Source: Promineifilum sp. (GTDB taxonomy: Bacteria; Chloroflexota; Anaerolineae; Promineifilales; Promineifilaceae). Taken from it: a stretch of DNA of 41,524 bases. Under the pieces are notes generated by a model. That model saw only the letters and a program-made list of their open reading frames with translations, was not told where the DNA came from and made no database searches. The position numbers and the translations under genes are program-made. Location of the stretch: contig JACFOH010000019.1 of the NCBI GenBank assembly GCA_019454405.1, positions 1-41,524 of the forward strand, read 5' to 3'. The first letter of the stretch is position 1, and each line of letters begins with the position of its first letter. Positions 1-41,524 of this stretch are shown here, one piece after another.

Positions 1-948
1 TGCTACAACGAAGCCGAGACCCTGCCGGCCGTCGTGCGCGAGTTGCCAACCGCCCTGCCCGGCATCGACTGCATCGAGACAATGATCATCGATGACGGCA
101 GCCGCGATGACACGGCCGAGGTCGCCCGGCAACTGGGCGTCACGCACATCATCCGCCACTCACACAATCTGGGTCTGGCCAAGGCGTTCCAGACGGGCAT
201 CGACGCTTGCTTACAGCTCGGTGCAGACGTCATCGTCCATACCGACGCCGACAACCAGTACCCCGGCCGCTACATCGCCGACCTTGTCGCGCCGGTGCTG
301 GCTGAAAAGGCGGACATGGTGATCGGCGATCGGCAGGTCCGAACAATCGAGCATTTCTCGTGGATGAAAAAGCAGATGCTGGCTCTGGGAGGCTGGATGG
401 TGCGCAACGTCAGCGGGATCGACGTGACCGACCCGGTCAGCGGCTTCCGGGCCTACTCGCGTGAGGCGGCCTTGCGCTTCACCATCTTGACCCGCTATAG
501 CTACACCCTGGAGACGATTATTCAGGCGGGCAAAGGCGGCCTAAAAATCAAGAGCGTGCCTATCACGACGAACCCGCCCACGCGACCATCGCGCCTGCAG
601 AACAGCATGTGGCACTTCATCAAGGCGCAGGCCGGGACGATCCTGCGGCTCTACGCCTTCTACGAACCGCTGCGCACCTTCAGCTACATTGCCGTACCGT
701 TCCTGCTGGCAGGATTGATCCTGTGGATACGCTTCTTCATTCACTATTTCTCGGGGCAAAGCGGCATCGGCCGCTTCATCCAGTCGCTGACGTTAGGCAC
801 CGGCCTGTTGCTCGTCGGCACGCTGATCGTTCTGTTCGGTATCCAGGCCGACATCAGCAGCAAGCATCGCCAATTGACGCAAGAGATTTTATATCACCTC
901 AAAAAGATGGAGACCGACGGCCGTATCAACCTGTCAGACCGGACCTGA
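1..948 (+). CDS. Family 2 glycosyltransferase with C-terminal membrane anchor (5' end cut by window)
   Basis: This probably transfers a sugar from a nucleotide sugar to a polyprenyl-phosphate or another membrane acceptor, on the cytoplasmic face of the membrane. The reading frame is open from base 1 and begins inside the GT-A fold with CYNEAETLP, so the true start lies upstream of the window; the first in-frame start-like codon (GTG at 34) would remove this conserved strand. Visible GT2 motifs are DDGSRDDT (nucleotide binding), DADNQYP (the metal-binding DxD-type motif) and a GDRQ segment. Two hydrophobic segments follow near the end (about bases 680-750 and 790-850), then a short charged tail. 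The arrangement resembles DPM1/GtrB-like enzymes. The acceptor and donor cannot be read from sequence. It is the first visible gene of a plus-strand run; the next gene begins 18 bases downstream. Confidence 0.85.
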   Translation, partial: CYNEAETLPAVVRELPTALPGIDCIETMIIDDGSRDDTAEVARQLGVTHIIRHSHNLGLAKAFQTGIDACLQLGADVIVHTDADNQYPGRYIADLVAPVLAEKADMVIGDRQVRTIEHFSWMKKQMLALGGWMVRNVSGIDVTDPVSGFRAYSREAALRFTILTRYSYTLETIIQAGKGGLKIKSVPITTNPPTRPSRLQNSMWHFIKAQAGTILRLYAFYEPLRTFSYIAVPFLLAGLILWIRFFIHYFSGQSGIGRFIQSLTLGTGLLLVGTLIVLFGIQADISSKHRQLTQEILYHLKKMETDGRINLSDRT

Positions 949-966
949 CGAGGAGAGGATTCGCAC

Positions 967-1338
967 ATGTATATGCTAATCATGGTGTTGGACGACATCG
1001 CCCACCTGAATAATGTCCTGGCGGCCTGGGTCAAGGCCGGGGCGCGCGGCGTGACCATCCTGGAAAGCACCGGGCTGCATCGTGTCATGCTGCGCCATAA
1101 GCCGGAAGCCGCCTATGCCGGCTTCAGCCGTATGTTCGGCAGTGATCGCGTCGGCCACAAGACGCTCTTCGCCATCATCGATGACATGGCCATCGCCGAG
1201 GCTGTCGCCGCCGCCACCGAGCAAGTCGTCGGCGATCTCAACGAACCCCACCGGGGGATCCTGTTCGCCTTGCCGGTCGTCAAGGCCTGGGGGTTGGCGT
1301 CCAACGAAACGGCCGCCGGCACAGGACGGGTGGGTTAG
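967..1338 (+). CDS. PII-like small regulatory protein
   Basis: A 123-residue protein with the pattern of a PII/ferredoxin-like fold: beta strand MYMLIMVLD, helix, strand GVTILESTGL, a variable loop of about 25 residues where PII proteins carry the T-loop, strand KTLFAIID, helix, and strand GILFALPVV. GlnB-type uridylylation and the canonical PII signatures are not visible, so this is a divergent PII-like member and not GlnB or GlnK. PII-like proteins form trimers that sense small ligands and often bind transporters. The ATG follows an AGGAG-type ribosome site at about 951. The stop is only three bases before the start of the cation exchanger gene, so the two are almost certainly co-translated. 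Its job as a regulator of that exchanger is inferred from this spacing; the ligand is unknown. Confidence 0.6.
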   Translation: MYMLIMVLDDIAHLNNVLAAWVKAGARGVTILESTGLHRVMLRHKPEAAYAGFSRMFGSDRVGHKTLFAIIDDMAIAEAVAAATEQVVGDLNEPHRGILFALPVVKAWGLASNETAAGTGRVG

Positions 1339-1341
1339 GCC

Positions 1342-2331
1342 ATGGTCTGGCTTCTCTTCCTGGCCAGTTCGGCCGTCGTCACGCTGGCGGCTACCAAGCT
1401 GGCCGAGTACAGCGATATCATCGGCGTGCGGACAAAGCTGGGCGGATTGTTCGTTGGCACCATCTTCCTGGCCGCCGCCACATCCATGCCCGAGCTAATG
1501 GCTTCGATCAGTTCGTTCCGATCCGGCGCGGTCAATCTGGCCGCCGGTAACTTCTTCGGCAGCAACATGACCAATATCGCCCTGCTGGCGGTCGTCGATC
1601 TCGGTCTTCGCCGGATACCGCTCCTGCGTGGAACGGCCATCAGTCACTCGCTGACGGCCGCGCTGGCGACGGTGCTGATGCTGGTTGCGGTCACATCCAT
1701 CGTCCTCGGCGGCGTGCCTGCCATCGGCTGGGTAGGGCTGGATAGCCTGCTGCTCATCGGCTTGTACTTCGCCGGGATGTGGCTCGTGCAGCGCGAAAAT
1801 AACGCGAACGCCGGCCCGGCGGTCATCGAGGAACCGGCCGACGATTTTCCCTCGCTGCGACGTGGCATCATCGGCTTTATTATCGCTACCGCCGTTCTCC
1901 TGGTCACCGTGCCCCAATTGGTGAAAGCCTCGCTGGGCATCGCCGAGATCACCGGCCTCGGTTCAGGCTTCATCGGCACGGCGTTGCTAAGCTTCGTCAC
2001 GTCGCTGCCGGAGCTGGTCGCGGCCATCGCCGCCGTCCGCCTCGGCGCGTTCGACATGGCCGTCGGCAACCTGCTCGGCTCCAACGTATTCAACATGTTC
2101 GGCCTGGCCATTGCCGACTTCTTCCTGCTCGACGGAGCGTTCCTAAGCCTCATCAATGAGAACTTCGTGCTCGTCGGTCTGTTGGGTATTTTGCTGACCA
2201 ACATGGCCCTGATCGGCAATCTGGCCCGCGTTCAGCGCAAATTTTTATTCATCGAGCTGGACTCAGTGGCGATCCTGTTCGTCTATCTGGCGGGCATGTA
2301 TCTGCTCTACTTGCGTGGGGTCGGTCTCTAA
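1342..2331 (+). CDS. Na+/Ca2+ exchanger family (CaCA) membrane antiporter
   Basis: An integral membrane protein of 329 residues, the normal length for bacterial YrbG-like exchangers of the Ca2+:cation antiporter superfamily. It has the two inverted alpha-repeats that form the ion site: TSMPEL (47-52) with GNFFGSN (69-75), and TSLPEL (220-225) with GNLLGSN (242-248). The acidic Glu of each TS(M/L)PEL motif is present, so transport should be possible. About ten hydrophobic segments are visible, with an acidic cytoplasmic loop near residues 155-175. The counter-ions (Na+ or H+ against Ca2+) cannot be decided from sequence. It is tightly coupled to the PII-like gene upstream, which suggests that a small-molecule sensor gates or modulates it. 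Confidence 0.9.
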
Positions 2332-2366
2332 ATCGCACAATCCATCACGGAGAAGGCAAAAAGAGG

Positions 2367-2960
2367 ATGCTTACAGAAGATAAACGACTGGCCAGCCAGC
2401 TCGATTTCCTGATCGAGATGGACAAACTAAAAAGCATCCAGCGGCACTCGCTATTGGTCAATGGCTCGCGCGCGGAGAACTCAGCCGAGCACAGCTGGCA
2501 TCTGGCGGTCATGGCCATGATCCTGAGCGAATACGCCGGCGAGGCGGTCGACGCAGGTCACGTGGTGCGCATGCTGCTGGTACATGACATCATCGAGATC
2601 GACGCCGGAGACACTTTCGCCTATGACATCCAGGCCAATCTGGACAAGGCCCAACGCGAGAGACTTGCTGCCGACCGGCTGTTTGGGTTACTGCCTGAAG
2701 ACCAGGCAATCGAGCTCCGCGCATTATGGGAAGAGTTCGAAGCCCGAGAGACTGGCGAGGCGCGCTTCGCCCACGCGATGGACCGGCTCATGCCGCTACT
2801 GCATAACTATCTGAATGAAGGCGCGACCTGGGTGAAGAACGGAGTGACGCTCGAGCAAGTGCGACGACGCACGGCGGCTATCCCTGATAGTTCAGAAACC
2901 CTGGGCCGTTTCGTCGAGGCGATTCTGGCGGCCAGCCTGGAACGCGGCTACATCAGGTAG
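2367..2960 (+). CDS. HD-domain phosphohydrolase (YfbR/HDDC2-like)
   Basis: A soluble 197-residue HD-superfamily protein. Metal-binding residues are visible as H42 in SAEHSWH, the H73-D74 doublet in [13 protein letters not shown], and a later Asp in HAMDRLMP. The length and the order EHSWH...HD...D match the YfbR/HDDC2 group, whose studied members remove phosphate from 5'-deoxynucleotides; that substrate is family knowledge and has not been shown here. A purine-rich stretch (GGAGAAGG and AAGAGG) precedes the ATG. It ends the plus-strand run, and its last eight bases overlap the 3' end of the convergent MBL-fold gene. Confidence 0.85.
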
Positions 2961-3729
2961 GCGTTCCCATTCGGGCGTAAAATCCGGACAGGTCCAGCGC
3001 GTCGCCGGGGTCGAGCACGCACACCTGCACTTCGGGCGCGATTTTATTGGCGTGCCGGGCAAATTCATAAGGCGTCCGGTTTGTCCGGTGGGACATTAGC
3101 GGGCGTAATCCTAACGGGAAGTAAGTCCCCCAATGAATCGGAATAGCCAGGGATGGTTGCAACATCTCCAGCGATTTGGCCGCGCGATACGGATTCATGT
3201 GGCCTGCTCCAAGCGTTGGCCCCCAACCCCACACCGGCAACAGCGCCACATCGGTCATCCGACCGATGGCCGACATCCCATCGAACAGGTCGGTATCACC
3301 CGAGAAATATATGTTACGACCGCCCTGCATAATATAACCCAGGCAGTCGGTCTGCGGCCGGCCGGGGATCGACCGCCCGGCGTGTTCCGACGGAGTCGCC
3401 TGAATAGTAACGCCGCCAACGCGCAGACTCTCTCCTGCGGACAACTCGGTCACATGATTGAAACCGTGTCGCGAGAGATATTTGGCCGAGCCACGCGGCG
3501 CGACCAATTGCCGATCCCAGCCCAGCAAGCGCAAGGAGCGCAAATGCACATGATCAGCGTGAAGATGGGAGAGCAATACAACATCCAGGCGCTCCAGGTC
3601 CAGCTCTGGAGTCCGGGACATCCGCATCAGGTGGCTCACACGAGGGGTTAGTAGCGGGTCGGTCAGGATGCGCACGCCGTCCAGCTCGATAAGCAAGGTG
3701 GCATGGCCAACGTATGTAACTTGATTCAC
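2953..3729 (-). CDS. MBL-fold metal-dependent hydrolase (UlaG/NAPE-PLD-like)
   Basis: A 258-residue metallo-beta-lactamase fold protein. Metal ligands are visible in HLHADH (55-60), a downstream His in PSEHAG, the FSGDTD segment and the late HWGTYFP. The order and length fit the UlaG/YtnP-like Zn-dependent hydrolase branch (lactonase, phosphodiesterase or RNase-like substrates in known relatives); the substrate here is unknown. The start is a GTG at 3729 and no Shine-Dalgarno site is visible. A CATAAT element lies only seven bases upstream, so the mRNA may be leaderless, although the matching -35 (TTAGGC, 18-base spacing) is weak. About 90 bases further upstream on the same strand is the terminator of the 8-codon unit, so this gene could also be reached by read-through from it. 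Confidence 0.85.
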
Positions 3730-3821
3730 ATGTTGGATTATGGCAAAACGTTTCCCGATCGCCTAATGGACTTCAGCGGATTATCATGTTCGTCGCCCGG
3801 CCGGCCGGGGGGTCCAAAATA

Positions 3822-3852
3822 AAAACCTGGCGATTGCTCATCGCCAGGTTTT
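3822..3852 (-). terminator. Intrinsic terminator after the 8-codon ORF
   Basis: A perfect 13-bp stem (3822-3834 with 3840-3852) closes a 5-base loop. Read on the minus strand, the hairpin is followed by a T-rich tail: five T, one A, four T. The stem begins inside the TAA stop codon of the micro-ORF. On the plus strand the T tract is only four bases, so termination should work mainly on minus-strand transcripts. Confidence 0.8.
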
Positions 3853-3877
3853 ATGTGACTGGATTCACCCCGTACAT
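3851..3877 (-). CDS. 8-codon micro-ORF (MYGVNPVT) with strong ribosome-binding site
   Basis: On the minus strand an AAGGAGGG Shine-Dalgarno sequence (3883-3890) stands five bases before an ATG, which opens a frame of eight codons ending in TAA. The predicted peptide is MYGVNPVT. The ribosome site is the best match to the 16S tail in the window, which argues that the frame is translated or that ribosomes load there. It is enclosed by its own promoter and a terminator, so the predicted transcript is only about 75 nucleotides. The peptide matches no family known to me. Possible roles are a leader peptide controlling read-through into the MBL-fold gene, a stand-alone tiny protein, or a small RNA that uses the ribosome site. 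It shows no run of one amino acid like those in classical biosynthetic attenuators. Confidence 0.55.
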   Translation of the reverse strand: MYGVNPVT

Positions 3878-3898
3878 AATGCCCTCCTTAGTCCAACA

Positions 3899-3926
3899 AT
3901 CATACCCTTATCCGTCAAGCTCACAA
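3899..3926 (-). promoter_or_regulatory. Sigma-70-type promoter for the 8-codon unit
   Basis: On the minus strand a TTGTGA -35 element (3921-3926) and a TATGAT -10 element (3899-3904) are separated by 16 bases. Transcription would begin near 3892, giving a leader of about 15 bases that contains the Shine-Dalgarno sequence. Confidence 0.55.
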
Positions 3927-4000
3927 GAGGCGGTCTACCGATCTTTTTCTATGTATTTTATTTAGTTCCTTGTGGGGGACAGCCTTGAATTATCCTGTGT

Positions 4001-4029
4001 TTGACGATTCCATTACGCTCTCATACAAT
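4001..4029 (+). promoter_or_regulatory. Sigma-70-type promoter for degV
   Basis: TTGACG (4001-4006) and TACAAT (4024-4029) are separated by exactly 17 bases. The predicted start is near 4036, about 50 bases before the degV ATG, and AAGGAG at 4073-4078 lies inside that leader as the ribosome site. Confidence 0.7.
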
Positions 4030-4088
4030 CTTTCCGCTTCAAGCCACAAGTAGAATTCACCACATTATACGGAAGGAGAAATGGGCGA

Positions 4089-4943
4089 ATGTCCAAAACT
4101 AAAGTTGCCATTATCACCGACAGCACCGCCAATCTGCCCCCTGAAATCATCGAGGAACATCAAATCTATGTCATCCCGCAAATTCTGAATTGGGAAGGCC
4201 GGAGCCTGCTGGACCAGATCGACATCACAACGGCGCAATTTTACGAGCGACTGCCACTCTCGAAAGATCTGCCAAAGACCTCCCAACCGGCGCCGGGGCA
4301 GTTCACCGAACATTTCATGAAGGTGGCTGAGGGCGCAGATAGCATCGTTGCTATTTTCGTGTCGGAGCTTCTCAGCGGCACGATCCAGTCGGCTCATCTA
4401 GGGGCGGAGGCGATGGGCGACTACCCCATCGAGATCGTCGACTCGCGTTCCGCATCGTTAGGGTTGGGGCTGCTGGCAGTGGCGGCGGCTCGCTATGCGG
4501 CTGCGGGACACGATTACCGCGAAGTCGCCGAGTACGTCCGGGGACTTGTGCCGCGCATGCACGTTCTGTTCGTCGTCGACACGCTGGAATACCTCCACAA
4601 GGGCGGCCGCATCGGCGGCGCGAAGAGGCTTGTCGGCTCGATGTTATCGATTAAACCCGTTCTACACCTGGAAAATGGCCAGATCGAACCGCTGGCTTCC
4701 ATTCGCACCAAGAAGAAGGCCGTCCAGCATATGATGGACATCGTCCTGAAAACGATGAAGGGCAAGAAGCACATCCACGCCGGCGTCGTCCATGCCAGCG
4801 CCATAGGAGAAGCTCAGGCCATAGCCGACCACATTCGCGCAGAAGTGAATGTAGAGGAGCTTATCGTCACTGAACTCACCCCCGTAATCGGCGCCAATGT
4901 CGGCCCCGGCGTCGTGGGCATGGGTTATTACATCGAAGAATAA
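4089..4943 (+). CDS. DegV family fatty-acid-binding protein
   Basis: A soluble 284-residue member of the DegV family. These bind a single fatty acid; the FakB proteins of Firmicutes present it to the kinase FakA. Recognisable motifs are ITDSTANLPPE (9-19), the conserved TSQPAPGQF (64-72) and LLSGTIQSA, whose Ser and Thr residues contact the carboxylate in known structures, plus the later HKGGRIGGAKR and GxNVGPGVVG segments. The length equals that of family members. No FakA-like kinase lies in the window, so the partner is not evident. AAGGAG ten bases before the ATG sets the start; an ATG at 4081 is out of frame. It stands alone between its own promoter and a terminator hairpin. Confidence 0.9.
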   Translation: MSKTKVAIITDSTANLPPEIIEEHQIYVIPQILNWEGRSLLDQIDITTAQFYERLPLSKDLPKTSQPAPGQFTEHFMKVAEGADSIVAIFVSELLSGTIQSAHLGAEAMGDYPIEIVDSRSASLGLGLLAVAAARYAAAGHDYREVAEYVRGLVPRMHVLFVVDTLEYLHKGGRIGGAKRLVGSMLSIKPVLHLENGQIEPLASIRTKKKAVQHMMDIVLKTMKGKKHIHAGVVHASAIGEAQAIADHIRAEVNVEELIVTELTPVIGANVGPGVVGMGYYIEE

Positions 4944-4964
4944 CGGCCGGCCCCGGCCGGCCGT
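4943..4964. terminator. GC-rich palindrome between convergent genes, probable bidirectional terminator
   Basis: ACGGCCGGCC at 4943-4952 is followed after two bases by its exact reverse complement at 4955-4964. It begins at the last base of the degV stop codon and precedes the convergent regulator gene. No T-run follows on either side, so termination efficiency is uncertain. Confidence 0.5.
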
Positions 4965-4985
4965 ATCCGAGGTCTGGTGACGCGC

Positions 4986-5645
4986 TTACTCATTCGGGGA
5001 GAGCGTCGCCAGACCTTGTTGCACAGCCAGCATCGACAATTGCACGCGGTTCTCCACCTGCCCCTTGTGGATCATATTGCCGATATGCGTCCCGACGGTT
5101 CGTGTCGCGATATTCAAACGCTCCCCAATCTCCCTGTTGCTCATCCCTCGCACAATAAGCGGCAATATCTCTAATTCGCGCGGGGTCAACAACTCCGCCA
5201 GGCGAGGTTTGGCTTGTTGGCGGCTTAGATTCACCATCAACTGACGAGCCACGATGGGATCAAGTGGCATCTTCCGAGCATAGACCCCGCGAATCCCCGC
5301 AACCAGCTCCGTCAACTTCGCATCCTTCAGAAGGTACCCTAATGCGCCGGCGCTGATCGATTCCACAATCTGAACATCGTCATTGAAGCTGGACAGGATG
5401 AGGATGCGCGCATCGGGTCGCTGCTTGATGATGTCACGCGTGGCATCGATGCCGTTTTTTCGGGGCATCTTCAGATCCATCAAAATCACATCGGGTTCCA
5501 GCAATAAGGCTTGTTCCACCGCCTCCACGCCGTCGGCTGCTTCGCCGATCACTTCTATTTCGGGACGCATCTCCAATAAGGCGATCAATCCCTGACGCAC
5601 AATAGCGTGATCATCGACTAACAACACACGTATTTTTTCATCCAT
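4986..5645 (-). CDS. NarL/LuxR-type response regulator
   Basis: A 219-residue two-component regulator. The receiver domain (about 5-120) has the acidic pocket D11/D12, the phospho-acceptor D57 in ILMDLKMP, the switch Ser in ILSSF and the Lys in YLLKDA. The C-terminal LuxR-type helix-turn-helix (about 150-205) carries LTPRELEILPLIVRGMSNRE followed by the recognition helix near TRTVGTHIGN. It is expected to bind DNA as a dimer when phosphorylated. The gene lies 132 bases downstream of the GAF histidine kinase on the same strand, so that kinase is the likely partner. A strong GGAGGGAGG ribosome site precedes the ATG. Its target genes are not indicated by the sequence. Confidence 0.93.
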   Translation of the reverse strand: MDEKIRVLLVDDHAIVRQGLIALLEMRPEIEVIGEAADGVEAVEQALLLEPDVILMDLKMPRKNGIDATRDIIKQRPDARILILSSFNDDVQIVESISAGALGYLLKDAKLTELVAGIRGVYARKMPLDPIVARQLMVNLSRQQAKPRLAELLTPRELEILPLIVRGMSNREIGERLNIATRTVGTHIGNMIHKGQVENRVQLSMLAVQQGLATLSPNE

Positions 5646-5777
5646 GGCAGACCTCCCTCCAAATCCCCATTACGCCCACCGGGCCGCAATCTATCAAAAT
5701 AATGATAAGGCTTCGCCGCCAGGCTGCTTCACGACAGATTAATAACGCGGCGGCCGATACGCAAACCGGCATGCCTG

Positions 5778-8435
5778 TTATCGGGGAACACGTACGATTA
5801 TAGCCGTCCCGCGGCCGATTTGCGTCTCCAGAGTCAACGTGCCGCCCACTTTACTGGTACGCTTTCTCATACTCTCCAATCCCATCCGGCCCGCTTCTAC
5901 GACGTCGGCCTCATTAAACCCGACCCCGTCATCGACGATGGACATGAAATAGCCATCAGCTTCGGTCGCTAATGTGACGACGACCTGGCGAGCATGACTG
6001 TGCCGCAGAGAGTTATTAAGCGCCTCCAGCGCGATCCGGTAAAACGCCTCCTCAATGGGGATCGGCAAATCGCCGCACTCATCCGCGCGAACCTCGGCCT
6101 GGATATCCAACCGGTGTTCGACAACCGAAAGCCGTTCTCTCAGTGCCCCCACGAGCCCCAGACGGGCGAGCAACTCCGTCCGCAGTTCGAACAATAATGA
6201 GCGGAGTTCCCGCAGGGCCAAATCGGTCATATCCAGGATCGACTGGGCGCTCTGCTGCGTCTTGACCAGATTGCCGGTCTGAGCTGCCCCTTGTGCCGCC
6301 CCGGCAAACAAGCCGATGCTATAGATCGATTGCGTCACTGAGTCATGGATCTCGCGCGCCAGGCGTTCGCGCTCCTCGATGATGGCCGCCTGGCGAGCGA
6401 TCTGTCGAAGCCGAATGTTTTCGACGGCTACGGCGATCTGGTCAACGACCGTCACCAGGAGCGGAATAGTTTCATCAGGCACGCCTCCGGGCGAATCATA
6501 GGCCAAACAAAACAGCCCCAGATTCGAACCGCTGGAGCGTAGCGGTAACACCGCCAGAGAGCCGCCGTCCGCGCCAGGCCACCCATCCGGCAAATCGGCT
6601 CCGGACAAGATATTGAATGTATCAATCGTCGGCGGCCACAGATCAAGATTACCGGACACCAGCTCGCATAACGCCTCGGTAACAAGCGTTTGACGAGCGG
6701 TGATGGCTGCCAGTTCCAGGCCGCGCTCGTTACCGCCATCCAGAAAGATAGCGGCCATTGATCCGCCAAAAGCTTCAATGACCAGCTCCAGCAAACGTTC
6801 CAGCAAGCTCTCGAGGTCGGTCTTGCTGACAGCCGTCACAGTAATGCCATAGAGCACGTTAAATTCGCGTTCGCGCTCGCGATAACGCCTGCCTAATTCG
6901 TCCGTGGCGGCTTGTTGGCGAACAAAGAGCCGGCCGTTCTCGATGGCGATGGCTGCCTGATTCGCGAAGGCCATGGCCAGATCGCGATCTTTTTCGTCGA
7001 ACGTGTTAGGTTGATCGCGATCGATCGCCAACAACCCAACGCATTCCCCCTTCACCAGCAGCGGCACGCCCATCCAGGCGCGTATGTACTCAAACCCCGC
7101 GATGGCTACCCAGTCGGGTGATTGGCTTGTGTCTTCGATAATCACCGGCTGCATCGACTCAATCGCCGCCCACATGGAACGTGGGCGCCTGGCCAATAAC
7201 TTGTCACTCTGTTCATAGCCGACCGGATCGCCATGCTGGGCGGCTAGCCTCAAGACCCCATCCTCCAGCAAAAGAATTGCCGCGCTCCGAAAGGATATGA
7301 CCGTATCAAGCATAGTCAGGATCCGTCGTGAGAGTTCGCCCGGCGTCAGGTCCAGCGCCAGGCTGGCGGCCACTTCGCGCAGGATCGATTCACGCTGACG
7401 GGCCTCCTGCTCAGCTTCCAGCAACTGTCGGTTCTGGATGGCAACGGTGATGGAATCAGCTATCTCGCGCGCGCCATTAATCTCGCGCGCGCTAAAATCG
7501 CGCACCTCCGACAGGACAATAATGACGCATCCGATCGTCACTTCATGGTAACGGAGAGGGACAGCCATGAGGGAACGACCGCCCAGATCGACGATCTCGG
7601 TCATATTAAGAGATCGATCGCGCGATGGGCTGAGATCGCGATTGATATAAACATGTCCTCTTTCCAGCTGACGCAGGGCATCGAACATCACCAGTGAAAA
7701 AATTCTGCCCGTCGGGTAATGAGCGTGAGTGCTCCTCTGGACGATCAGTTGATCACGTTCGCTATCGATAAGCGCGATAGAGATGACATGCGCCGGGATA
7801 ATGTGATGGAGATAATCGATGGAAATATCGACGATAGCCGACAAGGACTCGGCCGACAGGATGGCCAGGTCGATCTCGCGTAACCCTTGTAGCCGCCTGG
7901 CATACTCACGCTGGGTTTCCTCGGCGCGAGCCCGCTCGGCGATATGGAAGGACAACTCGCGATTGGTCTGAGCCAGTCTGTCGCGCGAGCTTTCCAGCGC
8001 TTTCTGGGTTCGCGTCAGGGCATAAGTAGCCGCGCGACTGATGGCCTCCTGTTGCTTAAGCAAGACCGGTTGAGACGCGGCGACGAAACCGCCGGAAATC
8101 CCGGCTAGTAGCTGCATCAAGCGAGTCGGAGTCGTCACACCCTCGAATTCTACGGCCAGACAAGACAGGGTGTTTTGCAGGGCGTCAGCTTTCAGAAGGT
8201 TCAGATCGACAAGTCCCTGCCCGATCGCTCGCCCTACTTGTTCGATATCGGCCGGATCGCCGCCACCAAGCGCATCAATGGCGCTGGTCGTCATCCGCTC
8301 AAATCGCCGCCGAATTTCCACGGAAGGCATAGGAATATAAGCAATGTGAGTGACAGCCTTTCGCCACGCGGCGGCGATCTCGATCAGGCGCTCTTCATTC
8401 AGATTCATGACCAGATAATTATCATGCACCTGCAA
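5778..8435 (-). CDS. Soluble triple-GAF sensor histidine kinase (NarX/DegS class)
   Basis: An 885-residue cytoplasmic kinase with no convincing membrane segment. An N-terminal helical region (about 1-140) and a coiled coil (about 140-190) lead into three GAF-like domains (about 190-345, 355-505 and 525-675). The HisKA_3 dimerisation domain has the phosphorylated His at 697 in REIHDSVTQ, and a HATPase domain follows with an N-box-like EALNNSLRHS and a DDGVGF G-box. GAF domains commonly bind cyclic nucleotides, haem or small ligands; the signal cannot be told here. The start is a TTG at 8435, preceded by AAGG and lying eight bases after the methyltransferase stop; GTG at 8429 or ATG at 8408 are alternatives. 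The response regulator downstream is the expected partner. Confidence 0.92.
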   Translation of the reverse strand: MQVHDNYLVMNLNEERLIEIAAAWRKAVTHIAYIPMPSVEIRRRFERMTTSAIDALGGGDPADIEQVGRAIGQGLVDLNLLKADALQNTLSCLAVEFEGVTTPTRLMQLLAGISGGFVAASQPVLLKQQEAISRAATYALTRTQKALESSRDRLAQTNRELSFHIAERARAEETQREYARRLQGLREIDLAILSAESLSAIVDISIDYLHHIIPAHVISIALIDSERDQLIVQRSTHAHYPTGRIFSLVMFDALRQLERGHVYINRDLSPSRDRSLNMTEIVDLGGRSLMAVPLRYHEVTIGCVIIVLSEVRDFSAREINGAREIADSITVAIQNRQLLEAEQEARQRESILREVAASLALDLTPGELSRRILTMLDTVISFRSAAILLLEDGVLRLAAQHGDPVGYEQSDKLLARRPRSMWAAIESMQPVIIEDTSQSPDWVAIAGFEYIRAWMGVPLLVKGECVGLLAIDRDQPNTFDEKDRDLAMAFANQAAIAIENGRLFVRQQAATDELGRRYREREREFNVLYGITVTAVSKTDLESLLERLLELVIEAFGGSMAAIFLDGGNERGLELAAITARQTLVTEALCELVSGNLDLWPPTIDTFNILSGADLPDGWPGADGGSLAVLPLRSSGSNLGLFCLAYDSPGGVPDETIPLLVTVVDQIAVAVENIRLRQIARQAAIIEERERLAREIHDSVTQSIYSIGLFAGAAQGAAQTGNLVKTQQSAQSILDMTDLALRELRSLLFELRTELLARLGLVGALRERLSVVEHRLDIQAEVRADECGDLPIPIEEAFYRIALEALNNSLRHSHARQVVVTLATEADGYFMSIVDDGVGFNEADVVEAGRMGLESMRKRTSKVGGTLTLETQIGRGTAIIVRVPR

Positions 8436-8443
8436 CTACTACC

Positions 8444-9268
8444 TTAGCGCTTAATAGCTACACCCACCCAGGTCGCACTGCGTCCCGGTTCATCAAAACA
8501 GATATCATCAGGCCCATCAGGTCGCCATTGGGGACTATGGACCACCCCCGGCTCGAGTATTTCCACCCCATCAAAGAAACGCAGAACCGTATCATAGTCG
8601 CGGGGCCGGCCCGGAGTCGACGTGGACTTGGTGGTCTCCACATACATCTCCACAGCATCGCGAGGCACATCATCATACGTCCATATGCCAAGAGCCAGAT
8701 AGCTACCCGGAACCAACGCATCCTTGAAGATCTGCATCACATGAACGATCTCTTCGTCATCGGGAATGTAATGCAGGAGAGCGACCGCGAACAGACCCAC
8801 CGGCCGGGAGAAATCAATCAACTCTCTCGTCAGGGGATGATTGAGAATATCGAGCGGCCGCCGGACGTCGCCCCAAATCGCGGCCGCGTAGGGATCATTG
8901 CGCAGCATCGCCTCGCCATGAGCGACAGCGACCGGTTCAATATCTACATAGACTACACGCGCGTCGGGCTCATATTGCCGTACAATCTCATGCACATTGC
9001 CGGCCGTCGGTATACCCGAGCCGAGATCAAGAAACTGATCGATCCCTTGCTGGCTAATGAATGAGGCCGCACGGCGCAAATAGGCTCGATTGATCACTGC
9101 GGTCAAGGCTGCCTCGGACGCCAATGGGCCAAGCCTGTCCACCATAATCCGATCGACCGCAAAATTATGGTAGCCACCCAGCAAATAATCGTAGATACGC
9201 GCAACTGACGGCCGTTCGAGGTCTACGCCTTGCGGAATCCAATCGGAATCCGAATCTGTTTCCTGCAT
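8444..9268 (-). CDS. SAM-dependent methyltransferase of the Methyltransf_19 type
   Basis: A 274-residue protein whose N-terminus reads PSVARIYDYLLGGYHNFAVDR across the substrate-side helix typical of the S-adenosyl methyltransferase family PF04672, a family best known from actinobacteria. The Rossmann SAM motif is FLDLGSGIPTAGN, followed by the acidic strand end VVYVDIEP. A DVRRP segment and LHYIPDDE complete the usual pattern. The substrate is unknown for the family. It is the first gene of a minus-strand unit, eight bases ahead of the histidine kinase, with a GGAG ribosome site and a good promoter upstream. The family assignment is from motif memory and would need a profile search. Confidence 0.8.
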   Translation of the reverse strand: MQETDSDSDWIPQGVDLERPSVARIYDYLLGGYHNFAVDRIMVDRLGPLASEAALTAVINRAYLRRAASFISQQGIDQFLDLGSGIPTAGNVHEIVRQYEPDARVVYVDIEPVAVAHGEAMLRNDPYAAAIWGDVRRPLDILNHPLTRELIDFSRPVGLFAVALLHYIPDDEEIVHVMQIFKDALVPGSYLALGIWTYDDVPRDAVEMYVETTKSTSTPGRPRDYDTVLRFFDGVEILEPGVVHSPQWRPDGPDDICFDEPGRSATWVGVAIKR

Positions 9269-9300
9269 CCTGTGTTCTCCAACCTGTTAGAACTGGTTTC

Positions 9301-9328
9301 ATTATACGTCTTTAATGACCCACGGCAA
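9301..9328 (-). promoter_or_regulatory. Promoter for the methyltransferase-kinase unit
   Basis: On the minus strand TTGCCG (9323-9328) and a perfect TATAAT (9301-9306) are 16 bases apart. Transcription would begin about 25 bases before the methyltransferase ATG. It faces away from the metal-importer promoter, about 35 bases away. Confidence 0.55.
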
Positions 9329-9362
9329 TCGACCTGACGCCCTTGTTCATCGTCGGGCGCCC

Positions 9363-9391
9363 TTGACCCGGGGAACTGCGGTTTCTATAAT
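9363..9391 (+). promoter_or_regulatory. Sigma-70 promoter of the metal-import operon
   Basis: TTGACC (9363-9368) and a perfect TATAAT (9386-9391) are separated by 17 bases. The predicted start near 9398 lies inside the Fur-type inverted repeat, so a bound repressor would block RNA polymerase directly. Confidence 0.7.
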
Positions 9392-9412
9392 TGATACAAA
9401 GTATCATTTATA
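9386..9412 (+). promoter_or_regulatory. Fur-family operator (candidate Zur/Mur box)
   Basis: The core TGATACAAAGTATCA (9392-9406) is a 7-1-7 inverted repeat with only the innermost pair mismatched, the layout of Fur/Zur/PerR boxes. The dyad extends outward to TATAAT on the left and TTTATA on the right with one mismatch in six. It touches the -10 element and covers the predicted transcription start. The operon encodes a Fur-family protein as its last gene, which makes autoregulation by metal the simplest reading. Confidence 0.6.
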
Positions 9413-9492
9413 AGAACATTGCGAGATAACGAGACTGGGCGAGCCTGCACAATGAATATTACCCTCCCTTAAGCGGCCGTGCCCCGGGACGT

Positions 9493-10545
9493 ATGATCAC
9501 CGTGAGAGACAAGATAAAGAGACAAAACAGGAATCGATTTGCGGGCCTGTCGCTATGGCTCGTAAGCATGTTGGCGTTATTGGCCGCTGCCTGCTCCTCG
9601 CAAGCGCCGACCGCCTCCCCCGGAGACGCCAGTCAGCCGCTCCCGTTACCGGTCGTGGAACCAATGGTATCCGCCGGGCAGAAGCTTCACGTAGTGGCAA
9701 CGACGAGCATTATCGGCGATGTCGTCCGTCAGGTGGGCGACGAGGCTATTGACCTGACTATCTTGATGCAGCCGGGGCAAGACCCCCATAGCTATCAGCC
9801 TGGAGCATCCGACCTGACCGCCGCGGCCGACGCCAACATCATCTTTATCAACGGCTGGAACCTTGAAGAAGGGTTGGTGAACGACCTGGCAACCATCGGC
9901 AACAAAGCCGTGCTGGTACCCATCTCTGCCGGCGTCGTGCCGCGCGTCCTGAGCGAGGAAGAACACGATAAAGAGACCCACGGCGAGGGACATAGCCATG
10001 GGCCGGTCGATCCCCATACGTGGCAGGATGTCGCCAATGTGATCCAGTGGGTTGAGAACGTCCGGCAGGTCCTGAGCGCGGCCGATCCGGCCAACGCCGC
10101 CCTCTATGAAGCCAACGCCGCCGCCTATCGGCAAACCCTGCAACAACTGGACGCCGACCTGCGGACGACACTGGGCGCCATCCCCGAGGAGCGTCGTATC
10201 CTCGTCACCAATCACGACAACCTGGGCTATTTCGCCCGCGCCTACGGTTTTGAGATCACGGACAGCGTCATCCCGTCGATCAGCTCGCTGGCCGAGCCAT
10301 CGGCTGGAGAACTGGCCGCGCTGGTCGATACCATGCGTTCGAAAGGTTTCTGCACGTTGATCCTGGAAGCGACAGCTTCCACTCAATTAGCCCGCATGCT
10401 GAAAAGCGAACTGACCGGCTGTGCCGATGTTCACCTGATCATGCTCTATACCGACGCGCTTGGCCCCGCGGGCAGCGGCGCGGAAACTTACGAGGGCATG
10501 ATGCGCGCCAACGCCGCGACGCTGGCCAAGGAACTGAGTCGATGA
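9493..10545 (+). CDS. Zinc/manganese ABC transporter substrate-binding lipoprotein (ZnuA-like)
   Basis: A 350-residue cluster A-I metal-binding protein. An N-terminal hydrophobic segment ends in the lipobox LAAAC with the lipidated Cys at 34, so the protein is tethered outside the membrane. The usual four metal ligands are in place: H99 (DPHSY), H175 (DPHTW), H241 (TNHDN) and D321 (YTDALG). A short His-rich acidic loop near 155-172 (EEHDKETHGEGHSHG) is typical of zinc-specific ZnuA proteins, which favours zinc over manganese. The last codons overlap the ATPase gene start in an ATGA arrangement. The leader is about 95 bases and has no strong ribosome site; the ATG at 9493 was chosen because it gives a complete signal peptide. 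Confidence 0.9.
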   Translation: MITVRDKIKRQNRNRFAGLSLWLVSMLALLAAACSSQAPTASPGDASQPLPLPVVEPMVSAGQKLHVVATTSIIGDVVRQVGDEAIDLTILMQPGQDPHSYQPGASDLTAAADANIIFINGWNLEEGLVNDLATIGNKAVLVPISAGVVPRVLSEEEHDKETHGEGHSHGPVDPHTWQDVANVIQWVENVRQVLSAADPANAALYEANAAAYRQTLQQLDADLRTTLGAIPEERRILVTNHDNLGYFARAYGFEITDSVIPSISSLAEPSAGELAALVDTMRSKGFCTLILEATASTQLARMLKSELTGCADVHLIMLYTDALGPAGSGAETYEGMMRANAATLAKELSR

Positions 10546-11369
10546 AACGAACGATGTCCATTCCCCACAAGCCGGATGCGCCGGCTCTTGAACTGGATGA
10601 TGTCTGGGTGAGATATACCGGCCGCCTGTCCGCGAGCAACGGCGGCCCGCGTTACGCGCTGGAGGCCATCACGTTCCGCGTCGAGCGCGGCGAGCGCGTG
10701 GCCGTCGTCGGGCCGAACGGTGCGGGTAAAAGCACCCTGTTCAAAGTGATCGCCGGGACGCTGCGCGCCGACCGCGGCCGCGTCGACATCTTCGGTCACG
10801 GACCGGCCGGGCATATCTGTATCGCCTACGTGCCCCAGCACAATCAGGTCGATTGGCGCTTCCCCGTAACAGTCGAGGACGTCGTTATGATGGGGCGTGT
10901 GGGGCAAATTGGCCTGTTAAAGCGGCCGGGCAAGGCCGACTGGGCCACGGTTCACACCGCTCTGGAGCGGGTCGGCGCGGCCGAGTTGACCCACACCCAA
11001 ATCGGCGAGCTATCGGGCGGCCAGCAGCAACGCGCCTTCCTGGCTCGCGCCCTGGCCCAGGAAGCAGAGCTGATCCTGATGGACGAGCCGCTCAACGGGC
11101 TGGATATTCCTACCCAGGAGGCGATCATCGGCATCCTCGACGATCTGCGGCGCGACGGTGTCACGGTGTTGCTGGCGACCCACGACCTCGACCTGGCTGC
11201 CGAGCGCTTCGACCGCATCATGCTGCTCAACCGGCGCATCGTGGCCTTCGACCAGCCGGCAGCGGCCCTACATGCCGATAACCTGCTGCGCGCCTACGGC
11301 GGCCACCTCCACCAGGTCGGCGAGAGCGGCGCGATCCTGGTAACCGATCCCTGCTGCGAGGGAGAATGA
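10542..11369 (+). CDS. Metal ABC transporter ATPase (ZnuC-like)
   Basis: A 275-residue ABC ATPase that powers the importer. Walker A is GPNGAGKST (57-65), the signature is LSGGQQQR (157-164), Walker B is LILMDEP and the switch His lies in LLATHDLD. A Q-loop is visible as YVPQHNQVDW. The start overlaps the stop of the binding-protein gene by four bases, so translation is coupled. A small insert near 28-36 (RLSASNGGP) in the first strand region is slightly longer than usual. Zinc or manganese specificity follows from the neighbouring binding protein and cannot be read from the ATPase. Confidence 0.93.
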   Translation: MKRTMSIPHKPDAPALELDDVWVRYTGRLSASNGGPRYALEAITFRVERGERVAVVGPNGAGKSTLFKVIAGTLRADRGRVDIFGHGPAGHICIAYVPQHNQVDWRFPVTVEDVVMMGRVGQIGLLKRPGKADWATVHTALERVGAAELTHTQIGELSGGQQQRAFLARALAQEAELILMDEPLNGLDIPTQEAIIGILDDLRRDGVTVLLATHDLDLAAERFDRIMLLNRRIVAFDQPAAALHADNLLRAYGGHLHQVGESGAILVTDPCCEGE

Positions 11370-11412
11370 ACGCTTTTCGACTCTCTGAATACATAATTCG
11401 TCGGGCCTGACT

Positions 11413-12273
11413 ATGATGGATTTTTTACTCGAACCACTGCAATACAGCTTCATCGTGCGCGCGCTGCTGGCGGCCGTCATCGTCGGCGTCGTCGGCTCCA
11501 TTCTAGGGGTCTACATCGTGCTGCGCGGCATGGCTTTCCTCGGCGACGCGATGGCCCACACCATCCTGCCCGGCGTGGTAGTCGCCTTTCTACTGGGCTG
11601 GCCTCTGGCCATCGGCGCGCTCATCATGGGCATCCTGACCGCGCTGGGCATCGGCTTGTTGACCGAGCGCACGTCATTGAAGGAGGACACGGCCATCGGC
11701 GTCATCTTTGCCGGGCTGTTCGCGCTGGGCGTGGCCATGCTATCGACGCGCGGCAACTATAGTATCGATCTGGCCCACTTCCTGTTTGGCAATATGCTGG
11801 GAGTATCGCCGATCGACCTGGCAGTAACGGCCGTGCTCGGTTTCGTCGTCCTGCTGCTGGTCTACCTGTTCTACAAAGAGTTCCTCGTTCTGTCGTTCGA
11901 TCCCGTGCTGGCCGAGACGCTGCGCCTGCCCACGAAGTTTCTTAACTATCTACTTCTCATGCTTATCGCCGTGACCATCGTCGTCGCCCTGCAGGTGGTT
12001 GGCGTGGCGCTAATCCTGGCCATTCTGGTGATCCCGGCCGCGTCTGCCTCCTTCCTGACACACCGGCTGCCGTCGATGATGGTCGTCTCGGCCGCCATCG
12101 GCGTATTCTCCGGCGTGACCGGCGTCTATGTGTCCTACTATCTCAATATCGCCTCCGGCCCGGCGGTGGTGTTGGTGGCAACCTGTGTGTTCCTGCTCAT
12201 CCTGGGGCTGGCGGCCATTCGCAACCGTCGCTCTGTGCCCGTAATCACGGCGCTGGATATGGAAACGTCATGA
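11413..12273 (+). CDS. Metal ABC transporter permease (ZnuB-like)
   Basis: A 286-residue membrane protein of the ABC-3 permease family, with about eight hydrophobic segments. The family pattern GSILGVYIVLRGMAFLGDAM is visible near residues 28-48, and the cytoplasmic coupling region lies near YKEFLVLSFDPVLAETLR. It forms the channel for the metal delivered by the lipoprotein. A 43-base gap separates it from the ATPase gene. Its stop overlaps the start of the Fur-family gene by four bases, so the two are translationally coupled. Confidence 0.92.
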   Translation: MMDFLLEPLQYSFIVRALLAAVIVGVVGSILGVYIVLRGMAFLGDAMAHTILPGVVVAFLLGWPLAIGALIMGILTALGIGLLTERTSLKEDTAIGVIFAGLFALGVAMLSTRGNYSIDLAHFLFGNMLGVSPIDLAVTAVLGFVVLLLVYLFYKEFLVLSFDPVLAETLRLPTKFLNYLLLMLIAVTIVVALQVVGVALILAILVIPAASASFLTHRLPSMMVVSAAIGVFSGVTGVYVSYYLNIASGPAVVLVATCVFLLILGLAAIRNRRSVPVITALDMETS

Positions 12274-12701
12274 GCGACGATTTGGCCCGCATCCTGACCG
12301 CACGTGGTTACCGGTTAACGGCCGCGCGCCGCGTGATCCTGGACACGCTGAGCGAGAGCGGCGAACACCTGACGGCCGACGAACTGACGGAACAGGTGCG
12401 GCAACGCTCGACGGCTATCGGCCGCATGACCGTCTATCGCACCCTTGACCTGCTCTGCGACCTGGGTCTGATGCGGCCGGTCTATCAGGGAACCGGAGCG
12501 GCCCACTACGTCCTGATGCGAGACGGCCATCACCACCACCTCATCTGCACCGGCTGTGGCCGGGTGGTAGAGTTCGATGAATGCGCCCTGGATGAGGCTC
12601 ACGAAAAGATCGCCCGCCGGTTCGGCTTCGAGGTAGAGGGCCACTTGCTGGAGTTCTACGGCGTGTGCGAGGTCTGCCGCTCAAAAGCTGCGGCGAATTG
12701 A
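12270..12701 (+). CDS. Fur-family metal-dependent repressor (probable Zur)
   Basis: A 143-residue Fur-family regulator. The winged helix occupies about 1-80 (LTAARRVILDTL, then the recognition region MTVYRTLDLL). The dimer/metal domain has the HHHH run near 90 and the two structural zinc pairs CTGC and CEVC. Length and layout fit Fur, Zur or Mur. Being last in a ZnuABC-like operon with a Fur-type box at the promoter, Zur is the likeliest identity; Mn-sensing Mur cannot be excluded. Its ATG overlaps the permease stop (ATGA). It should repress its own operon when the metal is plentiful. Confidence 0.88.
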   Translation: MSDDLARILTARGYRLTAARRVILDTLSESGEHLTADELTEQVRQRSTAIGRMTVYRTLDLLCDLGLMRPVYQGTGAAHYVLMRDGHHHHLICTGCGRVVEFDECALDEAHEKIARRFGFEVEGHLLEFYGVCEVCRSKAAAN

Positions 12702-12716
12702 CAGTCTGTGGGGGAA

Positions 12717-12758
12717 GCCGGGGCGCGACGAGATCCATTTCTGCGATCGCGCCCCGGC
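12717..12758. terminator. Bidirectional terminator hairpin between convergent genes
   Basis: A perfect 12-bp GC-rich stem (12717-12728 with 12747-12758) closes an 18-base loop. It lies between the stop of the Fur-family gene and the stop of the convergent oligoendopeptidase gene. No T-run follows, so the function as terminator rests on position and stem strength. Confidence 0.55.
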
Positions 12759-12770
12759 ACATTGCTTTAG

Positions 12771-14576
12771 TTAGCCGTTGACCAAACCGTCAAGCTGGTC
12801 GATGTAACCTGACAGCACCTCAAACGCCGTCTCTACCGGCTCGGGTCGGGTAAGATCGACGCCCGCCGAGCGCAACGCGTCGATCGGATAGCGAGAGCCG
12901 CCCGCCTTGAGGAAGCCCAGATAATCCTCGGCCGCGCCGGCTTGACCCGACAACACCCGACGAGCCAGCGCGTTAGCTCCGCTTATGCCGGTTGCATACG
13001 AGTAGACATAATAATTCATATACATATGGCCGAATGTAGCCCAGCGGATGCCGTCGCGTTCCCGGTCGACGGCGGCCGCGTCGCCGTAGCTCTCGGCGAA
13101 CAGGTCGGCCAGATAAGCGATCATGTCGTCGGCCGTCAGCCCCTTGCCGGCCTCCACGCGCTTGTGCATCTCCCACTCGAACATTGCCAGTGTGGGCATG
13201 ATCAGGAAGTAGCGATGGAAATTGGACATCGCCTCTTCCAGAACAGCGATCTTCAACTGGGAATCGATGTCTTGCCCCAACAGGTAACCCCGCAACATGG
13301 CCTGATGGAAGTTCGACGCCACTTCGGCCGCGAACAGGGTATAGTCGGCGTAGACGTGTGGCTGGTTCTCCCACGTCAGGAAAGAGTGCATCGAATGGCC
13401 CAACTCATGGGCCAGCGTGCCCATACTGCCGGCGTCATCGGTATAGCTCATCATGATGAACGGGTACGTGCCCTGGCTGCCGCCGGAGAACGCGCCGGCG
13501 GCCTTGCCCTGATTAGGGTAAACATCCACCCAACGCTGTTCCAGGCTGCCGCGGCGTATCTGCGCCGCGTAGTCTTCGCCCAGCGGCGACAGTGCGGTGG
13601 CGATCCAGTCCACGGCCTGCTCATAGGGCACGACGGGCTTATCCTTCATCAGCGGCGCCCAGACATCGTAGGTGTGAACGGCGTCGATCCCCAGCGCGCG
13701 CCGGCGAACGTCCCAATAGCGATGCCACACCGATCGGTTGCGCTTGAAAGTATCGAGCAGGTTATGAAAGACCTCGACAGGGATATTATTGCGGAACATG
13801 GCCGCGTCGAGCGAGGTATCATAGCGGCGGGCGCGCATATTGAACACATCCTGCTTGATCGCCGTCGTCAGATTCCCCGCCAATGTATTCTTGTAGGCCA
13901 GGAACTGGTCGTGATAGTTCTCCCATGCCGTACGTCGCACCTCGCGGTCCGGAGAATTGAGGAAGTCATCGATCGTGCCCTGTGTGATCGCAACCTCCTC
14001 CCCGGCAACGACGACCGGCTGGAATTTAAAATCACTATTGGTCAGCTTGGAATAGGTTGAAGACGGCCCCTGGAAAGCATCGCCCACCAGGCCCAGCAGT
14101 TCCTCTACCTCAGGCGAACGGACGTGCGCCTGCTGGCGGAAAAGGTCGTCGACGTAATGGTCGTATATCTTCAGGCGTGGCTCGACGGCCATCCATTCGG
14201 TCAGCCGCTCGCGGCCGATGGCCAATAGTTCCGGGTCCAGGAAGGCGGTCGCGCCGCGCACCTGACCAAACAGGCTGAAGACCTGGCCCGCACGGGCCGT
14301 GGCGGCTTGGTCGCCGGTGTCGACCGCCTCGGACATATAGGCATAGACCAGCGCCTTCCCAAAGCGCTGATAATACTCATTCATAGCCTGCAGGGCATCG
14401 GCCAGCACGGACGGCCCTTCGGCCAGGCGGCCTTGCCATTGGCGAAGTTCGGGCAGCTCGGCAGCCAGCTTTGCCACCTCGGCCGACCAATCATCAACAG
14501 TTGCAAATACGCTGATATCATTCCAGGTGCGCTGGGGATCAACTTCTTTTCGGCTCGGTACATGTTTCGTAGACAT
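12771..14576 (-). CDS. pepF: Oligoendopeptidase F (M3 metallopeptidase)
   Basis: A cytoplasmic zinc peptidase of 601 residues that cleaves short peptides. The M3 zinc motif HELGH is at 390-394, preceded by GTLAH and followed by SMHS, and the third ligand Glu should lie in the downstream FAAEVASNFH region. The upstream segment GGSQGTYPFIMMSY is typical of PepF. The ATG at 14576 was chosen because AGGAG stands nine bases before it and the protein then has the normal length. A longer in-frame start at 14669 would add 31 residues without family likeness. It is a single gene, convergent with the metal-import operon and divergent from the NACHT gene. Confidence 0.9.
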   Translation of the reverse strand: MSTKHVPSRKEVDPQRTWNDISVFATVDDWSAEVAKLAAELPELRQWQGRLAEGPSVLADALQAMNEYYQRFGKALVYAYMSEAVDTGDQAATARAGQVFSLFGQVRGATAFLDPELLAIGRERLTEWMAVEPRLKIYDHYVDDLFRQQAHVRSPEVEELLGLVGDAFQGPSSTYSKLTNSDFKFQPVVVAGEEVAITQGTIDDFLNSPDREVRRTAWENYHDQFLAYKNTLAGNLTTAIKQDVFNMRARRYDTSLDAAMFRNNIPVEVFHNLLDTFKRNRSVWHRYWDVRRRALGIDAVHTYDVWAPLMKDKPVVPYEQAVDWIATALSPLGEDYAAQIRRGSLEQRWVDVYPNQGKAAGAFSGGSQGTYPFIMMSYTDDAGSMGTLAHELGHSMHSFLTWENQPHVYADYTLFAAEVASNFHQAMLRGYLLGQDIDSQLKIAVLEEAMSNFHRYFLIMPTLAMFEWEMHKRVEAGKGLTADDMIAYLADLFAESYGDAAAVDRERDGIRWATFGHMYMNYYVYSYATGISGANALARRVLSGQAGAAEDYLGFLKAGGSRYPIDALRSAGVDLTRPEPVETAFEVLSGYIDQLDGLVNG

Positions 14577-14684
14577 TCCTAGAGGCTCCTGTAGAGTAGG
14601 TACGGGCGGACAAAGCGCTCGCCCGTGGAAAATTCGCTCGATGTATCCGTTCGTCACCGAGCGCGACAAGATGTAGACAATTAT

Positions 14685-14725
14685 CTATCTATTATAATAC
14701 CAATACGCTTAAGGGTATAATCGTC
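14685..14725. promoter_or_regulatory. AT-rich divergent promoter region
   Basis: This AT-rich patch lies between divergent genes in otherwise GC-rich DNA. It carries TATAAT on the plus strand at 14716-14721 (towards the NACHT gene) and TATAAT on the minus strand at 14691-14696 (towards pepF). Neither has a clear -35 element at the right distance. Confidence 0.35.
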
Positions 14726-14770
14726 TCGCGCCCGGTATGGATCTGTCATAGCCGGGATCAGTCAGTGGGC

Positions 14771-16579
14771 ATGAACGAGCAGGAATATCACAATCGAACA
14801 GTCATGTTGCGCCGGGTGCGCACCGTCTGGCTGGAAGGCGTCCTCGAGGAGTCGCTTCACGGCGGCGAGATCATCGATCTCGGTTTCGCCTATCGCCCGG
14901 CTGCGCTGGGCAACAGCGGCGTGCCCAGTTGGCAACAAGCCCCCGAATATGATTATCTGCTGCCGGTGGGCACTCGAATCGAAGACGTCTTCGCCGCGGC
15001 CGGGCGCGTGCTGCTGGTATTAGGCGAGCCGGGCGCGGGCAAGACGACCATGCTGTTGCAACTGGTCAGCCATCTCATGGCCGAGGCCGAGACCGATCCT
15101 GCGAGGCCCATGCCGGCCGTCTTCAGCCTGGCCGGCTACACCGACGGCCGCACGCTGACGCAATGGCTGGTCGAACAGCTAGCCAACAACTACGAAGTCC
15201 CGCGCAAACTGGGTCAGACCTGGGTCGAGAGCGGCCAATTTGTTCCTCTGCTGGACGGCCTGGATGAAGTCGACCCGACCCACCGGCCGGCCTGCGCCGG
15301 GGCCATCAACGAATTTCGCGAGCGACATCCCGGCATCTCGCTGCTGGTGACGGCCCGTAACCGCGACTATCAGGCGCTGGCTATGCGCCTCAACATGGAC
15401 AAGGCGATCATCCTGCAGCCCCTCACGCCGGAGCAGATCGACATTTACCTGGCACGACGCGGCGGGCGGCTGGACGGTCTGCGCGCCTCGCTGGCCGCCG
15501 ACCTGACGCTAAGCGAGCTGGCTCAAACGCCACTGATGCTCTCCATTATGACCCTGGCCGCCAATCGGCCACCCGAGAGCGGCCCGGCAGCGCTAGGCAA
15601 TCAACTCAGCCGCACCCATCTTTTTGACGTATACGTCGAGCGCATGGCCCGCTACCGCAGCAGCAACATGAGCTACGCGCCCAGTGACACCATCGACTGG
15701 TTGTCATGGCTGGCCAAGCAGATGGTGCGAGCCGGCAAGCCGATGTTTTTCCTGGAGGACATGCAACCCGGCTGGCTACCGGGCACTGACCGGGATCGGT
15801 TCGGCCGCTACACGCGCCTGCTCATCTTCGCCCTGCTGTCACTGACAACGCTGCCGCCGGTTCTATGGTTGCTCTTCGACGGTCGTTGGGGCGGCGCGGT
15901 CGCGATGCTGGCCGGCGGCATCCTGGCCGCGGGACTTCCGGCGCTCACCGGTCGATTCCTCCTCCGCTCACGGTTGCCCACGCAGCGCATCGAGACAGTT
16001 GAATCGCTGGGTTGGTCATGGCCATGGGCGGCCATGGGCGGCGGTATCGGCGCGCTGATTGGTCTGGCGACAGGCACACTGATGGTCTGGCTCGACCGCT
16101 GGACGACCATCCCCTGGCCGGCTGTGCTGGCCGCGGCCGGCGCGGTGCAGATGATGATCGAGTACGCGCTGCTCCGCGGCGATCTGCGGCTGCGCACTAC
16201 GCCGGGCCAGGGCGTCGAACAATCGCGCCGCAACGGCCTGATGACGGCGGCTTTCGTGGGCGTCGCCACCGGTCTGGCCGGCACATTGGCCGTCCTCGTC
16301 ACCGTCCTGGTTGGCGGGTCGCGGCCGCTCGCACCTGTCTCGGCCTGGCTGCTATGGGTGACGCTCTACTTGGGCCTCGGGAATGGGTTGGCCTTTGGTT
16401 TGCTGGCCTATCTGCAACATCGCCGGCTGCGCCATCTTCTCGACGACCAGCGCCTGTTCCCTGTTGACGCGGCCGATTTCCTGAACTTCTCGGCCGAGCG
16501 CAATCTGCTGCGCAAGGTCGGCGGCGGCTACACGTTCGTCCACGCCCTCTTGCTGGATTATTTCAACGATCGCCCCTAA
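14771..16579 (+). CDS. Membrane-anchored NACHT NTPase (STAND family)
   Basis: A 602-residue signal-transducing ATPase. A short N-terminal extension leads to the NACHT NTPase domain (about 75-300), with Walker A GEPGAGKTT at 85-93 and Walker B LLDGLDEVD at 160-168, followed by the sensor strand SLLVTARNRD. A winged-helix-like region follows (about 200-320, with LAQTPLMLSIM). From about 345 to 555 there are some six to eight hydrophobic segments, so the protein sits in the membrane. The end (LLRKVGGGYTFVHALLLDYF) resembles the conserved STAND tail with its FxHxxLxxYF pattern. STAND proteins act as ligand-triggered switches. No effector domain is recognisable. GTG at 14765 is an alternative start. 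The pseudokinase-SUMF1 gene lies 100 bases downstream on the same strand. Confidence 0.82.
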   Translation: MNEQEYHNRTVMLRRVRTVWLEGVLEESLHGGEIIDLGFAYRPAALGNSGVPSWQQAPEYDYLLPVGTRIEDVFAAAGRVLLVLGEPGAGKTTMLLQLVSHLMAEAETDPARPMPAVFSLAGYTDGRTLTQWLVEQLANNYEVPRKLGQTWVESGQFVPLLDGLDEVDPTHRPACAGAINEFRERHPGISLLVTARNRDYQALAMRLNMDKAIILQPLTPEQIDIYLARRGGRLDGLRASLAADLTLSELAQTPLMLSIMTLAANRPPESGPAALGNQLSRTHLFDVYVERMARYRSSNMSYAPSDTIDWLSWLAKQMVRAGKPMFFLEDMQPGWLPGTDRDRFGRYTRLLIFALLSLTTLPPVLWLLFDGRWGGAVAMLAGGILAAGLPALTGRFLLRSRLPTQRIETVESLGWSWPWAAMGGGIGALIGLATGTLMVWLDRWTTIPWPAVLAAAGAVQMMIEYALLRGDLRLRTTPGQGVEQSRRNGLMTAAFVGVATGLAGTLAVLVTVLVGGSRPLAPVSAWLLWVTLYLGLGNGLAFGLLAYLQHRRLRHLLDDQRLFPVDAADFLNFSAERNLLRKVGGGYTFVHALLLDYFNDRP

Positions 16580-16679
16580 GAATGAGCCTCGGCCGTCGCC
16601 CCGCCCCCGGTCAAAGATGAAACGATCCCGACAAAGCGTGCCATTCCTATCGATTCGTGGTTAAGTATGCTCAAACGCT

Positions 16680-18536
16680 ATGCCCCTGTTACCTGGTGAA
16701 CGCCTGCACAACCGCTATCGCATCGTCAGCCTGCTGGCTCACGGCGCGTATGGAGCCGTCTATCGCGCCTGGGACATAACCGACCGGCGAGACGTCGCCA
16801 TCAAGGAGTACCTCGATCCGTCGGTCGAAATCCAGAAGCGGTTCCGGGCCGAGGCACGCCGTCTGGCCGCCCTGAGCCATCCGCAAATCCCGCAAGTGCT
16901 CGACCATTTTGCGCTGGACAACGGCCAGTATCTCGTCAGCGACTACATCGACGGCATCGACCTGCAGAGTCTGCTTGACCAATACGGCCCGCTGCCTTCA
17001 GACCTCATCGTCCCCTGGCTGCAAGCGGCCACCGTCCCCCTGACCTATCTGCACGGCCAGGGCCGGCTCCATCTCAACATCAAACCGGCCAATATCCGCC
17101 TCACGCCGGCGGGCGAGGTCTACCTGGTCGATTCCGGCCTGCCGGGGCTGGGTGTGCGGCCCAACACAACGGGCTACGGCTCGCCGGAGCAACAGGCACA
17201 GGCCGAGGCGGGTCCGACGGCCGACGTCTACAGTCTGGGAGCCACGCTCTACACCCTACTGACCGGCGTGGTGCCGCCCAACCCGCTGAGCCGTGAGACA
17301 GGGCTGGCCGACTTGGTCCCAGCGCGCGAAGTGAACTCCGATATCGAACCATACCTGTCTATCGTCGCCGGGCGAGCCATGTCGCTGCGGGCCGATACGC
17401 GCTACGACACGGCCGAGGCGTTCGGCCGGGCGCTGGAACGGCCGGCCGGTCGCCCCGCGCCGGCGGTCAGTTCCTTGCGACGTGCCGGGCCGGAACCAAA
17501 CCTTACGGCTCCGGCGGCCGCTCCGCCCCGTGTGGCGACAAAACCCCGCCGCCGGCTGGAGCTTCGAACGGCCATCGGCATGGCCGGCGCGCTGCTGATC
17601 GTACTGGTAATCCTGGGGTCCTACTACCTGAACAATCTTGAGCGTCCAGTGGTGCAAGGGCCGGAAGCCACCGCCACCCTGCAATCGGCCGTCATCGCCG
17701 CTCTGACGCAACTGGCGCCCACCCCCAGCCCCACCCCGGAGCCAACCATACCGCCGACGCCCTCCCCCGTGCCACTCATCACCGAGACCGGTTCGCGCAT
17801 GATCTACGTCCCCGGCGGCACATTCTATATCGGCGACGACGCCAGCGAGAAGAACGACGAAAAACCGGCCCGGCGAATCACCCTGGATTCCTTCTACATC
17901 GACGAGACTGAGGTGACCAACGGAGCCTACGCCCAATGCGTGGACGCCGGGGCCTGCCCACGGCCCGCCCGTGCCGGAGCGACCTACTATCAGAGCTATT
18001 ACGGCAATCCGGATTTCGACGACTACCCGGTCATCAATGTGAGCTGGTACAACGCCGATGCCTTCTGCAAGTGGCGCGGCGCCCGACTGCCCAGCGAGGC
18101 CGAATGGGAATATGCCGCTTCATTCGATCCGATGGAAGGCGCGAAATACAAGTTCCCCTGGGGTGACATTTTCGACGGCAACCAGCTCAACTTCTGCGAC
18201 GTGAATTGCCAACGTGAAGACCGGGGGTTCGAATGGGACGACGGCTTCCGCGACACCGCTCCGGTCGCCAGCTATCCCGGCGGCCGCTCGCCCGCGGGCG
18301 CCTACGATATGTTAGGTAACGTCATGGAGTGGGTCGGTGACTGGTACGATTTCCGCGCCTATCGCGATATCACCGACACGAACCCGCGAGGGCCGATCGA
18401 GGGCGACTTCAAATCCTTGCGCGGCGGCTCCTGGTTCACACCGCCTAACAGCCTCGGCAACACAGTGCGCGGCAACCTGGACCCGACCGTGGCTCAATCC
18501 ACGCTCGGCTTTCGCTGCGCCATGCTGCCGCCGTAG
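16680..18536 (+). CDS. Membrane pseudokinase fused to a SUMF1/FGE-like domain
   Basis: A 618-residue bitopic protein. Residues 10-260 have a Ser/Thr kinase fold with the ATP-anchoring K42 (VAIKEY), but the catalytic loop reads HLNIKPAN (131-138), with Asn at the catalytic Asp position, and DFG is DSG (151-153). The glycine loop is also degenerate (first Gly replaced at A20). Phosphotransfer is therefore doubtful. A proline/alanine-rich linker, one membrane helix (about 298-318), a Pro/Thr-rich stalk (about 345-365) and a formylglycine-generating-enzyme-like domain (374-618) follow; the last should face outward. That domain has GGTFYIGD, DETEVTNGAY, RLPSEAEWEYAA, GNVMEWVGDWY and LRGGSW...LGFRCA. 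The two catalytic Cys of true FGE after GGSW are absent, so a binding role is likelier. Upstream lies the NACHT gene, a probable partner. Confidence 0.85.
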   Translation: MPLLPGERLHNRYRIVSLLAHGAYGAVYRAWDITDRRDVAIKEYLDPSVEIQKRFRAEARRLAALSHPQIPQVLDHFALDNGQYLVSDYIDGIDLQSLLDQYGPLPSDLIVPWLQAATVPLTYLHGQGRLHLNIKPANIRLTPAGEVYLVDSGLPGLGVRPNTTGYGSPEQQAQAEAGPTADVYSLGATLYTLLTGVVPPNPLSRETGLADLVPAREVNSDIEPYLSIVAGRAMSLRADTRYDTAEAFGRALERPAGRPAPAVSSLRRAGPEPNLTAPAAAPPRVATKPRRRLELRTAIGMAGALLIVLVILGSYYLNNLERPVVQGPEATATLQSAVIAALTQLAPTPSPTPEPTIPPTPSPVPLITETGSRMIYVPGGTFYIGDDASEKNDEKPARRITLDSFYIDETEVTNGAYAQCVDAGACPRPARAGATYYQSYYGNPDFDDYPVINVSWYNADAFCKWRGARLPSEAEWEYAASFDPMEGAKYKFPWGDIFDGNQLNFCDVNCQREDRGFEWDDGFRDTAPVASYPGGRSPAGAYDMLGNVMEWVGDWYDFRAYRDITDTNPRGPIEGDFKSLRGGSWFTPPNSLGNTVRGNLDPTVAQSTLGFRCAMLPP

Positions 18537-18552
18537 CGGCTCCTTCCCTCGC

Positions 18553-21021
18553 TCAGTGAACAGGTAGCGGCTGCACCTTCCAGATATCTTCGCAATATTG
18601 GCGCATCGCCCGGTCGGACGAGAAGAAGCCGCATCGAGCCGCATTGAGGATCGACTTGCGCGTCCAGGCATCGGCGTCGAGGTAAGCGCGCTCGACCTCA
18701 TCCTGGCAATCGATATAGGCCTGATAATCGGCCAACACCATAAACTCGTCGCGGTCGAGCAACGAGCGCACGATCGGCTGGAAGAGGCTCGCATCGCCGC
18801 CGGAAAAGACACCGGAGCCGACCTGGTCGAGGATCCGCTTCAGATTAGCATCGCCGGCGACATAGTCTCCCGGGTGATAGCCCTGGGCCTTTAACGACAG
18901 CACTTCCTCGACGCGCATCCCAAACAGGAAGAAATTCTCCGCCCCCACTCGATCGCGAATCTCGATATTGGCCCCATCGAGCGTGCCAATCGTCAGCGCT
19001 CCGTTAAGGGCGAACTTCATGTTGCCCGTGCCCGAGGCTTCCTTGCCCGCCAGCGAGATTTGCTCGGACAGATCGGCCGCGGGGTAGATCAACTCGCCCA
19101 GCGTCACATTGAAATTCGGCAGGAAGGCGACTTTCAGCGTTTTACCGGCCACCGGATCGTTGTTCACAACCTCGGCGACCGAGTTGATAAGCTGGATGAT
19201 GAGCTTGGCCATGTAGTAGCCGGGCGCGGCTTTGGCTCCGAAGACGAACGTCCGCGGCGTCATCTGCAGCGTGGGATCGTCCTTCAACCGATTGTAGAGC
19301 GTAATGATATGGAACGCCTTGAGCAGCTGGCGCTTGTACTCATGCAGGCGCTTGACCATCACATCGAATATCGACTCAGGGTTGACGCGAATACCGAGAT
19401 GGATGAGGATAGCGTCGGCCAGGTCAACCTTGTTAGCGGCTTTCACCGCGCGCCATTGAGCCTGAAAATCAGCGTCGTCGACAAACTTCTCCAGCTTGGC
19501 GAGCTGGTCGAGATCGCGCAACCACTCTTCATCGCCTAATTTATCTGTGATCAGCGCCGAGAGTCGCGGGTTGGCCTGCCGAATAAACCGGCGCGGCGTG
19601 ACCCCGTTGGTCTTGTTGTTGAAGCGCTCCGGCCACATCTCATAGAAATCGTGCAGAACGCGCTCCTGAAGCAGCTGTGTGTGCAGGGCAGCCACGCCGT
19701 TGACGGAGAAGCTGCCGACCACGGCCAGGTGGGCCATACGGATTTGCCGGTCGCCACCGTCTTCGATGATCGACATGCGCGCGAGCCGGTCGTAGTCGTT
19801 GGGGAAGCGAACGCTGACATCGGCCAGGAAGCGCCGGTTAATCTCGTTGATAATCTCCATGTGGCGCGGCAGCAAGCGTTCAAACAGGCTCACCGGCCAC
19901 TTCTCCAGAGCCTCGGGCATCAGGGTGTGGCAAGTATAGGCGAAGGTCTTGTGGGTGATCTCCCACGCCTGATGCCACTCCATGTCATAATCGTCCATGA
20001 GCACGCGCATCAGCTCTGGGATGCCGACGACCGGATGGGTGTCGTTGAGCTGAATAACTGCCTTATCGGCCAGATCATCGATGGTGTTGCCCGAGCGCTT
20101 CAGACGCTCGATGATGTCCACCAGCGAGCAAGCCACAAAGAAGTACTGCTGGCGCAAACGCAGCTCGCGCCCCTGGGGCGTGTTGTCGTTGGGATAGAGC
20201 ACCTTGGAGATGGTCTCGCTGTGCACCTGTTGCTGGACAGCGCTGGCATAGTCGCCGATATCGAACAGGCGGAAATCGAACTCCGAGGCGGCACGCGCGC
20301 GCCAAATACGCAGGACGTTGACCGTCTCCGTGCCGTAGCCCGGCACGAGAATATGATGCGGTTCGCCCATGACTTGTTCGGCCGGGTTCCAGCGACTATG
20401 ATAACGACCGTTGCTATCCTGGTAAATCTCTGTATGCCCGCCGAATCCGACCGGGATCATGGCGTCGGACCAGGCAAATTCCCAGGGGAAATCAAGCGCC
20501 AGCCAGTCGTCAGGCTGCTCCACCTGGGCGCCATCGCGGAATTCCTGGCGGAAGATACCGTATTCGTAACGGATTCCGTAACCGACGGCAGGGATGTCCA
20601 TCGTGGCCAGCGAATCGAGGAAGCAAGCCGCCAGGCGACCGAGGCCGCCGTTGCCAAGCCCCGGCTCCACATCGTGGGCGATCATGTCTTCCAGCGCGAA
20701 TCGCGTATCCTTCAGGGCCGCGCGAGCCACATCCTCGGTCTGGGAATACAACAGGTTTTGTTGCAACTGGCGGCCGAGAAGATATTCAGCCGAAAGGTAG
20801 TAGACGAAGCGGGGGTTCACCTCGTAACGCATGTCCACCGTGCGACGATACCGTTCGATCAGATAATTGCGCACGGTGCGCGAAAACACCATGTAATAAT
20901 CATAGTCGGTGGCCGATCGCGCGTTAGCGCCACGCGAATAATAGAGGCTATCGACCATATTCTGGAGGAACGCTTCCGGCGTCCTCTCCAGACGTTCATG
21001 GGACGGATTGCGCGTTTCCAT
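18553..21021 (-). CDS. glgP: Glycogen/starch phosphorylase
   Basis: A cytoplasmic GT35 enzyme of 822 residues that releases glucose-1-phosphate from glycogen or maltodextrin with phosphate. The length matches the long (GlgP/MalP, non-thermophile) branch. The pyridoxal-phosphate Lys is K669 in [11 protein letters not shown]. Also visible are [15 protein letters not shown] near the N-terminus, [15 protein letters not shown], and [11 protein letters not shown]. The ATG directly follows the nuoN stop codon (TAA then ATG, no gap), so it is very probably co-transcribed and translationally coupled with the complex I operon. It is convergent with the pseudokinase gene, only 16 bases from its stop. 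Confidence 0.95.
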
Positions 21022-22518
21022 TTACCCGCCGGCGGCCAGCGATTGAACGCTGTGGAAGACAGCTTGCCGGGCCAACTCGAACCATGTACCGGGCAGCAGA
21101 CCAAGCAACAACGTCGCGACGGCGGCGATCACGATGACCGATGCCAGCGATGGCTTCATCACAATCTGGCCCTCGCCCTCATACATGTACATATAGAAGA
21201 CGACACGCAGATAGTAATAGCCGGAGATGACGCTGGTGAGAACGCCGACGAGAACCAGCCATATCAGGCCCTGCGCTTCGATGGCCGCGCGAAAGACGAA
21301 GAACTTGGCCGCGAAGCCACCCGTCGTCGGAACGCCCGTCAGCGACAACATGAAAAAGGCCATACACAAGGCAACCCACGGGTAGCGCTTGGCCAATCCC
21401 TTATAGTTTTCCAGCAGGACGCCCTCGCCCTCCTTGTGCTCCACGGCCACGATCACGGCGAACGCGCCCAGGTTGGTGAAGGCATAGGCAAACATGTAGA
21501 AGATGGCCGCGCTCAGGCCATTCGGGTTATTGAAGGCGGCCGCCACGCCGATGAGGATATAGCCGGCATGGGCGATGCTGCTATAGCCAAGCATGCGCTT
21601 GATATTGGTCTGCGAGATGGCCAGGATGTTACCGACAAGGAGCGTCAACGCGGCCAGGAAGGCGATTGCCGTGGCCCAGGTGCCGCCCAGAGTTGGCAAG
21701 CCGACCAACATGATGCGTAAAATGGCCGCAAAGCCGCCGACCTTGGCCCCCACGGACATGAAGGCGGTGACGGCCGTCGGCGCGCCTTCGTAGACATCCG
21801 GGGTCCACATATGGAACGGCGCCGCAGCGACCTTGAAGCTGAAGCCGACCAGCATCATCGCCGCGCCGCTCAACAGGAGCAGCGTCGTGCCGTTCTGGGC
21901 CGCGGCCACAACGCCGGGCAAAGATGTCGTCTCTGTCGCGCCATAAGTCAGAGCGATGCCAAAGACAAAGATGGACGATGAAAACGCGCCCACCAAAAAG
22001 TACTTCAGTGAGGATTCTTCCGATTCCGGCCGCGGGCTGGCAAAGCCGGACAAAATATAGAGCGGGATCGACAGTAGCTCGAGGGCCAGGAAAATGAGGA
22101 TGAGGTCGTTGGCCATGCCCATCAGCATCATGCCGCCGAGCGAGAACAACATGAGCATGTAAAATTCCGGCCGGTCGCGTCCTGTCCGTTGCAGGTAGTT
22201 AATGGACAACAGAACCGACAGGATGCCGGTGATGGCGAAGATGATGTTGAAGGCGATGGCGAAGTTGTCGGCCACGAGCATAGGCGGGCCGCCGGCCACG
22301 CTGAACGCGGAGCGGCCGCTGTTCCACAGGCTGATCGAGATGATCGCCGAAGCCGCCAGGCCCACGATCGCCAGAATCGGAGCCCACTGCCTGATGCGCT
22401 CCTCGCTCACGAACAGGTCGAGCAGCATAATCAGAACGCCCATCCCGGCCACCAGTAATAAGGGCCATACGACGGCATAATCTATAACAGGCGGTACAAA
22501 TTCCATAACAATCCTCAT
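21022..22518 (-). CDS. nuoN: NADH-quinone oxidoreductase subunit N
   Basis: A 498-residue antiporter-like membrane subunit of complex I, one of three proton-channel subunits. About 14 hydrophobic segments are visible, as is usual. Family motifs include the Glu-bearing FLALELLSIPLYIL region, the Lys-bearing VGFSFKVAAAPFHMWTPDVY and the later SLTGVPTTGGFAAKF. It is the last nuo gene in the operon, separated from nuoM by a metallophosphoesterase gene, and its stop abuts the glycogen phosphorylase start. Confidence 0.96.
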   Translation of the reverse strand: MRIVMEFVPPVIDYAVVWPLLLVAGMGVLIMLLDLFVSEERIRQWAPILAIVGLAASAIISISLWNSGRSAFSVAGGPPMLVADNFAIAFNIIFAITGILSVLLSINYLQRTGRDRPEFYMLMLFSLGGMMLMGMANDLILIFLALELLSIPLYILSGFASPRPESEESSLKYFLVGAFSSSIFVFGIALTYGATETTSLPGVVAAAQNGTTLLLLSGAAMMLVGFSFKVAAAPFHMWTPDVYEGAPTAVTAFMSVGAKVGGFAAILRIMLVGLPTLGGTWATAIAFLAALTLLVGNILAISQTNIKRMLGYSSIAHAGYILIGVAAAFNNPNGLSAAIFYMFAYAFTNLGAFAVIVAVEHKEGEGVLLENYKGLAKRYPWVALCMAFFMLSLTGVPTTGGFAAKFFVFRAAIEAQGLIWLVLVGVLTSVISGYYYLRVVFYMYMYEGEGQIVMKPSLASVIVIAAVATLLLGLLPGTWFELARQAVFHSVQSLAAGG

Positions 22519-22583
22519 CAGTAGTAAACCACAAACCGCTCGGATTTCACAGGTTTACGGCGCTGTATCTCGTTGAAAAAATC

Positions 22584-23384
22584 CTATCCCGGCCGCCCAA
22601 ACGACCGCTGCTGAATGATCATCTGCTCGCCCAACAGCTGGACGAAATTAAACGCCGGCATAGCGTCACCATCCGGATGAGCCGCCTCGTCGTTCGGCCA
22701 GGCGGTAAATCCGGCGAAAGTGCTCATGACGCTGCAGTAGAGGATGCCGTCGCGCACGGTCTGCATGGAGTTATGAACATGACCATGAAAGACGGCGCGC
22801 AATCGCCCTCGCGCCGGCAGGAGCGCCTGATGCATTTCCTCGCCGTTAAGCAGCAGCATATTGGCATCCATCCAGGGCGAATTGAGTCGCAGCGCCGGAT
22901 AATGGATGAAGACGCTCAGTGGCGGTCCATCAGGTGTACACTCCCGGCGCAACACCTCCAGTTGTTGCCCGGAGAGCAATCCGTGAGGATCGATCTCATC
23001 AGGGCCACGACCGTCGAGCACCAGAAACCGCTCACCTCGCACCTCGAACGTGTAAGAGAGCATATCAGTCCCCGGCTGACAATCCACCTTTGGCCCCATC
23101 GGCAGGAAGCGATGGATATCGGCCGAGGTATCATGGTTGCCCGTGCAGTAGTAGACGGGGTAATCAAGCGCGGCGAACGTCTCGGCCGCCAGTCGATAGG
23201 CCTCTTCGGTTGGATGGGTCGTCACGTCGCCGGTGTGGATGACGAAATCGAGGCGCGCCGGCAAATTATTGATGATGTTAATGATATGCCGGGCATAGGG
23301 CAACGGACGGTATCCGTGCCGCTGATAATCCTCCGCCGGCCCGAAATGGGTGTCGCTGAGATGGACGAAATAGACCGGATCCAT
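22584..23384 (-). CDS. Calcineurin-like metallophosphoesterase inserted between nuoM and nuoN
   Basis: A 266-residue dinuclear metal phosphoesterase of the Icc/CpdA-like type. All five blocks are visible: D11 and H13 in LSDTHFG, HTGDVT, TGNHD, FIHYP and HGHVHN. Close relatives split cyclic nucleotides or other phosphodiesters; the substrate is unknown. It is not a complex I component but lies on the same strand between nuoM (76 bases upstream) and nuoN (65 bases downstream), so it is likely on the same transcript. A strong hairpin at 23403-23445 separates it from nuoM. No good ribosome site precedes its ATG. Confidence 0.87.
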   Translation of the reverse strand: MDPVYFVHLSDTHFGPAEDYQRHGYRPLPYARHIINIINNLPARLDFVIHTGDVTTHPTEEAYRLAAETFAALDYPVYYCTGNHDTSADIHRFLPMGPKVDCQPGTDMLSYTFEVRGERFLVLDGRGPDEIDPHGLLSGQQLEVLRRECTPDGPPLSVFIHYPALRLNSPWMDANMLLLNGEEMHQALLPARGRLRAVFHGHVHNSMQTVRDGILYCSVMSTFAGFTAWPNDEAAHPDGDAMPAFNFVQLLGEQMIIQQRSFGRPG

Positions 23385-23402
23385 ACTCGAAACACGAGAA
23401 CC

Positions 23403-23445
23403 GGGATACGAGGGCGGAAGCAGGTTTGTTCCGCTCTCATATCCC
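23403..23445 (-). other. Stable hairpin between nuoM and the metallophosphoesterase gene
   Basis: A 16-base arm (23403-23418) and its near-exact complement (23430-23445, 14 of 16 identical in Watson-Crick terms, plus one G-U pair) enclose an 11-base loop. A smaller dyad, CTCG AAACA CGAG, lies at 23386-23398. No T-run follows on the minus strand, so mRNA processing, stabilisation or partial termination inside the operon are all possible. Confidence 0.5.
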
Positions 23446-23460
23446 GATCCTCATCATTAG

Positions 23461-24975
23461 CTAGGGAGTTAACGCCAGGGCGGCCCGGCTGATATCGTTC
23501 ACCAACGCGCTGACCGTGCTGTCCATCAAGTGGAAATAGCCGGCCGGAGCAACGCCGATCCAGAAAATGAAGAGCAGGAAGGCGATCAGGATGCCCATCT
23601 CGCGGCGCTTGAGCGGCGCGAGTCCCTTGACTGTCTCGGTGACGGGCGGGCCCATGAAAATACGCTGGAAGAACCACAGCAGGTAGATAGCCGCCAGGAT
23701 GACGCCGGTGGTGGCAAAGGCGGTGTAGATCCACGGCCGCGGCGCCAGCGATTCGGCGCCGATCGAACCCAGGAGAATCGTGAATTCGCCCACGAACCCG
23801 TTCAGGCCCGGGAGCCCCATGCTGGATAGCACGATGATGAGCGACATAGCGCTGAAAACAGGCATGACTCGCCAGACGCCGCCGTACTCGGCCATCACGC
23901 GCGTGTGCGAGCGCTCATAGAGCAAGCCGACAACGAAGAATAGCGCGCCGGTGCTGATACCGTGGTTGAATCCCTGCAGGATGGCTCCCTGGATACCAGC
24001 GTCGTTAAGGGCAAAGATGCCCAATACGACGAAACCCAAGTGGCTGATACTGGAATAAGCGACCAGCCTCTTCATGTCCTTCTGAGCGAAGGAAAGGATA
24101 GCGCCGTAGATGATACCGATGATAGCCAGCACGGCGATGAGCGGCGCGTAATGATAAGAGGCCTCGGGGAACAAGGGCAGGTTGAACCGCATGATGGCGT
24201 AGGTGCCCATCTTTAGCAAGACGCCGGCCAGGATGATAGAGCCGGCCGTCGGCGCCTCGGTGTGAGCATCAGGCAACCAGGAATGGAACGGGAAGACCGG
24301 CACCTTGATCGCGAAAGCTACAAAGAAGGCGATGAACAGGATATTCTGGGCATGGGCGAAAGCCTCGCGCCCGGCGATCAAGTCCGGTGTGGAGAACGTG
24401 CCGTTGGTGATGCCCATGTAAAGAATGGCGACAAGCATCAGCAGCGACCCAGCCATGGTGTAGAGGAAGAACTTGATCGAGGCGTAGACGCGACGGCTGC
24501 TGCCCCAGATGCCGATGAGGAAATACATCGGGATCAGGGTGAACTCCCAGAAGATGTAGAACAGGAACAAATCCTGGGCCAGGAAAACACCGAGCATGCC
24601 CGCCTCAAGCAACAGCATGAACCCGTAATACAGTTTCAGCTGATCCTTGATGGCCGACCACGACCCGATAATCGCCACAAGCGAAATGAAGGTCGTCAGC
24701 ATGACCATCAAGATGCTGAGACCATCCACCCCCAGGAAGTAGCTGATACCCCACGAGGGGATCCAGTCGACGCGATCGACCATCTGCAACGCAGGGTTGG
24801 TCGCGTCGAAGCGAAACAGCGCCAGCAAAGACACCACAAACGTGGCCGCCGAGGTAGCGATGGCGACGTACTTGATGTTATCATCGCCCGAACCGTCTTC
24901 CGGCTGCTTCATCAAGGCTATCGCCACAACACCCACCAGGGGAAGGAAGGTGAGAATCGTTAAAATCCAGTTCAT
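23461..24975 (-). CDS. nuoM: NADH-quinone oxidoreductase subunit M
   Basis: A 504-residue antiporter-like proton-channel subunit of complex I with about 14 hydrophobic segments. Conserved features are FYIFWEFTLIPMYFLIG with the key Glu, FAIKVPVFPFHSWLPDAHTE with the key Lys, and the LVAYSSISHLGFVVLG discontinuous helix region. A GGGG-containing purine stretch lies upstream of the ATG. It follows nuoL after 42 bases. Confidence 0.96.
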   Translation of the reverse strand: MNWILTILTFLPLVGVVAIALMKQPEDGSGDDNIKYVAIATSAATFVVSLLALFRFDATNPALQMVDRVDWIPSWGISYFLGVDGLSILMVMLTTFISLVAIIGSWSAIKDQLKLYYGFMLLLEAGMLGVFLAQDLFLFYIFWEFTLIPMYFLIGIWGSSRRVYASIKFFLYTMAGSLLMLVAILYMGITNGTFSTPDLIAGREAFAHAQNILFIAFFVAFAIKVPVFPFHSWLPDAHTEAPTAGSIILAGVLLKMGTYAIMRFNLPLFPEASYHYAPLIAVLAIIGIIYGAILSFAQKDMKRLVAYSSISHLGFVVLGIFALNDAGIQGAILQGFNHGISTGALFFVVGLLYERSHTRVMAEYGGVWRVMPVFSAMSLIIVLSSMGLPGLNGFVGEFTILLGSIGAESLAPRPWIYTAFATTGVILAAIYLLWFFQRIFMGPPVTETVKGLAPLKRREMGILIAFLLFIFWIGVAPAGYFHLMDSTVSALVNDISRAALALTP

Positions 24976-25017
24976 AATTTCCCCAACCTTATTTCAAAAT
25001 TTATGAGCCTCGAGTTC

Positions 25018-27231
25018 CTAACCTGCCGCGAGCAGGAAATAGACCAATAAACCGACTGCGCCAAGAAAGACCGCCAGCGCATAGGTGCGAACGTAACCGG
25101 TCTGCGTCAATCGTAATAACCCGGATAGTCGCCGGACGACCGTCGCCGAGCCGTTGACCAAGCCATCGACTCCCTGTGAGTCGAGGACATCCGATGAGAA
25201 ATCGGCGAAGCTGACGAAGGTGTCGCGCAAGACCCGATCATGCAAGAAGTCAGACCAAAATTCGCCGTCAAACTTGAACGCCAGCCAGGCGGCCATCCGG
25301 TTAAATCCCGGAACAAGAATCTTCATGTGCAGCGAGTTGAGCGGCAGGATACTCCACCACCAGATGGGTGTGCGCGACAATCGATCCGGCTCGTCGTAGG
25401 TTTTCGGCCGGCCACGATAGATGAGGTAGGCCAACGCCAAACCGCCGACGGCCAGCAGCATGGACAACCCCGCCACCGCGTATGAGACAGATATCGGCGT
25501 ATGCGGCAGATGCAACACGCCTTCCTCAGCCAGTTCCAGAGCCGGGATAGAAGGCGCAACCCATTGCTCCAGCGCCAGCCAGAAACCCTTGGCATGCATC
25601 CCGGCGCGTTCGGCCGCGGCCGCCGACAAATAGGGCACGTTGAGCAAGCCGCCGAGGACTGTCAATCCAGCCAGGACCACGAGCGGCCGCGTCATGAGCG
25701 CCGGGCTTTCATGGGCATGTTCGGCCGCGGCGTGGCGCGGCTGGCCGAAGAAGACCATGATTAGTTGGCGCCCCACATAGAAGGCCGTACCCATGGCCGC
25801 CAGCGCCAGAATAATGAAGATCGGCGTCTGGTGGGTCTGTGCGTGCAGCAAAATCTCGTCCTTCGACCAAAAGCCGGCCAACGGGAAGATGCCCGCCAGC
25901 GCCAACGCGCCAATCAGGTACGTGACGTAAGTCACGCGCATCTTGTGACGCAAGCCGCCCATATAGCGCATGTCCTGCGGGTCGAAGCCGTCATCTTCGC
26001 CGTGGCCGTCGTGGCCGTGGGAGATCTCATGATGACCGTGCTCCATGCCATGAATGACCGAGCCGGAACCGAGGAAGAGCAACGCCTTGAAGAATGCGTG
26101 AGTGATCAGGTGGAACATCGCCGCGACATAGGCGCCCATGCCGGCCGCCGCAACCATGAACCCGAGCTGGCTAACGGTCGAATAGGCCAGCACTTTTTTG
26201 ATGTCGTTCTGGCTGAAGGCAATTAGCCCGGCGAAGAAGGCCGTTAGAGCGCCGACCCAGGCCACCAGGTCAGGCGTAGAGATCAATCCAAGCAGAAGCG
26301 CTCCGCTCTGGCGTACGATCTCGTAAAGCACATCGCTGCGCACCAGCAAGTAGACACCGGCGGTGACCATCGTCGCCGCATGAATCAGAGCGGAGACGGG
26401 CGTCGGCCCAGCCATCGCGTCGGGCAACCAGGTGTAGAGCGGAATCTGGGCCGATTTGCCGGTGACGCCCAGCAAGAACAGCAGCGTCACCGCCGTCAGC
26501 ACCGTGGGCAGCGGCAGGCTCATCCCGCCGAACTGCACCATCTGGTTGGCTTCGAACATCTTGACCGCGCCATCGAAGATAGGTTTGTAATCGAGCGTGC
26601 CGAACGTCCAGAACAGCAGGAACATCGCAATTAGCACGCCAAAGTCGCCGATGCGGTTCATCACCATCGCCTTACGGCCGGCGGTGGCATTGGCCGTCTT
26701 GCCTTCCTTGTCCAACCGGTACCACCAGAAGCTGATGAGCAGGTAGGAACAGAGACCGACTCCTTCCCAACCGACAAACATCATCAGGTAGCTACTGCCG
26801 CTCACCAGAATGAGCATGAAGAAGATGAACAGGTTGAAATAGACGAAGAAGCGCGAGTAATCCATATCGCCCTTCATATAACCGAGGGCGTAGATATGGA
26901 TAAGCGAGCCAACGCCGCTGACGACGAGCATCATCGTCACCGACAACGTGTCTATCTGCAGCGTCCAGTTGACTTCAAAGTTGGCCGACGGAATGACGAT
27001 CCATTTAAACATCGGCACGAACCAGGCGCTGAAGCCGTTGCTAACCAGGCTGAGGAACAGCGTCACCGAGACGATGAACGCGCCCACAACCATGAGCGTT
27101 GCCACCCAACCGGTCACGCGCTCGCCCACCTCGCGGTCGGCGTCGACGATCCTCCACCCAAAGAGGGCATTGAATAGCAGCCCCGCCAGTGGTAAATATA
27201 TGATCAATGGAGCCAGTGAAAATGTATTCAT
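25018..27231 (-). CDS. nuoL: NADH-quinone oxidoreductase subunit L
   Basis: The distal proton-pumping subunit of complex I. At 737 residues it is longer than the roughly 610-residue E. coli protein. The antiporter core has FVGWEGVGLCSYLLI with the conserved Glu and SAQIPLYTWLPDAMAGPTPV with the conserved Lys. A His/Asp-rich insert (about 395-415, HGHHEISHGHDGHGEDDG) lies in a loop. The C-terminus should provide the long lateral helix and the last membrane segments, ending in a hydrophobic tail. The first bases upstream include GAGGCGGGG as a ribosome site, adjacent to the heptamer repeats between nuoK and nuoL. Confidence 0.96.
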   Translation of the reverse strand: MNTFSLAPLIIYLPLAGLLFNALFGWRIVDADREVGERVTGWVATLMVVGAFIVSVTLFLSLVSNGFSAWFVPMFKWIVIPSANFEVNWTLQIDTLSVTMMLVVSGVGSLIHIYALGYMKGDMDYSRFFVYFNLFIFFMLILVSGSSYLMMFVGWEGVGLCSYLLISFWWYRLDKEGKTANATAGRKAMVMNRIGDFGVLIAMFLLFWTFGTLDYKPIFDGAVKMFEANQMVQFGGMSLPLPTVLTAVTLLFLLGVTGKSAQIPLYTWLPDAMAGPTPVSALIHAATMVTAGVYLLVRSDVLYEIVRQSGALLLGLISTPDLVAWVGALTAFFAGLIAFSQNDIKKVLAYSTVSQLGFMVAAAGMGAYVAAMFHLITHAFFKALLFLGSGSVIHGMEHGHHEISHGHDGHGEDDGFDPQDMRYMGGLRHKMRVTYVTYLIGALALAGIFPLAGFWSKDEILLHAQTHQTPIFIILALAAMGTAFYVGRQLIMVFFGQPRHAAAEHAHESPALMTRPLVVLAGLTVLGGLLNVPYLSAAAAERAGMHAKGFWLALEQWVAPSIPALELAEEGVLHLPHTPISVSYAVAGLSMLLAVGGLALAYLIYRGRPKTYDEPDRLSRTPIWWWSILPLNSLHMKILVPGFNRMAAWLAFKFDGEFWSDFLHDRVLRDTFVSFADFSSDVLDSQGVDGLVNGSATVVRRLSGLLRLTQTGYVRTYALAVFLGAVGLLVYFLLAAG

Positions 27232-27242
27232 ACGCGCCCCGC

Positions 27243-27291
27243 CTCGTCACTCTTCACTCGTAACTCGTAGTTCGTCACTCGTAATTCGTTT
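27243..27291. repeat. Degenerate tandem heptamer repeats between nuoK and nuoL
   Basis: Seven consecutive 7-base units fill 27243-27291: CTCGTCA, CTCTTCA, CTCGTAA, CTCGTAG, TTCGTCA, CTCGTAA and TTCGTTT. The consensus is YTCGTMA. They occupy almost the whole nuoK-nuoL spacer and run into the nuoK stop codon. The pattern resembles the heptamer STRR repeats known from cyanobacteria. Confidence 0.7.
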
Positions 27292-27601
27292 AACCTTTCA
27301 AAATATTAATTTCGTCGATATTGATGCTCTTCTTTGTGCGGAAGATAGCCACAATCAGCGCCAGGCCGACGGCTACCTCGGCCGCGGCCACGGTGATGAC
27401 AAAGAAGACCAGCACCTGCCCGTGCAGGCTACCCAGATGGCGGGCGAAGGCCACGAAGAGCAGGTTAGCGCTATTCAGCATCAATTCAATCGACATAAAC
27501 ACGATGATCGCGTTACGACGCAAAAGAACGCCCAACACGCCGATGACGAAGAGAATACCGCTCAGCGCGATGTACCAGTTGATATCCACAACGCTAGGCA
27601 T
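27290..27601 (-). CDS. nuoK: NADH-quinone oxidoreductase subunit K
   Basis: A 103-residue, three-helix membrane subunit of complex I. The two buried Glu residues needed for proton transfer are visible in [17 protein letters not shown] and [16 protein letters not shown]. The length is normal. Its ATG overlaps the last eight bases of nuoJ, so translation is coupled. Confidence 0.95.
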
Positions 27602-28121
27602 TGATGCTTCCTCCCTTTCTGACCTGCCCGAAGACGGCCACAGCGATGACGGCCACCAGCAGCAGCACGCCGGTCACCAGAAACGGGAACACATAGTATT
27701 GAAACAAGGTTATCCCGAGCGCCTGTGGGCTGGCATCGATCGCCGGATTTTGGGTGACGACGCCGATACTATTCTGGGACACCAGATAGCCGAAGACGCC
27801 GACGAGCACCAGCGCCAGCAACACGGCGATGTAACGATGGATTTTCTCGCTACCGGGCACATTATCGGCCGCGCCGCGCAATTTCTCCGCGCCCAGCATC
27901 ATGATCACGAACAGGAACAGAACGACGATGGCCCCCGCATAGACGGTGATCTGCACCATCGAGATGAACGGCGCATTGAGCAACAGATAGAACACAGCGA
28001 CCGTTGCAAAGTTGAGCACCAGGTACAGGGCGCTATGGACGGCATCACGGCTGAGCAACAAGCCCGCCGCCGCGGCGATGGCGACGGCCGCCAATATGAT
28101 GAATAGTATCGGATTAACCAT
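27594..28121 (-). CDS. nuoJ: NADH-quinone oxidoreductase subunit J
   Basis: A five-helix membrane subunit of complex I, 175 residues when started at 28121. The conserved [20 protein letters not shown] helix with its pi-bulge region is clear. The ATG at 28121 was chosen because GAGG stands eight bases before it and the protein then begins directly with the first membrane helix; the longer frame from 28196 would add 25 polar residues and overlap nuoI. It overlaps nuoK by eight bases. Confidence 0.93.
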
Positions 28122-28164
28122 AGAGTCGCCTCGATCCAATAACGGATTAGGATGCGTTATCGTC

Positions 28165-28665
28165 CTACTTCGGATTCTCCATATCCGGGATAGCACGCGT
28201 GAAGGTTCCCGGCTTGGTGGCCTGGGGCGTTGGGATGCCGTTCACGGGCACATCCACCAACAGCATCTCCTTCGTATACAGGGCGCTGGCCCGGTCGTAA
28301 AAGCTGAGTTCGTATTCATGCTCCAGGACAATAGCCTGGGTCGGGCAAGCATCCTCGCAATAGCCGCAGAAGATGCAGCGTAACATGTTGATCTCGTAAA
28401 CTCTGGCGTACCGCTCGCCAGGAGAGTAGCGCTCCTCATCGGTATTTTCGGCCGCCTCAACGAAGATGGCGTCGGCCGGGCAGGCGGCGGCGCATAACGC
28501 GCAGCCGATGCAACGCTCCAGCCCGTTGTCATAGCGCTTCAGCTCGTGACGACCCTTGAACCGGTCACGGACGGGGCGCTTCACCTCCGGGTACTGGATG
28601 GTCACCGGGGGTATGAACAGGTGCTTGAGCGTGGTCCCCATCCCCTTGATAATCTCGCCGATCAT
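28165..28665 (-). CDS. nuoI: NADH-quinone oxidoreductase subunit I
   Basis: A 166-residue peripheral-arm subunit that carries clusters N6a and N6b next to the quinone site. Both [4Fe-4S] motifs are intact: [12 protein letters not shown] and [12 protein letters not shown]. The ATG at 28665 is preceded by GAGGAG at six bases, which decides the start; the frame is open ten codons further up (28695) without a ribosome site. It lies 43 bases before nuoJ. Confidence 0.95.
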
Positions 28666-28751
28666 GCTGTTCTCCTCATAGCGCGCCGCGGACACGCGTT
28701 GTCCCGGCTCACCTTAATAATCATCATTCGTCTTATGGCTCCCTCCATACC

Positions 28752-29855
28752 TCAACCGGTAAAGAACTTGCTGACCGAATCGATCAGCGGCGCCAGCGTC
28801 CCCTCTTCGGCCATCACGATCAGGACAGCCGTGATCAGGAAGTTGAGCACGGCGATGGGCAATAGCACCTTCCAACCAAAGCTCATCAGCTGGTCATAGC
28901 GGAAGCGGGGCAGCGTGGCCCGAATCCAGATCATCAGAAACAGGCCGGCAACGATCTTGATAAAAATGTAGATGAAGCCTAGCCAGGGGAGATCATCGAC
29001 AAACGGCCCGCGAAAACCACCCAGGAAAAAGGTGGCGAAGATGGCGCTGACCGAGATCATCTTCATGTATTCGGCCATGAAGAACATGCCGAAACGCATG
29101 GAGCCATATTCAACGTTGAAGCCGGCCGATAGCTCTTGCTCCGCCTCCAGCAGGTCAAACGGCGAGCGTTGCAACTCAGCCATCCCGGCAATGAAGAACA
29201 CAATAGCCGCCAGCGGCTGAAGGAAGATGTACCAGACATGGCGTTGCGCCTCAACGATCTGACCCATGTCCATCGTGTTCGCCATCATGATGGGCACGAG
29301 GACGATGATGCCCAACGATAACTCGTAGCTGATCATCTGCGCTGTGGCGCGGATGCCACCCAGTACGGCGTACTTGCTGTTCGAGGCCCAACCCGCCAGC
29401 ACGATGCTGTAGACACCGATGGACGTGACCGCCAGGATGAACAACACGCCGACGTTGACGTTTGGCGCAATAGCGAAATAGGGCTGGAACTTGGCGGAGC
29501 CGATCCGGAAGGCGGGCGCCCAGGGAATCACGGCCAGGATAAGAATGGCCGGGATGACTGCCAGCATCGGAGCCAGATTATAGATGACCCGATTGACCTT
29601 GGCCGGCGTCGGGTCTTCCTTCAGAAACAGTTTAACCGCGTCGGCCGCGGGCTGCAGGATACCGCCCAGGAATCGTTTCTCGCCGCCGCGCCAGGGGATA
29701 GGGATATAACCCACCCGGTTTGGGCCGATACGCGCCTGAAGCCGGCCCAACAGCCTGCGCTCGAAAAGCGTGGTGTAGGCAAAGCCGGTGATGACAACCA
29801 GGCTAATGATAAAGCCGGTGATCAATGCGCGAACCACTATCTCGCCGGAACTCAT
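28752..29855 (-). CDS. nuoH: NADH-quinone oxidoreductase subunit H
   Basis: A 367-residue membrane subunit that forms the quinone tunnel together with the B/D subunits. Conserved segments include RRLLGRLQARIGPNRVG near the N-terminus, LQPAADAVKLFLKED, SPFDLLEAEQELSAGFNVEY with its acidic residues on the loop facing the quinone site, and RATLPRFRYDQLM near the end. About eight hydrophobic helices are visible. GGAG precedes the ATG. It lies between nuoG and nuoI in the standard order. Confidence 0.96.
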   Translation of the reverse strand: MSSGEIVVRALITGFIISLVVITGFAYTTLFERRLLGRLQARIGPNRVGYIPIPWRGGEKRFLGGILQPAADAVKLFLKEDPTPAKVNRVIYNLAPMLAVIPAILILAVIPWAPAFRIGSAKFQPYFAIAPNVNVGVLFILAVTSIGVYSIVLAGWASNSKYAVLGGIRATAQMISYELSLGIIVLVPIMMANTMDMGQIVEAQRHVWYIFLQPLAAIVFFIAGMAELQRSPFDLLEAEQELSAGFNVEYGSMRFGMFFMAEYMKMISVSAIFATFFLGGFRGPFVDDLPWLGFIYIFIKIVAGLFLMIWIRATLPRFRYDQLMSFGWKVLLPIAVLNFLITAVLIVMAEEGTLAPLIDSVSKFFTG

Positions 29856-29888
29856 AGGCCATACTCCATAATTAATTCACTTTCTTGA

Positions 29889-32498
29889 TCAATCCGCCAC
29901 GACCACGACCATTTCGGCCGGTGCGCGCACGCTGACGGTCGCGGGGATGACGCCCATCGGCCGCCGGCCGGGCACGCCGCGCAGCAATCCTACACCAGGC
30001 GTGGCCGATTCGCTGACGACAGCTCCAACCTCGAAGGTCTCGTCACCCGCCACCACATCCAGCTCATCACCATCGGCGACGGCCAAAGCCTCCGCGTCGG
30101 CCGGGCTTAAGAAAAGCGTCGGCGGGGCGATGCGCTCATCCAGCAGTTCAGTATGATCGATCAACATGCCATCGGTGTAGAGCGCGGGAATACGCATGAC
30201 GCGGAATCCGCCGGTCTCCGCCGGCTCCAGTTCGACCGGAAGATCGTAGGGCGCGGGGACGCTGGTCTCGGCCGCCGATGCCCATTGCTGTCCTAACCCT
30301 TGCGAGTTGCGGTGGGCCGTGCCGCCATAGTAGTAATCGGGGCTGCCGATGACGGGCCATTGAGGCTCGACGCAGGCCAGGGTTTGGTAGGTCATGTCCT
30401 TGTAGGGAGTGACAGCCTTGGCCAGCTCCTTGAAGACCAACCCTTCGGCAAACGGGGGCTTGGCCAATCCAACGCGCTCGCCGATCTGGGCCAGGATTTG
30501 CCAGTCGGGGCGCGCCTCGCCCATAACAGGGATGGCCGGGAAGTAGCGCTGCACGCGCCGCTCGCCGCTGGTAAACGTACCCTCGCGCTCGGCCCAGCTC
30601 TGGGCGGGCAGAACGACATCGGCCAGCGCGGCCGTCTCGCTCATAAATAGCTCTTGTACGACCAGGAAAGCCAGTTTGCCGCGATCGACCATCAGACCGT
30701 CGCCCACCGGGTCCGCGCCTACGACGAACAATGCCTTAAGGCTGCCGTCGGCCGCTCCAGCGTAGATATCGGCCGCGCCCAGGCCCGGCTCGGCCAACAC
30801 GCGGTACCCAGGACCGTAGGCCGGATGGATACCCAGGTCCCACGCGCCCTGCATGTTGCCGCTCGACCACACCGGGATCAAGCCGCTGTTAACACGCCCG
30901 GCATGGGCCACGGCGGCGTCGCCCTCGCCTTGCTTCAGCAACAGAAGATTGGCCAGCATGCGAGCCAGCGTGTCGGTTTCCTGATAGGTCAGCCCTTCGG
31001 CTCCGTAGAAGGCAACCAGATTTTCGGCGTTCATCAGCGCCGCCGCTGCCGTAGCCAGATCGTTCGCCGCGCCCGTATCCACACGCGCGTATGTCAGCAA
31101 GTCGGCCACAGCTTTCAGTCCCGTGCCCGGCTCATAGCGAATAACATGCGTAGCATGCTTGTCCAGGCGAGTCTCGACGGCGTTGAGTACGACCACCGTC
31201 GCGCCTCGCTCGGCCGCTTGCTTCACGCGTAACCACCAGACGGGAGCTTCCTCGTGCAGATTGGTCGCCGCCACCAGAACGGCGTCACCCTTCTTCAGAT
31301 CGAGCAGGTTGCTGCCGCGGGTGATGCCCACCTGGGCCACCACATCGCCGCCGGCCAAACGCCGCTCCACCAGGTCGATATTCCCGCTGCCCAATCCTTC
31401 GCGGAACAGACGCTGGAACTCGAAATAATCCTCGTTGCTCAGACGGCCGCCGGCGATGCCTGCCACAGCGTCCTTATGTTGCTGCAACTTCTGCGCCACA
31501 AAGTCGAGAGCGTCGTCCCAGGAAACCGGCTCCAGCCGGCCATCACGACGCACCAGCGGTTGCGTCAGCCGGTCTGAGGCGTCGGCGTGATGGTGAACAA
31601 AACGCCCCTTGTCGCAGATCCAAATCTCGTTGACGGCCTCGTTCTGTCGCGGCGAGATGCGCTTGATGACCCGGCGTCCACCGGAAGCGGCCTCGCGTCG
31701 CGTGTCCATGGTGATGTTGCAGCCCACCGGACAATGCGTACAGATACTGGCCACAGGGTTCAACTCCCACGGCCGCGCGCCAAAGCGGAAGTCCGTCGTC
31801 GTCAGCGCGCCCACCGGACAAATATCGGTCGTGTTGCCGCTCCAGTAGCTATCGAAGCCGGGATCAGAGAAGGTTACGATCTCCAGGCGGCGGCCACGCA
31901 TGTGGAACTGGATGACCGGGTCGTCGACGACCTCATCCTGGAAACGGATGCAGCGCGCGCACTGGATACAACGCTCTTTGTCCAGGACGATCAATTCGCC
32001 CAACGGAACGCGCTTGTCCAGCCGAATCTTGTCGCGGAAGTCCATGCGGCTCACGTCGTGGCCGTAGACCATCGTCAAATCTTGCAGCGGGCACTCGCCG
32101 CCCTTGTCGCAGACGGGGCAATCGAGCGGGTGACTCGTCAACAAGAACTCCAGCATGTCGGCGCGAGTCTTCTTGACGCCGTCGGTCAGCGTACGCACAA
32201 CCATACCTTCGGTGGCGACGGTCGTGCAGCTGGTCACCTGGCCTTTGCCGAAGTTCAACTTGACAGAGCCATCGGCTTCCAGCACTTTCTCGCCAGTAGC
32301 GCGGTCGATGACCGGCAGGCCAATCTCGACCATGCACAGGCGGCACGCGCCGATGGATTCCAGCTTGGGATGATAGCAAAAGACCGGGATGTCGGTCTCG
32401 ATCGATTTTGCGGCTTCGATAACCAACGTGCCCTTGGGCACGGAAACTTCCTTGCCGTCGATGGTTAGCGATATCATATCGCTTTTTTGGTCACTCAT
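29889..32498 (-). CDS. nuoG: NADH-quinone oxidoreductase subunit G
   Basis: The 869-residue Fe-S subunit of the NADH module. In order, the N-terminal 2Fe-2S ferredoxin domain (Cys residues in VFCYHP and GACRLCMVE, then CTTV), the His/Cys cluster region HPLDCPVCDKGGECPLQ, and the CIQCARC...CPVG 4Fe-4S cluster are visible. A further CTHCPVGC followed about 30 residues on by a Cys in WICDKG indicates the extra N7 cluster found in some bacteria. A molybdopterin-oxidoreductase-like domain without cofactor function fills the rest. It follows nuoF by 12 bases. Confidence 0.96.
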   Translation of the reverse strand: MSDQKSDMISLTIDGKEVSVPKGTLVIEAAKSIETDIPVFCYHPKLESIGACRLCMVEIGLPVIDRATGEKVLEADGSVKLNFGKGQVTSCTTVATEGMVVRTLTDGVKKTRADMLEFLLTSHPLDCPVCDKGGECPLQDLTMVYGHDVSRMDFRDKIRLDKRVPLGELIVLDKERCIQCARCIRFQDEVVDDPVIQFHMRGRRLEIVTFSDPGFDSYWSGNTTDICPVGALTTTDFRFGARPWELNPVASICTHCPVGCNITMDTRREAASGGRRVIKRISPRQNEAVNEIWICDKGRFVHHHADASDRLTQPLVRRDGRLEPVSWDDALDFVAQKLQQHKDAVAGIAGGRLSNEDYFEFQRLFREGLGSGNIDLVERRLAGGDVVAQVGITRGSNLLDLKKGDAVLVAATNLHEEAPVWWLRVKQAAERGATVVVLNAVETRLDKHATHVIRYEPGTGLKAVADLLTYARVDTGAANDLATAAAALMNAENLVAFYGAEGLTYQETDTLARMLANLLLLKQGEGDAAVAHAGRVNSGLIPVWSSGNMQGAWDLGIHPAYGPGYRVLAEPGLGAADIYAGAADGSLKALFVVGADPVGDGLMVDRGKLAFLVVQELFMSETAALADVVLPAQSWAEREGTFTSGERRVQRYFPAIPVMGEARPDWQILAQIGERVGLAKPPFAEGLVFKELAKAVTPYKDMTYQTLACVEPQWPVIGSPDYYYGGTAHRNSQGLGQQWASAAETSVPAPYDLPVELEPAETGGFRVMRIPALYTDGMLIDHTELLDERIAPPTLFLSPADAEALAVADGDELDVVAGDETFEVGAVVSESATPGVGLLRGVPGRRPMGVIPATVSVRAPAEMVVVVAD

Positions 32499-32510
32499 GC
32501 GGTTCCTCTA

Positions 32511-33794
32511 CTATCTCACCGCTGCCGCGGCCGCGGGTTGCGCCACCTTGCCGCCCTTCGCCGCGGCCACCTTGGCCTTGTACTCGGGCAGAAAGTGAAC
32601 GATGGACGATAGGATGGGGCTAATCGAGAACTCGCCCAGGGCGCAAAGGCATTTGCCCTTCATGCCGCCGGCGATGCTCTGCAGCAAGCGGATATCAGCT
32701 TCGGTGCCGCGTCCATCATAGATGCGCTGCACCACGCGGTCCAGCCAGAACGTGCCTTCGCGACAGGGCGTGCACTTGCCGCAAGACTCATGGCGGAAGA
32801 ATTCGATGACCTTGAGCGTGGCCCAGACCATATCGGTGTCTTCATCCAGGAAGACCAGCGACGCCGAGCCCATCACCGAGTCGAAGGGGGTCAACCCCTC
32901 GTACGTCAACGGCGCGCCCAGCGCGTCATCGACCACGATTGGACCGGAGCCGCCACTGGGGAACAGCGCCTTGAATTTCTTGCCGCCCCGTATACCGCCG
33001 GCCATCTCCAACAATTCGCGGTAAGTGACGCCCATGTGCACCTCGTAGTTGCCGGGCCTTTCGACGTGGCCGCTAATGCAAACGATCTTGGGGCCAGGGC
33101 TCTGCGGCGTGCCCATGGACTTGTACCAGTCGGGGCCATTGATCAGGATCATAGGCACGTTGGCCAATGTCTCGGTGTTGTTGACGACGGTCGGTTTCTT
33201 GTACAGCCCCTCGATAGCCGGGAACGGCGGCTTCGACCACGGCTGGCCCAGGTTGCCGGCCAGCGACTCGATCAACGCCGTTTCCTCGCCGCAGATATAG
33301 GCGCCCGCGCCGAAATGGGTGTACATCTCGCACGAGAAGCCGCTGCCGAGGATGTTATCGCCGAGGATACCGGCCTCGCGGCACTCCTGGAGCGCCTCCT
33401 CGAAAGCATAGGCGGCATCCATGAATTCACCGCGCATGTAGTTGAAGACTTTGTGGCAGCCGATGGCATAGGCGGCGATAAGCGCGCCTTCGATGATTTG
33501 GTGCGGGTTGTTCTCCGTCAGCTCCCGATCCTTGAACGTGCCCATTTCCGACTCGTCGGTGTTGATGAGGACATAAGTCTCGGGCGCGTTCTTGGGAATA
33601 AAGCTCCATTTGACGCCAGTGCCGAAGCCCGCGCCGCCACGGCCGCGCAAATTCGACGCCTTCACAATCTCGATGACCTCGGCCGGAGTCATCGACAGCG
33701 CCTTTTTCAACCCCTCATAACCGCCATGCTCGCGATAGACTTCGAGCTTCTTCAGGTTCGGTATATCGCGATGTCGCAGCAGAACGTGTTCCAT
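32511..33794 (-). CDS. nuoF: NADH-quinone oxidoreductase subunit F
   Basis: The NADH- and FMN-binding subunit of complex I, 427 residues from the ATG at 33794. The glycine-rich nucleotide motif RGRGGAGFGTGVKW is clear. The N3 [4Fe-4S] cluster is shown by SCGKCTPCREGT and the distal Cys in GKCLCALGE. GAGG upstream and family length support this start; the frame is open up to 33845 and would add 17 residues without likeness. A short alanine/lysine-rich tail (AAAKGGKVAQPAAAAA) is present. NuoE lies just upstream. Confidence 0.95.
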   Translation of the reverse strand: MEHVLLRHRDIPNLKKLEVYREHGGYEGLKKALSMTPAEVIEIVKASNLRGRGGAGFGTGVKWSFIPKNAPETYVLINTDESEMGTFKDRELTENNPHQIIEGALIAAYAIGCHKVFNYMRGEFMDAAYAFEEALQECREAGILGDNILGSGFSCEMYTHFGAGAYICGEETALIESLAGNLGQPWSKPPFPAIEGLYKKPTVVNNTETLANVPMILINGPDWYKSMGTPQSPGPKIVCISGHVERPGNYEVHMGVTYRELLEMAGGIRGGKKFKALFPSGGSGPIVVDDALGAPLTYEGLTPFDSVMGSASLVFLDEDTDMVWATLKVIEFFRHESCGKCTPCREGTFWLDRVVQRIYDGRGTEADIRLLQSIAGGMKGKCLCALGEFSISPILSSIVHFLPEYKAKVAAAKGGKVAQPAAAAAVR

Positions 33795-33853
33795 AATAAC
33801 TAACCTCAAGACCGCATATTCAGCGTCGGGCTGGACATGCGGCATCCATCCAA

Positions 33854-34381
33854 CTATTTCATATAGCTGAAGATGCGCTCGACGACGGACGGTTCGTCGT
33901 CACCCTGCTCCGCTTTCATTCGCAGCATGGCGATCATGTTATCGAACTTGGCCTCGTCCAGATTCTCGTAAAATTTCAGATTACACTGGAGCATCGGCGC
34001 GCGGTCGCAGGCCCCCAGGCACATAACCGTCTTGAGGGTGAACATCCCATCATTGGTCGTGCCGTCGACGGGGATGTCCAGCTTGCGCGACGCCATCTCG
34101 ACGAACTCTTCGGAGCCGCGCAGGGCACAAGCCAGATCATTGCAAACCTCGAGCACATACTTGCCGACCGGCTCTTCATAATAGAGCGTGTAGAAGCCGG
34201 CCAACCCCAAGACATGAGTCGGATCTATCTCGCAGATTTCGGCCACTTCTCTTATGGCCTCGTCGCTCATGTGACCATACTCGTTCTGGGCCAGGTGCAT
34301 CAGGTGTAAGACGGCCGACTTTTTCTCCGGGAACCGGGCCAGCAGGGCGTCGATCTCTTTACCGTATTTCTCTCTAAGCAC
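33854..34381 (-). CDS. nuoE: NADH-quinone oxidoreductase subunit E
   Basis: A 175-residue thioredoxin-like subunit of the NADH module holding the N1a [2Fe-2S] cluster. The four Cys ligands are in CNDLAC and CLGACD. The start is a GTG at 34381 with GGAGAG six to seven bases upstream. A charged C-terminal tail continues about 20 residues past the conserved fold. The gene lies between nuoD and nuoF. Confidence 0.95.
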   Translation of the reverse strand: MLREKYGKEIDALLARFPEKKSAVLHLMHLAQNEYGHMSDEAIREVAEICEIDPTHVLGLAGFYTLYYEEPVGKYVLEVCNDLACALRGSEEFVEMASRKLDIPVDGTTNDGMFTLKTVMCLGACDRAPMLQCNLKFYENLDEAKFDNMIAMLRMKAEQGDDEPSVVERIFSYMK

Positions 34382-34433
34382 GATGCTCTCCAGATATCTT
34401 ATGTACCATAAATCAGACCGCGCGGGCGACGCG

Positions 34434-35696
34434 CTATCTGTCTATCTCACCCAACACAACGTCGATCGAGCCGATCATGGCCACCAGGTCGGCGATGTAG
34501 GCGCCCTTGCCCATCAACGGCAAGGAAGCCAGGTTCACGAAGGACGGCGTGCGGAAATGAACACGCGCCGGCTTGTTGCCCCCATCACCGCGCAAATAGC
34601 AGGCCATCTCGCCTCGCGGCGATTCGATGACCTGATAGACATAGCCGGGGCCGGCATGATAGCCTTCCGTCCACACCTTGAAATGGTGGATCACCGCCTC
34701 CATGCTCGTGCCCAGGTCGGCGCGCGGCGGCGGCACGACCTTGTAGTTGGCGATATTGACCGGGCCGGGCTTCAGCCGATCCAGACCTTGCCGGATGATG
34801 CGCAACGATTCGCGCATCTCTCTCATGCGAACGTTGTACCGCGCCCAGACGTCGCCCTCTTTCTCCAGCGGGACCTCGAAATCATATGTCTCGTAACCGC
34901 AGTAGGGTTGGTCGCGGCGGTTGTCCCAATCGACGCCGGAGCCACGCATGGACGGGCCGCTGACCCCCCAGGCGATGGCGTCGTCGTGGGAGATAACGCC
35001 GACGTCTTTGGTACGGGCCAGGAAAATGGGGTTCTGGCCCAGCAAGGCTTCGTAGTCGGCGAGCTTGGCCGGCATGATCTCGAGGAACTTGCGCACGGCC
35101 GGCACGAACTCCTCGGGCACGTCGCGCCACAGGCCGCCCGGCCGGAAGTAGCTGATCATCATGCGTTGCCCGGCGATCATCTCGAAGATATCCAGGATGA
35201 TCTCGCGCTCGCGGAAGCAGTAGAGGAAGACCGACATGGCCGCCAGGTCGAGCGCCGACGTGCCCAGCCAGACAAGGTGGCTGGCGATGCGCGAGAGCTC
35301 GGACACGATGACGCGAATAGTCTGCGCCCGCTCCGGGATCTCGAGGCCCATCAGCTTCTCCACCGCCATGGCGTATACCAGATTATTGGTCGCCGGCGTC
35401 AGATAGTCCATCCGGTCAGTCATCACCAGCGCTTTCACAAAGCGCTTGTTCTCCATATTCTTTTCGATGCCGGTATGGAGAAAGCCGATGTCGGGCGCCA
35501 GGTTGACGACCGTCTCGCCGTCCAGTTCGACGAGCACGCGCAGCACGCCGTGGGTGCTGGGGTGTTGCGGCCCCATGCTGAGCAGCATATGCTCTTCGGG
35601 ATCGACGATCTCCATCCCCGTGCCGACTTTGGCACGCAGCTCCTCTACGCTGAGTTCTTGAATGCTATCGCTGGCTTGCGGTATCAATAAACCCAT
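34434..35696 (-). CDS. nuoD: NADH-quinone oxidoreductase subunit D
   Basis: A 420-residue Q-module subunit related to the large subunit of NiFe hydrogenases. The quinone-site loop GPQHPSTHGVLR with its key His is clear, as is the C-terminal ARVHFRTPSF. Hydrogenase-type metal Cys pairs are absent, as expected. GGAG six bases before the ATG at 35696 sets this start and removes an apparent overlap with nuoC; the frame is open up to 35762. A 25-residue N-terminal extension precedes the conserved fold. Confidence 0.95.
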   Translation of the reverse strand: MGLLIPQASDSIQELSVEELRAKVGTGMEIVDPEEHMLLSMGPQHPSTHGVLRVLVELDGETVVNLAPDIGFLHTGIEKNMENKRFVKALVMTDRMDYLTPATNNLVYAMAVEKLMGLEIPERAQTIRVIVSELSRIASHLVWLGTSALDLAAMSVFLYCFREREIILDIFEMIAGQRMMISYFRPGGLWRDVPEEFVPAVRKFLEIMPAKLADYEALLGQNPIFLARTKDVGVISHDDAIAWGVSGPSMRGSGVDWDNRRDQPYCGYETYDFEVPLEKEGDVWARYNVRMREMRESLRIIRQGLDRLKPGPVNIANYKVVPPPRADLGTSMEAVIHHFKVWTEGYHAGPGYVYQVIESPRGEMACYLRGDGGNKPARVHFRTPSFVNLASLPLMGKGAYIADLVAMIGSIDVVLGEIDR

Positions 35697-35719
35697 AACG
35701 AACTCCAAAAACGATTCAT

Positions 35720-36241
35720 CTATTGCTTGGCGCGCGGCTTTCGGGCGTCGATCTCCTGCCAATTGAAGGAGAACTGCACTTCTTCATAGCCCAGCGGGTA
35801 ATCTTTCCGCAGCGGGTGGCCTTGCCAATCCTCGGGCATGAAGAGGCGACGCAAGCCCTTGTTGCCGACACAGCGCACGCCCATCAGATCCCACACTTCC
35901 GTCTCCAGCCACGTGGCAACAGGCCAGACCGCGGCGACCGTTTCCGGGCCTTCGTCGGGGTCCTCGACCTGGACGCGCAACCGGATCCGATGCTTGTTGG
36001 GCATGGACAGCAAGTGATAGCTGACGGCAAAGCGCGGATATTCGGGCAGCAGGTCGTCGGCCACGATATCGGACAAGTAGTTGTAGCGCAGGTCGGGGTC
36101 GTCGCGTAGCAGGCGACAGGCGTCGACGATCTTGTCCTTGCGAATGAAGATCGTGCGTTCGCCCTGGAAATCAGACACTTCTTCGATCGCCTCGGGCAGC
36201 GCTGCCCGCAGCTTATCTACCACCATGTCATCGCGTGTCAT
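35720..36241 (-). CDS. nuoC: NADH-quinone oxidoreductase subunit C
   Basis: A 173-residue 30-kDa-type subunit of the complex I Q-module, which supports the NuoB-NuoD core. The family signature is seen in VWDLMGVRCVGNKGLRRLFM, followed by GHPLRKDYPL. It is separate from nuoD, unlike the fused form in E. coli. It is preceded by the heptamer-repeat spacer that separates it from nuoB. Confidence 0.94.
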   Translation of the reverse strand: MTRDDMVVDKLRAALPEAIEEVSDFQGERTIFIRKDKIVDACRLLRDDPDLRYNYLSDIVADDLLPEYPRFAVSYHLLSMPNKHRIRLRVQVEDPDEGPETVAAVWPVATWLETEVWDLMGVRCVGNKGLRRLFMPEDWQGHPLRKDYPLGYEEVQFSFNWQEIDARKPRAKQ

Positions 36242-36256
36242 ACAACCCTCAAGAAG

Positions 36257-36359
36257 AATTAGGAATTAGGAATTAGGGATTAGGGGTTAGGGGTTAGGAG
36301 CGCTTCCTGCATCCGTCATTCTCAACCCTTGATTCTCAATTCCTGATTCGTAATTATCT
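36257..36359. repeat. Two opposed heptamer arrays forming an imperfect inverted repeat (nuoB-nuoC spacer)
   Basis: Left array, 36257-36298: AATTAGG three times, GATTAGG once, GGTTAGG twice. Right array, 36318-36359: ATTCTCA, ACCCTTG, ATTCTCA, ATTCCTG, ATTCGTA and ATTATCT, which read as heptamers on the other strand. The reverse complement of the right array aligns with the left array at about three quarters of positions, so the spacer can fold into a long imperfect hairpin. It ends at the nuoB stop codon. Confidence 0.7.
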
Positions 36360-36840
36360 AGGCCCAATCCGACAGTTTATCCTGGCGAATTTTCTCGTGC
36401 AGCGTCATGATGCCGTCGATGAGCGCCTCGGGGCGAGGCGGGCAGCCGGCTACATAGACATCGACGGGAATGATCTCATCCACGCCCTGCACGATGGCAT
36501 AGTTATTGAACACACCGCCACACGAGGCGCAATCGCCCATGGCGATGACCCACTTGGGATAGGGCATCTGATCGTAGAGGCGACGAATAACCGGCGCCAT
36601 CTTGCGCGAGACGCGCCCGGCCACGATCATCAGATCGGACTGGCGCGGCGACGGCCGGTTTAGCTCCATACCGAAGCGGGATTGATCATAACTGGAAGCT
36701 TGCATCGACATCATCTCGATGGCACAGCAAGCCAAACCGAATAGTATGGGCCACATGGAGCCGGCGCGACTCCAATTAACGACGTCTTCCAGTCGATAGG
36801 TGACAACGCCCAGACTACCAGCTTTCTGTTCTATTCCCAT
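36358..36840 (-). CDS. nuoB: NADH-quinone oxidoreductase subunit B
   Basis: A 160-residue subunit that holds cluster N2, the last electron donor to quinone. The four Cys ligands are C38 and C39 (LACCAIEMM), C104 (GDCASCGG) and C133 ([10 protein letters not shown]). [12 protein letters not shown] is also typical. Its ATG overlaps the end of nuoA by ten bases. Confidence 0.96.
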
Positions 36841-37196
36841 TCAAGCACTCCTTTTCTCCACACCCATAAATCGCCGATAATGAACATGACCATGAAGATG
36901 AGCATGGCCGCCAGGCCGAAATAGCCGAGATTGCGGAAGGTGACCGCCCACGGCATAAGCAGAATAATGTCGATATCGAAGAGGATGAACAACACAGCGA
37001 TGCGATAGAATTTGATCGGCAGACGGCGTTGGGCTTCGCCGACGGCCGTCATGCCCGACTCGTAGGGAGCCAGCGCGCGCTTGCCGAGTCTCTTCGGCCC
37101 GAGGCTGAGGGACAAAATGGGCAACAGCAAAGCAAAGAAGATTGAGATGCCGAATAGGACGGCGACGGGAAGAAAATCAGTAAATGTTTGTTCCAT
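36831..37196 (-). CDS. nuoA: NADH-quinone oxidoreductase subunit A
   Basis: A 121-residue, three-helix membrane subunit near the quinone tunnel of complex I. The conserved [10 protein letters not shown] segment and [20 protein letters not shown] helix are clear; the usual Cys of PYECG is Ser here. It is the first core gene of the nuo operon and overlaps nuoB. No strong ribosome site is visible before the ATG. Confidence 0.95.
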
Positions 37197-37224
37197 AATC
37201 GCGCTCTGTTGTTGCAGTTAAGGT

Positions 37225-37254
37225 TATATCGTCCACCATGAGCAAACCTGACAA
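37225..37254 (-). promoter_or_regulatory. Weak promoter candidate for the nuo operon
   Basis: On the minus strand TTGTCA (37249-37254) and GATATA (37225-37230) are 18 bases apart, about 30 bases upstream of the nuoA ATG. The match is modest; transcription may instead come from the promoter of the small upstream ORF. Confidence 0.3.
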
Positions 37255-37275
37255 ATCATAGTCCTACCCGGCGAG

Positions 37276-37413
37276 TTACGCCAATAAAAAGCGGAATATT
37301 GTTTTGATTCGATCGCTCGTGGCACAACATTCGGCCTCTCCCGTTGGGTTCAAGACGTCGTCGGCCTGCTCTTCGCCATTGAATGCCCATAGGAAAGGCT
37401 GCGTTTTTTCCAT
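37276..37413 (-). CDS. Possible small protein of 45 residues upstream of nuoA
   Basis: An ATG at 37413 opens 45 codons ending at 37276. The protein starts MEKTQPFLWAFNGEE, has an adjacent Cys pair (ECCATS) and ends hydrophobic (IFRFLLA). Its composition is balanced and it uses GC-ending codons such as GCC GAC GAC GTC, as real genes here do. No ribosome site is present. A TTGGAT-16-TAGAAT promoter lies so close that transcription should begin at or next to the ATG, which fits a leaderless mRNA. The frame is open further upstream (to 37488) without support. I do not recognise the protein. It lies 79 bases before nuoA with no terminator between, so it could be the first gene of the nuo transcript. 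Confidence 0.45.
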   Translation of the reverse strand: MEKTQPFLWAFNGEEQADDVLNPTGEAECCATSDRIKTIFRFLLA

Positions 37414-37420
37414 GATGTGA

Positions 37421-37448
37421 ATTCTATCACAATTGACAGGTGATCCAA
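37421..37448 (-). promoter_or_regulatory. Promoter for the 45-codon ORF, possibly leaderless
   Basis: On the minus strand TTGGAT (37443-37448) and TAGAAT (37421-37426) are 16 bases apart. Only seven bases separate the -10 element from the ATG at 37413, which places the transcription start at the start codon. Confidence 0.45.
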
Positions 37449-37540
37449 ACAAATAACAATTCACCATGGTTAAATTACAGATGTTCATTCCTTGAAATAT
37501 CCAACGAAACGCTCAAACAAACGATGTTGGGCAAAACATA

Positions 37541-37570
37541 GAGGCCAGCGAGCCTCTGATGCGCTATAAT
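37541..37570 (+). promoter_or_regulatory. TATAAT element upstream of dnaG with adjacent dyad
   Basis: A perfect TATAAT stands at 37565-37570, giving a leader of about 75 bases to dnaG. No -35 hexamer is seen; its place is taken by the dyad GAGGC-CAGCGA-GCCTC (37541-37556), which might be an activator or repressor site. Confidence 0.35.
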
Positions 37571-37652
37571 CCCTGTTCCGACGCCGCACCGACAGACGAT
37601 CCATCTCGCATGGCGGCGCGGCCTCGACGTCTGCGCGTTACGCGGTGTTACG

Positions 37653-39707
37653 ATGACCGACACACAGGAGATTAAGAACCGGCTCGACCTCGTCGACGTA
37701 GTCACCGACTATGGCGTGCAACTGCGCAAGTCGGGGCGCAACTACACCGGCTTTTGTCCCTTCCATCCCAACACTCGCACACCGTCCTTCTACGTCTTCC
37801 CCGAAACCCAGACCTGGCGATGCTTCGGCGCCTGCGCCGAGGGTGGCGACGTCTTCTCCTTCGTCATGAAGAAGAACGGCTGGGAGTTCAAGGAGGCGCT
37901 GGTCGATCTGGCCAAGCGGGCCGGCGTGACGCTGGAAGACAGCCGGCCAAAAGACGCCGTGCACGAAGCAGCCGAGGCTCGCCAGATCGCCCTGCTCGAC
38001 ACAGCCGCGACCTATTATCAGCAGTTGCTGATCCATGCCCCGCAAGCCGAAGCCGCTCGTCGCTATGTAGCCGGGCGCGCGCTATCGGAGGAAACGGTGG
38101 ACGCCTTCCGGCTCGGCTTCGCCCTCGATTCGTATGAGGCGACTCGCTCTCATTTTAATGCCCAGGGCTACAGCGATGACGAGTTGCTGGCCGTCGGGTT
38201 ACTGTCGGAAAGCGAGGAACGCGGCACTCGTTACGACCGCTTCCGTAATCGCCTCATGATCCCTATCCGCGATCTGGACGGTCGCGTGGTTGGCTTCGGA
38301 GCACGCACGCTCGACCCCGAAGGCGTGCCCAAGTATCTCAACAGCCCCCAATCCATGCTCTTCGACAAGGGGCATCTTATCTTCGGCCTGGACATGGCCC
38401 GCCGCCACATCCGCGACAAACGCGAGGTCGTGCTGGTGGAAGGCTATCTGGACGTCATGACGGCCTGGCAGCACGGCTTTCGCAACGTCGTGGCGCAGAT
38501 GGGCACGTCATTGACCGAGGCGCAGTTGCGCCTGCTACAAAAACAGACCAAACGCTTCATCCTGGCCCTTGATTCGGACGCGGCCGGAGCCAAGGCGACG
38601 TTGCGCAGCCTGCAGCTGGCGCGCGAGACGCTCGACCGCGACCTGGACGTGCGTTTCAACGCTCGCGGGCTGGTGCAACTGGAGGGGCGCCTCAACGCCG
38701 ACATACGCATCGTCACCCTGCCGGAAGGCCAGGACCCCGACAGCCTCATCCGCGCCGAACCGGACGCCTGGCCCAGGCTATTGGCCGAGGCCCGTCCGGT
38801 CGTGGAGTATGTGATCCAGGTGGTAACCGCCGATCTGCCCCGGGACGACGCTAAAGCCAAATCGGCCGCCGCCGACCAGGTGCTGCCGCTGATCGATGAC
38901 ATCGCCGACCCGGTGGAACGAGACCATTACCTCAACAAGCTGGCCCGGGCGCTCGACATCGGTGACGTCAACTCGTTGCGGCTAGCGGCGACGCGACAGA
39001 AGAAGAGCCAGGCGCGCCGGCCAACCCACTCCCGGCCGGTCGAGCCTCGCCCCACCTCGCCGGACAGCTTCCCTTCGGACTTCGTCCCGCCCGAACCGGA
39101 CGCGCCGCCGGATGAATTCGGCACGCCGGCGCGCAGCACGATCAACGGCGGCGGGGGCAAAATCGCCTCGCGTCGCCTGCGCCACTCCACCCGGCTGGAG
39201 GATAATTTCATCCGCCAATGCCTGGAGCACCCGGGCGCGTTCTCGACGGTCAACTATCTGCTGAGCCGCCACAAGCAACGGGAAGTGACGGCGATCGACT
39301 TTATTCGCGGCGAGGACAAGGCTTTACTGGCCATCATCGCCGAGCGGGCCACGCTGCCGGCGGTTGCCACGATCGATGAATTGTGCGATAGTCTGGATTC
39401 GGCGCTTGCGCAACGGGTGAGAACGCTATTTGCCAAGCCGTCGACACCAGGGATGAAACTGGATCGGTTACCCGATTCACTGGCGTTATCCGTGCTCGAT
39501 TGGCGGCTAGAGAAGATCCGGGAGCACAATACGATTCTCAAACAACTCCTCCCTTCCGGCAGCCAGACAGAGTTTAGCGACGAATTGACCCGCTCTTACA
39601 TTGAGCAGGTGCAGGAGATGAAGCATATTAATCGCGCTCGTGATGCTATGTCCGCTGCCGGCCGGCGACGCTCCAACGGAGGGCCAGACGGCCGAAAGCC
39701 TCGGTAA
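37653..39707 (+). CDS. dnaG: DNA primase
   Basis: The 684-residue primase that makes RNA primers at the replication fork. The N-terminal zinc-ribbon has C35, H38, C57 and C61 (CPFH...CFGAC); the last pair is spaced by three residues where most DnaG proteins have two. The Toprim catalytic core shows E263 in VEGYLDVM and D307/D309 in LALDSDAAG. A proline-rich linker (about 450-510) leads to the helical C-terminal DnaB-binding domain (about 520-670). The basic end (GRRRSNGG) is a disordered tail. Next comes rpoD after 39 bases, as in the conserved macromolecular-synthesis operon. Confidence 0.96.
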   Translation: MTDTQEIKNRLDLVDVVTDYGVQLRKSGRNYTGFCPFHPNTRTPSFYVFPETQTWRCFGACAEGGDVFSFVMKKNGWEFKEALVDLAKRAGVTLEDSRPKDAVHEAAEARQIALLDTAATYYQQLLIHAPQAEAARRYVAGRALSEETVDAFRLGFALDSYEATRSHFNAQGYSDDELLAVGLLSESEERGTRYDRFRNRLMIPIRDLDGRVVGFGARTLDPEGVPKYLNSPQSMLFDKGHLIFGLDMARRHIRDKREVVLVEGYLDVMTAWQHGFRNVVAQMGTSLTEAQLRLLQKQTKRFILALDSDAAGAKATLRSLQLARETLDRDLDVRFNARGLVQLEGRLNADIRIVTLPEGQDPDSLIRAEPDAWPRLLAEARPVVEYVIQVVTADLPRDDAKAKSAAADQVLPLIDDIADPVERDHYLNKLARALDIGDVNSLRLAATRQKKSQARRPTHSRPVEPRPTSPDSFPSDFVPPEPDAPPDEFGTPARSTINGGGGKIASRRLRHSTRLEDNFIRQCLEHPGAFSTVNYLLSRHKQREVTAIDFIRGEDKALLAIIAERATLPAVATIDELCDSLDSALAQRVRTLFAKPSTPGMKLDRLPDSLALSVLDWRLEKIREHNTILKQLLPSGSQTEFSDELTRSYIEQVQEMKHINRARDAMSAAGRRRSNGGPDGRKPR

Positions 39708-39746
39708 TAGATCGCCGGTGACGCCTGACCCGTCAATGGTTTCTGC

Positions 39747-41524
<1,778 letters not shown>

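Follow-up and report, generated by a model that had tools for sequence, protein, structure and literature searches.

Most characterized bacterial small RNAs act by pairing with mRNAs or by titrating a protein. SprF1, a ribosome-binding type I antitoxin RNA of Staphylococcus aureus, is reported to carry a purine-rich 5′ segment that binds ribosomes, lowers mRNA loading and attenuates initiation (PMC8938821; PMC8158120). In Haloferax volcanii, initiation is inhibited by Val-tRF, which acts on 16S rRNA of the small subunit close to the mRNA channel; helix 45 and the anti-Shine-Dalgarno (anti-SD) sequence are disordered (PMC8938821; PMC11009984). The site of the GTPase Era on 16S rRNA consists of GAUCACCUCC and helix 45 (PMC10582724). 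No bacterial small RNA that pairs with the anti-SD is reported in the titles and abstracts listed by searches of an open-access literature of incomplete coverage.

The locus considered here lies in a 41,524-nucleotide stretch of a Promineifilum sp. genome (the window), where positions 3926 to 3816 of the minus strand are well supported as a stand-alone gene, predicted in one genus, for a non-coding small RNA. The predicted RNA resembles SprF1 in being small and having a purine-rich segment, and we propose the same mode of action for it. SprF1, however, is an antisense antitoxin encoded with SprG1, whereas no toxin partner is apparent for the small RNA here among genes of at least 80 amino acids, none of which overlaps the unit. 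The conserved part also differs, being in this case a long complement of the 16S tail followed by a terminator. We know of no sequence relationship between SprF1 and this RNA. The likeness to Val-tRF, also at the level of the proposal, is that of a small RNA that would act on the 16S rRNA of the small subunit and inhibit initiation, but Val-tRF is an archaeal tRNA fragment for which no anti-SD complementarity is described, and the RNA here would have a dedicated gene. The Era site is the same 16S segment as the proposed target. Era is a protein assembly factor, and the RNA would either keep it off this segment or intervene at the same step; because the two sites coincide, a role in 16S 3′-end maturation is an alternative. 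The CsrA-sequestering RNAs (CsrB and RsmZ) likewise have GGA motifs in open or loop positions. CsrA (PF02599) is absent from all eight genomes of the genus and was found in control genomes, so a CsrA sponge of this type is excluded.

The anatomy described in the earlier note, with a promoter, ribosome site, ATG, eight codons, TAA and stem, is present on the minus strand. The promoter (TTGTGA-16-TATGAT) is located where claimed, at 3926-3899, and has 9 of 12 matches in total; its −35-like box (TTGTGA, 3921-3926) is weak, and relatives have a CATG-like box at the same place. The −10 element (TATGAT, 3899-3904) is part of an extended −10, TGNTANNNT, in six of the eight genomes, and reads GGGTATGAT here. 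Upstream, an A-rich block (AAATAAAATACRTAGAAAAAGATCG, 3938-3963, minus strand) apparent in the eight-genome alignment is a candidate UP element or regulator site, and contains TACGTAG in the alignment of relatives. The predicted RNA, with its start placed from the −10 element, spans 3816-3891 (minus strand, about 76 nt). Its 5′ part carries a purine-rich SD-like site (AAGGAGGG, 3882-3889), followed by the ATG (3877-3875) of a mini-ORF of eight sense codons and TAA (MYGVNPVT*, 3851-3877). Within the latter lies an 18-nt conserved core (ACGGGGTGAATCCAGTCA, 3856-3873), and the TAA overlaps the foot of a 13-bp intrinsic terminator stem-loop (3822-3852), directly followed by TATTTT in a T-rich tail to 3816. 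The combination of a strong ribosome site, a short ORF and an adjacent terminator exceeds chance, occurring once in the window (at 3877) compared with 0.07 times on average across 30 Markov shuffles. The expected spacing of the parts holds in the window, but that of the translation-related parts is not conserved in relatives.

We gathered and aligned the sequence upstream of degV, which is divergent from the unit, across the genus, in eight related genomes that amount to perhaps five lineages. The unit is at the same place in all eight, with promoter and terminator conserved. Invariant in the alignment are GGGGTG, a C, GTC and parts of the terminator, and the conserved core can be written GGGGUG(N3)YCRGUCR. 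No 6-mer other than GGGGTG is common to all eight regions; in 500 shuffled sets, a shared 6-mer never arose. The promoter is represented by the extended −10, the CATG-like box near −35 and the A-rich block. The terminator stem, whose loss in relatives was named in the earlier note as grounds for doubt, survives and co-varies: seven of nine tested pairs are changed on both sides, and over the whole structure pairing is kept in 99% of cells, compared with 20-44% when partners are slid. Of the other two features named there, the ribosome site persists as a purine-rich stretch (AGGAGG or GGAGG in most genomes) that is degenerate in G002 and G007, and the reading frame is lost. A conserved promoter and a co-varying terminator around an ORF that is not conserved favor the small-RNA gene among the options first offered.

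With a covariance model, every one of the eight genomes yielded a single strong copy (64-83 bits), scores that are circular because the model was built from these same sequences; position, shared core and co-varying stem are the facts independent of it. Outside the genus, the next matches in the family reached at most 37 bits, those inspected (L084-L087) were bare terminators, and the core was absent from all outside loci examined. Among 396 genomes of the class, matches at E ≤ 1e-7 were confined to the genus, and no copy was recognized beyond it. No family of Rfam 15 reached its gathering threshold, and the best sub-threshold matches were terminator-like. The matches listed by a scan of genome contigs with a loose pattern were chance ones, and a looser pattern applied across the family mostly picked up a repeated palindrome in coding sequence. 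In this connection, GRGGTGNANYCRGYCR has 35 matches in G064 (L235, L259-L273) compared with 2 for its reversed control, and also occurs in G013 and G023. The copies that were read share TCGGCCGA, mostly within open frames; this is a highly iterated palindrome, unrelated to the small RNA.

When the RNA is folded alone, the purine-rich site is largely open and the core weakly paired. Support for an outer stem that would close the core hairpin (TTATGT/ACATAA in the window) is suggestive only, with a permutation p of about 0.055. In G002, G007 and G005 (L039, L041 and L042), the 5′ part can fold so that the G-rich site lies in a hairpin loop; a palindromic 5′ hairpin of another kind is present in G003 and lacking in the others.

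The core (GGGGUGAAUCCAGUC) is similar, in reverse complement, to the 16S rRNA 3′ end, which was recovered in three of the eight genomes as GGAAGGUGCGGCUGGAUCACCUCCUUUU. Its proposed target there, GCGGCUGGAUCACCUCC, comprises the anti-SD, the linker and the foot of helix 45. All eight cores are predicted to pair with the genus 16S tail in a single register, at −21.9 to −29.3 kcal/mol (p ≤ 0.005 in each species against shuffled cores), around one bulge kept in all (a two-base internal loop in G003 and G005). Against a 16S tail taken as unfolded, net pairing over 12 nt amounts to −5.6 to −11.4 kcal/mol, and a duplex reaching into helix 45 has to meet the cost of opening that helix. As a common target of the eight cores, the 16S tail sums to −206.6 kcal/mol (background mean −102, sd 23). 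It ranks first among 1494 windows across 3 kb of the rRNA operon, and among 9222 background windows is outdone only by two overlapping ones, both the antisense of the gene itself. Joint column permutation did as well in 0 of 4000 trials, and in 11 of 4000 with GGGGTG held in place. Substitutions in the core between species are less costly to 16S pairing than random ones are (p = 0.011), a self-hairpin of the core is not protected by them (0.99), and the columns that stay invariant are the ones at which a change would be most costly to 16S pairing (p = 0.018); all these pairing tests share the same eight related sequences and a target chosen after inspection. One in 500 of the 21-mers in the window pairs with the 16S tail as well as the G000 core does, G003 and G005 have one A·A mismatch with it, and G·U pairs occupy two invariant columns where a perfect match would be possible.

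Several other explanations of the locus can be weighed against these data. That it encodes a micro-protein, as the earlier note allowed, or a leader peptide seems very unlikely, even with a strong SD-like site five bases ahead of the ATG in G000 and G004 and five core codons (G-V-x-P/S-V) open in the frame of the window in all eight genomes. Start codon, frame and stop are not kept across the genus. The ATG exists only in the sister pair G000 and G004; elsewhere its place is taken by ATT, ATA or neither, which argues against a peptide. G003, G005 and G006 have a TTG in another frame, G002 and G007 a stop after four codons (MYAG*), and G001 no start codon, while variation at codon positions one and two equals that at the third. 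The same note considered a leader controlling read-through into the MBL-fold hydrolase gene (2953-3729, minus strand), which does lie downstream on the strand of the unit in G000, G004 and G007, but only in these three of the eight genomes. In the other five, the downstream gene is convergent with the unit, being an FtsX-type permease in G001, G003, G005 and G006 and an indole-3-glycerol-phosphate synthase in G002 (identified by Pfam in G003 and G002, with the other three permeases clearly similar by eye). This orientation indicates an independent RNA of about 75-95 nt instead of a leader. The MBL gene is on another contig in G003 and G005 and was not found in G001, G002 and G006. With no conserved alternative anti-terminator fold, and neither the leader ORF nor the co-directional regulated gene of a leader-peptide attenuator kept across the eight genomes, cis-acting control of the hydrolase gene is the least credible of the readings.

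The lasting neighbor of the unit is degV (DegV family, 4089-4943), on the plus strand and divergent in all eight genomes, with a promoter (TTGACG-17-TACAAT) at 4001-4029. This constant association, together with the near-palindromic form of the core (GACnGG..CCnGTC), could be read as a DNA operator with an incidental transcript. We consider such an operator highly improbable, given that the invariant GGTG sits in the non-symmetric middle, that the core is 130 bp beyond the −35 of degV in the window, and that a promoter and a co-varying terminator flank it in every genome. Pairing with the degV 5′ UTR (GAATTCACC in G000 and G004) is complementary by eye, but was rejected because core changes in other genomes are not followed. 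Between the RNA and degV promoters is a block, TTCAGGGTTATCCCCC (3971-3990, minus strand), that is conserved in G002, G004 and G007 and is a possible shared regulator site. At the degV end, a GC-rich hairpin (ACGGCCGGCCGGGGCCGGCCGT, 4943-4964) between two convergent genes is likely a shared terminator. A more serious competitor, which we regard as possible if somewhat doubtful, is that the G-rich core has specific mRNAs or an unknown protein as its partner, its 16S match being a by-product of SD-like composition. Pure antisense would need neither the invariant G·U positions nor the constant bulge, and many C-rich sites can pair with G-rich cores. The 16S match, however, reaches past GGGGTG (the 11 of 4000 permutations above), the 16S tail outranks background targets, and CsrA is missing from the genus as a protein partner.

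We prefer to read the locus as encoding a small RNA aimed at the ribosome, which would pair with the 16S 3′ end in competition with mRNA and work in the manner of SprF1, and we assign this reading a probability of roughly 0.45. Action on ribosomes is suggested by the near-complementarity of the best-conserved stretch to the 16S 3′ end; transcription, the start site, ribosome binding and the effect on initiation are all inferred from sequence. The RNA would be transcribed from its own promoter and would offer the 16S 3′ end two sites, the AGGAGG-like site and the core. Aided by the purine-rich 5′ site, the core could then pair with the 16S 3′ end in free 30S subunits, covering the anti-SD and the GGAUCA linker and maybe reaching the foot of helix 45. 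Bound RNA would compete with the Shine-Dalgarno pairing of mRNAs, so that initiation might be damped or 30S subunits held in reserve. More specifically, and tentatively, the RNA may be a natural antisense to the functional 3′ end of 16S rRNA that serves as a global initiation brake, a 30S reserve factor or a chaperone of 16S 3′-end maturation.

The locus indicates that a ribosome site, an ATG and a terminator in close succession need not imply a peptide. In vitro tests of a regulator directed at 16S rRNA would be easy, given a 16S tail that is close to universal. If the proposal is true, a stand-alone gene with a conserved part nearly complementary to the mRNA-finding site of the ribosome would be a simple and general regulator of translation.
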